This document shows, piece by piece, positions 1 through 64,000 of a stretch of DNA of 64,000 nt (position 1 is its first letter; each line of letters begins with the position of its first letter). The DNA is from Thioalbus denitrificans (GTDB lineage Bacteria > Pseudomonadota > Gammaproteobacteria > DSM-26407). The notes beneath the pieces were generated by a model. That model searched no databases. It had not been told where the DNA came from and was given only the letters and a program-made list of their open reading frames with translations. The stretch is from the NCBI RefSeq assembly GCF_003337735.1, contig NZ_QPJY01000015.1, positions 1 to 64,000 of the forward strand, read 5' to 3'. The translations under genes were made by a program, and so were the position numbers.

Positions 1-97
1 GAACAACCGCCCCCGCAAATGCCTTGGAATGAAAACGCCGAACCAGGTATTTTTCGGGATCAACCCACCGGTTGCACTAGTGAGTTGAATCCGCGCT
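1..97 (+). mobile_element. Right end of an IS30-type insertion sequence, cut by the window edge
   Basis: The window opens inside the last codons of an IS30-like transposase. In this family the terminal inverted repeat overlaps or follows the end of the transposase gene, so the element probably ends at or just after GTTGAATCCGCG near position 97. The exact end is inferred, because the left terminus and the target duplication lie outside the window. The next gene, yciO, starts about 160 bp further on and looks intact. Confidence 0.55.
2..88 (+). CDS. IS30 family transposase, C-terminal fragment (partial)
   Basis: The frame from base 2 to the TGA at 86-88 encodes 28 residues beginning NNRPRKCLGMKTPNQVFFG. 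The pattern N-R-P-R-K-C-L-G-x-K-T-P-x-x-V-F is the conserved tail of IS30 family DDE transposases, just after the catalytic glutamate helix. The rest of the gene lies upstream of the window, so whether the element is intact cannot be judged. No start codon is visible. Identification rests on the motif alone, but it is a distinctive one. Confidence 0.75.
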   Translation, partial: NNRPRKCLGMKTPNQVFFGINPPVALVS

Positions 98-259
98 CTT
101 TTGAAGTCTTTATCGCCTTGCTGAGTATTCCACCCGGAACAGTGTGCAGGATGTCCCGGCAGGCGGTGGCGAGGCAGGCGGGGACAGACGCGCGGCGGGC
201 TTTGGGTTAGAATTCCTCCCTTTCCTGGAACCGTAGCCGGCCGCCGCGCCGAAGCCGTC

Positions 260-886
260 ATGAGCCAGTATTTCCAGATCCACCCGATGAACCCCCAGGC
301 GCGCCTGATCAACCAGGCGGTCGCCATCATCAACAACGGCGGTGTGATTGCCTATCCCACCGATTCCAGCTACGCCCTCGGCTGCCACATCGGCGACAAG
401 GGCGCCATGGAGAAGATGCGCCGCATCCGCCAGGTGGACAAGGAGCACAACTTCACCCTGGTCTGCCGCGATCTCTCCGAGCTGGCCCTCTATGCCCGGG
501 TGGACAACACGGCATTCCGCCTGCTCAAGGCCTTCACGCCTGGTCCCTACACCTTCATCCTGCGCGCCACCGGTGAAGTGCCGCGCCGGCTGCAGCACCC
601 CAAGCGCAAGACCATCGGCCTGCGGGTGCCGGACAACGCCATCGTCCGGGCCCTGCTCGAGGCGCTGGGCGAGCCCATCATGAGCTCCACCCTGATCCTG
701 CCCGGTTCCGATCGGCCGCAGACCGACCCGGAGGAGATACGGGAGCGCGTCGGCCACCAGCTCGATCTCATCATCGACGGCGGACCCTGTGACATGGAGC
801 CCACCACCGTGGTGGACCTCACCGAGGATGTTCCCCAGGTGGTGCGGGTCGGGCGCGGCGATCCCTCGTTGTTTACCGTCCAATGA
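260..886 (+). CDS. yciO: YciO-like L-threonylcarbamoyladenylate synthase family protein
   Basis: A 208-residue protein made of one Sua5/YrdC/YciO domain. The nucleotide/RNA-binding signature is visible as GGVIAYPTDSSYALGC near residues 31-42, followed by KRTIGLRVP-like and PIMSSTL segments typical of the family. It has the length of E. coli YciO and lacks the C-terminal Sua5 domain. YrdC/TsaC proteins make threonylcarbamoyl-AMP for tRNA t6A; YciO paralogs carry the fold, but their role is less certain. It is followed 51 bp later by a site-2 protease gene and then trpS on the same strand. The yciO-trpS-scpAB neighbourhood is common in gammaproteobacteria. Confidence 0.88.
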   Translation: MSQYFQIHPMNPQARLINQAVAIINNGGVIAYPTDSSYALGCHIGDKGAMEKMRRIRQVDKEHNFTLVCRDLSELALYARVDNTAFRLLKAFTPGPYTFILRATGEVPRRLQHPKRKTIGLRVPDNAIVRALLEALGEPIMSSTLILPGSDRPQTDPEEIRERVGHQLDLIIDGGPCDMEPTTVVDLTEDVPQVVRVGRGDPSLFTVQ

Positions 887-925
887 GCCGTCCGCAGCCG
901 CCGCGGCCGGCATCCGTACTGCGGT

Positions 926-931
926 TATAAT
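926..931 (+). promoter_or_regulatory. Perfect TATAAT -10 hexamer placed 6 nt before a start codon
   Basis: A consensus TATAAT lies at 926-931 and the ATG of the protease gene is at 938. Initiation 6-7 nt after the -10 would fall on or next to the A of that ATG, giving a leaderless or nearly leaderless transcript. No good -35 is seen at the matching distance. Confidence 0.4.
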
Positions 932-937
932 CCCCTG

Positions 938-1636
938 ATGCCTGATTTCAATTCGGTTCAACTGTTCGCGGTATGGGTGTTGCCCGTGCTCTTCGCCATC
1001 ACGCTGCACGAAGCGGCGCACGGCTGGATGGCCCGGCGGTTGGGCGATCCCACCGCCGAGATGCTGGGCCGGCTGACGCTCAATCCGCTGAAGCACATCG
1101 ATCCGGTGGGCACCATCCTGGTGCCGGGCATACTGCTGCTGCTGGGCAGCGGCGTCCTGTTCGGCTGGGCCAAGCCCGTTCCCGTCACGATGGAGAACCT
1201 GCGCAACCCGCGGCGCGACATGGCCTGGGTCGCGGCGGCCGGCCCCCTGGCGAACCTGCTCATGGCGGTGCTGTGGGCGTTCATCATCCACGTGGGGCTG
1301 TGGACCATCGAAATGTCGCCGGGGGTGGCCCGCCCGCTGGTGTTCATGGGAGTGGCGGGGGTGTTCATCAACACCATCCTGATGGTGCTGAACCTGGTGC
1401 CGATACCACCGCTGGACGGTGGGCGCGTGGCCATGAGCCTGTTGCCGGGCCCCTGGGCCTGGAAGCTGTCCCGGCTCGAGCCCTACGGCATCCTTGTCGT
1501 CCTCCTGCTGCTGGTGTCGGGAGTGCTCGGCATCGTGATATGGCCCGTCATCTCCGCGCTGCAGATGGGGCTGGGGGTCATCTCCGGCCTGCCCGCGGGG
1601 GACTTCTTCCGCCTCCTGTCCGCCCTTGTCAACTGA
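938..1636 (+). CDS. Site-2 protease family (M50) membrane zinc metalloprotease
   Basis: A 232-residue integral membrane protein. HEAAHGW at residues 24-30 gives the HExxH zinc site (H24, E25, H28) inside the first membrane segment. NLVPIPPLDGG, with D160, supplies the third ligand in a later segment. The compact size and absence of PDZ domains place it in the small soluble-loop M50 group, distinct from RseP, which is encoded separately in this window. The substrate is unknown. It overlaps the most upstream possible trpS start and probably shares a transcript with yciO and trpS. Confidence 0.88.
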   Translation: MPDFNSVQLFAVWVLPVLFAITLHEAAHGWMARRLGDPTAEMLGRLTLNPLKHIDPVGTILVPGILLLLGSGVLFGWAKPVPVTMENLRNPRRDMAWVAAAGPLANLLMAVLWAFIIHVGLWTIEMSPGVARPLVFMGVAGVFINTILMVLNLVPIPPLDGGRVAMSLLPGPWAWKLSRLEPYGILVVLLLLVSGVLGIVIWPVISALQMGLGVISGLPAGDFFRLLSALVN

Positions 1637-1652
1637 ATTTGGAGATCCTGGC

Positions 1653-2882
1653 TTGGAAACCGTCGTGACCAACGTACCCACCCAGCACCAGCGCGTGCTC
1701 TCGGGCATGCGCCCCACCGGACGGCTGCACCTCGGCCACTACCATGGTGTGCTCAAGAACTGGGTCAAGCTCCAGCACGAGTTCGACTGCTTCCTCTTCG
1801 TGGCCGACTGGCATGCGCTGACCACCCACTACGAGGAGCCGGAGGTCATCGAGAAGAACGTCTGGGACATGGTCATCGACTGGCTGGCGGCGGGCATCAA
1901 CCCCGGCTCGGCGAGGATCTTCATCCAGTCCCGGATACCCGAGCACGCCGAGCTGCATCTCCTGCTCTCCATGATCACGCCGCTGGGCTGGCTGGAACGG
2001 GTTCCCACCTACAAGGACCAGCAGGAGAAGCTCAAGGATCGGGACCTGGCCACCTACGGCTTTCTCGGCTACCCGGTGCTCATGAGCTCCGACATCCTCA
2101 TGTACAAGGCCGGTCTGGTGCCGGTGGGCGAGGACCAGATCTCCCATCTCGAGGTGACCCGCGAACTGGCCCGCCGCTTCAACCATCTCTACGGCCGCGA
2201 GCCCGGCTTCGAGGAGAAGGCCGAGGCGGCCAGCGCCAAGATGGGCAAGAAGAACGCCAAGCTCTACCGCGAGCTGCGCCGACGCTACCAGGAGCAGGGC
2301 GACCAGGAGGCGCTGGAACGCGCCCACGCCCTGCTGGAGAGCCAGCAGAACATCACCCTGGGCGACCGGGAGCGGCTGTTCGGCTACCTCGAGGGGGGCG
2401 GGCGCATCATCCTGCCCGAGCCCCAGCCGCTGCTCACCAGGGCCTCCAAGATGCCGGGCCTGGACGGGCAGAAGATGTCCAAGTCCTACGGCAACACCAT
2501 CGCCCTGCGCGAGGACCCGCAGGCGGTGGAGCAGAAGCTGCGCACCATGCCCACCGACCCGGCGCGGGTACGGCGCACCGATCCCGGCGACCCGGACAAG
2601 TGCCCGGTGTGGCAGTTCCACGAGATCTACACCGACGACGCCACCCGTGCCTGGGTGCGCGAGGGCTGCACCACCGCCGGTATCGGCTGCCTGGACTGCA
2701 AGCGGCCCGTCATCGACGCGGTGCTCGCCGAGCAGGCGCCCATCGCCGAGCGGGCGCGCGAGTTCGAGGCCGATCCCAAGCTGGTCCGCAACCTGGTGGC
2801 CGAGGGTTGCGAGGCGGCCCGCGACGTGGCCCGCGCCACCATCGAGGAGGTCCGGGCCGCCATGGGGCTGGCTTATCGATAG
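1653..2882 (+). CDS. trpS: Tryptophan--tRNA ligase
   Basis: Class I aminoacyl-tRNA synthetase charging tRNA-Trp. The ATP-binding HIGH-type motif is HLGHY near residues 26-30, and the second signature KMSKS lies near residue 273 in GQKMSKSYGNT. At about 410 residues it is longer than E. coli TrpS because of an insert before KMSKS, rich in charged residues, as in many gammaproteobacterial long forms. The frame is open from a TTG at 1626, but that overlaps the upstream gene. The TTG at 1653 has GGAG at 1641-1644, eight nt away, so I prefer it; a GTG at 1665 is also possible. Confidence 0.93.
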   Translation: METVVTNVPTQHQRVLSGMRPTGRLHLGHYHGVLKNWVKLQHEFDCFLFVADWHALTTHYEEPEVIEKNVWDMVIDWLAAGINPGSARIFIQSRIPEHAELHLLLSMITPLGWLERVPTYKDQQEKLKDRDLATYGFLGYPVLMSSDILMYKAGLVPVGEDQISHLEVTRELARRFNHLYGREPGFEEKAEAASAKMGKKNAKLYRELRRRYQEQGDQEALERAHALLESQQNITLGDRERLFGYLEGGGRIILPEPQPLLTRASKMPGLDGQKMSKSYGNTIALREDPQAVEQKLRTMPTDPARVRRTDPGDPDKCPVWQFHEIYTDDATRAWVREGCTTAGIGCLDCKRPVIDAVLAEQAPIAERAREFEADPKLVRNLVAEGCEAARDVARATIEEVRAAMGLAYR

Positions 2883-2896
2883 AAAAAGCGCGATCT

Positions 2897-3132
2897 ATCC
2901 GCAGATTACGCAGATTACGCAGAAACAACATTAAGTCTGGAGTCGTGTCTTCTCATCCCGAGGCGATCAGTTGCGGAACGCGCTGGTTCCCGGTACGGCG
3001 GTCGCTCAGGGATGGAGTATGTGGCTGCGGGCCGGCCCCATACTCCGGGTCAATCGGTGTAATCCGTGTAATCTGTGGATAATCAAAGCATCAAGTCTTC
3101 TTTCGTGTCCTTCGTGTTGTTCGTGGTTCAAT
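2897..3132. repeat. Modular palindromic intergenic element 1
   Basis: Between trpS and scpA. The left arm at 2897-2922 holds tandem 9-nt units (CGCAGATTA CGCAGATTA CGCAG). The right arm at 3056-3080 holds the inverted, partly diverged units (GTAATCCGTGTAATCTGTGG). A second unit type, TTCGTGTCCTTCGTG, follows at 3097-3132 without a left partner. The core contains its own hairpin, GGAGTATG near 3014 pairing with CATACTCC near 3049. The same units recur in other gaps of this window. No coding potential seen. Confidence 0.75.
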
Positions 3133-3166
3133 AGGACCTTTACAGGACCTTCGGGGTGGGTAAGCC

Positions 3167-3978
3167 ATGAGCGAGGTGCCGGGTCAGCAGGCGCAGCAGG
3201 AGGAGATGCCCTTCGCCATCGTGCAGGGGACGCCCGTGATCAAGCTGCCCCAGGACCTCTACATCCCCCCGGATGCGCTGGAAGTGTTCCTGGAGGCCTT
3301 CGAGGGCCCCCTGGATCTGCTGCTCTACCTCATCAAGCGGCAGAACCTGGACATCCTCAACATACCCATCGCCGCGGTCACCCACCAGTACCTGCAGTAC
3401 GTGGAGCTGATGCAGGGAATGCGCCTGGAGCTGGCGGCGGAGTACCTGGTGATGGCGGCCGTGCTGGCGGAGATCAAGTCGCGCATGCTCCTCCCGCGCC
3501 CGGCGGAGAGCGAGGAGGAGGGCGAGGATCCCCGCGCCGAGCTGGTGCGCCGGCTGCAGGAGTACGAGCGCTACAAGAAGGCGGGGGAGGACATCGACGA
3601 GATGCCGCGGCTGGGCCGCGACACCTGGACCGTGGTGGCCGAGCCGCCGGTCTACGAGTCGGCGCGGCGGCACCCCGATGTGGACATGCGCGAGCTGCTG
3701 CTCGCGTTCCGGGAGGTGCTCCACCGTGCCGAGATGTTCACCAGCCACCACATCCAGCGCGAGGCCCTGTCCGTGCGCGAGCGGATGTCGATCGTGCTGG
3801 AGCGGCTGAACAGCGACCAGTTCGCCGATTTCTCCTCCCTGTTCACCCTCGAGGAGGGACGAATGGGGGTGGTGGTCACCTTCCTGGCCATTCTCGAGCT
3901 CATCAAGGAGTCGCTCATCGAGATGATTCAGACCGATGCCTTCGGACCCATTCATGTGAAGGTGGTGGGGGCGCGCTC

Positions 3979-3982
<4 letters not shown>
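3167..3982 (+). CDS. scpA: Segregation and condensation protein A (kleisin of the SMC-ScpAB complex)
   Basis: A 271-residue protein with the ScpA N-terminal signature FEGPLDLLLYLIKRQNLDI near residues 46-64, which contacts the SMC neck. The acidic linker (SEEEGEDPRAEL) and C-terminal winged helix that binds the SMC head follow. ScpA bridges the SMC dimer for chromosome compaction. The start at 3167 gives the 30-residue leader typical of gammaproteobacterial forms. The stop overlaps the scpB start by 4 nt, indicating translational coupling. No smc gene is in this window. Confidence 0.93.
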
Positions 3983-4829
<847 letters not shown>

Positions 4830-4833
<4 letters not shown>

Positions 4834-5645
4834 GCGAGAAGCTGCAGAAGGTCCTGGCGCGGGCCGGATTCGGATCCCGGCGCCAGATGGAGACCTGGAT
4901 CGAGGCCGGCCGGGTCACGGTCGACGGCAGCCCGGCCCGGTTGGGTGACCGGGTGGGGGACGAGGCCGACATACGGGTGGACGGTCAACCGGTATCGCTC
5001 CGGCAGCGGCAGGAGGACCGGACCCGGGTGCTCATCTACCACAAGCCCGAAGGCGAGGTCTGCAGCCGTTCCGACCCGGATGGCCGGCCCACGGTTTTTG
5101 ATCGCCTCCCCCGGCTGGGCATCGGGCGCTGGATCAGCGTCGGGCGGCTGGACGTCAATACCAGCGGCCTGCTGCTGTTGACCAACGACGGGACGCTGGC
5201 CAACCGCATGATGCACCCCTCCACCGGGCTCGAGCGCGAGTACGCGGTGCGGGTGCTCGGCCTGCCGGGCCCGGAGGCGCTGCAGCAACTGGTGCAGGGG
5301 GTGGAGCTGGAGGACGGCAGCGCCCGTTTCGAACGCCTCATGGAGGCCGGCGGCAGCGGCGCCAACCGCTGGTACCACGTGGTTCTGACCGAGGGGCGCA
5401 AGCGCGAGGTCAGGCGCCTCTGGGAGGCGGTGGGTGCGACCGTCAGCCGTCTCATCCGCGTGCGTTACGGCGCCTTGAAACTGCCGCCGCGCCTGCGCCC
5501 CGGGCGTTGGGAGGAGCTGGACGCCCCGGCGGTGGCCGCCCTGCGGGCCCAGATCGGCATGGCCGCGGAAGCACCGGCCGCGCCGCCCCGCACCCCCAGG
5601 CGCCGCACCGGTCCCGCCCGCGGGCAGCATGTGCGGCGGCGCTGA
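4830..5645 (+). CDS. rluB: 23S rRNA pseudouridine synthase, RluB type
   Basis: A 271-residue enzyme with an N-terminal S4 RNA-binding domain (residues 1-60) and a RsuA/RluB/E/F catalytic domain. The catalytic aspartate is D108 in GRLDVNTSGLLLLTNDG. RluB modifies U2605 of E. coli 23S rRNA. The basic Arg/Pro-rich C-terminus (RTPRRRTGPARGQHVRRR) is typical of RluB. The start overlaps the scpB stop (ATGA). The scpA-scpB-rluB order is conserved in gammaproteobacteria, which supports RluB over RluE or RluF. Confidence 0.92.
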
Positions 5646-6393
5646 ACCCGGGGCCGGACCCGTTCCACCCGGAGCGTCCCCATCCACCGCACCCACCCTG
5701 GGGGAGCTGTACGACCGGCTCCTGGCCGCCTACGGTCCGCAGCACTGGTGGCCGGGAGACGGTCCCTTCGAGGTGCTGGTGGGCGCGGTGCTCACCCAGA
5801 ACACGGCGTGGCGCAACGTGGAGCGGGCCCTGGAGGGCCTGCGCGCCGCCGGGGCCCTGAACCCCGGGGCCATCGCGGCGGCGTCGCCGGATCGGCTGGC
5901 GGCCTGGATTCGATCGGCGGGCACCCACAACGTCAAGGCCGCCCGCCTGCAGGGACTCTGCCGCTGGTTTCTCGACTCGGGCGGCTTCACGGCGCTCGCC
6001 CGGTTGCCCCTCCCGCAGCTGCGGGAGGCGCTGCTCTCGGTCAGGGGGGTGGGTCCGGAAACCGCCGACGACATCCTGCTCTACGCCTTCGGTCAGCCGG
6101 TATTCGTCATCGACGCCTATACCCGGCGGATCCTGGGTCGGCTGGGGCTGGCGCGGGGCGACGAGGGATACGAGCCGCTGAGGCGGTCGATGGAGTCCGG
6201 CCTGCCCGCGGATCCCGGCCTGCTCGGGGAGTACCACGCCCTGCTGGTGGCGCATGCCAAGGCCGTCTGCCGTCCGCGGCCGCTGTGCGGAGAGTGTTGC
6301 CTGCGTCTGCGCTGTCCGACGGGAGCATCAGTCGGGGAGGGGGGGACTCCCGCGAAGGCGCAAGGCTCGCGAAGAAAAAGGCGGACTGAGTGA
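5629..6393 (+). CDS. Endonuclease III-related HhH-GPD DNA glycosylase (MagIII/COG2231-like)
   Basis: A 254-residue protein with the HhH-GPD fold: LTQNTAW near 56-61, helix-hairpin-helix VRGVGPETADDIL at 138-150 and the catalytic Asp D162 in IDAYTRR. Four cysteines near the C-terminus (C214, C220, C223, C229) match a [4Fe-4S] cluster loop. The lysine that makes Nth a bifunctional lyase is Glu here (E144), which fits the HP0602/MagIII-like group of monofunctional alkyl-base glycosylases rather than Nth. The ATG at 5629 overlaps rluB by 17 nt, and the first 20 residues look low-complexity, so the true start may be later. Confidence 0.85.
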   Translation: MCGGAEPGAGPVPPGASPSTAPTLGELYDRLLAAYGPQHWWPGDGPFEVLVGAVLTQNTAWRNVERALEGLRAAGALNPGAIAAASPDRLAAWIRSAGTHNVKAARLQGLCRWFLDSGGFTALARLPLPQLREALLSVRGVGPETADDILLYAFGQPVFVIDAYTRRILGRLGLARGDEGYEPLRRSMESGLPADPGLLGEYHALLVAHAKAVCRPRPLCGECCLRLRCPTGASVGEGGTPAKAQGSRRKRRTE

Positions 6394-6471
6394 GCCCGCG
6401 AACCCTGCGCTCCGGCGCGGGGCACATCCCGGCCGGGACGACCCCGGGTTCACGTCCGCCCGTTGCGGCGG

Positions 6472-6909
6472 TCAGGCGCCGCTGGTGAGGGCGGCCCGGG
6501 ATATCTGGACGGCCAGTCCCCGCAGGCGGTTGGGCAGGTGGAGATTGCCGCCATAGAGGACGAGGACCCGGCGGGGCTCCGTTTCGTTGGTGGCGATGGC
6601 CTCTATCCGCTTCACGATGTCGGGCTGCTTCAGCTCCTTCCCGAGCTCGGGCAGCAGGAATACGCCGTACTGCCTGCGGTCGTGGATGTAGTCGAGGGCG
6701 TCACTGAGCCGGGACGTCTCCGGGATGGGAATGAATTCGGCGGTGAGACGCCGCAGACCCTGCTCCGGGAGCCACTGGTAGCTGGCCTTGCCGGTGCTGC
6801 GGTCCAGGTGCTCGAACAACTCGAGCAGAGCGCCGACGTCGGTCTCCTCGAACAGGATGAAGCGATGACCCGCATCCAGCAGGGTATCAAGCTGCACAAT
6901 CTCGTTCAT
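6472..6909 (-). CDS. Conserved hypothetical, resembles the N-terminal domain of Ycf46-type AAA ATPases without the ATPase
   Basis: A 145-residue protein starting MNEIVQLDTLLDAGHRFILFEE at 6909. The order of elements, with a first strand and ETD, then YQWLPEQGLRRL, then SDALDYIHDRRQYGVFLLPELG, then RRVLVLYGGNLHLPNRL, mirrors the N-terminal half of Ycf46-like AAA proteins. No Walker motif follows. The frame is open to 7122, but the extra N-terminus is Arg/Pro/Ala-rich and unlikely to be translated. It diverges from the pilB/gspE-like gene across a 480-bp gap and converges on the glycosylase gene. The similarity is my reading, and the function is unknown. Confidence 0.65.
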   Translation of the reverse strand: MNEIVQLDTLLDAGHRFILFEETDVGALLELFEHLDRSTGKASYQWLPEQGLRRLTAEFIPIPETSRLSDALDYIHDRRQYGVFLLPELGKELKQPDIVKRIEAIATNETEPRRVLVLYGGNLHLPNRLRGLAVQISRAALTSGA

Positions 6910-7389
6910 GACGCTGCCGTTCCCCCCCCTCCGTTTCACCGTCGCGGTGCCGGACAGCACCGCCGCCCACGCCCAGGACCAGCACTTCCGCTTTCGATGA
7001 GAATACCTCTTGACGGCTTTCGGGCCTAGCCCGGATAGTGCCGGGTATGAATCCCCGAGCCCGGCCCGGGCAAAGGCGCACCCCGCATCGCGCCTGGCCG
7101 GCGGGGTCCGGGGCGAAATCATCCATCGGCGCTGCGCCTTGGATCGGCCGCGCAGAGCATGAGGCCCGGTGTCTCGAGGCCCGGACGGTTTGGCCCGATT
7201 GCCGCGGCGTACCCATTGAACCGGTTACCCCGTGGAGTGCCCGGCACGGCTTTGCCAGGGTTTGGGGTAGTGTGCTTAACTCAGGTGAACGCCGAGCCTG
7301 GAGCAATCGAGGCGAACATGGAGAGTCATCCGGTTCGGCCCTATCCCGGCCCGGGGTCAATGGTGTCCTGAACGAGACCGGTGAGGAGC
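6910..7389. other. 480-bp gap between divergent genes, no gene recognised
   Basis: This gap separates a minus-strand hypothetical gene from the plus-strand secretion ATPase and must hold both promoters. I see no convincing -35/-10 pair. Several open frames cross it (7038-7511, 7159-7371), but they have Arg/Pro/Gly-rich compositions and no family resemblance. A short GC-rich inverted stretch (CCCGGATAGTGCCGGG) sits near 7030-7045. Confidence 0.4.
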
Positions 7390-9165
7390 ATGCAGCAGCC
7401 TACCCAGAACGCCACCAGCCGTACTCCCAAGACCTCGGCCATCACCAGCCTCGAGTCGCTCTTCAACGCCCTGCGCCAGGTGCGGAGGGCCCCCGAACTG
7501 CAACTGGGTGACATCCTCATCGACCAGGGACTGCTGAACCTGTCCCAGTTGCGCTCGGCGCTGGAGCGGCAGCGCATGGAGCCGGGCCGCCATCTCGGCT
7601 CCATCCTGGTGGAAATGGGCATGGTCTCCCGGGAGGACGTGCACTGGGCCCTGGCCCAGAAGTTCGGCATTCCCTACGTCGACCTGGAGAAGTTCGAGGT
7701 GCCCGAGAACGTGGCCCTGCGGCTGCCCGCCGACCTCGCGTTCCAGTACCGGGTGATCCCCATCGCCGAGGTGGACGGACGCCTGGTGGTGGCCATGGAG
7801 AACCCCATGGACTGGGAGGCGGTGGAGGTCATCCGCTTCAACACCAACCTCAATATCGAGGTGGTGATGGCCGCCGCGCCGGACATCTCCCGGCTCCAGC
7901 AGCGGCTCTATGCCCAGTTCGACGAAACCGAGGCGCTGGAGGACCTCAACCTGGTGGGGCCGGTCGGTCCCGCCCGGGGGGAGGAGTCCACCCAGCTGAT
8001 GGAGCGCGAGGCGCAGAAGAAGCCGGTGGTCCGGCTGGTCAACGCCATCATTCTCCAGGCCATCAGCGCCAGGGCCTCGGACGTGAACATCCGCCCGGAG
8101 AAGTCCCGGGTGAACGTCTTCTACCGCGTGGACGGGAGGTTGCAGCTCATCCGCTCCCTGCACAAGACCCTGCTGCCGGCCGTGGTCAGCCGCATCAAGA
8201 TCACCGGGCAGATGAACATCGCCGAGCGCCGGCTGCCCCAGGACGGCCATGCCCGCATGGTCCACCAGGGACGCACCATCGACCTGCGCATCTCCATCAT
8301 CCCCACCATCATGGGGGAGAGCGTGGTCATCCGCATCCTGGACAAGGGGGTCGGGCTGCGGCCGCTGGACGAGGTGGGGTTCACGCCCCGGGACCTCGGC
8401 ATCCTGCGCCAGATGATGGTGCGCAGCTACGGCATGTTCCTGGTCACCGGGCCCACGGGATCCGGCAAATCCACCACCCTGTACGCGATTCTCAACGAGG
8501 TGAAGCGGCGCGAGCCCCACATCCTCACCGTGGAGGACCCGGTGGAGTACGACATGGAGGGGGTGGAGCAGGTGCAGGTCCACCTGGCCGCCGGGTATAC
8601 CTTCGCCGAGGCGCTGCGCCATTTCCTGCGCCACGATCCCGACGTCATCATGGTGGGGGAGATCCGCGATCTCGAGACCGCCCGCATCGCCAACAAGGCG
8701 GCGCTCACCGGCCACCTGGTGGTCAGTACCCTCCACACCAACGACGCGGTCAGCACCATCACCCGCCTCATCGACATGGGTATCGAGCCCTACCTGGTGA
8801 GCGCGGTGATCATGGGCGTCATGGCCCAGCGGCTGGTGCGCCTGATCTGCCCGGACTGCAGGACCGAGGCGGAGGTGGACCCGCTCATCCGCGCCTCCCT
8901 GGGGGTGGATGAGTCCGAGGTGTTCTATACCGGCAAGGGCTGCAGCAACTGCAACGGCTCCGGCTACCGCGGACGGAGCATGGTCTATGAGCTGCTGACC
9001 GTCTCTCCCGAGATTGTCGACCTCATCAACCACGAGCGTCCGGTCCAGGAGATCAAGGAGATGGCGGTCAGCCAGGGAATGGTCCCGCTGACCCAGTGCG
9101 CCCTCAACCTGGCCCGGGAAGGGCGCACTTCGCTGGACGAAGTGTTCGCCGTCCGCCTCGACTAG
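7390..9165 (+). CDS. PilB/GspE family secretion ATPase with MshEN domains
   Basis: A cytoplasmic hexameric ATPase of type II secretion/type IV pilus/MSH type, about 591 residues. Tandem MshEN motifs at the N-terminus read LGDILIDQGLLNLSQLRSAL and, a little later, LGSILVEMGMVSREDVHWAL. MshEN is an established cyclic di-GMP-binding domain. Walker A is GPTGSGKST near residue 354, with the Asp box/Walker B DPDVIMVGEIRD after it. A C-terminal four-Cys zinc site is CPDC...CSNC. No other pilus or secretion gene is nearby, so its partner machine is unknown. The ATG at 7390 is chosen; an in-frame GTG at 7381 is possible because GAGGAG sits unusually close to the ATG. Confidence 0.9.
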   Translation: MQQPTQNATSRTPKTSAITSLESLFNALRQVRRAPELQLGDILIDQGLLNLSQLRSALERQRMEPGRHLGSILVEMGMVSREDVHWALAQKFGIPYVDLEKFEVPENVALRLPADLAFQYRVIPIAEVDGRLVVAMENPMDWEAVEVIRFNTNLNIEVVMAAAPDISRLQQRLYAQFDETEALEDLNLVGPVGPARGEESTQLMEREAQKKPVVRLVNAIILQAISARASDVNIRPEKSRVNVFYRVDGRLQLIRSLHKTLLPAVVSRIKITGQMNIAERRLPQDGHARMVHQGRTIDLRISIIPTIMGESVVIRILDKGVGLRPLDEVGFTPRDLGILRQMMVRSYGMFLVTGPTGSGKSTTLYAILNEVKRREPHILTVEDPVEYDMEGVEQVQVHLAAGYTFAEALRHFLRHDPDVIMVGEIRDLETARIANKAALTGHLVVSTLHTNDAVSTITRLIDMGIEPYLVSAVIMGVMAQRLVRLICPDCRTEAEVDPLIRASLGVDESEVFYTGKGCSNCNGSGYRGRSMVYELLTVSPEIVDLINHERPVQEIKEMAVSQGMVPLTQCALNLAREGRTSLDEVFAVRLD

Positions 9166-9298
9166 CCCCGCCCATCCACCAGCCCGTCACCGCGGCCGCA
9201 GGGAGCACCGGCGGGCACGCCCGGATTCGGTCTTCCCGGGATACTCTGTGGCGAGGGCGCCGGTTCAGGGTTGGCCGACAGCCGGCCCCGCGGGCGCA

Positions 9299-10069
9299 TC
9301 AGCCGCCGGTCCGGGTCTCCCGCTGGGCGCGGAGCCTCTGGCCGTGCACCCCGTGTCCGTCCGGCCCCAGCAGGTAGAGATAGGGACCGACGATGGACTC
9401 CGGCAACGGCAGATGGGTCGGGTCCTCCGCCGGGTAGGCCTCCTCCCGCAGACCGGTGCGCACCGGGCCCGGATCGATGCTGTTGACCCGGATTGCCGTA
9501 TTCTCCAGCTCGTCGGCCAGCACTTCGACCAGCCCCTCCACGCCCGCCAGCGAAGCCGCGTAGGCCCCCCAGTACGCACGACCCTGCCGACCCACCTCGG
9601 CGCTGGTGAACAGGACCGAGGCCTGTTCCGGACGACGCAGCAGCGGCAGGCAGGCGCGGGTGAGGAGGAACGGGGCGTTCAGGTTGACCTGGCAGACCTT
9701 GAGCCAGGTTTCGGGGTCGTAGTGATCGATGGGGGCGAGCCGGCCCAGGATGCCGGCGTTGTGCAGCAGCCCGTCGAGGCGTCCGAACTCCTGGTCCAGG
9801 GTGGCGGCGAGTTCCTCGTAGTCCTTCACGGTGGCCGTTTCCAGGTTCAGCGGCACCAGCGCCGGCCGCGGGTGCCCGGCCGCCTCGATGGCGTCATAGG
9901 CCTGCTCCAGGCGGGCCTGGCTGCGGCCCAGCAGGACCAGCGTGGCGCCGTGGGCGGCGGCGGCCAGGGCGACGGCACGACCGATGCCGGTGCCGGCGCC
10001 GGTGACGAGGATGACCCGATCCCGGAGAAGGTTTGCGGAAGGTTTGTAGTCGAGCATGTGGTTGTCCAT
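9299..10069 (-). CDS. yciK: YciK-like short-chain dehydrogenase, catalytic lysine replaced
   Basis: A 256-residue SDR with Rossmann motif TGAGTGIG near residues 23-30, NAG at 104-106 and conserved active-site Ser156 and Tyr170. Overall pattern and length follow E. coli YciK (GRxxWGAYAAS, ADEL, NSIDPG). The YxxxK motif reads YAASL, so the lysine that lowers the Tyr pKa and binds the nicotinamide ribose is Leu174. I checked the codon (ctg on the coding strand). Classical oxidoreductase activity is therefore doubtful. Start at 10069, or at the ATG 10057, which aligns better with E. coli; neither has a clear ribosome site. Physiological role unknown. Confidence 0.85.
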   Translation of the reverse strand: MDNHMLDYKPSANLLRDRVILVTGAGTGIGRAVALAAAAHGATLVLLGRSQARLEQAYDAIEAAGHPRPALVPLNLETATVKDYEELAATLDQEFGRLDGLLHNAGILGRLAPIDHYDPETWLKVCQVNLNAPFLLTRACLPLLRRPEQASVLFTSAEVGRQGRAYWGAYAASLAGVEGLVEVLADELENTAIRVNSIDPGPVRTGLREEAYPAEDPTHLPLPESIVGPYLYLLGPDGHGVHGQRLRAQRETRTGG

Positions 10070-10148
10070 CGTGCTTGCGGTCGAGGGTAGTCGCCGCGCC
10101 GGAAAAAGTGGATAGCCTACCGCGAAGGTGCGTCTGCGGGAATGCGAA

Positions 10149-10997
10149 TTATCGTGCGCTGCGCCAGGCAATCCAGAGCTTGCGCAGGGGCGTCAGGCTG
10201 ACCCGGCAGCCGAGGTCCCTGAATTCGTCCTGCTCCAGGGTGTCCACCAGCGCCAGGCGCAGGGCCGTGAGTACGCGCAGGTGTGTCAGAGCCGATCGCG
10301 ACTCCGGTGCCAGGGACTCCAGGGTCCCGGTGTGCAGGCTGCGGATGCGCCCGGCCTGGCGGCCCAGGGCCAGGCGCAGGGCCGGGGTGGGCCGCCCATG
10401 GACCAGGTCCTCCGCGTTCGCGCCGGCGGCCTGGAGGGTCTCGGCCGGGAGGGGCAGGCGGCCGGCGCGGGCGCGCGGCATGGCGTCACGTAGCTGCCGG
10501 CCGAGCTGATCCACGGCGCCGAGCCGCCCCGCGGCCGCGAGTGTCGCCGGTTCGCGGCAGCCAAGGGTCCGCGCCAGCAGCCGGGCCAGGGAGCCGGAAC
10601 CCTGCAGGGCGTTCTCCAGCTGCAGCGGGAAGTCGGGATAGCCGCCCCGGTCGAGCTCATCCCGGGTGGCCATGACGAGGCCCTGGAACTCCTCCCGCGG
10701 CAGCGACCACTGTTCCACCGCGGGCAGTAGGGCGCGGGTCAGGGGGTGGCGAGGCGTCCCGGCGAACAGGCGTTCAAGCTCCTCTTCCCACCACTGCAGC
10801 TTGAGCCGGGCAATGCCCGGTTCGCTGACCATGCCGGGAATCTCCTGCACCTCCCGGCCCAGCCGGTGCAGCTGATGCAGCCACGGCCGCGCCTCGGGCG
10901 GTGAGAAGCGCAATGCGTAGTAAAGAGTGCTGCCCCGTGGCGGCGCCGTCTCCTCCGGCACCCGGGGCAGGGTGGGGGACTGTTCGGTCTGTTGCAT
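10149..10997 (-). CDS. Squalene/phytoene synthase-like protein, NDUFAF6-type, without the Asp-rich motifs
   Basis: A 282-residue all-alpha protein. The stretch EPGIARLKLQWWEEELERL, then RHPLTRAL and TRDELDRGGYPDF, follows the squalene/phytoene synthase fold in its NDUFAF6-like branch. Trans-isoprenyl synthases need two DxxxD motifs. The first is absent here (HRLGREVQEIP), and the second is reduced to a single Asp (LGRQLRDAM). It is therefore unlikely to condense prenyl diphosphates. NDUFAF6 is a respiratory complex I assembly factor in eukaryotes; transferring that role to bacteria would be inference. The upstream part of the open frame to 11231 looks non-coding. It lies 80 bp upstream of the YciK-like gene on the same strand. 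Confidence 0.78.
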   Translation of the reverse strand: MQQTEQSPTLPRVPEETAPPRGSTLYYALRFSPPEARPWLHQLHRLGREVQEIPGMVSEPGIARLKLQWWEEELERLFAGTPRHPLTRALLPAVEQWSLPREEFQGLVMATRDELDRGGYPDFPLQLENALQGSGSLARLLARTLGCREPATLAAAGRLGAVDQLGRQLRDAMPRARAGRLPLPAETLQAAGANAEDLVHGRPTPALRLALGRQAGRIRSLHTGTLESLAPESRSALTHLRVLTALRLALVDTLEQDEFRDLGCRVSLTPLRKLWIAWRSAR

Positions 10998-11406
10998 GGG
11001 CCCAGTGTATCCTATCGGTACCCGTGCCGGCGGCTGGAGCCGGCCGGTTGCAGGCAGCAACGATGGCCCCGGCGCCAGGGCGCCGGGGCCTGCCGTCGAC
11101 CGGCCAGCGGGCCGGTAAACCAGGAACATCGTGGACTTGGTGTCCTCGCGCCCGGCGCCCTGCGCCGGGTCGCGATTCAGGGTCGGCCATGCCGCGGCAG
11201 GGCCGGAAGCGGCGTTTGCGCATTGCCGCAAATGTGGGGTAGATTAGGTGGGTTACAATAAAACAAACTTATAAGCGCATCGGGCCGAATAATCATCGCC
11301 CGCCGTCCCGAAACCTCGGTTCAACTCCCGACAGATCCCTGCGCCAGGTACAGGGGTGGGAGGCGTCCGGCCGGGAGGCAGCGCTGCAGGAAACCAGGAG
11401 TCAACG
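10998..11406. other. 409-bp gap between divergent genes, upstream of oadGAB
   Basis: The gap lies between the minus-strand synthase-like gene and oadG. It must hold the promoter of the oadGAB operon. A TACAAT at 11254-11259 in an AT-rich patch (TTACAATAAAACAAACTTATAAG) is the best -10 candidate, but no matched -35 was found. A strong Shine-Dalgarno AGGAG sits at 11396-11400 before oadG. GGTTCAACTCC near 11318 looks like a tRNA T-loop, but no cloverleaf surrounds it. Confidence 0.4.
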
Positions 11407-11670
11407 ATGCCGGTATCCGAGTTGCTTTGGTCCGGGCTGGAACTGATGATCATGGGCATGGGGGTGGTCTTCATCCTGCTGGGCCTGCTGGTCTTCACCG
11501 TTCACGGTGTTTCCCGGCTCATCCAGCGGTTCGAGGCGCGCCAGCCGCAGCCCTCCCCGGGCGCCGGCCCGGCACCCTCCGCGTCCACGGCGCAGGGGAA
11601 TACCGAACTGATGGCGGTGATCAGCACCGCCGTGCACCGTTTCCGTTCCCGCCGTCACACTCCCCGCTGA
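11407..11670 (+). CDS. oadG: Oxaloacetate decarboxylase gamma chain
   Basis: An 87-residue small membrane protein. One transmembrane helix (MIMGMGVVFILLGLLVF, residues 15-31) is followed by a Pro/Ala-rich linker and a C-terminal amphipathic segment (LMAVISTAVHRFRSRR) that binds OadA. The MxxGMGxVFxFL helix is the family signature. OadG anchors the biotinylated alpha subunit to the sodium pump OadB. A consensus AGGAG precedes the ATG by 6 nt. It is the first gene of oadG-oadA-oadB. Confidence 0.9.
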   Translation: MPVSELLWSGLELMIMGMGVVFILLGLLVFTVHGVSRLIQRFEARQPQPSPGAGPAPSASTAQGNTELMAVISTAVHRFRSRRHTPR

Positions 11671-11721
11671 GCCAATCCGCCCCGAGCAGGCACACCGCCA
11701 ACCCGAGGAGACTCACCGCCG

Positions 11722-13515
11722 ATGACCAACCCGCTCGCCATCACCGACGTGGTCCTGCGTGACGCCCACCAGTCGCTCCTGGCGACCCGGATGCGCATCG
11801 AGGACATGCTGCCCATCGCCGCCAGGCTCGACCAGGTCGGCTACTGGTCGCTGGAGACCTGGGGGGGCGCGACCTTCGATGCCTGCATCCGCTACCTGGG
11901 CGAGGATCCCTGGGAACGGCTGCGGCGGCTGAAGGCGGCCATGCCCAATACCCGGCAGCAGATGCTCCTGCGGGGGCAGAACCTCCTGGGTTACCGGCAT
12001 TACGCCGATGACGTGGTGGAGCGCTTCGTGGAACGGGCGGCGGAGAACGGCGTGGATGTGTTCCGCATCTTCGATGCCATGAACGACCTGCGCAATCTCG
12101 AGACCGCGGTCAAGGCCGCGATCCGGGTCGGCAGGCATGCCCAGGGCACCATGTCCTACACGGTGAGCCCGGTCCACACGGTGGACATGTGGGTGGAGAT
12201 GGGCCGGCGCCTCGAGGAGATGGGGTGCCACTCCATCTGCATCAAGGACATGGCCGGCCTGCTGCGCCCCTACGTGGCCGAGGAACTCGTCACGCGCCTG
12301 AAGGAGAGCGTCTCGATACCCATCGCCATGCAGTGCCACGCCACCACCGGCCTGAGCACCGCCGCCATCGTCAAGGCGGCGGAGGCGGGCATCGACATGG
12401 TGGACACGGCCATCTCCTCCATGAGCATGACCTATGGCCATTCCGCCACCGAATCGGTGGTCTCCATCCTCCAGGGTACGGAGCGCGACACGGGGCTCGA
12501 CCTGAAGCTGCTGGAGGAGATCGCCGCCTACTTCCGCGAGGTGCGCAAGAAGTACGCGAAGTTCGAGGGCAGCCTGAAGGGGGTGGATTCGCGGATCCTG
12601 GTGGCCCAGGTGCCCGGCGGCATGCTCACCAACATGGAAAACCAGCTCCGCGAGCAGAATGCCTCCGATCGCATCGACGAGGTGCTGAAGGAGATCCCCC
12701 GGGTGCGCGAGGACCTCGGCTTCATCCCCCTGGTGACCCCCACCTCCCAGATCGTGGGGTCCCAGGCGGTGCTCAACGTGCTCACCGGCGAGCGCTACAA
12801 GTCCATCACCAAGGAGACGGCCGGCGTCCTGAAGGGGGAATACGGCGCCACGCCCGCCCCGGTGAACAGTGAGCTTCGGACCCGGGTGCTGGAGGGCGGT
12901 GAGCCGATTACCTGCCGCCCCGCCGATCTCATCGAACCGGAGCTGGATCGGCTGACCGGCGAGCTGGAAGGGCTGGCCACGGAGAAGGGCATCGATCTGG
13001 CCGAAGCGGTGGTGGACGATGTCCTCATCTACGCGCTCTTCCCCCAGGTGGGTCTCAAGTTCCTGGAGAACCGTGCCAACCCCTCGGCGTTCGAACCGGC
13101 GCCGGGGAGCGAGCCCGAACCGGCCCCGCTGCCGGCTGCCGCAACCACGGCACCGGCCGGGCCGGAGCGCTACGCCATCACCGTCAACGGCACCACCTAT
13201 GACGTGACGGTGGCCCCGGGGGGCGAGGTGACGGGGGTGGTTCCCGGCGCGGCGGCCGCTTCACCCGTCCCCGCGGCAGCCGGTGCGGTTCCGGCCGGCA
13301 GCGCGCTGCCGGTGGCCGCGCCCCTGGCCGGCACCATCTTCAAGCTGATGGCCCGGCCCGGCCAGGCGGTCGCCGCCGGCGAGGTGGTGGTGATCATGGA
13401 GGCCATGAAGATGGAGACCGAGGTCCGCGCTCCCCGCGCCGGCACCGTGACCGAAATCAGCGTGAAGGAAGGCGACGCGGTGCAGGTGGGCGACGCCCTC
13501 CTGCTCCTGGCCTGA
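11722..13515 (+). CDS. oadA: Oxaloacetate decarboxylase alpha subunit (carboxyltransferase plus biotin domain)
   Basis: A 597-residue protein. Residues 1-270 form the carboxyltransferase TIM barrel with [12 protein letters not shown] near residues 9-20. A conserved PYC_OADA domain follows, then a Pro/Ala-rich linker (about 450-520) and a biotinyl domain with K563 in EAMKMET. It moves CO2 from oxaloacetate to biotin; OadB then decarboxylates carboxybiotin and exports sodium. The metal site, usually HxH, reads AMQCHATTG, so the first His is Gln. This is worth checking against homologs. The same architecture can serve as pyruvate carboxylase subunit B, but the flanking oadG and oadB argue for the decarboxylase. 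Confidence 0.92.
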
Positions 13516-13525
13516 GGCGCCGGTC

Positions 13526-14662
13526 ATGGAGAACGGTCTGAAGCAACTCTGGCTCTCCACCGGCCTGGCCAACTTCGAGTGGGGCCAGCTGCTCATGATC
13601 GCCGTGGGCGGGCTGCTGCTCTATCTCGCCATCGCCCGGAAGTTCGAGCCCCTGCTGCTGGTGCCCATCGGCTTCGGCGCGGTGCTCACCAACATCCCGG
13701 TCGCCGGCCTGGCCGGCCCGGATGGCCTACTGCACTACATCTACGCGGTGGGCATCGAGACCGGCGTCTTTCCGCTGCTCATCTTCATGGGGGTGGGGGC
13801 GCTGACCGATTTCGGGGCGCTCATCGCCAATCCCAAGACGCTGATGCTGGGGGCGGCGGCCCAGTTCGGCATCTTCCTGACCCTGCTGGGCGCGCTGGCG
13901 CTAAACATGGTGCCCGGCTTCGACTTCAGCCTGGCCGACGCCGCCGCCATCGGCATCATCGGCGGCGCCGACGGCCCCACGGCCATCTTCCTCGCCTCGC
14001 GGCTGGCCCCGGACCTGCTCGGCGCCATCGCCGTGGCTGCCTACAGCTACATGGCCCTGGTGCCCATCATCCAGCCGCCCATCATGCGGGCGCTCACCAC
14101 CGAGGCCGAGCGCAAGGTGGTCATGCAGCAGCTGCGGCCGGTGTCGAAGCTGGAGAAGATCATCTTTCCCCTCATCGTGCTGCTGATGACGGTGCTGTTC
14201 CTGCCCGCGGCGGTGCCACTGGTGGGAATGCTCACCTTCGGCAACCTGCTGCGCGAGTGCGGGGTGGTGGACCGGCTCTCCCGGACCGCCCAGAACGAGC
14301 TCATCAACATCGTCACCATCTTCCTCGGCCTGGCCGTGGGCTCGAAGCTCGACGCCCACAAGTTCCTCTCCGTCGAGACGCTGGGCATCCTGGTGCTCGG
14401 GGCGCTGGCCTTCTCGGTGGGAACCGCCGCCGGCCTGCTCATGGGCAAGCTCATGCACCGTCTCTCGGGGGGCAAGGTGAACCCCCTCATCGGCGCCGCC
14501 GGCGTCTCCGCGGTGCCCATGGCCGCCCGGGTGGTGAACAAGGTGGGGCTGGAGGCCGATCACCACAACTTCCTGCTGATGCACGCCATGGGTCCCAACG
14601 TGGCCGGTGTCATCGGCTCGGCGGTGGCCGCGGGCGTCCTGCTGGCCATCGTGGGCGGTTGA
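13526..14662 (+). CDS. oadB: Sodium-translocating oxaloacetate decarboxylase beta subunit
   Basis: A 378-residue polytopic membrane protein with about nine to ten helices. The family hallmark [13 protein letters not shown] contains the essential Asp of the sodium/proton site, followed by [13 protein letters not shown] and NLLRECGVV. It couples decarboxylation of carboxybiotin on OadA to sodium export. It starts 10 nt after oadA and ends the operon. The E. coli-like SD is weak, consistent with coupling to oadA translation. Glutaconyl- or methylmalonyl-CoA decarboxylase beta subunits are close relatives; the neighbouring oadA makes oxaloacetate the likely substrate. Confidence 0.92.
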
Positions 14663-14763
14663 ACCCCCGCGTCGCGGTGTTGCCCAAGCTACCAGTCGGA
14701 CAATAGGTTTTGTCAGTTGACGGCCGGTCCCGCAGGGGGGCGGCCGCTGATCAGGAGCGCCCC

Positions 14764-16284
14764 ATGACGGTGATCAAGAAGGCGGACTTCATCCACAGCG
14801 TCGCCGATGCCCTGCAGTACATCTCCTACTATCATCCCCTCGATTTCATCCGCGCCATGGGCGCGGCCTGGGAGCGGGAGCGCTCGCCGGCGGCGCGCGA
14901 CGCCATCGCCCAGATCCTGGTCAACTCGCGCATGTCCGCCGAGGGACACCGGCCCATCTGCCAGGACACCGGCATCGTGGTGGCCTTCGTGAAGGTGGGC
15001 ATGGACGTGCGCTGGGAGAGTGACCAGGGCCTGCAGGAGATGGTGGACGAGGGGGTGCGCCGCGCCTACACCAATCCCGCCAATCCGCTGCGCGCCTCGG
15101 TGGTGGCAGACCCGGCCGGCGAGCGCCGCAACACCCGCGACAACACCCCGGCCATCGTCTACACGGAGGTGGTGCCGGGCGACCGGGTGGAGGTGATCCT
15201 GGCGGCCAAGGGCGGCGGTTCGGAGAACAAGTCCAAGTTCGCCATCCTCAACCCCAGCGACAGCCTGGTGGACTGGGTGGTGAAGACGGTGCCCACCATG
15301 GGCGCCGGCTGGTGCCCGCCGGGCATCCTCGGCATCGGCATCGGCGGTACCGCCGAGAAGTCGATGCTGCTGGCCAAGGAGGCGCTCATGGAGCCGGTGG
15401 ACCTGCACGAGCTGCGCGAGCGGGGACCTGCCAACCGCATCGAGGAGCTGCGCCTGGAGATCGCCGACAAGGTGAATGCGCTGGGCATCGGCGCCCAGGG
15501 GCTCGGCGGGCTGACCACCGTGCTGGACGTGAAGATCCGCGACTACCCCACCCATGCCGCCTCCCTGCCGGTGGCGCTGATCCCGAATTGCGCCGCCACC
15601 CGCCACGTGCACTTCCAGCTGGACGGTAGCGGCGTGGCGGAGTTGCCGGTGCCGCGCCTGGAGGACTGGCCGGCGGTCACCTGGGAGGTGGGACGGAACG
15701 TGCGCCGGGTGAACCTGGACACGGTCACCCCGGAGGAGGCGGCGGCCTGGAAGCCGGGCGAGACCCTGCTGCTCAACGGCAAGCTGCTCACCGGGCGCGA
15801 TGCCGCCCACAAGCGCATCAATGATCTCTTCGCCCGGGGCGAGGGGCTGCCGGAGGGGGTCGACTTCCGCAACCGCTTCATCTACTACGTGGGTCCGGTG
15901 GACCCCGTGGGCGACGAGGTGGTGGGCCCCGCCGGTCCCACCACCTCCACCCGCATGGACAAGTTCACCGAGATGATGCTGGCGCGGACCGGGCTGCTCG
16001 GCATGGTGGGCAAGGCCGAACGCGGGCCGGTGGCCATCGAGGCCATCAGGAAACACCGGGCGGTCTACCTGATGGCCGTGGGCGGGGCCGCCTACCTGGT
16101 CTCCAAGGCCATCCGCGCCGCCCGGGTGGTGGCCTTCGAGGATCTCGGCATGGAGGCCATCTACGAGTTCGAGGTGCAGGACATGCCCGTCACCGTGGCC
16201 GTGGACAGCCGCGGCGAATCGGTGCACCAGACCGGCCCCGCCGAGTGGCGCATCCGCATCGAGGAGATGCACACCAGCGGGTGA
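14764..16284 (+). CDS. fumA: Fumarate hydratase, class I (iron-sulfur)
   Basis: A 506-residue single-chain class I fumarase interconverting fumarate and malate. N-terminal CQDTGIVVAF and central GSENKSKF and GWCPPGILGIGIGG are family signatures. The C-terminal half carries GPTTSTRMDKFTEMML and MVGKAERG. Conserved cysteines in CQDTG, CPPG and PNCAATRH are candidates for the oxygen-sensitive [4Fe-4S] cluster. Start at ATG 14764 with AGGAG about 7 nt upstream; the open frame to 14710 lies before this site. It follows oadB by about 100 bp. Together with OadGAB it links oxaloacetate/malate to fumarate. Confidence 0.93.
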   Translation: MTVIKKADFIHSVADALQYISYYHPLDFIRAMGAAWERERSPAARDAIAQILVNSRMSAEGHRPICQDTGIVVAFVKVGMDVRWESDQGLQEMVDEGVRRAYTNPANPLRASVVADPAGERRNTRDNTPAIVYTEVVPGDRVEVILAAKGGGSENKSKFAILNPSDSLVDWVVKTVPTMGAGWCPPGILGIGIGGTAEKSMLLAKEALMEPVDLHELRERGPANRIEELRLEIADKVNALGIGAQGLGGLTTVLDVKIRDYPTHAASLPVALIPNCAATRHVHFQLDGSGVAELPVPRLEDWPAVTWEVGRNVRRVNLDTVTPEEAAAWKPGETLLLNGKLLTGRDAAHKRINDLFARGEGLPEGVDFRNRFIYYVGPVDPVGDEVVGPAGPTTSTRMDKFTEMMLARTGLLGMVGKAERGPVAIEAIRKHRAVYLMAVGGAAYLVSKAIRAARVVAFEDLGMEAIYEFEVQDMPVTVAVDSRGESVHQTGPAEWRIRIEEMHTSG

Positions 16285-16558
16285 TTTTCACCACGAAGGC
16301 ACGAAGGACACGAAGAAAAGCGAAAGGCACATGAACCGCAGATTACGCTGATTAACGCAGATTGAGCTGTACTGTGAGGCTGGCGCACCGGTGAGTCAGG
16401 CTCCATATGGAATCGGTGGGGCCTGCGGTCGGTCGTTCTGCACCGCGGCCGTGATTGTCGGGTGGCAATCCATCAATCGGCAATACATCTGCGTAAATCT
16501 GCGTAATCTGCGTATAAACAGCCTTTCTCTTCGTGTCCTTCGTGCCTTCGTGGTGAAA
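16285..16558. repeat. Modular palindromic intergenic element 2
   Basis: Between fumA and the transporter gene. The left side has unit A at 16285-16318 (CACGAAGGCACGAAGGACAC) and unit B at 16336-16363 (CCGCAGATTACGC). A 120-bp core follows, then inverted B at 16486-16515 and inverted A at 16529-16558 (CTTCGTGTCCTTCGTGCC). The arms mirror each other in order and sequence. The core includes TGCGGTCGGT, echoed in elements 4 and 8. It abuts the fumA stop directly. Confidence 0.8.
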
Positions 16559-16600
16559 TCTTGCTTATTTTCCTCCTGACAACCCGAGGTCCTCCCCAAG

Positions 16601-17533
16601 ATGCCGACGCTGCTGACGGCGCTGGTGCCGGTGTTTCTGCTCATCCTGGCGGGGTGGGGGATGCGGCGCTGGGATTTTCCCGGTGATGCCTTCTGGCGGC
16701 CCGCGGAGCGGCTGACCTACTATGTGCTGTTTCCGGCGCTGCTGGTGCGCAGCCTCGCCGCGGCGCCCTTCGCCGAGCTGCCGATCGGGACCATGGCCGC
16801 GGCGCTGCTGGGCGGCCTGCTGGCGACCGCCGTCGCGGCGCTCGTCGGGGGCCGCCTGCTGCGGCTCGACGGGGGCGGCGTCGGGGCGCTGTTCCAGGGC
16901 AGCGTGCGCTTCAATACCTACCTGGGCCTGGCCGCCGCCGCGGGACTGTACGGCGCCCGGGGCGTGACCCTGGCGGGGCTCGCCATCGCGGTCCTGATCC
17001 CCCTCATCAACGTTCTCTGCGTGGCGGTCCTGTCGCGCTGCAATCCCGCCATCGAAGCCCACTGGGGACGGGTCGCGGGGGCGGTGGCGCGCAATCCCCT
17101 CATCCTGGCCTGCCTGGTGGGGCTGGGGTTGAATTTCGCCGGTCTGCGCCTGCCCGTCATGGTGGACGAGAGCCTCGCCATCCTCGCCCGCGCCGCCCTC
17201 CCGCTCGGCCTCCTGGCGGTGGGGGCGGGACTCGAACTGCGCGGCACCCCGGGCTCCCTGCCGGCCCTGATCACCGCCTCCGCCCTGAAGCTGCTGCTGT
17301 TCCCGCTGCTGTCACTGGGCATCTCGTTGTGGATCGGCCTCGACGCCTTGGCCGCGGGCGTGGTCGTGCTGTTCAGCGCCCTGCCCGGGGCCACCTCCGC
17401 CTACATTCTCGCCCGCCAGCTGGGCAGCGACTACCGGCTGACCGCGGCCATCCTGACCGTGGAAACGGGGCTCTCCCTGTTCACGCTGCCGCTCGCCCTG
17501 TGGCTCGCCGGACGACTCGCCCCCCTCTCCTGA
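16601..17533 (+). CDS. AEC family transporter (auxin efflux carrier type)
   Basis: A 310-residue membrane protein with about ten helices. The N-terminal VPVFLLILAGWGMRR and the later FNTYLGLAAAAGLYG and FSALPGATSAYILARQLG match the AEC (Mem_trans) family. Bacterial members export or exchange small carboxylates such as malate or related anions. Its place between fumA and a propionyl-CoA synthetase gene fits carboxylate transport, but that is inference from position. Preceded by ribosome-site-like GAGGTCC, and separated from fumA by a palindromic repeat element. Confidence 0.85.
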   Translation: MPTLLTALVPVFLLILAGWGMRRWDFPGDAFWRPAERLTYYVLFPALLVRSLAAAPFAELPIGTMAAALLGGLLATAVAALVGGRLLRLDGGGVGALFQGSVRFNTYLGLAAAAGLYGARGVTLAGLAIAVLIPLINVLCVAVLSRCNPAIEAHWGRVAGAVARNPLILACLVGLGLNFAGLRLPVMVDESLAILARAALPLGLLAVGAGLELRGTPGSLPALITASALKLLLFPLLSLGISLWIGLDALAAGVVVLFSALPGATSAYILARQLGSDYRLTAAILTVETGLSLFTLPLALWLAGRLAPLS

Positions 17534-17612
17534 TGCCCCGGCAGAACCCCGGTTGCGGGAAAAATCCCGACTAAACTTGCATACGGATGCGAGTAAAGAT
17601 AAATTTTTGCGA

Positions 17613-17632
17613 ATAAATTCGGCTTATGGTGC
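17613..17632 (+). promoter_or_regulatory. Shared AT-rich motif, copy 1
   Basis: ATAAATTCGGCTTATG at 17613-17628 recurs exactly at 31020-31035, with TGC after one mismatch in both. ATAA and TTAT are inverted around ATTCGGC. It lies 170 bp upstream of prpE in the most AT-rich patch of the gap and may be a regulator site or part of a promoter. Nothing else was recognised in the 269-bp gap 17534-17802. Confidence 0.35.
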
Positions 17633-17802
17633 AACACAACAAAACAGATACCCTGCGAGTGGCGGGGTATCGGGCCGGGTTTTCAACAAGATGACGCGCA
17701 CCTTATCCGTTTTTCCGACCCTGACCGGGGGCGGGAAACGGGTGTTGCCACGGGCGGGCGGGGTGCAGACGGATAAATTCCAGCACGCAGGGGGATGTCT
17801 CC

Positions 17803-19704
17803 ATGACAACGAAGTACGAGGAGGTCTACGGCCGCTCCATGAACGACCCGGAGGGTTTCTGGGCCGACGCGGCCGAGGAGCTCCATTGGGACCGGAAGTG
17901 GGACAAGGTGCTCGATGACACCAAGAAGCCCTTCTATCGCTGGTTTGCCGGCGGCCTCCTGAATACCTGCTACAACGCCGTCGATCGGCATGCCGACGGG
18001 CATCGCGGCGACCAGCCCGCCATCATCTACGACAGCCCCGTCACCGGGACGGTCCAGAGCATCACCTACCGCGAACTGCGTGACCACGTGGCCCGTTTCG
18101 CCGGCGTCCTGGTGCAGCACGGCGTGGAGAAGGGCGACCGGGTCATCATCTACATGCCCATGATTCCCGAGGCGGCCGTGGCCATGCTCGCCTGCGCCCG
18201 CATCGGCGCCATCCACTCGGTGGTGTTCGGCGGTTTCGCGGCCAAGGAGCTGGCCACCCGCATCGACGACGCCAAGCCCAAGGTCATCGTCTCCGCCTCC
18301 TGCGGCATCGAGGTGAAGCGGGTGGTGGAGTACAAGCCGCTGCTGGACGAGGCCATCGAGATGGCCGCATCCAAGCCGCGCCATACCGTCATTTACCAGC
18401 GCCCCCAGGCCAAGGCCGCCATGACCGAGGGCCGCGATCTGGACTGGGCGCAGTCCGTGGCCGCCGCCAAGCCGGTGGACTGCGTGCCGGTGGAGGCCAC
18501 CCACCCCCTCTACATCCTCTATACCTCCGGCACCACCGGCATGCCCAAGGGCGTGGTGCGCGACAACGGCGGCCACGCGGTGGCCATGAAGTGGAGCATG
18601 AAGCATATCTACAACGTGGAGCCCGGGGAGGTCTACTGGGCCGCCTCCGACGTGGGCTGGGTGGTGGGCCACTCCTACATCGTCTACGGGCCCCTGCTGC
18701 AGGGCTGCACCACGGTCATCTACGAGGGCAAGCCGGTGGGCACCCCCGACGCGGGCGCCTTCTGGCGGGTCATCGAGCAGCACCGGGTGGAGACGCTGTT
18801 CACCGCGCCCACGGCCTTCCGCGCCATCAAGCGCGAGGACCCGGAGGGCGAGCAGCTGAAGAAGTACGACCTGTCCCACTTCCGGAACCTGTTCCTGGCC
18901 GGGGAGCGCTGCGACCCCGATACGCTGCTCTGGGCCGAGGCCCAGCTCGGCGTGCCGGTCATCGACCACTGGTGGCAGACCGAGACCGGCTGGGCCATCG
19001 CCGCCAATCCGATGGGCATCGAGCAGCTGCCGGTGAAGCCCGGCTCGCCCACCCGCGCGGTGCCCGGCTACGACGTGCAGGTGCTGGACGAGAACGGCAG
19101 GCAGATGGCGCCCGGCCAGATCGGCAGCATCGTCATCAAGCTGCCCATGCCGCCCGGCTGCCTGCCGACCCTGTGGGGCAACGACGAGCGCTATGTGAAG
19201 TCCTATCTCAGCGCCTACGACGGCTACTACCTGACCGGTGACGCCGGCTTCAAGGACGAGGACGGCTACCTGTGGATCATGAGCCGCATCGACGACATCA
19301 TCAATGTGGCCGGCCACCGCCTCTCCACCGGCGCCATGGAGGAGGTCCTCGCCTCCCACCCCGATGTGGCCGAGTGCGCCGTCATCGGCGTGGCCGACAC
19401 CCTGAAGGGTGAGCTTCCCCTCGGCTTCGTCTGCCTGAAGGCGGGCGTACGGCGGGAGGAGGACGCCATCAGGAAGGAGCTGGTGCAGCTGGTGCGCGAA
19501 AAAATCGGCCCCGTCGCCGCCTTCAAGACGGTGACCGTCGTCGATCGCCTGCCCAAGACCCGCTCGGGCAAGATCCTGCGTGGCACCATGAAGAAAATCG
19601 CCGACGGCGAGGAGTACAAGATGCCGGCCACCATCGACGATCCGTCCATCCTCGGCGAGATTTCCGCTGCCCTGAGCAGCATCGGCTACGCCAGGAAGCA
19701 CTGA
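17803..19704 (+). CDS. prpE: Propionyl-CoA synthetase (AMP-forming acyl-CoA ligase)
   Basis: A 633-residue ANL-family enzyme activating propionate (or acetate) to the CoA thioester. The ATP motif YTSGTTGMPKGVVRDNGGHA sits near residues 242-261. The form GVVRDNGGHAVA is typical of PrpE rather than Acs. WWQTETGW is the adenylate-binding A5 region, and C-terminal PKTRSGKILR holds the acetylation-controlled catalytic Lys. It has a good GGGGGA ribosome site. It stands directly before the methylmalonyl-CoA pathway genes, which supports propionate as substrate; acetyl-CoA synthetase activity is possible too. Confidence 0.88.
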   Translation: MTTKYEEVYGRSMNDPEGFWADAAEELHWDRKWDKVLDDTKKPFYRWFAGGLLNTCYNAVDRHADGHRGDQPAIIYDSPVTGTVQSITYRELRDHVARFAGVLVQHGVEKGDRVIIYMPMIPEAAVAMLACARIGAIHSVVFGGFAAKELATRIDDAKPKVIVSASCGIEVKRVVEYKPLLDEAIEMAASKPRHTVIYQRPQAKAAMTEGRDLDWAQSVAAAKPVDCVPVEATHPLYILYTSGTTGMPKGVVRDNGGHAVAMKWSMKHIYNVEPGEVYWAASDVGWVVGHSYIVYGPLLQGCTTVIYEGKPVGTPDAGAFWRVIEQHRVETLFTAPTAFRAIKREDPEGEQLKKYDLSHFRNLFLAGERCDPDTLLWAEAQLGVPVIDHWWQTETGWAIAANPMGIEQLPVKPGSPTRAVPGYDVQVLDENGRQMAPGQIGSIVIKLPMPPGCLPTLWGNDERYVKSYLSAYDGYYLTGDAGFKDEDGYLWIMSRIDDIINVAGHRLSTGAMEEVLASHPDVAECAVIGVADTLKGELPLGFVCLKAGVRREEDAIRKELVQLVREKIGPVAAFKTVTVVDRLPKTRSGKILRGTMKKIADGEEYKMPATIDDPSILGEISAALSSIGYARKH

Positions 19705-19716
19705 GGTTCAATCGCG

Positions 19717-19753
19717 CCGCCCCGCCGCCGGAAAAATGCCGGCGGCGGGGCGG
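19717..19753 (+). terminator. Strong hairpin after prpE
   Basis: A perfect 15-bp GC stem (CCGCCCCGCCGCCGG at 19717-19731 with its complement at 19739-19753) closes a 7-nt AAAAATG loop, 12 nt after the prpE stop. There is no T-tract, so it could be a transcript-stabilising or Rho-assisted end rather than a classical intrinsic terminator. Confidence 0.6.
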
Positions 19754-19870
19754 TGTCCATGGTCCACTGACGAGCCCGGGCGCGGCGGCTCCACCCCGCG
19801 AACACAGCGGAAGAGGACGCCCGGGGCGCGCAGACGGTCTCCTTCATGTCCACGGATGGCGCCGGTGGAC

Positions 19871-20038
19871 CTAGGAGCCTGTCGGACTTGAGCGATCGTA
19901 GCGAGCCGAGTGGGAGAGCGAGGACAGATGGGGCCGATTTTGAGGCGCATAGTGGGTCTATGTAATGAAAAATCGGCTTCATATGGACCGCTGTCCCGCC
20001 GGCGCAGTAGATCAGCCTCAAGTCCGACAGGCTCCTAG
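19871..20038. mobile_element. 168-bp foldback (MITE-like) element, copy 1
   Basis: The element is bounded by CTAG and has 22-bp perfect terminal inverted repeats (left begins CTAGGAGCCTGTCGGACTTG, right ends GACAGGCTCCTAG). It matches copy 2 at 43835-44002 over the full 168 bp with few differences. It encodes no protein; open frames reading through it are not conserved genes. CTAG at both ends could be a 4-bp target duplication. It sits between prpE and the mutase gene. No full-length parent transposase is present in the window. Confidence 0.8.
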
Positions 20039-20163
20039 AGGGCCCGATTTTCAGCCCGGCAGGGCATGGGCGGCGCCCGTGCCCGGTGCATTCACGCCCT
20101 TGCCGGGCCGTTACCTGTTCAATGCTCGACCGCCCCCCCGGGGCCGGAACTGGAGAATGATGT

Positions 20164-22311
<2,148 letters not shown>

Positions 22312-22329
22312 CCAACGAAAGGTAAGGCA

Positions 22330-23862
<1,533 letters not shown>

Positions 23863-23938
23863 GTGAGGAGTGAAGGGTGAGGCGCGAGGGGTGACAGGAG
23901 GCTGTTTTGCCTCACCCCTAACACCTCACCCCTCACCG
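23863..23938. repeat. Inverted GGGTGAGG-type repeat between pccB and pccA
   Basis: Directly after the pccB stop, purine-rich units (GTGAGGAGTGAAGGGTGAGG, then GAGGGGTGA, 23863-23893) face their complement (CTCACCCCTAACACCTCACC at about 23911-23930, then CCTCACCG). They could form a long hairpin around GCTGTTTTGC. It resembles the modular elements elsewhere but with a different unit. It may tune the ratio of the two carboxylase subunits. Confidence 0.6.
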
Positions 23939-23952
23939 AGCGGAGCTCGTCA

Positions 23953-25938
23953 ATGTTCAAGAAAATTCTGATTGCGAACCGCGGCGAGATCGCCTGCCGC
24001 GTCATCAAGACCGCCCGCCGGATGGGCATCCAGACCGTCGCCGTCTTCTCGGAGGCCGATCGGGACGCCCTGCACGTGGAGATGGCCGACGAGGCCGTCT
24101 GCATCGGGCCCCCGCCCACCGCCCAGAGCTACCTGGTGATGGATCGCATCATCCAGGCGTGCAGGGACACGGGCGCCGAGGCGGTCCACCCGGGCTACGG
24201 CTTCCTGTCCGAGAATGCCGCCTTCGCCGAGGCGCTGGACCGGGCCGGCATCGCCTTCATCGGCCCCAGGCGCCACGCCATCGTCAGCATGGGCGACAAG
24301 ATCACCTCCAAGAAGCTGGCGGAGGAGGCCGGGGTCAACACCATCCCGGGCTACACCGGCGTGGTCCGGGACGCCGACCACGCGGTGGAGATCGCCGCCG
24401 GCATCGGCTACCCGGTGATGCTCAAGGCCTCCGCCGGCGGCGGCGGCAAGGGCATGCGCGTGGCCTGGAACGAGGCGGAGTGCCGCGAGGGGTTCGAGCG
24501 CGCCACCAGCGAGGCCCGGTCCAGCTTCGGCGACGACCGGGTGTTCATCGAGAAGTACATCGTCGAGCCGCGCCACATCGAGATCCAGGTGCTGGCCGAC
24601 AGCCACGGCAACGTGATCTACCTGGGCGAACGCGAGTGCTCGCTCCAGCGCCGCCACCAGAAGGTGATCGAGGAGGCCCCGTCCTCCTTCATCGATCCGG
24701 AGACCCGCAAGGCCATGGGCGAGCAGGCCTGCACCCTGGCCCGGGCGGTGGACTACCAGTCCGCCGGCACGGTGGAGTTCATCGTCGACCGGGACAAGAA
24801 CTTCTACTTCCTGGAGATGAACACCCGCCTGCAGGTGGAGCATCCCGTGACCGAGCTGGTCACCGGGCTGGACCTGGTGGAGCTCATGATCCGCGTCGCC
24901 GACGGTGAGCGGCTGCCGCTGGCCCAGGCCGATGTGACGCTCACCGGCTGGGCCATCGAGGCGCGTGTCTATGCCGAGGATCCGTTCCGCAACTTCCTGC
25001 CGTCCGTGGGCCGGCTGGTGCGCTACGCGCCGCCGCAGGAGGGCCCCCACGTGCGCGTGGACACCGGCGTCTACGAGGGCGGTGAGGTGTCCATGTTCTA
25101 CGATCCGATGATCGCGAAGCTCGTCACCTACGGGTCCACCCGCGATCAGGCCATCGAGCACATGCGCACTGCCCTGGACGAATTCCTCATCCGCGGCGTG
25201 TCCCACAACATGAGCTTCCTCTCGGCGCTGATGATGCATCCGCGCTTCGTGGAAGGGCGCATTTCCACCAACATGATCGCCGAGGAGTACCCGGACGGCT
25301 TCCACCCGGCCGATGTGCCCCATGACGATCCGGCCCTGCTGGTGGCGGTCGCGGCCACCGTCCATCGCCGCTACATGGATCTCTACGCGTCCATCTCCGG
25401 CCAGCTCAAGGGGCTGGAGCGGAAGGTGCATGACGAGTGGGTGGTGGTCATGGGGGGTGAGGAGTTCCCCGTAGTCATCAAGCCGGTGGAGGACCGCTGC
25501 CTGGTCACTCACGACGGCGAGACCTACGAGGTGGTGAGCGACTGGCACTTCGGCCAGCCCCTGTTCCGCGGCAGCATCAACGGCCAGCTGATCTGCATGC
25601 AGGTGGAGCGGGACAACATCACCTACCGGCTCCTGCACCGGGGTTCGCAGGCCGAGGCCAAGGTGCTCACGTCCCTGACCGCCGAGCTTAATCGGCACAT
25701 GATCGAGAAGGCGCCGCCGGACATGTCCCGGTTCCTGCTCTCGCCCATGCCCGGACTGCTGGTCAGGGTCTCGGTCGAGGAGGGGGACGATGTGAAGGCC
25801 GGCGAGGAGCTCGCGGTGGTGGAGGCCATGAAGATGGAGAATGTCCTGCGCGCCGCCCGCGACGGTGTGGTCAAGGCGGTGATGGCGGAGGCCGGCGCCA
25901 GTCTCGCCGTGGACCAGGCCATCATCGAGTTCGAGTAG
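23953..25938 (+). CDS. pccA: Propionyl/acetyl-CoA carboxylase alpha subunit (biotin carboxylase plus biotin carrier)
   Basis: A 661-residue protein. An ATP-grasp biotin carboxylase covers residues 1-450 with [33 protein letters not shown] and [19 protein letters not shown] linker domain follows, and the C-terminal biotinyl domain has K627 in EAMKMEN. It makes carboxybiotin from bicarbonate and ATP for PccB. The BT domain and 661-residue length are typical of PCC alpha, longer than AccC. Starts 90 bp after pccB, beyond a hairpin-forming repeat. Confidence 0.94.
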
Positions 25939-25960
25939 ACGACGGAGACCGGGACAGCGG

Positions 25961-26956
25961 ATGCATATCACCGCGGCCGCCCTGGCGGAGGCAGTCCACG
26001 CGGGCGAGCGCCGGGCGCTCGCCCGCGCCATCACCCTCATCGAGTCCACCCGGGCGGATCACCGCGAACGGGCGGCGGAGCTGCTCGAGCGGCTCATGCC
26101 CCTGACGGGCCGTTCCATCCGCATCGGGATCTCGGGCGTGCCCGGCGTGGGCAAGTCCACCTTCATCGAGGCGCTGGGCATGCACGTCATCGACCGGGGC
26201 CACCGGGTGGCGGTGCTGGCGGTGGATCCCTCCTCGGCACTCTCCGGCGGTTCCATCCTCGGCGACAAGACCCGCATGGAGGAGCTCGCCCGCCGGCCCG
26301 AGGCCTTCATCCGGCCTTCTCCGGCGGGGGGCACCCTGGGCGGCGTGGCCCGGCGCACCCGCGAGGCGATGCTGGCCTGCGAGGCGGCCGGCTTTGACGT
26401 CATCATCGTCGAGACGGTGGGGGTGGGGCAGTCGGAGACCGCCGTGGCGGAGATGACCGACCTGTTCCTGCTGCTCCTGCTGCCCGCGGGCGGCGACGAG
26501 CTGCAGGGCATCAAGCGCGGCATCATGGAGCTGGCGGACCTGGTCCTGGTGAACAAGGCCGACGGTGATCTGGCCGGCGCCGCCCGCCGCACCGTGGCCG
26601 ACTACCGCCACGCCCTGCACATGCTGCGCCCGCGCAGCCGGAACTGGACCGTGCCGGTCGAAGCCTGCTCCGCCCATACCGGCGCCGGGATCCCGGAAAC
26701 CTGGGAGACCATCGGTCGCTACCGCGAGACGCTCGACGCCTCGGGCGAGCTGGCCGCGCGCCGCGCCGCCCAGGCCCGTACCTGGATGTGGAGCGAGACC
26801 ACCGACAACCTGGTGGCCGCGCTCAGGGAGCACCCCGCCGTGCGCGAACGCCTGCCGGAGCTGGAGGCCGCGGTGACCGAGGGCCGCATCCCGCCCACCC
26901 TGGCCGCCCGCCGGCTCCTCGCCGCGTTCCTCGGCGAGGAGCCGGACTCGGAGTGA
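25961..26956 (+). CDS. meaB: Methylmalonyl-CoA mutase-associated GTPase MeaB
   Basis: A 331-residue G3E-type P-loop GTPase that guards cofactor loading and repair of methylmalonyl-CoA mutase. Walker A is GVPGVGKST near residue 60, then [19 protein letters not shown], switch motif ETVGVGQSE and the guanine motif NKAD. The C-terminal helical dimerisation arm ([18 protein letters not shown]) is present. Formerly annotated ArgK. It lies 22 bp after pccA and shares the pathway with the mutase gene four loci upstream. Confidence 0.94.
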
Positions 26957-26966
26957 CTTTTTTATA

Positions 26967-27205
26967 TAGACAGGATTAACAGGATTGACAGGATTAATAT
27001 GGTTTCAGGTTTAAGCTATGGGTAACTGGTAACTGGTAACTGGTAACTGGTAACTGGTAACTGGTAACTGGTAACTGGTAACTGGTAACTGGTAACTGGT
27101 AACTGGTAACTGGTAACTGGTAACTGGCTCTTGTCGACCAACCGTATTGTCCGTCGATGACAGATTGTTTCTTGAAATCCTGTCAATCCTGTAAATCCTG
27201 TCTAT
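26967..27205. repeat. Modular palindromic intergenic element 3 (GACAGGATT type)
   Basis: Between meaB and mce. The left arm at 26967-26998 has three 9-nt units (TAGACAGGATTAACAGGATT, then GACAGGATT). The right arm at 27175-27205 has the complement (AATCCTGTCAATCCTGTAAA, then TCCTGTCTA). The core contains a 15-copy heptamer array, listed separately. The same unit type recurs in element 7 near dapD. Confidence 0.8.
27021..27127. repeat. Heptanucleotide tandem array, 15 copies of GGTAACT
   Basis: Fifteen perfect GGTAACT units run from 27021 to 27125, followed by GG. The period is 7, so it cannot be a coding repeat in one frame without changing codons, and no gene spans it. Perfect identity suggests recent slippage expansion. 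Copy number is likely variable between strains. Confidence 0.95.
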
Positions 27206-27235
27206 TCATTTATTAATATCATTCGGAGACTATCC

Positions 27236-27640
27236 ATGATCGGTCGACTCAATCACGTGGCCATTGTCGTGCCGGACCTGCCGGCGGCGACGGCCACCTA
27301 CCGCGACACGCTCGGTGCCCGGGTGTCTGAGCCGGTGGACCTGCCCGCGCACGGGGTCACCACCGTGTTCGTGGAACTGCCCAATACCAAGATCGAGCTG
27401 CTGCACCCGCTGGGCGAGGGCTCTCCCATCGCCCGGTTCCTGGAGAAGAACGCCAGTGGCGGCATTCACCACGTCTGCTACGAGGTGGACGACATCCTGG
27501 CGGCCCGGGATCGCCTCAAGGCCCAGGGTGCCCGGGTGCTGGGCGACGGCGAACCGAAGACCGGCGCCCACGGCAAGCCGGTCCTGTTCCTCCACCCCAA
27601 GGATTTCTGCGGCACCCTCGTGGAATTGGAACAGGCCTGA
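27236..27640 (+). CDS. mce: Methylmalonyl-CoA epimerase
   Basis: A 134-residue VOC (glyoxalase) fold metalloenzyme racemising the alpha carbon of methylmalonyl-CoA, joining the carboxylase and mutase steps. Two beta-alpha-beta-beta-beta repeats are visible, starting LNHVAIVVPDLPAA and GIHHVCYEVDDI. Metal ligands fit H7, H82 (in IHHVCYE) and the C-terminal Glu in GTLVELE, with a central Glu in KIELLHPLG. Length matches bacterial and human MCEE cores. It is cut off from meaB by palindromic element 3. Confidence 0.93.
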   Translation: MIGRLNHVAIVVPDLPAATATYRDTLGARVSEPVDLPAHGVTTVFVELPNTKIELLHPLGEGSPIARFLEKNASGGIHHVCYEVDDILAARDRLKAQGARVLGDGEPKTGAHGKPVLFLHPKDFCGTLVELEQA

Positions 27641-27645
27641 TTCTG

Positions 27646-27899
27646 TTCACCACGGAGGCACGGAGGACACGAAGAAAAGACTTTTTATCCGCAGATTACG
27701 CAGATTACGCAGATGTTTTCGTGCAGTTGGATTGTTCTGTGCCTTTCCACCATGGAACAACACTTCCGCGGTCGGTATACGGCATCGCGGTCGTCACATC
27801 CACCAAGTCCGCCAGCAGAAAAACAAATCTGCGTAATCTGCGTAATCTGCGGATAGAGTATTTCGCCTTTTCTCCGTGTCCTCCGTGCCTCCGTGGTGA
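27646..27899. repeat. Modular palindromic intergenic element 4
   Basis: Between mce and a thioesterase gene. Left A at 27646-27678 reads CACGGAGGCACGGAGGACAC; left B at 27687-27714 reads CGCAGATTACGCAGATTACG. The right side mirrors both, with inverted B at 27825-27854 and inverted A at 27870-27899 (TCCGTGTCCTCCGTGCCTCC). Compared with element 2, the A unit has changed from CGAAGG to CGGAGG on both arms together. The core holds CCGCGGTCGGTA. Confidence 0.82.
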
Positions 27900-27935
27900 G
27901 CGCTTTTTCCGCAGTGGCAAGTACAAGGAGTGGCG

Positions 27936-28397
27936 ATGACTGGGGAACGGGATGCGCGCTGCGCGGAGCTGGAGGCGACGCTGCACCGGGAGGTGCCGCT
28001 GTCGGGGCACATGGGCGTGGCGGTGGAGGCCTACGACGGGGAGTCGCTCGGGCTCAGCGCCGATTTCGAGCGCAATATCAACATCCACGGCACCGCCTTC
28101 GGCGGCAGCCTCTACTCCGCCTGCGCGCTGTGCGGGTGGGGCCTGCTGCACCTGAAGTTCGGGGAGTTGGGGCTGGCCGCCCAGATCGTCCTCTCGGCGG
28201 GCGAGATCCGCTACCTGCGGCCGGTGAAGCGCCATATCGAGGTGCGCTGCAGCCTGCCGGATGACTATCCGGGGTTTATCCAGCGGCTGCAGGAGCGGGG
28301 CAAGGCCCGCCTGGCCCTGCAGGCCGGGATCCTGGCCGACGGGGAGCCGGCGGTGGCGTTCAGGGGCGAGTACGCGGGGATCCTGAAGCGCCCCTAG
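27936..28397 (+). CDS. YiiD C-terminal type thioesterase (hotdog fold)
   Basis: A 153-residue single-domain protein resembling the YiiD C-terminal putative thioesterase family. The hotdog core is visible as INIHGTAFGGSLYSACALCGW, where the central helix follows the NxHGTxFGGS loop, and AGEIRYLRPVKRHIEVRC. Start at ATG 27936 with AAGGAG 5 nt upstream; an in-frame GTG at 27930 overlaps that site. It may hydrolyse acyl-CoA or acyl-ACP. Adjacency to the propionyl-CoA genes is suggestive only, and a repeat element separates them. Confidence 0.82.
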   Translation: MTGERDARCAELEATLHREVPLSGHMGVAVEAYDGESLGLSADFERNINIHGTAFGGSLYSACALCGWGLLHLKFGELGLAAQIVLSAGEIRYLRPVKRHIEVRCSLPDDYPGFIQRLQERGKARLALQAGILADGEPAVAFRGEYAGILKRP

Positions 28398-28415
28398 TCT
28401 CCGGCCGCCCGCCGA

Positions 28416-29546
28416 TCAAGGTTCCTCCGCTACGGCTTCCTCCGCGCCGCCATCCGCGTCCCCGCCATTCTCCCCGCCGTCCTGGAGCGTGGCGGGGGCG
28501 TGGCTCCCGAACTCCTCCACGAACATCTCCCAGGCCACCAGGAACAGGGCGGCGATGATGGGCCCGATGACGAAGCCGGATATGCCCAGCCCCGCCAGCC
28601 CCCCGAGGGTGGAGATCAGGATCAGGTAGTCCGGCATCTTGGTGTCGCGCCCCACCAGCAGCGGCCGCAGCAGGTTGTCCACCAGCCCGATCACCAGGGC
28701 GCCGAAGCCCACGATGACCAGCCCCTTCACCGGCTCTCCCGCCGCGAACATCCACAGCGCCGCGGGCGCCCAGACCAGGCCCGCGCCCACCGCCGGCAGC
28801 ACCGACAGGACGGTCATCACCACGCCCCAGAACACCGCCGCCTCGATCCCCACCGCCCAGAACAGCAGACCGCCCAGGACGCCCTGCACCAGGCCCACCA
28901 CCAGGGTGCCCTTGAGGGTGGCGCGCGAGACTTCGGCGAACTTGGCGAACAGGCGCCGCTCCCGTTCATCGCCGATGGGCAGCACGTGAATCAGCGACTC
29001 CACCAGCCGGGAGCCGTCGCGGAGGAAGAAGAACAGCAGATAGAGCATGACGAAGAACATCACCGTCAGGCGCAGGGCGTTCTGGCCGATGTTCACCGCC
29101 TGGGAGGCGAGGAAGCGGCTGCCCGTCACCGCCGCCGACGACAGCCCATCCTTGAGCCGCTGGGCGTCCACTCCGAGCCGCTCGAGGAAATCCCGCGCCG
29201 CCGGCAGGGTCTGCTCCACGTACCGGATCGGTTTCTGGATATCGATCTCGCCGCTGGTGATGCGCTGGTAGAACAGCGCCGATTCATGGGTGACCGCCAG
29301 CCCCACCAGGATCAGCGGCAGGATGACGATGAGCAGGATGAACAGCAGGGTCAATGCGGCGGTCAGCGACTCGCGCCCTCCCAGCGCCGGCAGCCAGCGC
29401 ACGTAGAGCCGATGGAACAGGCTGGCGAGCAGCGCCGCCCAGAAGACCGGCTGGAGGAAGTCCTGCACCACCCCCAGGAACGCGGCGGTGACCAGCAGCA
29501 GCAGGGCCAGGAAAAAGGCATTCTCGAGGGACTGGAAGCGCATCAT
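28416..29546 (-). CDS. AI-2E family transporter (PerM/YdiK-like permease)
   Basis: A 376-residue membrane protein with about seven to eight helices in the family pattern: an N-terminal helix pair (AFFLALLLLVTAAFLGVV), a long periplasmic or cytosolic middle region, then LPAVGAGLVWAPAALWMFAAG and GLGISGFVIGPIIAALFLVAWEMF. The family is named after E. coli TqsA but includes sodium/proton antiporters and uncharacterised permeases, so the substrate is unknown. The tail is acidic and Gly/Ala-rich. Convergent with the thioesterase gene. Confidence 0.88.
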   Translation of the reverse strand: MMRFQSLENAFFLALLLLVTAAFLGVVQDFLQPVFWAALLASLFHRLYVRWLPALGGRESLTAALTLLFILLIVILPLILVGLAVTHESALFYQRITSGEIDIQKPIRYVEQTLPAARDFLERLGVDAQRLKDGLSSAAVTGSRFLASQAVNIGQNALRLTVMFFVMLYLLFFFLRDGSRLVESLIHVLPIGDERERRLFAKFAEVSRATLKGTLVVGLVQGVLGGLLFWAVGIEAAVFWGVVMTVLSVLPAVGAGLVWAPAALWMFAAGEPVKGLVIVGFGALVIGLVDNLLRPLLVGRDTKMPDYLILISTLGGLAGLGISGFVIGPIIAALFLVAWEMFVEEFGSHAPATLQDGGENGGDADGGAEEAVAEEP

Positions 29547-29628
29547 GTCGTCACATCCCCGAATGAGTCGAGCAGAGAGTCAACCGGCTGCCTTCGCGCA
29601 GCCCGAAGTCACCGGAAAAAGAAGATCG

Positions 29629-29810
29629 ACCGCAGATTACGTTGATTTGCGCAGATTGTTCCTGCAATACCAACCTGCAATGTACAGGGCAAATCGTCGG
29701 ATTACCTGCCCGGATGGGTCCCCGTAACCCCGGGGATAAATCACGACCGGGCTCGATGGGCCGCTATCCCCGACGCAAAAAAATCCACGCTAATCAACGT
29801 AATCTGCGGT
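29629..29810. repeat. Modular palindromic intergenic element 5
   Basis: Upstream of the AI-2E gene and downstream of the malonyltransferase gene, both on the minus strand. Left B at 29629-29657 reads ACCGCAGATTACGTTGATTT; right B at 29781-29810 reads GCTAATCAACGTAATCTGCG. The unusual GTTGATT variant is matched by AATCAAC on the other arm. No A unit. Core of about 120 bp without a gene. Confidence 0.75.
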
Positions 29811-29855
29811 GGAAAAGATGTTTTCTTTCCCGCCGCAGAGATCGTGGGGCCTCGC

Positions 29856-30845
29856 TCAGCCGCCCAGCGCCGCGGCGGTCTCGGCGAGGGTGGCGGTGTT
29901 GATGGCGGGGAAGTAGGCCGGGGCCTGTTCCATGCGCCGGGTCGCCTTCTTGAGGATGCTCTCCAGGTTGGGGCGCTTCTCGGCCGGCGTCTCGCCGGAG
30001 CCGATGCCGCCGCCGAACTCCACGAAGGCGGTGATGCCGTCACCGTCGGCCAGCGCCGTCTCCAGGCAGCCGATCCAGTTCACCGGGTGGAACAGCTGGA
30101 AGAACAGCCGGGCCTTGATGATGCCCGGATCCTCCTCGTGGAAGCCGCCGGTGTAGTTGGAGAGCACCCTGCACCCGGGGGTACCCATTTCCGCCTCGTC
30201 CAGGACCGGCCGGAAACGGCGCGCGGCCTCCACCATGTAGTAGGTGTGGAAGGCGCCTTCGGTCTTGAGGCGCACGGTGCGCTTGCGCGGGAAGAGCTCG
30301 GCCAGCTCCGCCTCCAGGGCGTCGAGATCGCTGCCGGCCCCGGCGGCCACCGTCTGGTCCGGCAGGTTGCGCCCGCCGATGCCGCAGAAGTGCTTGTCGG
30401 CCAGCGGCCGCACCGTCTCCACGTCCATGGGCACGGCCAGCATCTCCCCCTCGCCGTAGGTCCCCATCAGTTCGCCGCGCTGGCGCACCAGGCGCAGGGC
30501 GTCCTCGAAGGCCAGGCTGCCCGCGGCCACTAGGGCGGAGTATTCGCCGAGGCTGTGGCCGGCGGCGGCATGGGGCGTCACCCGCCCGTCGGTGAGGTCC
30601 TGGAACACCCGCAGGCAGGCGATGTGGTGGGTGAGCAGCACCGGCTGGGTGTTGCGGGTGAGGTTGATCTCGCCCTGGGGATCGCGGAAGGAGAGCTCCG
30701 CCATGTCGAAGCCCAGGATTTCGCTGGCCCGGTCGTAGACGCTCCGGGCCGTCGCATATTCCGCGTACAGGTCGCTGCCGATGCCGGGGTACTGGGATCC
30801 CTGGCCGGGGAAGATGAACATGACGCGGTCGGTGGGGGCGGACAT
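29856..30845 (-). CDS. ACP S-malonyltransferase-like protein (FabD family), stand-alone
   Basis: A 329-residue acyltransferase. The N-terminal IFPGQGSQYPGIG, the nucleophile elbow GHSLGEYSALVAAG (Ser in GHS) and the catalytic-His region EGAFHTYYM fit the malonyl-CoA:ACP transacylase fold. It is not beside fabH, fabG or acpP, so it is probably a second copy of FabD with a special acceptor. The segment that usually reads SPVRW here reads HPVNW, and the C-terminus carries FGGGIGSGETPAEKRPN. Start at ATG 30845; the open frame to 31046 runs through repeat sequence and is not believed. Substrate not known. Confidence 0.85.
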   Translation of the reverse strand: MSAPTDRVMFIFPGQGSQYPGIGSDLYAEYATARSVYDRASEILGFDMAELSFRDPQGEINLTRNTQPVLLTHHIACLRVFQDLTDGRVTPHAAAGHSLGEYSALVAAGSLAFEDALRLVRQRGELMGTYGEGEMLAVPMDVETVRPLADKHFCGIGGRNLPDQTVAAGAGSDLDALEAELAELFPRKRTVRLKTEGAFHTYYMVEAARRFRPVLDEAEMGTPGCRVLSNYTGGFHEEDPGIIKARLFFQLFHPVNWIGCLETALADGDGITAFVEFGGGIGSGETPAEKRPNLESILKKATRRMEQAPAYFPAINTATLAETAAALGG

Positions 30846-30930
30846 GACGGTTTCTCCTCGACTTACGAAAGACCGGAAAGAATAGGTGGAACGACGGATC
30901 GGGGCAAGGGTGCCTCTGTGTGCTGGTTCT

Positions 30931-30959
30931 CTGCGTGCCCTTCGTGACTTCGTGGTGAG
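30931..30959. repeat. Solitary inverted A-type repeat unit
   Basis: CGTGCCCTTCGTGACTTCGT with flanking GTGG is one right-hand A arm of the modular elements, without a left partner, in the gap upstream of the malonyltransferase gene. It may be a decayed element. Confidence 0.5.
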
Positions 30960-31019
30960 CCCTTTGGAGCGCCCGCCCGGGCCGGTGGCATCCGTCCTTG
31001 CATGATACTGATAGGATCG

Positions 31020-31039
31020 ATAAATTCGGCTTATGTTGC
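31020..31039 (+). promoter_or_regulatory. Shared AT-rich motif, copy 2
   Basis: ATAAATTCGGCTTATG is identical to 17613-17628. Here it lies between the ppsR stop and the malonyltransferase gene start. It could act on the minus-strand malonyltransferase gene or be the tail of ppsR transcription. TACAAT follows at 31042-31047. Confidence 0.35.
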
Positions 31040-31070
31040 GGTACAATATCCAGCCGGCGGGCGGGGCGTC

Positions 31071-31907
31071 TCAGAAATGCTGGCGCTGGATGCCGGTTTC
31101 GGCCATCACCGTGGTGGCGATCTCCTCGATGGAGCGGTTGGTGGTGTCGATGAAGGGCATCCGTTCGCTGCGGAACATCTGCTGGATGCGCCGCACCTCG
31201 TCCCGGCACTGCTGGGGCGAGGCGTAGCGGCTGTTGGGGCGGCGCTGTTCGCGGATCTGCTGCAGCCGCCGGGCATCGATGAGCAGGCCGAACAGTTTCT
31301 TTTTGTAGGGAATCAGCACGCTGGGCAGGGCGTCGCGATCCAGGTCCTCCTCGGTCAGCGGGTAGTTGGCCGCGCGCACCCCGAACTGCAGGGCCAGGTA
31401 GAGGCAGGTGGGCGTCTTGCCCGAGCGGGAGACGCCCAGCAGGATGATGTCCGCCGCGCCGTAGTGCTGGGTGCTGACGCCGTCGTCATGGGCCAGGGCG
31501 TAGTTGACCGCCTCGATGCGGGCGTTGTAGATGGCGAAATCGCCGACGCCGTGGGAGCGTCCGACCTTGTGGGTGGACTCCACCCCGAGTTCCTGCTCCA
31601 GGGGACCGATGAAGGTGTCGAAGAAGTCCAGCATGAGCGCCTGGCTACGGGAGACGATGACCCGGATTTCGTCATCCAGCAGGGTGCTGAAGACGATGGG
31701 GCGCTGGCCCTCGTGGGCATGGGCGTCCTCGATGAGGCGCACGAGCTTGCGGGCCTTCTCGGGCGTATCGAGATAGGGCAGCCGGACCAGGTTGAACTCG
31801 ATGTTCTCGAACTGGGTCAGCAGGCTGTGGCCCAGGGTCTCGGACGTGATGCCGGTGCGGTCGGAAATGAAGAAGACGGTTCGTGCCACTGTCTGAAGTC
31901 TCGTCAT
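31071..31907 (-). CDS. ppsR: PEP synthase regulatory protein (bifunctional kinase/phosphorylase)
   Basis: A 278-residue DUF299 protein that inactivates PEP synthase by ADP-dependent phosphorylation of its active-site Thr and reactivates it by phosphate-dependent removal. Seen are the N-terminal FFISDRTGITSETLGHSLLTQF and the P-loop-like GVSRSGKTPTCLYLA near residue 160. Length matches the family (about 270-280). It is divergent from ppsA across 52 bp, the standard arrangement, which confirms PEP synthase rather than PPDK as target. Confidence 0.95.
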   Translation of the reverse strand: MTRLQTVARTVFFISDRTGITSETLGHSLLTQFENIEFNLVRLPYLDTPEKARKLVRLIEDAHAHEGQRPIVFSTLLDDEIRVIVSRSQALMLDFFDTFIGPLEQELGVESTHKVGRSHGVGDFAIYNARIEAVNYALAHDDGVSTQHYGAADIILLGVSRSGKTPTCLYLALQFGVRAANYPLTEEDLDRDALPSVLIPYKKKLFGLLIDARRLQQIREQRRPNSRYASPQQCRDEVRRIQQMFRSERMPFIDTTNRSIEEIATTVMAETGIQRQHF

Positions 31908-31927
31908 CAGGGGACGGGTGGCTGAGT

Positions 31928-31937
31928 ATTGATCAAT
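31928..31937. promoter_or_regulatory. Perfect palindrome ATTGATCAAT in the ppsR/ppsA divergent promoter region
   Basis: The 52-bp space between the two start codons contains ATTGATCAAT, a perfect 10-bp palindrome. It resembles fused FNR half-sites (TTGAT/ATCAA) without the usual 4-nt spacer, so an Fnr site is doubtful. It could be another regulator's operator serving both genes. Confidence 0.3.
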
Positions 31938-31959
31938 TGAGGCAAGAGGGAGAAATCCG

Positions 31960-34338
31960 GTGCAAGACTACGTAGTGTGGTTCAACGAAGTCGGAATGGA
32001 TGACGTTGAACGCGTGGGTGGCAAGAACGCCTCGCTGGGCGAGATGATCAGCAACCTCGCTTCCGCCGGGGTCCATGTCCCCGGCGGCTTCGCCACCACG
32101 GCCACCGCCTACCGCGAGTTTCTCGAAACCGGCGGCCTGGCGGAACGCATCCACGATGCACTGGATCGCCTCGACGTGGACGACGTGGAGACGCTGGCCG
32201 GCACCGGCGCCGAGATCCGCCAGTGGATCGTGGACGCGCCGTTCAAGCCCGAACTGGAGCAGGCCATCACCGGCGCCTTCCGGGAACTCGAGTCGCGCGA
32301 GGGGGAGGGCATCGCCGTGGCGGTACGCTCCTCCGCCACCGCCGAGGACCTGCCGGACGCCTCCTTCGCCGGGCAGCAGGAGACCTATCTCAACGTGCGC
32401 GGCCTGGACAGCGTGCTGCTGGCCGTGAAGCACGTCTTCGCCTCGCTGTTCAACGACCGCGCCATCGCCTACCGGGTGCACAAGTCGTTCGACCACCGCC
32501 AGGTGGCGCTGTCCGCCGGCATCCAGCGCATGGTGCGCAGCGAGAGCGGCGCCAGCGGCGTGATGTTCACCATGGATACCGAGTCGGGCTTCAACGACGT
32601 GGTGTTCATCACCGCCGCCTACGGACTGGGCGAGACCGTCGTCCAGGGCGCGGTGAACCCCGACGAGTTCTACGTCCACAAGCCGACCCTGTCCGCCGGG
32701 CGCCCGGCGGTGCTGCGCCGGAACCTGGGCGGCAAGGCCATCAAGATGATCTACACCGACGACACCGGGCATGGGCGCAGCGTGGCCACCGTGGACGTCG
32801 CGGACGCCGACCGGCGCCGGTTCTGCATCAACGACGCGGATGTGGAGGAACTCGGCCGGATGGCGCTCACCATCGAGCGGCACTACGGCCGGCCCATGGA
32901 CGTGGAGTGGGCGAAGGACGGCGACGACGGCCGCCTCTACATCGTCCAGGCCCGTCCGGAGACGGTGAAGAGCCGCGACTCCGGCCGGGTCATCGAGCGC
33001 TATCACCTGAGCGGCAGCGGTCCGGTATTGGCGCAGGGCCGCGCCATCGGCCAGCGCATCGGCAAGGGCGCGGCGCGCATCCTCAACGACATCCGCGACA
33101 TGCACAAGGTGCAGCCGGGCGACGTGCTGGTCACCGACATGACCGACCCCGACTGGGAGCCGATCATGAAGCGGGCCTCGGCCATCGTCACCAACCGCGG
33201 CGGGCGCACCTGTCATGCGGCCATCATCGCCCGTGAGCTCGGCATTCCCGCCGTGGTGGGCTGCGGCGACGCCACGGAAAAGGTGGCCGACGGGGCCGAG
33301 GTCACCGTCTCCTGCGCCGAGGGCGACACCGGCAACATCTACGCCGGCCTGCTCGATTTCAACATCAAGACCATCGAGCTGGACAAGATGCCGCCGCTGC
33401 CGTTCAAGATCATGATGAACGTGGGCAATCCGGATCGCGCCTTCGATTTCCAGTTCCTGCCCAACGCCGGCATCGGCCTGGCGCGGCTGGAATTCATCAT
33501 CAACCGCATGATCGGCATTCACCCGAAGGCCCTGCTCAACTATGCCGACATGCCCGCCGACCTGAAGGCGACCATCGACGACTACACTTCCGGCTACGCG
33601 GACCCGGTGAGCTACTACGTGGATCGCCTGGCCGAGGGCATCAGCACCCTGGCCGCGGCGTTCCATCCGAAGCCGGTCATCGTGCGCATGTCCGACTTCA
33701 AGTCCAACGAGTACGCCAACCTCATCGGCGGCGACCAGTTCGAGCCCCACGAGGAGAATCCCATGCTGGGCTTCCGCGGCGCCTCGCGCTATGTCTCCGA
33801 GAGCTTCCGCGACTGCTTCGATCTCGAGTGCCGGGCGCTGAAGCGGGTGCGCGACGAGATGGGGCTCACCAACGTGGAGATCATGATCCCGTTCGTGCGC
33901 ACCCCGGACGAGGCCGCCCAGGTGGTCGAGCTGCTGGCAGCCAACGGGCTGGAGCGCGGCGTGAACGGACTGCGCCTCATCATGATGTGCGAGATCCCGG
34001 CCAACGCGCTCATCCCCGACGAGTTCCTGAAGCATTTCGACGGCTTCTCCATCGGCTCCAACGACCTGACCCAGCTGACCCTGGGGCTGGACCGCGACTC
34101 GGGCCTCATCGCCCACCTGTTCGACGAGCGCAACCCGGCGGTGAAGGCGTTGCTGGGACGGGCCATCGAGGCCTGCCGCGCCCAGAACAAGTATGTGGGC
34201 ATCTGCGGCCAGGGACCCTCGGATCACCCGGACCTGGCCAAGTGGCTCATGGAGCAGGGGATCGACAGCGTGTCCCTCAACCCCGACTCGGTTCTGGAGA
34301 CCTGGATCTACCTGGCGGAGAACGTGTCCGCTGCCTGA
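31960..34338 (+). CDS. ppsA: Phosphoenolpyruvate synthase (pyruvate, water dikinase)
   Basis: A 792-residue three-domain enzyme making PEP from pyruvate and ATP for gluconeogenesis. An N-terminal ATP-grasp ([32 protein letters not shown]) is followed by the central phosphohistidine domain with [17 protein letters not shown], where His is phosphorylated and the preceding Thr is the PpsR target. The C-terminal PEP/pyruvate TIM barrel carries [11 protein letters not shown] and GQGPSDHP. Start is GTG at 31960 with AAGAGGGA upstream. PEP synthase and OadGAB together would route oxaloacetate-derived pyruvate back to PEP. Confidence 0.96.
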
Positions 34339-34347
34339 TGGCTGCCC

Positions 34348-34377
34348 GCGGCGGGAGGCGCTGATGCCTCCCGCCGC
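34348..34377 (+). terminator. Hairpin after ppsA
   Basis: A perfect 12-bp stem (GCGGCGGGAGGC at 34348-34359, complement at 34366-34377) with loop GCTGAT, 9 nt after the ppsA stop. No T-tract follows. The rest of the gap to 34594 holds only a weak promoter candidate, with TGGTCA at 34512 and CATAAT at 34534. Confidence 0.55.
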
Positions 34378-34594
34378 TGCGTGGCGGCCCGGCAAGGCTG
34401 TCGGTCCATGGCCCGCGCGGATTGCGCAGCTTGCCGGTCTCAACCCGCAGTTCCCGCCCGTCGGCAGGCCGGCCCGGGCTCCCGGCGTGGCGTCCGGGCA
34501 TCAGTCAGTGCTGGTCATGAAATGTAACCCGCTGCATAATTGACAATTTTTCGGGATCGGCCAGTGGGCCGGCCCCCCTGGAAACCGTGACGTG

Positions 34595-35938
34595 ATGAAC
34601 GACTGGACACCCACATCCTGGCAGGCCAGGCCGGCCGCCCAGCAGGCCACCTATCCCTCGGAAGAGGCCCTCAACCGCATGGTGGCGCAGCTCTCCAACC
34701 TGCCGCCGCTGGTCACTTCCTGGGAAGTGGAGGCGCTGAAGTCGCAGCTGGCGGAAGCGGCCGAGGGGCGGCGTTTCGTGCTCCAGGGAGGGGACTGCGC
34801 GGAGAATTTCGACGACTGCTCCTCGCCCATCATCACCAACAAGCTCAAGATCCTGCTGCAGATGAGCCTGCTGCTGGTGCACGGGCTGCGCAAGCCAGTG
34901 ACCCGGGTGGGCCGCATCGCCGGGCAGTTCGCCAAGCCCCGCTCGGCCGACCTGGAGACCCGCGACGGGGTCACCCTGCCGAGCTACCGGGGTGACCTGG
35001 TGAACGGCCCCGACTTCACCGAGGCCGACCGCACGCCCGATCCCGTCCGCCTGATGCGCGGCTACGGACGGGCGGCCATGACGCTGAACTTCATCCGCGC
35101 CCTGGTGGACTGCGGCTTCGCCGACCTGCATCACCCCGAGAACTGGAACCTGGAGTTCGTGAAGCACTCGCCGCTGGCCGACGACTACCAGCGGGTGGTG
35201 GACTCCCTGGGCGGCTCCCTGCGCTTCATGGAGACCCTGGCCGGCTCCCGCGTCGACGCCCTGGGGCGGGTCCAGTTCTTCACCAGCCACGAGGGCCTGC
35301 ACCTGCACTACGAGCAGGCCCAGACCCGGCAGGTGCCCCATCGAACCGGCTGGTACAACCTCTCCACCCATCTGCCCTGGATCGGCCTGCGCACCGCGGA
35401 CGTGGATGGCGCCCACGTCGAGTACTTCCGCGGCATCAGCAATCCCATCGGCGTGAAGGTGGGGTCGGGCATGTCCACGGAGTGGGTCCAGGCGCTGGTG
35501 GAGATCCTCAATCCCGACGATGAGCCCGGGCGCCTGATCCTGATTCACCGCTACGGCGCGGGCAAGATCGCCGACGGTCTGCCCGGCCTTATCGAGGCGG
35601 TCCGGGCCACGGGCAAGCGCGTGCTGTGGATGTGCGATCCCATGCACGGCAATACCGAGACCACCTCCAACGGCTACAAGACCCGCCGCTTCGAAAACAT
35701 ACTCTCGGAGCTGGAACAGTCCTTCGACATCCACGCCGAGCTCGGCAGCCACCTGGGTGGAGTGCACTTCGAGCTCACCGGGGATGATGTCACCGAGTGC
35801 GTGGGGGGAGCCCGGGGCCTGGGCGAGGCGGATCTGGTGCGTGCCTACCGGACCCAGGTGGATCCGCGCCTGAACTACGAGCAGGCACTGGAGATGGCCA
35901 TGCGCATCGTGCGCAAGATGGGGCCCGGCGGCAACTAG
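34595..35938 (+). CDS. 3-deoxy-7-phosphoheptulonate synthase, class II
   Basis: A 447-residue plant/Mycobacterium-type DAHP synthase, the first step of the shikimate pathway, condensing PEP and erythrose 4-phosphate. Seen are FVLQGGDCAENFDDC (the metal-binding Cys), RVGRIAGQFAKPRS, PSYRGDLVNG, ATGKRVLWMCDPMHGNT and GGVHFELTGDDVTECVGGA. It is unrelated in sequence to AroF/G/H. GTG at 34592 and ATG at 34595 are adjacent possible starts; I use the ATG. It lies next to ppsA, which makes its PEP substrate, but on a separate transcript unit by the hairpin. Confidence 0.95.
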   Translation: MNDWTPTSWQARPAAQQATYPSEEALNRMVAQLSNLPPLVTSWEVEALKSQLAEAAEGRRFVLQGGDCAENFDDCSSPIITNKLKILLQMSLLLVHGLRKPVTRVGRIAGQFAKPRSADLETRDGVTLPSYRGDLVNGPDFTEADRTPDPVRLMRGYGRAAMTLNFIRALVDCGFADLHHPENWNLEFVKHSPLADDYQRVVDSLGGSLRFMETLAGSRVDALGRVQFFTSHEGLHLHYEQAQTRQVPHRTGWYNLSTHLPWIGLRTADVDGAHVEYFRGISNPIGVKVGSGMSTEWVQALVEILNPDDEPGRLILIHRYGAGKIADGLPGLIEAVRATGKRVLWMCDPMHGNTETTSNGYKTRRFENILSELEQSFDIHAELGSHLGGVHFELTGDDVTECVGGARGLGEADLVRAYRTQVDPRLNYEQALEMAMRIVRKMGPGGN

Positions 35939-36064
35939 TCGGGCAGCGAATCAGGCGACGGGGCAACTGCCAGGCGCCGGCGGGTTGTCCGGCTGGCGGC
36001 GATGGCCCGGGTCGGAGACCTGTCCGCCCGCGCATCGCTGCCGCGGCGGGACCGGTCCGGGCTC

Positions 36065-36430
36065 TCAGCCGGTGGACTCCTGGGGCGCCCCTTCCTCCGT
36101 CGCGTCACCGCTCAGCAGGGCTGAATACTTGCGGGTCAGATCGACGAAACGGCGGCTGGGGCCCAGGTCCTCGTAGATGGGATCGCCGAATTCGTCCTCG
36201 GCAACCACCCGTGGCCCCTGGAGATAGGGGAAACTCGCTTCCAGCTCGTCCAGGGCGGCCGACAGCAGTTCGGTGACGAGCTGGGCCTCGGATTTGCGCG
36301 GGTACATCTCCGCCAGCGCCGCCAGGCGGGCGGCGTCCTTCACCGGCAGCCGCACAGCGAATTCCCGCGCGGTCATGTCTCCGGCGGAATGCTCCTCCAG
36401 TTCCTTCAGCAGTCGCTTGATTGTCGTCAT
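36065..36430 (-). CDS. Conserved hypothetical (often annotated pilin assembly protein)
   Basis: A 121-residue acidic protein. AVRLPVKDAARLAALAEMYPRK followed by SEAQLVTELLSAALDELE looks like a ribbon-helix-helix-type or helical dimer segment. The C-terminal half reads GPRVVAEDEFGDPIYEDLGPS. Similar Pseudomonas proteins carry the label pilin assembly or type 1 pili tip component, which I regard as weakly founded. It is 22 bp downstream of the glycine-zipper protein gene on the same strand and converges on the DAHP synthase gene. Confidence 0.75.
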   Translation of the reverse strand: MTTIKRLLKELEEHSAGDMTAREFAVRLPVKDAARLAALAEMYPRKSEAQLVTELLSAALDELEASFPYLQGPRVVAEDEFGDPIYEDLGPSRRFVDLTRKYSALLSGDATEEGAPQESTG

Positions 36431-36452
36431 GGTCCCTCCGTGCAGGTGACCG

Positions 36453-36998
36453 TCAGGGTGTTTCCTCGTTCGATTCCACGCCGGCTGCCGGGTTCCCCGC
36501 GGCTGTCGGATGGCTGACGCCGATGTCGGCGTCGGGCTCCACCTCCCGGATCAGGGCGGTGATCTCCTCCAGGCGGGTGCGCGGCACCTCCACCAGCAGC
36601 AGCAGCCGGCCCGCGGCGATGGCCTCCTCGTACTCCGCGAGCTTGCGGTTCGGGATATCCTTCGCCACCAGGCCGGCCACCAGGGCCCCGGCTCCGGCGC
36701 CGGCGAGTGCCGCCGCCAGGATGGCTCCCCCGCCCAGCAGCAGGCCCGCGGGGGGGAAGGTCACCGCCAGCAGTCCGCCCAGCAGGCCGGCCGCGCCCCC
36801 GACCCCGAGTCCATATTCGACGCCGCGGGCGAATTCGCTGCGCTGCAGGAACGTGGCCTCGTGCAATCCTTCCAGGGGGGTCGTGTGATTGGCGATGACA
36901 TGGAGATGGCGGTCGGGAATGTCGGCCCCGGACAGGGCCTCGACCACGGCCTTGCAGGTGTCGGTGTCCGGCAGCAGCAGGTGCAGGGTGCGCGTCAT
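36453..36998 (-). CDS. DUF1269-like membrane protein with glycine zipper
   Basis: A 181-residue protein. Residues 1-65 form an alpha/beta ferredoxin-like start (TLHLLLPDTDTCKAVVEAL, HLHVIANHTT). The middle is a Gly/Ala-rich hydrophobic hairpin (GAAGLLGGLLAVTFPPAGLL and the following AILAAALAGAGAGALVAGLV) like a glycine zipper. A final strand-helix with LLLLVEVPRTRLEEI follows. The arrangement resembles DUF1269 or general-stress membrane proteins. Start at ATG 36998; the open frame to 37037 lacks support. Function unknown. Confidence 0.72.
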   Translation of the reverse strand: MTRTLHLLLPDTDTCKAVVEALSGADIPDRHLHVIANHTTPLEGLHEATFLQRSEFARGVEYGLGVGGAAGLLGGLLAVTFPPAGLLLGGGAILAAALAGAGAGALVAGLVAKDIPNRKLAEYEEAIAAGRLLLLVEVPRTRLEEITALIREVEPDADIGVSHPTAAGNPAAGVESNEETP

Positions 36999-37136
36999 GA
37001 TCCCCTCGGACGTAAAGCCGGTCTCACTGCTTAACAATAGACCACCGCTGTTGATTGCGGCAGTCCCCCGGTTGTGGGATCGTTACCGGGGGCGCGTTCC
37101 GGCGATTGACGCGGCAGACAGGCGGGAAGAGGGAAT

Positions 37137-37811
37137 ATGAACATCGAGTGCTTCACCGTGGGATTGTTCCAGGTCAACACCTACCTGGTCCGGGACGAAG
37201 CCAGCGGGGCGTGCGCCATCATCGATACCGGCGAGTCGGACGAGTTGGTGCGCCGGCTGGAGGCGCTCGATCCCCGCCCCGACGTGCGGGCGATCCTGCT
37301 GACCCACGGCCACGTGGATCACGCGGGCGCCCTGGTGACCCTGCAGCAGCACTTCGATGCGCCCACCTATCTTCCGGCGCTCGAGCGGCCCCTGTTCGAA
37401 GCGCTTCCCAGCCAGGGTGACTGGTTCGGCATGCCCCAGCTCAATCGCCGCTGCGGACGTATCGATCATGAGGTGGAAGACGGCGCCAGCGTCACCCTGG
37501 GCGAAACCACCCTGCATTTCCTCTCCACCCCGGGACACACCCCGGGGCAGGGCTGCTGGTATACCGACACGGACATCTTCGTGGGCGACACCGTATTCTC
37601 CGGCAGCATCGGCCGCACGGACTTCCCCATGAGCGACCCGGACCTGATGCACGAGAGCCTGCGCCGGCTGTTCAGGCTCCCGGGCCAGCTGCGCGTCCAC
37701 TCCGGTCACGGTCCGGTGACGACCCTCGGGAGTGAGCTTCGCGACAACCCGTTCCTCGGTTTTCTGCGCCGGGAACTGGGGTTGCCGGAGGGACAGTCCT
37801 TCGCCTGGTGA
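37137..37811 (+). CDS. MBL-fold metallo-hydrolase (glyoxalase II-like)
   Basis: A 224-residue metallo-beta-lactamase fold protein. The zinc motif is THGHVDHAGAL near residues 58-68 (HxHxDH). The third site is HTPGQGCW, Asp is in GDTVFSGSIGRTD, and a last His is in HSGHGPVT. This pattern is typical of glyoxalase II-like and YcbL-type hydrolases acting on thioesters. No persulfide-dioxygenase signature was evident to me. It lies 120 bp upstream of the anr gene on the same strand. Confidence 0.88.
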   Translation: MNIECFTVGLFQVNTYLVRDEASGACAIIDTGESDELVRRLEALDPRPDVRAILLTHGHVDHAGALVTLQQHFDAPTYLPALERPLFEALPSQGDWFGMPQLNRRCGRIDHEVEDGASVTLGETTLHFLSTPGHTPGQGCWYTDTDIFVGDTVFSGSIGRTDFPMSDPDLMHESLRRLFRLPGQLRVHSGHGPVTTLGSELRDNPFLGFLRRELGLPEGQSFAW

Positions 37812-37885
37812 CGGGCCGGCCGGACAATGGCGGTGCATTCCGGCGGAACGCGTAAAAAACGGGCTGGATTCACGAACCGAGGCTG

Positions 37886-37903
37886 TTAGACTAGGTCTAA
37901 TAT
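37886..37903 (+). promoter_or_regulatory. Inverted repeat overlapping a -10 in front of anr
   Basis: TTAGAC-TAG-GTCTAA (37886-37900) is a perfect 6-bp inverted repeat with a 3-nt spacer. It overlaps TAATAT at 37898-37903, a plausible -10 located 30 nt before the anr ATG. A repressor bound here would block RNA polymerase. The binding protein is unknown, and it is not a canonical Fnr box. Confidence 0.45.
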
Positions 37904-37932
37904 TGTGTCAATGACTGCCCACCATAGCGACC

Positions 37933-38658
37933 ATGGCCAAGAGCTCTGCAAATATCCGCCTCGTGCACGTCAAGCGCGCGTGCGAGGAGTGCGCCGTCCG
38001 GCGCCTGTGCCTGCCCACCAGCCTGGCCGAGTCCGATCTCGAATCCCTGAGCAGCCTGGTCCAGCGCCGCGGCCCCTTCCAGAAGGGTGACCTGATCTAC
38101 CGTGCCGGGGAGGATTTCAATTCCCTGTTCGCCCTGCAGAGCGGCTCGGTGAAGACCTACGGCCTGACCCACGATGGCGAGGAGCAGATCACCGGTTTCC
38201 ACCTGGTGGGCGAACTGCTGGGAATGGATGCCATCGGCAACGAGGTGCATCCCTGCAACGCCATCGCCCTGGAGACCACCTGGGTCTGCGAGATGCCCTA
38301 CGCCAAGCTCTCCGAGCTGGCCGAGCTGGTGCCCGGACTGCAACGGGAGATGTTCCGCGTACTGGGCAAGGAGATTCGCCAGGACGAGCATGCCCTGATG
38401 CTGGTGCGGCGGTTGCGGGCCGAGCAGCGGGTGATGCGCTTCCTCAACAGCCTCTATCAGCGCATGCGTGAACGCTATGGCCTGATCGAGGAGATCCCGT
38501 TGCCCATGAGCCGCGAGGATATCGCCAACTACCTCGGCCTGGCTCCCGAGACCCTGAGCCGTGCGCTGACCAAGTTGCGCAACGACGGGGTCATCGATGT
38601 CACCACCCGCAGCGTCCGCTTCCTCGACATGGTGGCCGTCTGCCGGCTGGCGTGTTAG
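37933..38658 (+). CDS. anr: Anr/Fnr oxygen-sensing transcriptional regulator
   Basis: A 241-residue Crp/Fnr family activator. Four cysteines, C17, C20 and C26 in CEECAVRRLC plus C108 in VHPCNA, match the ligands of the oxygen-labile [4Fe-4S] cluster. The cyclic-nucleotide-like beta roll follows, then the dimerisation helix and a helix-turn-helix with MSREDIANYLGLAPETLSRA. ETLSR is the Fnr recognition pattern for TTGAT half-sites. It would switch anaerobic metabolism on, including, plausibly, the fumarase and decarboxylase block here. Confidence 0.94.
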   Translation: MAKSSANIRLVHVKRACEECAVRRLCLPTSLAESDLESLSSLVQRRGPFQKGDLIYRAGEDFNSLFALQSGSVKTYGLTHDGEEQITGFHLVGELLGMDAIGNEVHPCNAIALETTWVCEMPYAKLSELAELVPGLQREMFRVLGKEIRQDEHALMLVRRLRAEQRVMRFLNSLYQRMRERYGLIEEIPLPMSREDIANYLGLAPETLSRALTKLRNDGVIDVTTRSVRFLDMVAVCRLAC

Positions 38659-38798
38659 GACACGCGGCCCCGATTCTATCGCCACGGCGCACACGGAGAA
38701 TGCCGGGGATCCGCCGAAGAAACCCCGGTCAGTGCAATTGTCTGCGGTAGGGTTGAAGAGGTATCCGGCCTTGCCGGGGCGTTGAAGGTCGGAGCGGA

Positions 38799-39449
38799 CT
38801 ATTCCGGCAGGGCGCCGCTCTTCCGCAGAAGCACTTCCACGGCCGCCGCCAGCGCCCCGTAGCCGGCGCCGTTCAGGTGCACGGCATCCGCCTTGAGCGT
38901 CTCCTCACCCTCCAGTTCCGCCAGCGCCTCCGCCTCCAGGGGCACCCCGGCCTGCTCCGCGACCTCCCGGTACAGCGTGGGCACCGAGAGCAGCAGCCCG
39001 GGCCTGGGCACCCCGATGAGCGCCACCGCCGCACCGCTTGCCTGCGCCAGCTTCACCATCCGCGACAGGTTGCGTTGCAGCGTCTTCCCGCTCTCCAACC
39101 GCAACAGATCGTTGCCGCCGTGGCAGATGAGCACCAGGGCGGGGCGATGGCGTTCCAGGAGCGCCGGCAGGCGTTCGACGCCCGCGCTGCTGAGCTCGCC
39201 GGGACGACCGGCGTTGATTACCCTCAGCCCGGTACGGCGGGCGAGCTGTTCCGGGTAGCCCAGTCCGGGGGCGGCGCCGGTGCCGTAGGTGAGGCTGTCG
39301 CCGAAGGCCAGCACCACGGCACCCGGCTCCAGGAGCGGCAGCCGGGTTGGCTCCGCACACCCGGAGAGAAGCAGGAGGAGAGCGAGTACTGGGAGCCGTG
39401 TCCGGCCGGACGCACAGGCGGAGGATGCCCCGCGTCCGCGACCGGGCAC
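38799..39449 (-). CDS. SGNH-type arylesterase/lysophospholipase, predicted lipoprotein
   Basis: A 216-residue TesA-like esterase. A lipobox-like LLLLLSGC follows a hydrophobic stretch near residue 25, predicting lipid anchoring. SGNH blocks are LAFGDSLTYGTGA (Ser nucleophile), GRPGELSSAG, HGGNDLLR (Asn) and C-terminal DAVHLNGAGY (Asp/His). The open frame reaches ATG 39491, inside dapE. I prefer GTG 39449, which begins 4 nt after the dapE stop and gives a sensible signal peptide. Likely co-transcribed with yffB and dapE. Confidence 0.85.
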   Translation of the reverse strand: MPGRGRGASSACASGRTRLPVLALLLLLSGCAEPTRLPLLEPGAVVLAFGDSLTYGTGAAPGLGYPEQLARRTGLRVINAGRPGELSSAGVERLPALLERHRPALVLICHGGNDLLRLESGKTLQRNLSRMVKLAQASGAAVALIGVPRPGLLLSVPTLYREVAEQAGVPLEAEALAELEGEETLKADAVHLNGAGYGALAAAVEVLLRKSGALPE

Positions 39450-39453
39450 CGCG

Positions 39454-41139
<1,686 letters not shown>

Positions 41140-41147
41140 CCAAAAGA

Positions 41148-41969
<822 letters not shown>

Positions 41970-42103
41970 GTCCTTCCTCCGAGACTGCGGCGGCGACCCC
42001 GGGTCGCGGCGTGGTAATTGATAGGTGAAATCCTGTTGCATTGATTATGTTGCGGGTTAAGTATCAAGCGTTTCATACGGGGTGCCGCAAAATCGACCTG
42101 ATA

Positions 42104-42138
42104 CCTGTCCCTTATTCCTTGTCCCGTAATCAATCCCG
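42104..42138. repeat. GGGATAAGG-type unit, left copy flanking dapC
   Basis: CCTGTCCCTTATTCCTTGTC and onward to 42138, just beyond the dapC stop. Its complement (units GGGACAAGGAATAAGGGACA) matches the tandem units at 43405-43437 on the other side of dapC. Together they place the whole gene between inverted repeats. Confidence 0.55.
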
Positions 42139-42150
42139 TCCATTTGAATT

Positions 42151-43341
42151 CTATCCGAGAAAATCCCGTATCCGCTGCGCCGCCTCCACGCAGTCCTCCA
42201 GCGGCGCCACCAGGGCGATGCGCACGCGGCGCTCACCCGGGTCGCGGCCGGCGACGGGACGGGAGAGGTAGCTGCCGGGCAGGACGGTGACGTTGGTGCG
42301 GGCAAAGAGCTCGCGGGTGAACTCGGTGTCGGACACCGGCGTCTCCGGCCACAGGAAGAAGCCGCCCTCGGGGCGGTCGAGGGGGAGGGCGTCGGCGAGA
42401 ATCTCCAGCACCGCATCGAATTTCTGCCGGTAGAGCTGCCGGTTGGCGCGCACGTGCGCCTCGTCACCCCAGGCCTTGGTGCTGGCGGCCTGCACGTGCA
42501 GCGGCATGGCGGAGCCGTGGTAGGTGCGGTAGAGGAGGAAGCGTTCGATAAGCCGCTGGTCACCGGCGACGAAGCCGGAACGCAGGCCGGGCAGGCTGGA
42601 GCGCTTGGAGAGACTGTTGAATACCAGGCAGCGCTCGAAGCCGGGGCGACCCAGCCGCTCCGCCACCTCCAGCAGACCCGGCGGCGGGCGCTCCTCGTCC
42701 AGGTAGATCTCGGAATAGCATTCGTCGGCCGCCACGACGAAGTCGTGCCGGTCGGCCAGCTCCAGCACCCGGGTCAGGAACGACTCCGGCAGCACGGCCC
42801 CGGTGGGGTTGCCGGGGTTGCACAGGTAGAGCAGCTGGCAGCGCGACCAGGTGCTCTCCGGGATCGAATCCAGGTCGGGCAGGAAGCCGGTTTCCGGCGG
42901 CGTGGCCAGGTAGCAGGGCTCCGCGCCGGCGAGCAGGGCCGCACCTTCGTATATCTGGTAGAAGGGGTTGGGCATGGCCACCAGCGGCTGGCGGGAGCGA
43001 TCCACCAGCGCCTGGGCGACGGCGAACAGGGCCTCGCGGGTGCCGTTCACCGGCAGGATGTGGCGTTCGGGATCCACCCGTCCCGGCGCCAGCCCGTAGC
43101 GCCGGGTGAGCCACTCGGCCACGGCACCGCGCAACGCGGGCGTTCCCCGGGTGGCGGGATAGGCGGATACCCCGTGCAGGTGGGTGATCAGCTCCTCGAG
43201 GACGAAGCCCGGCGCGGCATGTTTCGGTTCGCCGATGGACAGCGGAATGGGGCCCAGTCCCGCAGGCGGCGTCACGCCGGCCTTCAACCGGGTCAGCTTC
43301 TCGAAGGGGTAGGGATGGAGTCGGTCGAGGTCGGGATTCAT
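42151..43341 (-). CDS. dapC: Succinyldiaminopimelate transaminase
   Basis: A 396-residue fold-type I PLP aminotransferase. Seen are LCNPGNPTGAVLP (substrate loop), ADECYSEIYLDE (Asp and Tyr contacts), the Schiff-base Lys in SLSKRSSLPGLRSGF, and an Arg in GERRVRIALVAP. Residue pattern and place next to dapD identify DapC rather than a general aspartate aminotransferase. It is flanked by inverted GGGATAAGG units. Confidence 0.92.
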   Translation of the reverse strand: MNPDLDRLHPYPFEKLTRLKAGVTPPAGLGPIPLSIGEPKHAAPGFVLEELITHLHGVSAYPATRGTPALRGAVAEWLTRRYGLAPGRVDPERHILPVNGTREALFAVAQALVDRSRQPLVAMPNPFYQIYEGAALLAGAEPCYLATPPETGFLPDLDSIPESTWSRCQLLYLCNPGNPTGAVLPESFLTRVLELADRHDFVVAADECYSEIYLDEERPPPGLLEVAERLGRPGFERCLVFNSLSKRSSLPGLRSGFVAGDQRLIERFLLYRTYHGSAMPLHVQAASTKAWGDEAHVRANRQLYRQKFDAVLEILADALPLDRPEGGFFLWPETPVSDTEFTRELFARTNVTVLPGSYLSRPVAGRDPGERRVRIALVAPLEDCVEAAQRIRDFLG

Positions 43342-43404
43342 CTATCCGCACGGCGTGCCAAAACCCGAAGTATACGGGCTCGGAGCGGAGGGACCAATAA
43401 TTGT

Positions 43405-43437
43405 GGGTGATGGGATAAGGAATTAAGGGATAAGGGG
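43405..43437. repeat. GGGATAAGG-type unit, right copy flanking dapC
   Basis: GGGATAAGGAATTAAGGGAT then AAGGGG, upstream of the dapC start. It is inverted relative to 42104-42138. It could overlap the dapC promoter, although no clear -35/-10 was found in 43342-43475. Confidence 0.55.
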
Positions 43438-43475
43438 CGCGCCGTCCTGGATTCTCTGCCCGTCGCTCCGGGACC

Positions 43476-43509
43476 GCACCGCGGGGGCCGGTACCGGCCC
43501 CCGCGGTGC
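43476..43509. terminator. Perfect 34-bp palindrome
   Basis: GCACCGCGGGGGCCGGT (43476-43492) is followed without spacer by its exact complement to 43509. It begins 6 nt past the stop of the small minus-strand gene, a terminator position, but has no T-tract. In RNA the loop must open a few central pairs. It could instead be a protein-binding or cruciform site. Confidence 0.6.
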
Positions 43510-43514
43510 CGGGC

Positions 43515-43712
43515 TCAGCCCTTGATCCAGTTCTTGAAGTTGTCGAGGTTGTTCTCGCGACCGTCGGCGTAGCCCGCCTGGTAGGCGTCGGTGTCGGTCT
43601 GCTCCTCGCGCCCGGGGTTGTGCAGGAACCCGCTGGACCAGCCGGCGATGTATTCCGGGTCGACTTTCGCCTTCTCGAGCTGATCGACCGCTTCGTAATA
43701 GGTGTTGCTCAT
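43515..43712 (-). CDS. Small conserved hypothetical protein, 65 residues
   Basis: MSNTYYEAVDQLEKAKVDPE, then a Gly/Trp/Asn-rich half with GWSSGFLHNPGREEQ and AGYADGRENNLDNFKNW. The aromatic and acidic composition and regular pattern argue for a real protein. A consensus GGAGG lies 7 nt before ATG 43712; an earlier ATG at 43718 is only 1-2 nt from it. No signal peptide or membrane segment. I do not recognise a function. The gene stands alone between dapC and a foldback element. Confidence 0.75.
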   Translation of the reverse strand: MSNTYYEAVDQLEKAKVDPEYIAGWSSGFLHNPGREEQTDTDAYQAGYADGRENNLDNFKNWIKG

Positions 43713-43834
43713 GGTCATTCCTCCGTTGGTTGTTATGGAATCGGGTCCAGCCGCGATTCCTCGTGCCGGATAACCCGAAAAGACCGACTAAAATGGTAAA
43801 GATATAATAACCAACGAATCCGCTCTGTCAATCT

Positions 43835-44002
43835 CTAGCAGCCTGTCGAACTTGAGCGATCGTAGCGAGCCGAGTGGGAGAGCGAGGACAGATGGGGCCG
43901 ATTTTGAGGCGCATAGTGGGTCTATGTAACGAAAAATCGGTCCCATATGGGCCGCTGTCCCGCCGGCGCAGTAGATCAGCCTCAAGTCCGAGAGGCTGCT
44001 AG
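43835..44002. mobile_element. 168-bp foldback (MITE-like) element, copy 2
   Basis: Second copy of the element at 19871-20038. Ends are CTAGCAGCCTGTCGAACTTG and GAGAGGCTGCTAG, with two mismatches in the terminal repeat. The fifth base is C here on both ends, against G on both ends in copy 1. It stops 14 bp after the glnD stop (minus strand), so glnD transcripts would run into it and it may act as their terminator. Confidence 0.8.
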
Positions 44003-44016
44003 GTGGCGGCTGCGGT

Positions 44017-46677
44017 TCAGCTGTCCAGCTGGGTGCGGATGGCGGTGGCCAGGTGGCCCAGGCGATCGGCGTCCTGGAAGGGCAGGCCCTGGGGATCGGT
44101 GATGAAGAAGATGTCCTCCACCCGCTCCCCGAGGGTGGTGATCTTGGCGGTCTGCAGGCGCACGCCGTGTTCCATGAAGGCCCGGCCCACATGGGCCAGG
44201 AGCCCCGGCCGGTCGCCGGCGATGAGCTCCAGCACCGTGCGATGGTTGGTGGCGTCGGTGTAGAAGTTCACCTCGGTCCGGGTCCGGAAGTGGCGCAGAT
44301 GGCGGTGGATCTGCCGGCTGACCTCCAGGGCCATGTCACCGGGGGAGGAAAGCACGTGCTCCAGCGCGGCGACGATCTCCGCGGCCCGCATGTCGCTCTG
44401 GATGGGCTGGCCGTCCTCTTCCAGGACGATGTAGGCATCCAGGGTGAAACCGGAGATTGAGGTGATGATGCGTGCGTCCACCACGTTGAGTCCCAGGCGC
44501 TCCAGGGCCGATGTGGTGGCGGCGAAGAGCTCTTCGCGGTGGTGGGTATAGATGAAGATTTCCGAGCCGCCGCGCCGGGTCTGGCGCCGGGCCAGCACCA
44601 GCGGTGTCCGGTCGCGCCCCCGTTCGAGGATGCTCTGGGTGTGGCGGGCGATCTCGTCGGCGGAGTAGCGCAGGAAGTAGTCCTCGCCCTGGTCGTTCCA
44701 GAAGGTGCGCACCTCCTCCGGATCCAGTCCGCTGCCCAGCAGCTGTCCGCGGGCGTCCTCCTGGACTTCGCGAATGCGATCGCTCTTGTCGATGGGGTTC
44801 TCCAGGCCGCGCCGCAGGGCCCGCTTGGTGGCCATGTAGAGCTCGTAGAGCAGGGACTCCTTCCAGCTGTTCCACAGGGTCGGATTGGTGCCCCGTATAT
44901 CCGCCACGGTGAGCAGGTAGAGATAGTCCAGGTGCACCTGGTCGCGAACCTTGGCTGCGAAGGCGTTGATGACGTCCGGATCGGAGATGTCCTGGCGCTG
45001 GGCGGTCACCGACAGGACGAGGTGGTGCTGTACCAGCCAGGCCACAAGGCGGGCATCGTAGTTGCTCAGGCCATGGTGCAGGCAGAAGGTTTCGGCCTCT
45101 TCGGCTCCGATCTCGGAGTGGTCTCCGCCGCGGCCCTTGGCGATGTCGTGGAACAGGGCCCCGAGGTAGAGGAGCTCCAGCTTCGGGATGCGCCGGATCA
45201 GCTCGCTGCAGAGGGGAAACTCGTGGGTGAACTCCTCCACGCACAACCGGCGCAGGTTGCGCAGCACGAACAGGGTGTGCTCGTCCACCGTGTAGACGTG
45301 GAACAGGTCGTACTGCATCTGGCCGATGATGCGTCCGAACGCCGGGATGTAGACGCCGAGGACGCCGTAGCTGTTCATCCGCCGCAGCGCATGGGTGATT
45401 CCCTGGGGCTGGCGCAGCAGCTCCATGAACAGGCTGCGACTGGCGAGGTTGGCGCGGAAGTCGTCGTCGATGAGGTGGAGGTGGTCGCGGATGAGGCGGA
45501 TGGTGGCCGCCCGCACCCCCTTGATCTCGGGATGCTGGGCCATGAGCAGGAAGATCTCCAGCAGCGCGGCGGGGCGGCGCCGGAAGACCCGGGGGCTGCT
45601 GGCCTCGATGAAGCCCTTGCGGAGCTGGAAACGGGCATTCAGCGGCTGGGGCCGCTCCTGGTCATCGGGATAGAGGATCGCCTCCTGGAACAGCTGCAGC
45701 AGCAGCTCGTTGAGCAGGCGCAGTTCCCGCACCGTGCGGTAGTAGCGCTTCATGAACTGCTCCACCGCCAGGTTGTGGTCGGCGTCGCGGTAGCCGAACT
45801 GTTCGGCGAGGGTGCGCTGGTGGTCGAACAGCAGGCGATCCTCGCGGCGACCGGTGACCAGGTGCAGGCCGAAGCGCACCCGCCACAGGAAGGCCTGCCC
45901 GTCGGACAGGGTGCGGTACTCCGCCTCGCTCAGAAAGCCGTGCTCCACCAGGCCGTAGAGCGTGTCGGCACCGAAGTGGCGCTTCGCCACCCAGCCGATC
46001 ATGTGGATGTCCCGCAGGCCGCCGGGACTGCCCTTGACGTTGGGTTCCAGGTTGTAGCCGGTGTCGTGATACTTCCGGTGGCGCTGGATCTGCTCCTCCC
46101 GCTTGGCCTCGAAGAACTTCCGGCTGGGCCAGATGTGGTTCGGTCCGGCCCCGGCCCGCATGGCCCGGTAGAGGGGTTCGGGGCCGGCCAGGAGCCGGGC
46201 CTCCATCAGCGAGGTGGCGATGGTGATGTCCCGTTCCGCCTCGCGGGTGCAGTCCTGCAGGCTGCGGACGCTGTGGCCCACCTCCAGGCCGATGTCCCAG
46301 AGCAGGCGCAGAAAGCTCTCGATGGGGTCGCGCCAGGCGTCGTGATCATCGCCCCGCAGCAGGATCAGCAGATCCACGTCGGAGCAGGGAAAGAGCTCGC
46401 CGCGGCCGTAGCCGCCCACCGCCACCAGGGCCACCTCGGGGGAGTCCGCCAGCGCCAGGTGCCGCCAGGCGCGCACCACGAGGGTATCCACGAGGGCGGT
46501 CTGCTGGGTCACGAGCTCGCTGGCGTGGCAGCCATCCAGGTAACGCCGGCGCAGAACCTCCCGGCCGCTCTTCAGGGCGCCACGGAATGCCGTGACCGGG
46601 CTGCCGCCGCCGGTGAGCCGGGATTCCAGTCCCTCGCGGTCGAACAGTTCGCTGTCGGTGAGGGCGGTGGCTTCCAT
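44017..46677 (-). CDS. glnD: Bifunctional uridylyltransferase/uridylyl-removing enzyme (PII regulator)
   Basis: An 886-residue nitrogen sensor that uridylylates PII proteins when glutamine is low. The nucleotidyltransferase domain has VAVGGYGRGELFPCSDVDLL. The HD hydrolase domain has GALFHDIAKGRGGDHSEIGA. Two C-terminal ACT domains sense glutamine (VLARRQTRRGG region and VLELIAGDRPGLLAHV). The start at ATG 46677 is 9 nt after map. Fused longer open frames upstream are map in another frame. The length is typical. Confidence 0.95.
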   Translation of the reverse strand: MEATALTDSELFDREGLESRLTGGGSPVTAFRGALKSGREVLRRRYLDGCHASELVTQQTALVDTLVVRAWRHLALADSPEVALVAVGGYGRGELFPCSDVDLLILLRGDDHDAWRDPIESFLRLLWDIGLEVGHSVRSLQDCTREAERDITIATSLMEARLLAGPEPLYRAMRAGAGPNHIWPSRKFFEAKREEQIQRHRKYHDTGYNLEPNVKGSPGGLRDIHMIGWVAKRHFGADTLYGLVEHGFLSEAEYRTLSDGQAFLWRVRFGLHLVTGRREDRLLFDHQRTLAEQFGYRDADHNLAVEQFMKRYYRTVRELRLLNELLLQLFQEAILYPDDQERPQPLNARFQLRKGFIEASSPRVFRRRPAALLEIFLLMAQHPEIKGVRAATIRLIRDHLHLIDDDFRANLASRSLFMELLRQPQGITHALRRMNSYGVLGVYIPAFGRIIGQMQYDLFHVYTVDEHTLFVLRNLRRLCVEEFTHEFPLCSELIRRIPKLELLYLGALFHDIAKGRGGDHSEIGAEEAETFCLHHGLSNYDARLVAWLVQHHLVLSVTAQRQDISDPDVINAFAAKVRDQVHLDYLYLLTVADIRGTNPTLWNSWKESLLYELYMATKRALRRGLENPIDKSDRIREVQEDARGQLLGSGLDPEEVRTFWNDQGEDYFLRYSADEIARHTQSILERGRDRTPLVLARRQTRRGGSEIFIYTHHREELFAATTSALERLGLNVVDARIITSISGFTLDAYIVLEEDGQPIQSDMRAAEIVAALEHVLSSPGDMALEVSRQIHRHLRHFRTRTEVNFYTDATNHRTVLELIAGDRPGLLAHVGRAFMEHGVRLQTAKITTLGERVEDIFFITDPQGLPFQDADRLGHLATAIRTQLDS

Positions 46678-46685
46678 GGGCGCGC

Positions 46686-47453
46686 TCAGAGGGCCTCGTC
46701 CGGCCGCAGGGTGAGCACCTCGACCCCGTCGGGGGTGACCAGGAGGGTGTGCTCCCACTGCGCCGAGAGGCTGTGATCCTTGGTGACCACGGTCCAGCCG
46801 TCGCGCAGCATGCGGATCTGGCGCTTGCCGGCGTTGATCATCGGCTCGATGGTGAAGGTCATGCCCTCCCGCAGCACCATGCCCGTGCCCGGTTCGCCGT
46901 AATGCAGCACCTGGGGTTCCTCGTGGAATTTCTGGCCGATGCCGTGTCCGCAGTACTCCCGCACCACCGAGCAGTTGCTGGCTTCGGCATGCCGCTGGAT
47001 GGCATTTCCGATATCCCCCAGGCGTACCCCCGGCTTCACCATCCGGATGCCCAGGTAGAGGCACTCCTGGCTCACCCGGCTGACCCGCTCGGCGATGATG
47101 GAGGGCTTTCCCACGAAGAACATGCGGCTGGTGTCGCCGTGATAGCCGTCCTTGATGACGGTGATGTCGATGTTGAGGATATCGCCGTTCTTGAGCACCC
47201 GCTCGCCGGGGATGCCGTGGCAGACCTGGTGGTTCAGCGAGGTGCAGATGGACTTGGGGAAACCGTGGTAGTTGAGCGGGGCGGGGATGGCGCCCTGCAC
47301 GTTCACGATGTAGTCGTGACAGATGCGGTCGAGCTCCTCGGTGGTCACGCCGGCGTTGACGTGTGGTTCGATCATCACCAGCACCTCGGCGGCCAGGCGG
47401 CCCGCCACGCGCATCTTCTCGATTTCTTCCGGAGTCTTGATGGTAACGGTCAT
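46686..47453 (-). CDS. map: Methionine aminopeptidase type I
   Basis: A 255-residue M24 peptidase removing N-terminal Met. The metal ligands are visible: two Asp in NIDITVIKDGYHGDTSRMF, His in EYCGHGIGQKFHEEP, Glu in TFTIEPMI and Glu in QWEHTLLVT. The N-terminus MTVTIKTPEEIEKMRVAGRL is standard. It is divergent from rpsB, an arrangement conserved in gammaproteobacteria, and precedes glnD in the same transcription unit. Confidence 0.96.
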   Translation of the reverse strand: MTVTIKTPEEIEKMRVAGRLAAEVLVMIEPHVNAGVTTEELDRICHDYIVNVQGAIPAPLNYHGFPKSICTSLNHQVCHGIPGERVLKNGDILNIDITVIKDGYHGDTSRMFFVGKPSIIAERVSRVSQECLYLGIRMVKPGVRLGDIGNAIQRHAEASNCSVVREYCGHGIGQKFHEEPQVLHYGEPGTGMVLREGMTFTIEPMINAGKRQIRMLRDGWTVVTKDHSLSAQWEHTLLVTPDGVEVLTLRPDEAL

Positions 47454-47521
47454 GTCGTTGAACTTATTGGTGATTCTGTGCGTTCGCAGGGGATCGCCGG
47501 GCGTGTGGAAACAGCCCCGCA

Positions 47522-47550
47522 TTGTTGTGGGAAGCGAGCTATGGTATAAA
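47522..47550 (+). promoter_or_regulatory. Promoter of the rpsB operon
   Basis: TTGTTG at 47522-47527 and TATAAA at 47545-47550 are separated by 17 bp, a good sigma-70 match. Transcription would start near 47557, giving a 5-prime leader of about 135 nt before rpsB. The position in the map/rpsB divergent gap supports it. Confidence 0.7.
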
Positions 47551-47601
47551 GCGCGCCCTTGAATGGCAAACGAGTCCGGCACGCGCCGGGCCCAATCCAC
47601 A

Positions 47602-47660
47602 CACGCACCGGCACATGTGTCGGGGTGCCCGCCGCGGCGGGTCGGCCCATGGGGTGCGTG
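47602..47660 (+). ncRNA. Candidate ribosomal protein S2 leader structure (rpsB leader)
   Basis: The rpsB leader contains a perfect 8-bp stem, CACGCACC at 47602-47609 with GGTGCGTG at 47653-47660. It encloses two further hairpins, GGCACATGTGTC and GCCCGCCGCGGCGGG. Gammaproteobacteria are known to have an S2-binding leader that represses rpsB-tsf; whether this is that element is inference from location and fold. Confidence 0.45.
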
Positions 47661-47693
47661 GAGGCTCAACCCGAAACACGAGGAAATCCACAG

Positions 47694-48494
47694 ATGGCAG
47701 ACATCACCATGCGACAGATGCTGGAGGCCGGCGCTCACTTCGGTCACCAGACCCGCTACTGGTGCCCGAAGATGGCCCCCTATATCTTCGGTCACCGGAA
47801 CAAGATTCACATCATCAACCTGGAGCATACCCTCCCGTTGCTCCAGGACGCCATGAACTTCATGGGCAAGCTGGCCTCCAAGAAGGGCAAGATTCTCTTC
47901 GTCGGCACCAAGCGCGCCGCTTCCGAGAGCATCCGCCAGGAAGCCCAGCGCTGCGGCATGCCCTATGTCGACCATCGCTGGCTCGGCGGCATGCTCACCA
48001 ACTTCCGCACCGTGAAGCAGTCCATCCGCCGTCTCAAGGAACTCGAGACGATGGCCGGCGACGGCACCTTCGATCGCCTGGGCAAGAAAGAGGTGCTGAT
48101 GCTGACCCGCGAGCGCGACAAGCTCGAAAAGAGCCTGGGCGGAATCAAGGACATGCCCGGCCTGCCCGATGCCCTGTTCGTGGTGGATGTGGGCCACGAG
48201 AAAATCGCCATCAGCGAGGCGGCGAAGCTGGGGATCCCGGTGGTCGGTGTCGTTGACACCAACAACTCCCCCGACAACGTCGATTACGTGATTCCCGGCA
48301 ACGATGACGCCATCCGCGCGGTGCAGCTCTACGTGCGCGCCGCCGCCGACGCCATCGTCGAGGCCCGCGCCCTGTCCATCAATGCCGGCGCGTCCGAGGA
48401 CGATTTCGTCGAGGTCGAGGACGAGAACATCGTCGCCGAGGCGATGGAGAGCGGGGAAGAAGAGGCCAAGGCCGAGTCCGAAGCCGAGGCCTGA
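47694..48494 (+). CDS. rpsB: 30S ribosomal protein S2
   Basis: A 266-residue S2 with [22 protein letters not shown] and [16 protein letters not shown] plus [21 protein letters not shown] Glu/Ala-rich acidic tail ([12 protein letters not shown]) is longer than in E. coli. ATG at 47694 has GAGGAA upstream. It begins the translation/envelope operon and is preceded by a structured leader that may provide S2 autoregulation. Confidence 0.97.
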
Positions 48495-48506
48495 TGCGAT
48501 TGCCCA

Positions 48507-48536
48507 CGGCCGGGCGGGGTGACCCGCCCGGCCGTT
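48507..48536 (+). terminator. Attenuator-type hairpin between rpsB and tsf
   Basis: A perfect 13-bp stem (ACGGCCGGGCGGG, complement 48524-48536) capped by a GTGA tetraloop of the GNRA class lies 13 nt after the rpsB stop. A short mixed tail follows, not a T-tract. E. coli has partial termination in the same gap, so this may set the S2 to EF-Ts ratio. Confidence 0.65.
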
Positions 48537-48639
48537 CGTGCATTGGTTTCAGGCCCGGGGGGCGGGTCGTCGCCGGGCCGAACCCCGGGCCTTGTAGTGT
48601 CTTATTTCTGAATTCGAACAGTTGACTGAGGGCGAGCAA

Positions 48640-49524
48640 ATGGCAATTACTGCGGCACTTGTCAAGGAACTCCGCGAGCGTACCGGGGCCGGCATGATGG
48701 AATGCAAGAAGGCCCTGACGGAAACCAACGGCGACATCGAGGCCGCCATCGAGCTGATGCGCAAGTCCGGTGCGGCCAAGGCCGACAAGAAGGCCGGGCG
48801 CATCGCAGCGGAGGGACTGATTGTCATCCAGCAGTCCGACGACGCCCGCAGCGCCGCCGTGGTCGAGATCAACTGCGAAACCGACTTCGTGGCCAAGAAC
48901 GAGGATTTCCAGGCCTTTGCCAATGCGGTCTGCGCCCGGGTGCTGGCCGCCGACCCGGCCGACCTGGATGCGCTGCTCGCCATGCCCCTGAACGAAGGGG
49001 ACGCCACCACCGTGGAAGAGGCCCGCAAGGCGCTGATCGCCAAGCTGGGCGAGAACATGAACGTGCGCCGCTTCGCCCGCATCGAGACCCAGGGCGTCCT
49101 CGGCAGCTACCTGCACGGCACCCGCATCGGCGTGGTGGTGGATGTGGCCGGTGGCGATGTCGAACTGGCGCGGGACCTGGCCATGCATGTCGCCGCCAGC
49201 CGTCCCCTGTGCGTGAGGCCCGACCAGGTGCCGGCCGACGAAGTGGCCAAGGAGCGTGACGTTGCCGAGGCCCAGGCCGCCGCCAGCGGCAAGCCCGCCA
49301 ACATCATCGAGAAGATGGTCGAGGGCCGGATCCGCAAGTACCTCGAGGAGGTCACCCTGCTGGGCCAGCCGTTCGTGAAGGACCCCAACACCAAGGTGGA
49401 TGCGCTGCTCAAGGGCAAGGGCGCCGAGGTGGCCGGCTTCATCCGGTTCGAGGTGGGCGAGGGCATCGAGAAGAAGACCGAGAACTTCGCCGAAGAGGTG
49501 ATGAGCCAGGTTCGCGGAGGCTGA
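48640..49524 (+). CDS. tsf: Elongation factor Ts
   Basis: A 294-residue guanine nucleotide exchange factor for EF-Tu. The N-terminal UBA-like domain carries [20 protein letters not shown]. The core has [14 protein letters not shown], with the TDFV motif that inserts into EF-Tu. A second half with [10 protein letters not shown] and [20 protein letters not shown] follows. ATG at 48640 has GAGGGCGAG upstream. The usual position after rpsB. Confidence 0.97.
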
Positions 49525-49528
49525 GGCC

Positions 49529-50269
49529 TTGGTTGAATCCGACACAGGCACAGCCGCCCGCCGCATCCTGCTCAAGCTGAGCGGGGAGGCGCTGATGGGC
49601 GGCGCCGACCATGGCATCGACCCGGCCGTCCTCGGCCGGGTCGCCGACGAGGTGGCGGAGCTTGCCGCCGCTGGCGTGCAGGTCGGGCTGGTCATCGGCG
49701 GGGGCAACATCTTCCGCGGCGCGGCCCTGGCCGCCGCCGGCATGGACCGGGTCACCGGTGACCACATGGGCATGCTCGCCACGGTCATCAACGCCCTGGC
49801 CATGCGCGACGCCCTCAGTGCGCGCGGCCTCGAGGCCGGCGTCATGTCCGCCGTCCCGATGAGCCCCTTCAGCGAGGGGTTCGACCGCCTCCGCGCCATC
49901 CGGCGCCTGGAGCGGGGCGGCGTGGTCATCTTTGCCGCCGGAACCGGCAATCCTTTCTTCACCACCGACTCGGCGGCCTGTCTGCGGGGCATCGAGATCC
50001 GGGCCGACCTGGTGCTCAAGGCCACCAAGGTGGATGGTGTCTATACCGCCGATCCGGTCAAGGACCCCTCCGCCCGGCGCTACACCCGCCTGACCTACGA
50101 CGAGGTTCTCGCCCGGGAGCTGGGGGTGATGGATCTGACGGCGATCCTGCTCTGCCGGGACCACGGCATGCCCATCCGGGTCTTCAACATGAACAAGCCC
50201 GGCGCCCTGCAGCGCGCGGTGGCCGGAGAGGATGAAGGGACACTGGTCGAACAGGGGGTAGAGGCATGA
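49529..50269 (+). CDS. pyrH: UMP kinase
   Basis: A 246-residue amino acid kinase-fold enzyme phosphorylating UMP. Seen are [23 protein letters not shown] (phosphate loop), [15 protein letters not shown] and [18 protein letters not shown] at 49529, 4 nt after the tsf stop, is the likely start, giving [20 protein letters not shown]. The end overlaps frr by 4 nt. The tsf-pyrH-frr order is conserved. Confidence 0.96.
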
Positions 50270-50823
50270 TCGAGGAAATCCGCAAAGATGCCGAGGCCCG
50301 CATGGGCAAGAGTATTGAGGCGCTCCGGCATGAACTCGCCAAGCTCCGCACCGGACGGGCCCATCCGAGCCTGCTGGAACACATCCGCGTGGACTACTAC
50401 GGCAGCGAGATGCCCATCAGTCAGGTCGCCAACGTCTCCGTGGGCGACGCCAGGACGCTGATCGTCACGCCGTGGGAGAAGAACATGGTCCAGGTGGTGG
50501 AGAAGGCCATCCTCACCTCCGACCTGGGACTCAACCCGGCTACGGCCGGCACCACGATCCGCATCCCGCTGCCACCGCTCACCGAGGAGCGGCGCCGCGA
50601 TCTCATCAAGGTGGTACGCCACGAAGGCGAAAACACCAAGGTGGCCATCCGCAACATCCGCCGCGACGCCAACCAGCACTTCAAGGAGCTGGTGAAGGAG
50701 AAGGAGATCAGCGAGGACCAGGAGCGCCAGGCCCAGGAACAGGTCCAGAAGCTGACCGACAAGTACACGGCCGAGGTGGACGTGGTCCTTGCGGAGAAGG
50801 AAAAGGACCTGATGGAGATGTAG
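50266..50823 (+). CDS. frr: Ribosome recycling factor
   Basis: A 185-residue tRNA-mimic protein that splits post-termination ribosomes together with EF-G. It has the expected [20 protein letters not shown] start, [19 protein letters not shown] and the C-terminal long helix ending [11 protein letters not shown]. The start overlaps the pyrH stop (ATGA). Length is that of E. coli Frr. It ends the first part of the operon before a 425-bp gap. Confidence 0.97.
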
Positions 50824-51248
50824 GCGGCGCCGGCCGCCACGTGTCTGCCGCCCGGCGCAGGCAGCAGCATGCCGCGCCGGCGCGGACCGGCACGGCGCGA
50901 CGGCGCAGGTGCCGTGGCGGTCGCCATCCTCCGGTACGCAGGTTGTCAGCCCCCAAGCCGTGGCTGGAGCCGGCTGTTCGACGCCGCAATCGATGGTCGG
51001 GGTCGCCCCCGTACGTCCCGTTCCCGGCCCAGCCCCATGCAGGGATCCGCCACTGCCGTTCCGGTTCCCGGACGATGTTGCCGGCGCTTGCGGTAGAATG
51101 GCGGCACCGGCGCGCCCACAGGTGGTCGTGACCGTCGTGACCATGGCCGAGGGATGTTTCAGCGGGTCCATGATCGATCGACCGACCACCGCGCCCGGTT
51201 CCGCCGCCACCAGGCACCGATAATGGCGAAGCAGGACACTTGAGAAAG
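50824..51248. other. 425-bp gap between frr and uppS, no gene recognised
   Basis: The stretch is GC-rich and unusually long for this operon. Small open frames cross it but look like composition artefacts. TAGAAT at 51094-51099 is a possible -10 for a separate uppS promoter, without a good -35. No repeat unit of the modular family was seen here. Confidence 0.4.
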
Positions 51249-52010
51249 ATGGCCAGGGAAAAACACGCCGACTCGGGCGGTGTGGCGCGTGCAGCTGTCC
51301 CGCGCCATGTCGCCATCATCATGGATGGCAACGGGCGCTGGGCCCGGCGGCGGCATCTGCCGCGAATCGCCGGCCACCGGGCCGGGATGGAGGCGGTGCG
51401 CAAGGTGGTGCGCAGCTGCGGTCGCAACGGGGTTGAGGTGTTGACCCTGTTCGCTTTCAGCAGCGAGAACTGGCGCCGGCCGGCCGATGAGGTGGGCATG
51501 CTCATGGAGCTGTTCCTGACCGCCCTGCAGCGCGAGGTGAGGCGGCTGCACGAGAACAAGGTCCGCCTGCGCATCATCGGTGACCGGAGCCGCTTCGACG
51601 CGCGGCTGCAGGAACACATCGAAAAGGCCGAGACGCTGACCGCCGGAAACACCGGCCTCATGCTCAACATCGCCGCCAACTACGGTGGCCGCTGGGACAT
51701 CACCGAGGCGGCCCGGGCCCTGGCGAGGGAGGTCCGGCGCGGCGAACTGGACCCCGAGGCCATAACGCCCGACCAGTTGCAGGCGCACCTGAACCTGGCC
51801 GATCTACCGGAGCCGGATCTGTTCATCCGTACCGGCGGCGAGCAGCGCATCAGCAACTTTCTCCTCTGGCAGCTCGCCTACACCGAACTTTACTTCACCG
51901 ATATCCTGTGGCCCGACTTCGGCTCCGAGGCCTTCGCCGCGGCACTGGATTCCTTCGCCGGGCGTGAACGCCGCTTCGGCCGCACCAGCGAGCAGCTTGA
52001 ACGGGGGTAG
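51249..52010 (+). CDS. uppS: Di-trans,poly-cis-undecaprenyl-diphosphate synthase
   Basis: A 253-residue cis-prenyltransferase making the C55 lipid carrier for cell wall synthesis. Seen are [17 protein letters not shown] (the catalytic Asp in MDGNG), [25 protein letters not shown] and [21 protein letters not shown] at 51249; an in-frame TTG at 51240 is possible. The N-terminal 17 residues before RHVAI are longer than usual. It overlaps no gene, and cdsA begins 2 nt after. Confidence 0.95.
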
Positions 52011-52011
52011 G

Positions 52012-52827
52012 GTGCTCAGACAACGGCTCCTGACGGCCATCGTCCTGGTGGCCCTGGCTCTCTGGGCCATCCTCGGATGGCCGGGGGAGGCCTTCGCCAT
52101 CGGCTTCGCCGGGGTCGCGACGCTGGCGGCCTGGGAGTGGAGCGCGCTGGCGGGAGTGGGCGCGCTGCCGGCCCGGCTGGCCTACGCGGCGCTCGTGGCG
52201 GCCCTGCTGCTGGGCGTGGCCATCACCCCGGTGGGCGCCGGTCCGACCCTGCTCTGGGCGGCCGTCCCCTGGTGGGTGCTGGCGGCCGTGGCCGTGCTGC
52301 GCTACCCCGCCGGAGACCGGTTCTGGGCGCGGCGCGCGCCCCGTCTCGCCGCGGGCGTGCTGGTGCTGGTCCCGGCCTGGACGGCCCTGGTGGGGCTGCG
52401 TGGCGACGGCTCCGGGGCGGTCCTGGTCCTGTACCTGATGGGACTCATCTGGATGGCCGATACGGCGGCCTATTTCTGCGGCCGCCGCTGGGGGCGCCGC
52501 AAGCTGGCCCCGGGGGTCAGCCCGGGCAAGACCTGGGCGGGCTTCTATGGCGCCCTGGCCGGCGGAGCGGCGCTGGCGGCCGCCTGCGCGGTGCCGCTGG
52601 GCTACGGTGGCCACCAGTTGCCGGGTTTTCTCCTGCTGGCCCTGGCGACCGTGGTAAGCTCGGTGCTGGGCGACCTGTTCGAAAGCCTGGTCAAGCGGGT
52701 GGCGGGAATCAAGGACAGCGGCGCCATCCTGCCGGGGCACGGAGGCATCATGGACCGCATCGACAGCCTCACCGCCGGCGCGCCCATCTTCGTCGTCGGC
52801 CTCGGACTGCTGGGATCTCCTGCATGA
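52012..52827 (+). CDS. cdsA: Phosphatidate cytidylyltransferase
   Basis: A 271-residue polytopic membrane enzyme forming CDP-diacylglycerol from phosphatidic acid and CTP. The C-terminal signature is [20 protein letters not shown] followed by [15 protein letters not shown]. About eight hydrophobic segments precede it. GTG at 52012 with a GGGGG-rich site is chosen; the frame is open into uppS to 51964. It overlaps dxr by 4 nt. Confidence 0.94.
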
Positions 52828-54005
52828 TTGGTGTGACCATCCTGGGCGCTACCGGCTCCATCGGCGTCAGTACCCTGGACGTGCTGGCACGGCACCCCGA
52901 CCGCTTCCGCGTCGTGGCGCTGGCGGCCAACCGTCGTGCCGACCGCCTCTACGAACAGTGCCTGCGGCATCGTCCCCGCTACGCGGTCCTGCGCGATCCG
53001 GCCGCCGCGGCGGAGCTGCGTTCGCGGCTGCGCAGCGATGCGCCGGAGGTGGAGGTGCTGGAGGGCGCCGCAGCCCTGGAGCAGGTGGCCGCCCTGCCGG
53101 AGGTGGACCAGGTGATGGCCGCCATCGTGGGCGCCGCCGGCCTGCTGCCCACGCTGGCCGCCGCGCGGGCCGGCAAGCGGGTGCTGCTGGCGAACAAGGA
53201 GGCGCTGGTGATGTCCGGCGCCCTGTTCATGGAGGAGGTCCGCCGCCATGGCGCCGAGTTGCTGCCCATCGACAGCGAGCACAACGCGGTGTTCCAGTGC
53301 ATGCCTGCGGATTTCCGTCGCGGCCTGGCCCCGGTGGGGGTCCGCCGGATCCTGCTCACCGCCTCCGGCGGACCTTTCCGCGACACCCCGGTGGACGCGC
53401 TGGAGTCGGTGACCCCGGAGCAGGCCTGCGCCCATCCCAACTGGTCCATGGGGCGCAAGATCTCCGTCGACTCGGCCACCATGATGAACAAGGGCCTGGA
53501 GGTCATCGAGGCCTGCTGGCTGTTCGACGCCGGAGCCGACCAGGTGGAGGTGCTGATCCAGCCCCAGAGCATCATCCACTCCATGGTGGCCTACAGCGAC
53601 GGTTCGGTGCTGGCCCAGCTCGGCAATCCCGACATGCGCACGCCCATCGCCCATGCCCTGGCCTGGCCGGAACGGCTGGAGTCGGGGGTGGATGCACTGG
53701 ACATGCTGCGGGTCGGGCAGCTCGATTTCCGTCCGGTGGACCGGACGCGCTACCCCTGTCTCGAACTGGCCTACCAGGCCCTGGACGAGGGCGGGACGGC
53801 GACCGCCATCCTCAACGCCGCCAACGAGATGGCGGTCGATGCGTTTCTCGACCGGCGCCTGGGCTATATGCGCATCGCTCCGGTCATCGCCGAGACCATG
53901 GCGGCGGTTCCGGCACGTTCCGCGGGGAGCCTCGATGAGGTGTTCGAGGCCGACGCCGCGGCACGGCGTGCGGCGCAAGCCGCCATCCGGCGCCTGGCGG
54001 GCTGA
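52824..54005 (+). CDS. dxr: 1-deoxy-D-xylulose 5-phosphate reductoisomerase
   Basis: A 393-residue NADPH enzyme of the MEP isoprenoid pathway. The Rossmann start [20 protein letters not shown], the metal/substrate site [22 protein letters not shown], and [21 protein letters not shown] are all intact. ATG at 52824 overlaps the cdsA stop. The much longer open frame back to 52077 is an out-of-frame reading of cdsA. Confidence 0.96.
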
Positions 54006-54007
54006 GC

Positions 54008-55372
54008 ATGCCGGGTTTCCTCTCCACCATCCTCGCCTTCATCGTCGCCATCGGGGTGCTGGTGACGGTGCACGAGTTCGGCCATTTCTGGGTGGCGCGG
54101 CGGCTGGGGGTGAAGGTGCTGCGCTTCTCGGTGGGCTTCGGGCGGCCGCTCTGGCGCCGTGAGGCGGCCGACGGAACCGAGTACATGCTGGCAGCGATAC
54201 CCCTCGGCGGCTATGTGAAGATGCTCGACGAACGGGAGGGGGAGGTGCCCGCCGCCGATCTCCACCGCGCCTTCAACCGCAAGCCCGTGGCCAGCCGGAT
54301 TGCCATCGTCGCCGCCGGACCGGTGTTCAACTTCCTGTTCGCCATCCTGGCCTACTGGCTCATCTTCATCATCGGCGTCACCGGCCTGCGCCCCCTGGTG
54401 GGGCAGGTGCTGCCAGGAACCCCCGCTGCCCATGCCGGGCTGCACGGCGGCGACGAGATTCGGGTGGTTGAAGGGCGATCCACGCCCACCTGGGACGCGG
54501 CCAGGACCGCGCTGCTGAAGGGGAGCCTCGGCGGGGGGAGCATCGAGCTGGAAGTGGCCGGCAGCGACGGGGCGACGCGTCTCGTGGCGCTCGACCTGGC
54601 CGGTCTGCCCCTGGATCTCGAAGGCGGCGATCTCCTCCCGGGGCTGGGTATCGAGCCGTGGCGGCCTTCCATCCCGGCGGTCATAGGCGAGGTGGTGCCC
54701 GGGGAACCGGCCGAGCAGGCCGGTCTGCGGCCCGGCGATCGCATCCTGAGCGCGGACGGCCGACCGATTCCCGACTGGAATGGCTGGGTGGAGTATGTCC
54801 GCGCCCATCCGGGAACGGAGCTGGAAGTGACCGTGGAGCGCGACGGTGCCGAACTGGCGCTGACGCTCAAACCGGCCAGCGTGGCGGAAGGCCAGCGGGA
54901 GGTGGGCCGCATCGGGGCGGCGGTGGACATGTCCCGGGCCCCGGACCTGGAGCGCTACCAGGCCGTCCAGGACTATCCGCCGCTGGAGGCGCTGGGCGCC
55001 GCCGCGGTCCGGACCTGGGACATGACCAGCCTGACGCTGCAGGTCCTGGGCCGGCTGTTCACCGGGCGGGCTTCGCTGGAGAGCGTCAGCGGCCCCATCA
55101 CCATCGCCCAGTACGCCGGTGAGACCGCCCGTATCGGGGTGGTTCCCTTCCTGGCGTTTCTGGCCGTGGTCAGTATCAGCCTGGGAATTCTTAACCTCCT
55201 GCCGGTTCCGATACTGGATGGGGGGCATCTGTTGTATTACCTTATAGAGCTTGTCAAGGGCAGCCCCCTTTCCGAGGAGGCGCAACAGCTCGGGCAGCGG
55301 TTGGGTATAGTGCTGCTGCTGGGCCTGATGGCCCTCGCCTTCTACAATGACTTCTCGCGCCTGCTGGGCTAA
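54008..55372 (+). CDS. rseP: Regulator of sigma-E protease RseP
   Basis: A 454-residue M50 site-2 protease of the inner membrane that cuts the anti-sigma factor RseA and signal peptides. The zinc motif is TVHEFGHFWVARR near residues 18-30. Two PDZ domains occupy about 115-300 (QVLPGTPAAHAGLHGGDEI, EVVPGEPAEQAGLRPGDRI). The third ligand is in LNLLPVPILDGGHLL. It starts 2 nt after dxr. Envelope-stress function is supported by bamA and skp next door. Confidence 0.96.
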   Translation: MPGFLSTILAFIVAIGVLVTVHEFGHFWVARRLGVKVLRFSVGFGRPLWRREAADGTEYMLAAIPLGGYVKMLDEREGEVPAADLHRAFNRKPVASRIAIVAAGPVFNFLFAILAYWLIFIIGVTGLRPLVGQVLPGTPAAHAGLHGGDEIRVVEGRSTPTWDAARTALLKGSLGGGSIELEVAGSDGATRLVALDLAGLPLDLEGGDLLPGLGIEPWRPSIPAVIGEVVPGEPAEQAGLRPGDRILSADGRPIPDWNGWVEYVRAHPGTELEVTVERDGAELALTLKPASVAEGQREVGRIGAAVDMSRAPDLERYQAVQDYPPLEALGAAAVRTWDMTSLTLQVLGRLFTGRASLESVSGPITIAQYAGETARIGVVPFLAFLAVVSISLGILNLLPVPILDGGHLLYYLIELVKGSPLSEEAQQLGQRLGIVLLLGLMALAFYNDFSRLLG

Positions 55373-55426
55373 CCCGGCGCGACGGGCAGGTCTGCGTGCA
55401 GCGCGGGCTAGGCAACACACCGGCCG

Positions 55427-57766
55427 ATGGATCGTAACTCTGTGAAAAAACTAAAGAAGATAGCACTCTCCATGGCGTTGGGCGGACTCCTGAGCAGTGC
55501 GGTGTCCGCCGAGACATTCGTTGTCCGGGACATCCGCATCGAAGGGCTGCAGCGCATATCCGCCGGGACCGTGTTCAACTACCTGCCCATCCGGGTCGGC
55601 GACAGTGTCGATGAGCAGGCCACCGCCGACGCCGTGCGCACCCTCTACCGGACCGGCTTCTTCCGCGATGTCCGCATGGAGCGGGACAACGGCGTGCTGG
55701 TGGTGGCGGTGCAGGAGCGGCCGGCGATCACCAGCATCAAGATCGACGGCAACAAGGATATCGACTCCGAACAGCTGCTCGACGCCCTGAAGCAGGTGGG
55801 CTTCGCCGAGGGCCGGGTCTATGACCAGTCGGTGCTGGACAAGGTGGAGAACGAGCTCAAGCAGCTCTACTACAGCCGTGGCAAGTACGCGGTGCGCATC
55901 GAGACCACCGTCACGCCGCTGCCGCGCAACCGCGTGGCCATCGACCTGAACATCTCCGAGGGGCGGGTCGCCAAGATCAAGCGCATCAACATCGTCGGCA
56001 ACGAGGCATTCGAGGACGACGAACTGCTGGATCAGTTCGAGCTCGAAACCAGCGGCTGGACCTCGTTCATCTCCAAGAACGACCAGTACTCGAAGCAGAA
56101 GCTGGGCGCCGACCTTGAGCGTCTGCGCTCCTGGTACCTTGACCGCGGCTACATCAATTTCAACATCACCTCCGCCCAGGTCTCCCTTACCCCCGACAAG
56201 CAGGACGTCTACATCACCATCAATGTGGACGAGGGGGATGTCTACACCATCAAGGAAGTGAAGCTCGCCGGCGAGCTCATCGTCCCGGCCGACGACCTGG
56301 GCGAGCTGGTCACCCTGCGCGAGGGCGACGTCTTCTCCCGCAAGGCGGTGACCCAGAGCACCTCCGCGCTGACCGAGCGCCTGGGCGCGGAGGGTTACGC
56401 CTTCGCGAACGTCAACGCGATTCCGGACATCGACAGCGAAAACCGCCAGGTCACCCTGACCCTGTTCGTGGACCCGGGCAAGCGTGCCTATGTCCGGCGC
56501 ATCAACATGGCGGGCAACACCAAGACCGCCGACGAGGTGCTCCGCCGCGAGATGCGGCAGATGGAAGGCGCCTGGATCGACACCGAGAAGGTGAAGCGCT
56601 CGCGTACCCGGCTGGAGCGCCTCGGCTATTTCCAGAGCGTGGCGGTGGAGACGCCCCCCGTGGCCGGAACCACCGACCAGGTGGACGTCAACTTCACCGT
56701 CGAGGAGCAGCCCTCGGGCAACCTGATGGCCGGCGTCGGCTACTCCCAGTCCCAGGGCTTCATCCTCAGCTCCAGCGTGAGCCAGGACAACTTCCTCGGC
56801 ACCGGCAAGCGGGTCAGCTTCGAGTTCAACAACTCCAGCTCCAACACGGTCTACAGCTTCGGCTATACCAATCCCTACTACACCATCGACGGGGTCAGCC
56901 GCGGCTTCAACCTCTACTACCGCGAGACCGACGCGGGCGAGGCCAACGTTTCCGACTACACCACCGACGCCTTCGGCGGCGGGGTCACCTTCGGGGTGCC
57001 CATCAACGAGTTCGACACGGTGCGGCTCGGCGCCAACCTGCGCAACCTCACCCTGAAGCTGGCCGAGGACGCCCAGGATCACCAGATCCTGTTCGTCAAT
57101 CCCGACTGGGACGGTATGGCGACGGATTACAACGACAGCGAGTCCTACCTCAGCGCCACCCTCACCGCCAGCTGGGCCCACGACACCCGCAACCGGGCCC
57201 TGTTCCCCGATCGGGGCGTGCTGCAGCGGTTCACCGCCGAGCTGGCCGTGCCGGGACTGGACCTGGAGTACTACACGGTCGGCTATCGCCACGAGTGGTA
57301 CCGGCCCCTGTTCATCAAGGACTGGACGCTGCTGCTCCAGGGCGACGTGGCCTACGGCGACGGCTACGGGGATACCCAGGAGCTGCCCTTCTTCGAGAAC
57401 TTCTATGCCGGCGGCCCGGCCACCGTGCACGGTTACGAGGACAACAGCCTGGGGCCGCGCTCGACGCCGGACAACGACCCCATCGGCGGCAACTTCAAGC
57501 TGGTGGGCAGCGCGAACGTGATCTTCCCCGCGCCGTTCCTCGCCGATGTCCAGTCGGTGCGCACCAGCGCCTTCATCGATGCCGGCAACGTCTACAGCAC
57601 CTATGATGACAACTTCGATGTCGGCGAGCTGCGTTACTCCGCCGGCGTTGCTCTGGTATGGGTCTCACCGCTGGGGGCGTTGACCTTCAGCCTCGCACAG
57701 CCCCTCAATGCCCAGGACGATGACCAGACGCAGCAGTTTCAGTTCTCCCTGGGCGCCACTTTCTAG
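55427..57766 (+). CDS. bamA: Outer membrane protein assembly factor BamA
   Basis: A 779-residue Omp85 protein that inserts outer-membrane beta-barrels. A signal peptide ends near VSAET (about residue 28). Five POTRA domains follow (first starts FVVRDIRIEGLQRISAGTVF). The barrel has the conserved loop motif near FYAGGPATVHGYEDNSLGPR, which corresponds to VRGF, here VHGY, and a final C-terminal Phe (FSLGATF). ATG 55427 is used; GTG 55442 is an alternative. No clear ribosome site is seen. Confidence 0.95.
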   Translation: MDRNSVKKLKKIALSMALGGLLSSAVSAETFVVRDIRIEGLQRISAGTVFNYLPIRVGDSVDEQATADAVRTLYRTGFFRDVRMERDNGVLVVAVQERPAITSIKIDGNKDIDSEQLLDALKQVGFAEGRVYDQSVLDKVENELKQLYYSRGKYAVRIETTVTPLPRNRVAIDLNISEGRVAKIKRINIVGNEAFEDDELLDQFELETSGWTSFISKNDQYSKQKLGADLERLRSWYLDRGYINFNITSAQVSLTPDKQDVYITINVDEGDVYTIKEVKLAGELIVPADDLGELVTLREGDVFSRKAVTQSTSALTERLGAEGYAFANVNAIPDIDSENRQVTLTLFVDPGKRAYVRRINMAGNTKTADEVLRREMRQMEGAWIDTEKVKRSRTRLERLGYFQSVAVETPPVAGTTDQVDVNFTVEEQPSGNLMAGVGYSQSQGFILSSSVSQDNFLGTGKRVSFEFNNSSSNTVYSFGYTNPYYTIDGVSRGFNLYYRETDAGEANVSDYTTDAFGGGVTFGVPINEFDTVRLGANLRNLTLKLAEDAQDHQILFVNPDWDGMATDYNDSESYLSATLTASWAHDTRNRALFPDRGVLQRFTAELAVPGLDLEYYTVGYRHEWYRPLFIKDWTLLLQGDVAYGDGYGDTQELPFFENFYAGGPATVHGYEDNSLGPRSTPDNDPIGGNFKLVGSANVIFPAPFLADVQSVRTSAFIDAGNVYSTYDDNFDVGELRYSAGVALVWVSPLGALTFSLAQPLNAQDDDQTQQFQFSLGATF

Positions 57767-57784
57767 ACTCGTGACAGGATGACT

Positions 57785-58312
57785 ATGGCATTGCACAACC
57801 GCATCAAACGAACCGCCGTGATCGCAACCTTGGCGTTGTCCCTGGGCGCCGCTGCAGCCGCGGGCGCGGCCGAACTCAAGATCGGCGTGGTGAATGCCGC
57901 GGCGGTGATGGAGAAGGCCCCGCAGGCGGAAGCCGCCCGCAGCAAGCTGGAGAAGGAGTTCGCCCCCCGCAATGACGAGCTGGTGGCGCAGCAGAAGCAG
58001 CTCAAGCAGATGGAGGACCGCCTCTCGCGCGACGGTGCGGTGATGAGCGACGACCAGCGCCGGAGCCTGGAGCGGGACATTCTCTCCACCCGCCGCGACG
58101 TCAAGCGCGCCCAGGACGAGTTCCGCGACGATCTCAACATCCGCCGCAACGAGGAGCTGTCGAAGCTGCAGCGCCAGATCAGCGATGCAATCGAGTCGCT
58201 GGCGAAGGAGCAGAATTTCGATGTCATCCTCACCAACGCCAACGTGATCTACTCCAGCAAGCGGGTGGATATCACCGAGGACGTGGTGCAGCGCCTGCTC
58301 AAGGCCCGCTGA
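57785..58312 (+). CDS. skp: Periplasmic chaperone Skp/OmpH
   Basis: A 175-residue precursor. A cleavable signal peptide ([19 protein letters not shown]) is followed by the beta core ([20 protein letters not shown]), a long coiled-coil arm rich in Lys/Glu/Gln (about residues 50-120) and a final strand segment. It holds unfolded outer-membrane proteins in the periplasm for BamA. ATG 57785 has ACAGGA 7 nt upstream; an ATG at 57779 is too close to it. It lies between bamA and lpxD as in most gammaproteobacteria. Confidence 0.93.
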
Positions 58313-58320
58313 GGTTGGCG

Positions 58321-59367
58321 GTGGGAGAGGACCGCGGTCTGAGCCTGCGGGAGCTCGCTGAGCTGCTTGCCTGCGAGCTGCGGGGGGATCCGGATGCCCG
58401 GATCCACGGCGTGGCGCCGCTGCAGGGCGCCGGAGCCGGGCAGATCAGCTTTCTCGCCAACCCCCGCTACCGTTCCTACCTGGACGCCACCGACGCCGGG
58501 GCGGTCATTCTGCGGCCGGCGGATGCGGAGGGGTACCCGGGCAATGTCCTGCTGGTCAAGGACCCCTACCTCGCCTACGCGCGGGTGGCGGAGGCGCTCT
58601 ATCCGCCGCCTCCGACAGCGGCGGGCATCCATCCCACCGCCGTCGTGGATCCGGCGGCGGAGGTGGACGCGACGGCCGCGGTCGGACCGCACTGCGTGGT
58701 GGAGGCCGGTGTGCGGCTCGCTGCCGGTGTGGTCGTGGGGGCGGGGTGTTTCATAGGCCGGGACACGGTCCTCGGGATCGGTACCCGGTTGATGCCCAAC
58801 GTCACCCTCTACCACGACACCCGGATCGGCAACCGGGTCCTCATCCATTCCGGGGCGGTCATCGGCGGTGACGGTTTCGGATTCGCGAACGAACACGGAC
58901 GCTGGGTGAAGATACCGCAGCTGGGGCGGGTGATCATCGGCGATGACGTTGAAGTCGGCGCCAACACCACCATCGACAGGGGGGCGCTGGAAGACACCGT
59001 CATCGAGGAGGGGGTCAAGCTCGACAACCTCATCATGGTGGCCCACAACGTCCAGATCGGCGCCCACTCCGCCGCGGCCGGGTGCGTCGGCATCGCCGGC
59101 AGCGCGCGTATCGGCCGGCATTGCACGCTGGCAGGCGGCGTCGGCATCGTGGGACACCTCGAGATCGCCGACAACGTCCACGTCACCGGCATGTCCATGG
59201 TGACCCACAGCCTGACCGAACCCGGTGTCTACTCCTCCGGGACCCCGCTCATGGACAATCGCGACTGGCGCAAGAGCTCGGTACGGTTCAAGCAGCTCGA
59301 TGACATGGCCAGGCGTCTGCGCGAGCTGGAGAAACGGCTCGAGCGGCTCAACACGAACGAAGGGTGA
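58321..59367 (+). CDS. lpxD: UDP-3-O-(3-hydroxyacyl)glucosamine N-acyltransferase
   Basis: A 348-residue trimeric acyltransferase, third step of lipid A synthesis. The N-terminal uridine-binding domain ([24 protein letters not shown]) leads into hexapeptide repeats ([20 protein letters not shown], then the catalytic-His region [14 protein letters not shown]). The C-terminal helix pair binds ACP. GTG 58321 has GAGG 6 nt upstream; the TTG at 58315 overlaps that site. The stop overlaps fabZ by 4 nt. Confidence 0.95.
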
Positions 59368-59822
59368 AGAATTTGACGACGATGGATGTCCATGAGGTGC
59401 TTCGCCACCTCCCGCATCGGTACCCGTTCCTGCTGGTGGACCGGGTCATCGAGTGCACGCCCGGCGAGTCGTTGGTGGCGATCAAGAACGTCACCATCAA
59501 CGAACCGTTTTTTCCGGGACATTTCCCGCACCACCCGGTCATGCCCGGGGTGCTGATCCTGGAGGCGCTGGCACAGGCCTGCGGCCTGCTGACCTTCCGG
59601 ACCATGGATGTACTGCCGGACGATGACACGATTTTCTATTTCGTGGGCATCGACAACGCGCGGTTCAAGCAGCCGGTGATGCCGGGCGACCAGATGCGGC
59701 TCGAGGTCAAGTACGTCCGCTCGATGCGCGGCGTGTGGAAGTTCACCGGCGAGGCGAAGGTGGACGGCAAGCTGGCGGCCAGCGCCGACATCATGTGCGC
59801 ACAGAGGGAAATGAAGCGTTGA
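59364..59822 (+). CDS. fabZ: 3-hydroxyacyl-ACP dehydratase FabZ
   Basis: A 152-residue hotdog dehydratase making trans-2-enoyl-ACP in fatty acid synthesis. [13 protein letters not shown] and the catalytic His in [20 protein letters not shown] are intact, with Glu in [12 protein letters not shown] at 59364 overlaps the lpxD stop (GTGA). FabZ sits between lpxD and lpxA because both use 3-hydroxyacyl-ACP, for which it competes. Confidence 0.95.
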
Positions 59823-60589
59823 TCCATCCCAGCGCCATCATCGACCCCAAGGCCGAACTGGCGTCCGATGTGGAGGTTGGACCCTGGACCCTGATCGGTC
59901 CGGGTGTGCAGATCGATGCCGGCACCCGGATCGCCTCCCACGTGGTCATCAAGGGGCCCACCCGCATCGGCCGCGACAACCGGATTTTCCAGTTCGCGTC
60001 CGTGGGCGACGATCCCCAGGACAAGAAGTACGCGGGCGAACCGACCCGCCTGGAGATCGGCGACGGCAACGTGATCCGCGAAAGCTGCACCATCAACCGC
60101 GGTACGGAGCAGGGCGGCGGGGTCACCCGTGTCGGCGATGACAACTGGATCATGGCCTACTGCCACATCGCCCACGACTGCCAGGTGGGCGATCACACCA
60201 TCTTCGCCAACAATGCCTCGCTGGCCGGCCACGTGGAAGTGGGCGACTGGGCGATTCTGGGCGGCTTCTCCGCCATCCACCAGTTCGTGGCCATCGGCGC
60301 CCACAGTTTTCTCTCCATGTGTTCGGTCGTGCGCCAGGATGTCCCTCCCTATGTCACCGTCGCCGGCGACAGCGCCCGGGCGCGCGGTCTCAACAGCGAG
60401 GGGCTGCGCCGGCGCGGTTTCAGCGACCGGGCGTTGCGCCAGCTGCGTGAAGCCTACCGCATCCTCTTCCGCCGCAACCTGACCCTGGCCGATGCCCTGG
60501 AACAGCTGCGGGTGCTGGCGGGGGATTCGGACGAAGTGCGGCTGCTGGTGGACTTCCTGGAGCGCACCAGCCGCGGCATCGTGCGCTGA
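59819..60589 (+). CDS. lpxA: UDP-N-acetylglucosamine O-acyltransferase
   Basis: A 256-residue left-handed beta-helix acyltransferase, first step of lipid A. Hexapeptide turns begin [20 protein letters not shown]. The active-site His is in [20 protein letters not shown], then [20 protein letters not shown]. The C-terminal helices end RSTRGIVR-like (TSRGIVR). The TTG at 59819, overlapping the fabZ stop, has AGAGGGAA 8 nt upstream and gives LIHPSAII at the right place. The stop shares one base with the lpxB start. Confidence 0.95.
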
Positions 60590-61791
60590 TGACGGCCACC
60601 GGCGGCGGGCCGGGCCCGGGGACCGAAGCGCGGCCGCTGCGGGTGGGCATCGTGGCGGGGGAGGCATCGGGCGATCTCCTCGGCGCCGGACTGGTCCGGG
60701 CGCTGGCCAGCCGCCGTAAGGTTTCCTGCGAGGGGGTGGCCGGACCACGGATGGAGGCGGCCGGCTGCGGCAGCCTGGGTCCCATGGATCGGCTCTCGGT
60801 GATGGGCCTGGTGGAGGTGCTGGGCCGCTACCGCGAGCTGAGCCGGTTCCGCCGGGAGCTCATCCGTCATTTCCTGGCGCACCCCCCGGATGTCTTCATC
60901 GGGGTCGACGCCCCCGATTTCAACCTGGCCATCGAGCGCCGGCTGAAGGCCGCGGGGATCCCCGTGGTCCACTACGTCAGCCCCTCCGTATGGGCCTGGC
61001 GCAGCTACCGGGTGCGCAGAATCGCCCGCTCCACCGACCTGATGCTGACCCTCTTCCCCTTCGAGGCGGCGTTCTACCGGGAGCACGGACTCGCGGTACG
61101 CTACGTGGGACATCCGCTGGCCTTCGAGTTTCCGCTGCGGCCCGATCGGGACGGCGCCCGCCGGGAACTCGGACTGGACGCGGACGGGGAGGTGGTGGCG
61201 CTGCTGCCCGGCAGCCGGCTGGGCGAGGTGCGGAAGCTCGCGGCGGACTTCTTCGCCACGGCCGCCTGGCTGGCCCGCCGCCGCCCCGGCCTGCGGTTCG
61301 TGGTGCCGCTGGTGAACGAGCGGGTCGGCGCGGTGGTGCGCGCGGCCCGGGAGACCCATGGGCAGGGCCTCGACGTGACCTTCCTCGACGGCCGGAGCCG
61401 GGAGGCGATGACCGCCGCCGATGCCGTGCTGCTGGCCTCCGGCACCGCGGCGCTGGAGGCGATGCTGCTGAAGCGCCCGATGGTGGTGGCCTATCGTGTC
61501 GCCCGCCTGACCGCCTTGCTGGTCAGGCCGCTGATGCGGGTGGACCGATTCAGCCTGCCCAACCATCTCGCCGGGCGGCCGCTGGTGCCCGAGTTCATCC
61601 AGGACCGGGTGACGCCCGAGCATCTCGGCCCGGCCCTGTTGCGGGAGCTGACCGACGGCGCCCGCCGCGAGATGCTGGCACAGGAATTCACCCGCCTGCA
61701 CGAGCTGCTGCGCCGTGATGCCAGCACCGAGGCGGCGGCGGCCATCCTGGCGCTGGTGGATGATCGTTCGGCATCCGTAACAGGCCGCTGA
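60589..61791 (+). CDS. lpxB: Lipid-A-disaccharide synthase
   Basis: A 400-residue GT19 glycosyltransferase joining UDP-2,3-diacylglucosamine and lipid X. The start region after a 16-residue leader reads [20 protein letters not shown], then [31 protein letters not shown] and [15 protein letters not shown]. These glycosyltransferase-B features are intact. ATG 60589 overlaps lpxA. It converts lipid A precursor made by LpxA and LpxD in the same operon. Confidence 0.96.
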
Positions 61792-61843
61792 AGACGGGAC
61801 GCCCGGCGATGCCCGCGCGGGAAACGGCTCACTCCGGGGGGGG

Positions 61844-62446
61844 ATGATGCGACAGCTGACGTTGATGGAAAGTGTGCAGGGTTTGCGCGTGGCGGGCGTG
61901 GACGAGGCCGGGCGGGGACCGCTGGTGGGGCCGGTGGTGGCGGCCGCGGTCATCCTCGACCCGGCGCGGCCCATCGAGGGGCTGGCGGATTCCAAGCGTC
62001 TCAGCGCCCGCCGGCGCGAGGCCCTGGCCGCGCTCATCCGCGACCGCGCCCTGGCCTGGGCCGTGGCGAGCGCCAGCCCGGCGGAGATTGACCGTCTCAA
62101 CATCCTCCATGCCACCCTGCTGGCCATGCAGCGCGCCGTGGCCGGCCTGGAGCCCGCCGCGGAGCGGGTGCTGGTGGACGGCAACCGCTGCCCGGTCCTG
62201 CCCTGTCCGGTCGAGGCGGTGGTGGGCGGGGATGCCAGCGTGGCGGCGATCAGCGCCGCTTCCATCCTCGCCAAGGTGGCCCGTGACGCCGACTGCGTCC
62301 GCCTCGATGGGGACTACCCCGGCTACGGTTTCGCCGCCCACAAGGGCTATCCCACGGCCGTCCACCTGGAGGCGCTGGCCCGCCTCGGCCCCTGTCCCGA
62401 GCACCGCCGCTCCTTTGCCCCCGTGCGCCGCGCGCTCGGGCTGTGA
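61844..62446 (+). CDS. rnhB: Ribonuclease HII
   Basis: A 200-residue RNase H-fold enzyme removing ribonucleotides and RNA-DNA hybrids. The catalytic DEDD set is visible as D20/E21 in [14 protein letters not shown], Asp in VLVDGN and the later Asp in [24 protein letters not shown]-type ([12 protein letters not shown]) and HKGYPTAVH are family marks. Start by ATG 61844; GGGGGG precedes it. The lpxB-rnhB-dnaE order is conserved. Confidence 0.95.
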
Positions 62447-62460
62447 CGGGAATCCGTCAC

Positions 62461-62616
62461 TTCACCACGAAGGCACGAAGGACACGAAGAAACCTAACGG
62501 ATTGGCGTGCAGTGCATTTCTCGACATGTACGAGCAGGACGACCTTCCGCGGTCAGTGGTGCATTGCGAACGCCTATTCCCCACCCTGTGAACCCTTCGT
62601 GCCTTCGTGGTTCAAT
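62461..62616. repeat. Modular palindromic intergenic element 8
   Basis: Between rnhB and dnaE. Left A at 62461-62491 reads CACGAAGGCACGAAGGACAC; right inverted A at 62592-62616 reads CCTTCGTGCCTTCGTGG. No B units. The core has CCTTCCGCGGTCAGTGG, similar to ACTTCCGCGGTCGGT in element 4, so cores are related too. Confidence 0.75.
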
Positions 62617-62651
62617 ACAGTCCCGCACCTAGCCAGGAAGAACCTCCGACG

Positions 62652-64000
62652 ATGAGCGCCGGTTTCGTCCATCTGCACCTGCACTCCGAGTACTCCCTCG
62701 TGGACGGCCTCATCCGCGTCAAAGCGCTGGTGAAGGCCGCGCGCGCGGCCGGGATGCCCGCGGTCGCCGTGACCGACCAGGGCAACCTGTTCGCCATGGT
62801 GAAGTTCTACAAGGCGGCCATGGCGGCGGGGGTCAAGCCCATCATCGGCGTGGATGCCTGGGTGGAGAACCCCCAGGATCCGAACCAGCCGGCGCGCATG
62901 GTGCTGCTGTGCATGGATGCCGGGGGCTACCGCAACCTCAGCGTGCTCGTCTCCCGCGCCTACCTCGACAACCAGCGCCGCGGGGTGCCCATCCTGCGCC
63001 GGGAGTGGTTCCCGGGCAGAACCGGGGGGCTGATCGCGCTCTCCGGCGGCCGCGAGGGCGACGTGGGCCTGGCGCTGCGCGGGGGGCACCGGGAGACGGC
63101 CGCCCAGATCCTGGACGAGTGGCTGGCCCTGTTCCCCGACCGCTACTACCTGGAGCTGCAGCGGACCGGGCGCGCGGGCGAGGACGAGTATCTCAACGCG
63201 GCCGTGGGGTTGGCGGCGGAGCGGAACGTGCCGGTGGTCGCGAGCAATGACGTCCGGTTCCTGGCCGCGTCCGATCACGAGGCCCACGAGGTGCGCGTCT
63301 GCATCCACGACGGGCGCACCCTCGATGACCCCCGCCGTCCCCGCAACTATACCGACCAGCAGTACCTGAAGAGCCCGGCGGAGATGGCGGAACTGTTCGC
63401 CGACCTGCCCGAGGCGCTCGAGAATGCCGTGGAGATCGCCCGGCGCTGCAACCTGGAGCTGCGCCTGGGGGAGTATTTCCTGCCCGAGTTCGACATCCCC
63501 GCCGGGCTGACCATGGAGGAGTACTTCGCCCGTGCGGCGCGCGAGGGGCTGGAGCAGCGCCTGCGGGTGTTGCTGGACGCCGGCGCGCCCGATTTCGCCG
63601 AGCGGCGCCGGCCCTACGACGAGCGCCTGGAGCGGGAGCTCGGGGTTATCAACCAGATGGGCTTCCCCGGCTACTTCCTCATCGTCGCCGACTTCATCCA
63701 GTGGGCCAAGAACAACGCCATCCCGGTGGGGCCGGGGCGCGGCTCCGGCGCCGGGTCGCTGGTGGCCTACGCGCTCAAGATCACCGACCTGGACCCTCTC
63801 AGGTACGACCTGCTGTTCGAGCGCTTCCTCAACCCGGAACGCGTCTCCATGCCCGACTTCGACGTGGACTTCTGCATGGAGAACCGCGATCGGGTCATCG
63901 ATTACGTGGCCCAGAAGTACGGCCGCGACCACGTCTCGCAGATCATCACCTACGGCTCCATGGCGGCCAAGGCCGTGGTGCGCGACGTGGGCCGGGTGAT
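62652..64000 (+). CDS. dnaE: DNA polymerase III alpha subunit, N-terminal part (cut by window end)
   Basis: The first 449 residues of the replicative polymerase. The N-terminal PHP domain begins [20 protein letters not shown] and includes [14 protein letters not shown]. The polymerase core starts near residue 350 with [20 protein letters not shown], then [16 protein letters not shown] and [16 protein letters not shown], the catalytic Asp pair being in DFDVDF. The rest lies beyond 64000. ATG 62652 gives the expected start, downstream of palindromic element 8. Confidence 0.96.

Follow-up and report, generated by a model that had tools for sequence, protein, structure and literature searches.

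The inverted-arm palindromes of the window (the whole 64-kb stretch of DNA analysed here, contig 15 of a genome of 4.14 Mb in 21 contigs) appear to be related to a widespread and seemingly undescribed element whose arms enclose a GxxExxY gene, a gene that they themselves lack. We think it probable that they are non-autonomous members of a repeat-armed element family in which coding members carry one such gene, and, as part of the same reading, that the left and right arms of an element co-change mainly as a set of recognition words and not by base-by-base compensation of pairs.

The palindromes of the window carry A, B, or C arms, alone or in nested combination (Table 1), and a tandem-repeat search resolves each arm into about three units. 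The preliminary description held that the two arms of an element change together, and this stands in part. The A units of element 2 do agree, with CACCACGAAGGCACGAAGGACACGAAG on the left and right arms alike, and the sister-genome orthologue is identical over the whole element. In element 4, whose left arm reads inward as CACCACGGAGGCACGGAGGACACGAAG and whose right arm reads inward as CACCACGGAGGCACGGAGGACACGGAG, the CGGAG claimed for both arms is present in the outer words but fails at the innermost A unit (left GAAG, right GGAG); and the B variant claimed for both arms of element 5 (...CGCAGATTACGTTGATT on each) holds for the outer two units but breaks down at the third (GCGCAGATT vs GCGTGGATT). 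A direction of change from element 2 to element 4, implied by the statement that the units of the latter "have become" CGGAGG and CCTCCG, is unsupported because the centres of the two elements are unrelated; with no common centre, they show the separate ancestry that had itself been named as the observation that would count against paired change. The flanking genes of element 4, sought for a direct comparison with its orthologue, were not found in the sister genome. The centre of element 3, between its C arms, is a perfect heptamer array, (GGTAACT)15, at 27021-27127, similar to the TAACTGA heptamers of Beggiatoaceae (MacGregor 2015, PMC4679880).

Table 1. Palindromic elements of the 64-kb window and their arms.
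Feature	Position	Strand	Remarks
Solitary B arm	2900..2923	+	no partner
Element 2, whole	16286-16558		
Element 2, left A arm	16289..16315	+	CACGAAG words
Element 2, left B arm	16336..16362	+	
Element 2, right B arm	16487..16513	-	
Element 2, right A arm	16529..16555	-	
Element 3, left C arm	26966..26995	+	ACAGGATT words
Element 3, right C arm	27176..27205	-	
Element 4, whole	27646-27899		
Element 4, left A arm	27648..27674	+	three 7-nt words: CACGGAG, CACGGAG, CACGAAG
Element 4, left B arm	27686..27719	+	CCGCAGATTACGCAGATTACGCAGAT
Element 4, centre	27720..27821		singleton, common to no other sampled element
Element 4, right B arm	27822..27855	-	94% complementary to left B arm
Element 4, right A arm	27872..27898	-	inverted, three CACGGAG words
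Element 5, whole	29626-29813		
Element 5, left B arm	29626..29660	+	GTTGATT variant
Element 5, right B arm	29779..29813	-	outer two units matched, third unmatched
Solitary A arm	30931..30957	-	no partner
Element 6, left C arm	40957..40986	+	
Element 6, right C arm	41110..41139	-	
A-only element, left arm	62463..62489	+	three words
A-only element, right arm	62595..62612	-	two words only

The same arms abound throughout the genome, where we find 74+77 A-arm matches and 65+69 C-arm matches (reversed-pattern controls for the A and C arms give none) together with at least 28+17 B-arm matches; paired arms number about 75 for type A and about 67 for type C, plus type B. Our sample comprised ~53 genome regions with 55 paired A elements, and 27 regions of the sister genome, the sole other genome of the genus available, which is a fragmented MAG, 87% complete and 5% contaminated. 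The 55 paired A elements are commonest at lengths of 250-280 bp, and a smaller group measures 130-190 bp; most of those of 250-280 bp have a nested layout, in which an A arm is followed by a linker, a B or C arm, and a centre of ~100-130 nt, and then by the mirror image. Copies that share a centre tend to be local, since 6/17 such pairs lie less than 8 kb apart vs 10/1468 other pairs (p=6e-9), and 5/6 of these close pairs are inverted relative to each other. We saw no target-site duplication (direct repeats at the element ends average 1.96 nt vs 2.01 nt when shuffled), no site in the sister genome that is cleanly empty (all three candidates are untidy, with remnants or a lost flank), and no Rfam match to known RNA families on the elements.

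The link to a protein comes from a 559-bp A-armed element, also present in the sister genome, which lies between the operon genes livF and livG and contains a GxxExxY gene. Its product is a full-score member of the GxxExxY family, scoring 145.6 bits for TIGR04256 (cut-off 35) and 143.5 bits for PF13366 PDDEXK_3 (cut-off 22). The genome has two further GxxExxY genes, one between C arms (L069) and one between B arms (L071), whose proteins are about 37-42% identical to the A-armed one. We then describe what surrounds the gene at 80 GxxExxY loci drawn from named genomes across many phyla and at as many as 60 of the class. Specifically, i) 107/120 unique GxxExxY genes with both flanks have at least 2 inverted tandem words on each side and, by a stricter count, 95/120 have inverted arrays in which a ~7-nt word recurs at ~9-nt pitch, while control flanks 0.9 kb further out have inverted word arrays in 0/102; ii) the words include CACGAAG, CACAGAG, CACGGAG, CACCGAG, CATGAAG, CGCAAAG, CGCCAAG, and CACTAAG, and also CACGAAT, CACAGAT, CACGGAA, CACGGAC, CAGGATT, and CGCAGAT, the choice being identical on both arms of a locus and different among loci; iii) the arms of one locus match each other with a score of 18.2 vs 10.1 across loci (0 of 20000 permutations); iv) mapped onto the tree of this short protein, which is poorly resolved with many unresolved forks, the word changes 30 times vs 53.6 when shuffled, none of 200 shuffles being as low, and the distinction between AG and other word endings changes only twice; and v) within the class, A arms and a GxxExxY gene co-occur, the gene being found in 9/14 arm-bearing genomes vs 32/260 others (p=3e-4 without the genus itself).

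The simplest reading of these sequences is that the word would be the cognate site of the encoded protein, which would recognise the arms of a presumably mobile element; co-inheritance together with unit homogenisation could give the same correlation between word and protein. No GxxExxY gene was detected in five class genomes with A arms, one of which (G239) has 16 A-arm matches that may be a relic, may have lost their helper, or may be served by another enzyme. A viral collection yielded one relative only (L384, an IMG/VR contig), a GxxExxY gene with A-like arms of CACGAAG/CACAAAG words. High direct-repeat scores between some GxxExxY flanks look, in the cases inspected, like neighbouring duplicated elements. 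In open-licence papers we found no literature linking GxxExxY to arms, repeats, or palindromes, the name occurring in only two of them and in passing, and no exact string of the arm sequences, exact strings being a weak form of search.

Could the palindromes be moved by a different enzyme, for instance an IS200-like or RAYT transposase, with GxxExxY a passenger caught between the arms? RAYT systems share the organisation of palindromic pairs with a single-copy enzyme gene (PMC3116915), and the genome has 7 Y1 transposase genes; but inverted A, B, or C arrays stand at the ends of 0/7 of these, which argues against IS200/RAYT (Y1_Tnp) genes as the cognate enzyme, and one would not expect to meet a mere passenger enclosed by cognate arms at 95 of 120 loci across phyla. 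We regard this explanation as very improbable.

The GxxExxY protein has 123 residues, and 74 sequences share without exception E27, D67, E77, K79, Q91, and Y95. We take this E, D, ExK, QxxxY pattern to be the PD-(D/E)XK signature together with the QxxxY found among RecB, Cas4, and lambda-exonuclease relatives. A structure model built from the 74 sequences has a pLDDT of 95 and replaces a single-sequence prediction with a pLDDT of 53; the folds nearest to it are LHK-Exo, lambda exonuclease, and Cas4 SSO0001 (probability 0.97-1.00, best E 1e-3). No sequence match was found in the PDB, and PADLOC returned only a weak Cas4b match, to the B-type protein (E 0.0037). GxxExxY is thus predicted to be a minimal PD-(D/E)XK nuclease of the lambda-exonuclease/Cas4 kind: it would share with lambda exonuclease, LHK-Exo, and Cas4 the predicted fold and the catalytic signature, but unlike them has only 123 residues and is encoded alone between inverted arms.

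Whether the two arms of an element change together can be asked across the genome. Among 40 A elements with unrelated centres, 14 deviations from the consensus are common to both arms vs 3.7 when shuffled (p<2e-4), while about 64 of the 92 deviations fall on one arm only; B arms of the same element match with a score of 18.8 vs 15.3 when shuffled (p<2e-4), the outer part better than the inner. The linker between the A and B arms shows no left-right match (p=0.70), and its lengths on the two sides are uncorrelated. In those A elements that vary between GAAG and GGAG, arm agreement exceeds that of between-element shuffles (p=0.02) but is not clearly beyond that of within-arm unit-order shuffling (p=0.17). 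At the 82 GxxExxY loci with three words on each side, unit identity is 0.937 between mirror partners, 0.927 between cross-arm non-partners, and 0.923 between same-arm neighbours, vs 0.721 between loci; the two-base spacers between words match at 0.55 vs 0.42 across loci. In none of these tests did mirrored base-by-base compensation exceed unit identity. The near-equal likeness of partners, non-partners, and neighbours points to a rule of one word per element and not to partner pairing, and, taken with the unmatched A-B linker, favours a shared recognition word over base-pairing.

These figures bear directly on selection for pairing, one of the two causes offered in the preliminary description. 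Under such selection the arms would form a hairpin in RNA (for example, for RNase III excision from operon transcripts) or in single-stranded DNA, and mutations would be compensated singly. Such an explanation can draw on the strong complementarity of the arms (a folding energy of -150.8 kcal/mol, z -17.6, for element 4, values that are trivial for any palindrome), on the operon setting of the livF/livG copy, and on one clear compensated change in place, described below; but mirror partners are hardly more alike than non-partners, shuffling the unit order of the right arm barely lowers the match, spacers match poorly, the A-B linker does not match at all, variants are mostly single-arm, and pairing alone needs no tandem identical words inside an arm. 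We therefore disfavour pairing as the driver and consider it quite unlikely. We would stress that "compensatory-looking" change at distant arms can come from a shared recognition word and whole-element turnover, which advises caution when RNA structure is inferred from co-varying arms.

Comparison with the sister genome, at 27 orthologous sites defined by flanking genes, shows what happens in place. At 16/27 sites the elements have the same orientation, with a mean difference of 0.7% (30 bp in about 4257) vs 4.7% in the flanks; the flanks of the 27 sites are mostly coding, yet the non-coding same-orientation elements are the less diverged. At 6/27 sites the flanks agree but the element between them lies the other way round, 85-99% identical once inverted, and at 4/27 it is replaced by one with an unrelated centre. 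The 27th comparison arises because the sister MAG carries, on another contig, a second allele of one of these sites (L163:4301 and L176:120 vs L113:11915), one of its two alleles being identical to the element of the window genome and the other 86% identical; two alleles of one site in this MAG are standing variation in the population. Because the only same-genus genome is a fragmented MAG, some of the inversions and swaps could be assembly artefacts; beside that reading stands the finding that five of the six inverted elements are also 6-15% diverged.

Among the A cores of the 16 same-orientation orthologues there are five changes, three of them single-arm, and whole-unit gains and losses are all single-arm or unmirrored. 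A mirrored change in the same orientation occurs at L173/L138:1967, where position 16 goes from G..C to A..T in both arms; at L158:1567/L141:1602, positions 16 and 25 change on both arms together with an inversion. Paired in-place change thus exists but is rare, whereas inversion and exchange of whole elements alter both arms in one step. The proposal of paired arm change is in this sense half right: there is co-variation beyond chance genome-wide and one clear case in place, but most deviations are single-arm, and such one-step changes of both arms as the two genomes reveal are inversions or swaps of whole elements, seldom mirrored substitutions.

The other cause offered was that one arm is copied from the other. 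Template switching at short inverted repeats during replication homogenises arms and inverts spacers (PMC8604942, PMC8794818), and several features of our elements agree with it, namely the in-place inversion of whole elements at 6 of the 27 sites, the two positions altered on both arms with inversion at L158:1567/L141:1602, and the greater conservation of elements than of flanks, as reported for proteobacterial inverted repeats. But copying across A and B should match the linker too, and the unmatched linker speaks against one arm having been written from the other over long tracts; unit insertions and deletions are confined to one arm; and arm copying accounts neither for a word that follows the GxxExxY tree nor for the agreement among words inside one arm. 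As the explanation of arm agreement we find it unlikely, while short template switches may contribute.

We prefer the reading of the arms as arrays of a recognition word. Each arm repeats a ~7-nt word about three times, at a pitch of ~9 nt; the word would be the cognate site of whichever GxxExxY type serves the element, and elements are copied, inverted, and exchanged as whole units, events seen by comparison whose mechanism we infer. The same word would stand on both arms because it is the cognate site and because elements turn over whole. The nuclease may act on the arms, possibly once these have become single-stranded or have been extruded at a fork, after which host repair or template switching would copy the element to nearby intergenic sites, or flip or swap it; both the in-place inversions and the local inverted copies would follow from template switching at inverted repeats.

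The nearest parallel is the REPIN-RAYT system (Bertels and Rainey 2011, PMC3116915), in which, as here, i) there are dozens to hundreds of short, non-autonomous intergenic palindromes; ii) a distinct single-copy enzyme gene for each repeat type lies beside or inside the same repeats; and iii) repeat types go with enzyme lineages, with three types and three enzymes in one genome. In REPIN-RAYT, however, the enzyme is an HUH tyrosine transposase and the repeats are single REP hairpins, whereas here a predicted PD-(D/E)XK nuclease of lambda-exonuclease/Cas4 type goes with tandem 7-nt words at 9-nt pitch, and the elements, at ~140-290 bp, have nested A and B arms and occur in many phyla. By analogy, then, the elements would work like REPIN-RAYT but are no member of it; enzyme and repeats are unrelated, and the resemblance is organisational only.

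MITEs, too, are short, non-coding, and of many copies, with inverted terminal arms and gene-carrying relatives that have the same arms, and our elements likewise have inverted terminal arms, with copies of the entire element found at other sites. Unlike MITEs, they show no target-site duplication and no DDE or HUH transposase between the arms; their arms are word arrays, their centres are mostly unrelated between copies, and they invert and are exchanged in place. Quasipalindrome template switching (PMC8604942, PMC8794818) likewise gives arm homogenisation, spacer inversion, and multi-base paired changes in one step, but here whole elements of ~140-290 bp invert or are replaced, words inside one arm agree with each other, and the word tracks the protein.

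More broadly, we are evenly divided on whether these are pan-bacterial selfish elements, spread, inverted, and swapped by a lambda-exonuclease/Cas4-type nuclease that stands alone, without a transposase or recombinase, and whose own short recognition word makes up the arrays that bound them; the word would diversify with the nuclease as REPs do with RAYTs, and large families of non-coding palindromes would parasitise the nuclease. For the widespread GxxExxY family this model offers a concrete role, and the link ties abundant unexplained repeats of environmental bacteria to a protein family. A nuclease with many natural word variants and cognate proteins would be a ready-made system for studying the evolution of DNA specificity.

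There may be a second, parallel class, in which four-helix-bundle (23S_rRNA_IVP) genes go with heptamer arrays. The genome has 4 such genes (PF05635), among them L394, L395, and L392 at C5:217.1k, C1:820.3k, and C1:430.4k; inverted heptamer arrays (GGTGAGG, GTGATGG) flank two PF05635 genes, and (GGTGGCC)n lies upstream of a third. With their 7-nt pitch, these arrays parallel the arms of GxxExxY genes, whose pitch is 9 nt. In the window, a small palindrome of GTGAGG-type heptamers at 23863-23937 is probably a member of the heptamer class. The window also holds, at 19871-20038 and 43835-44002, near-identical copies of another element, of 168 bp, which has CTAGGAGCCTGTCGGACTTGAG inverted ends and the look of an ordinary MITE.
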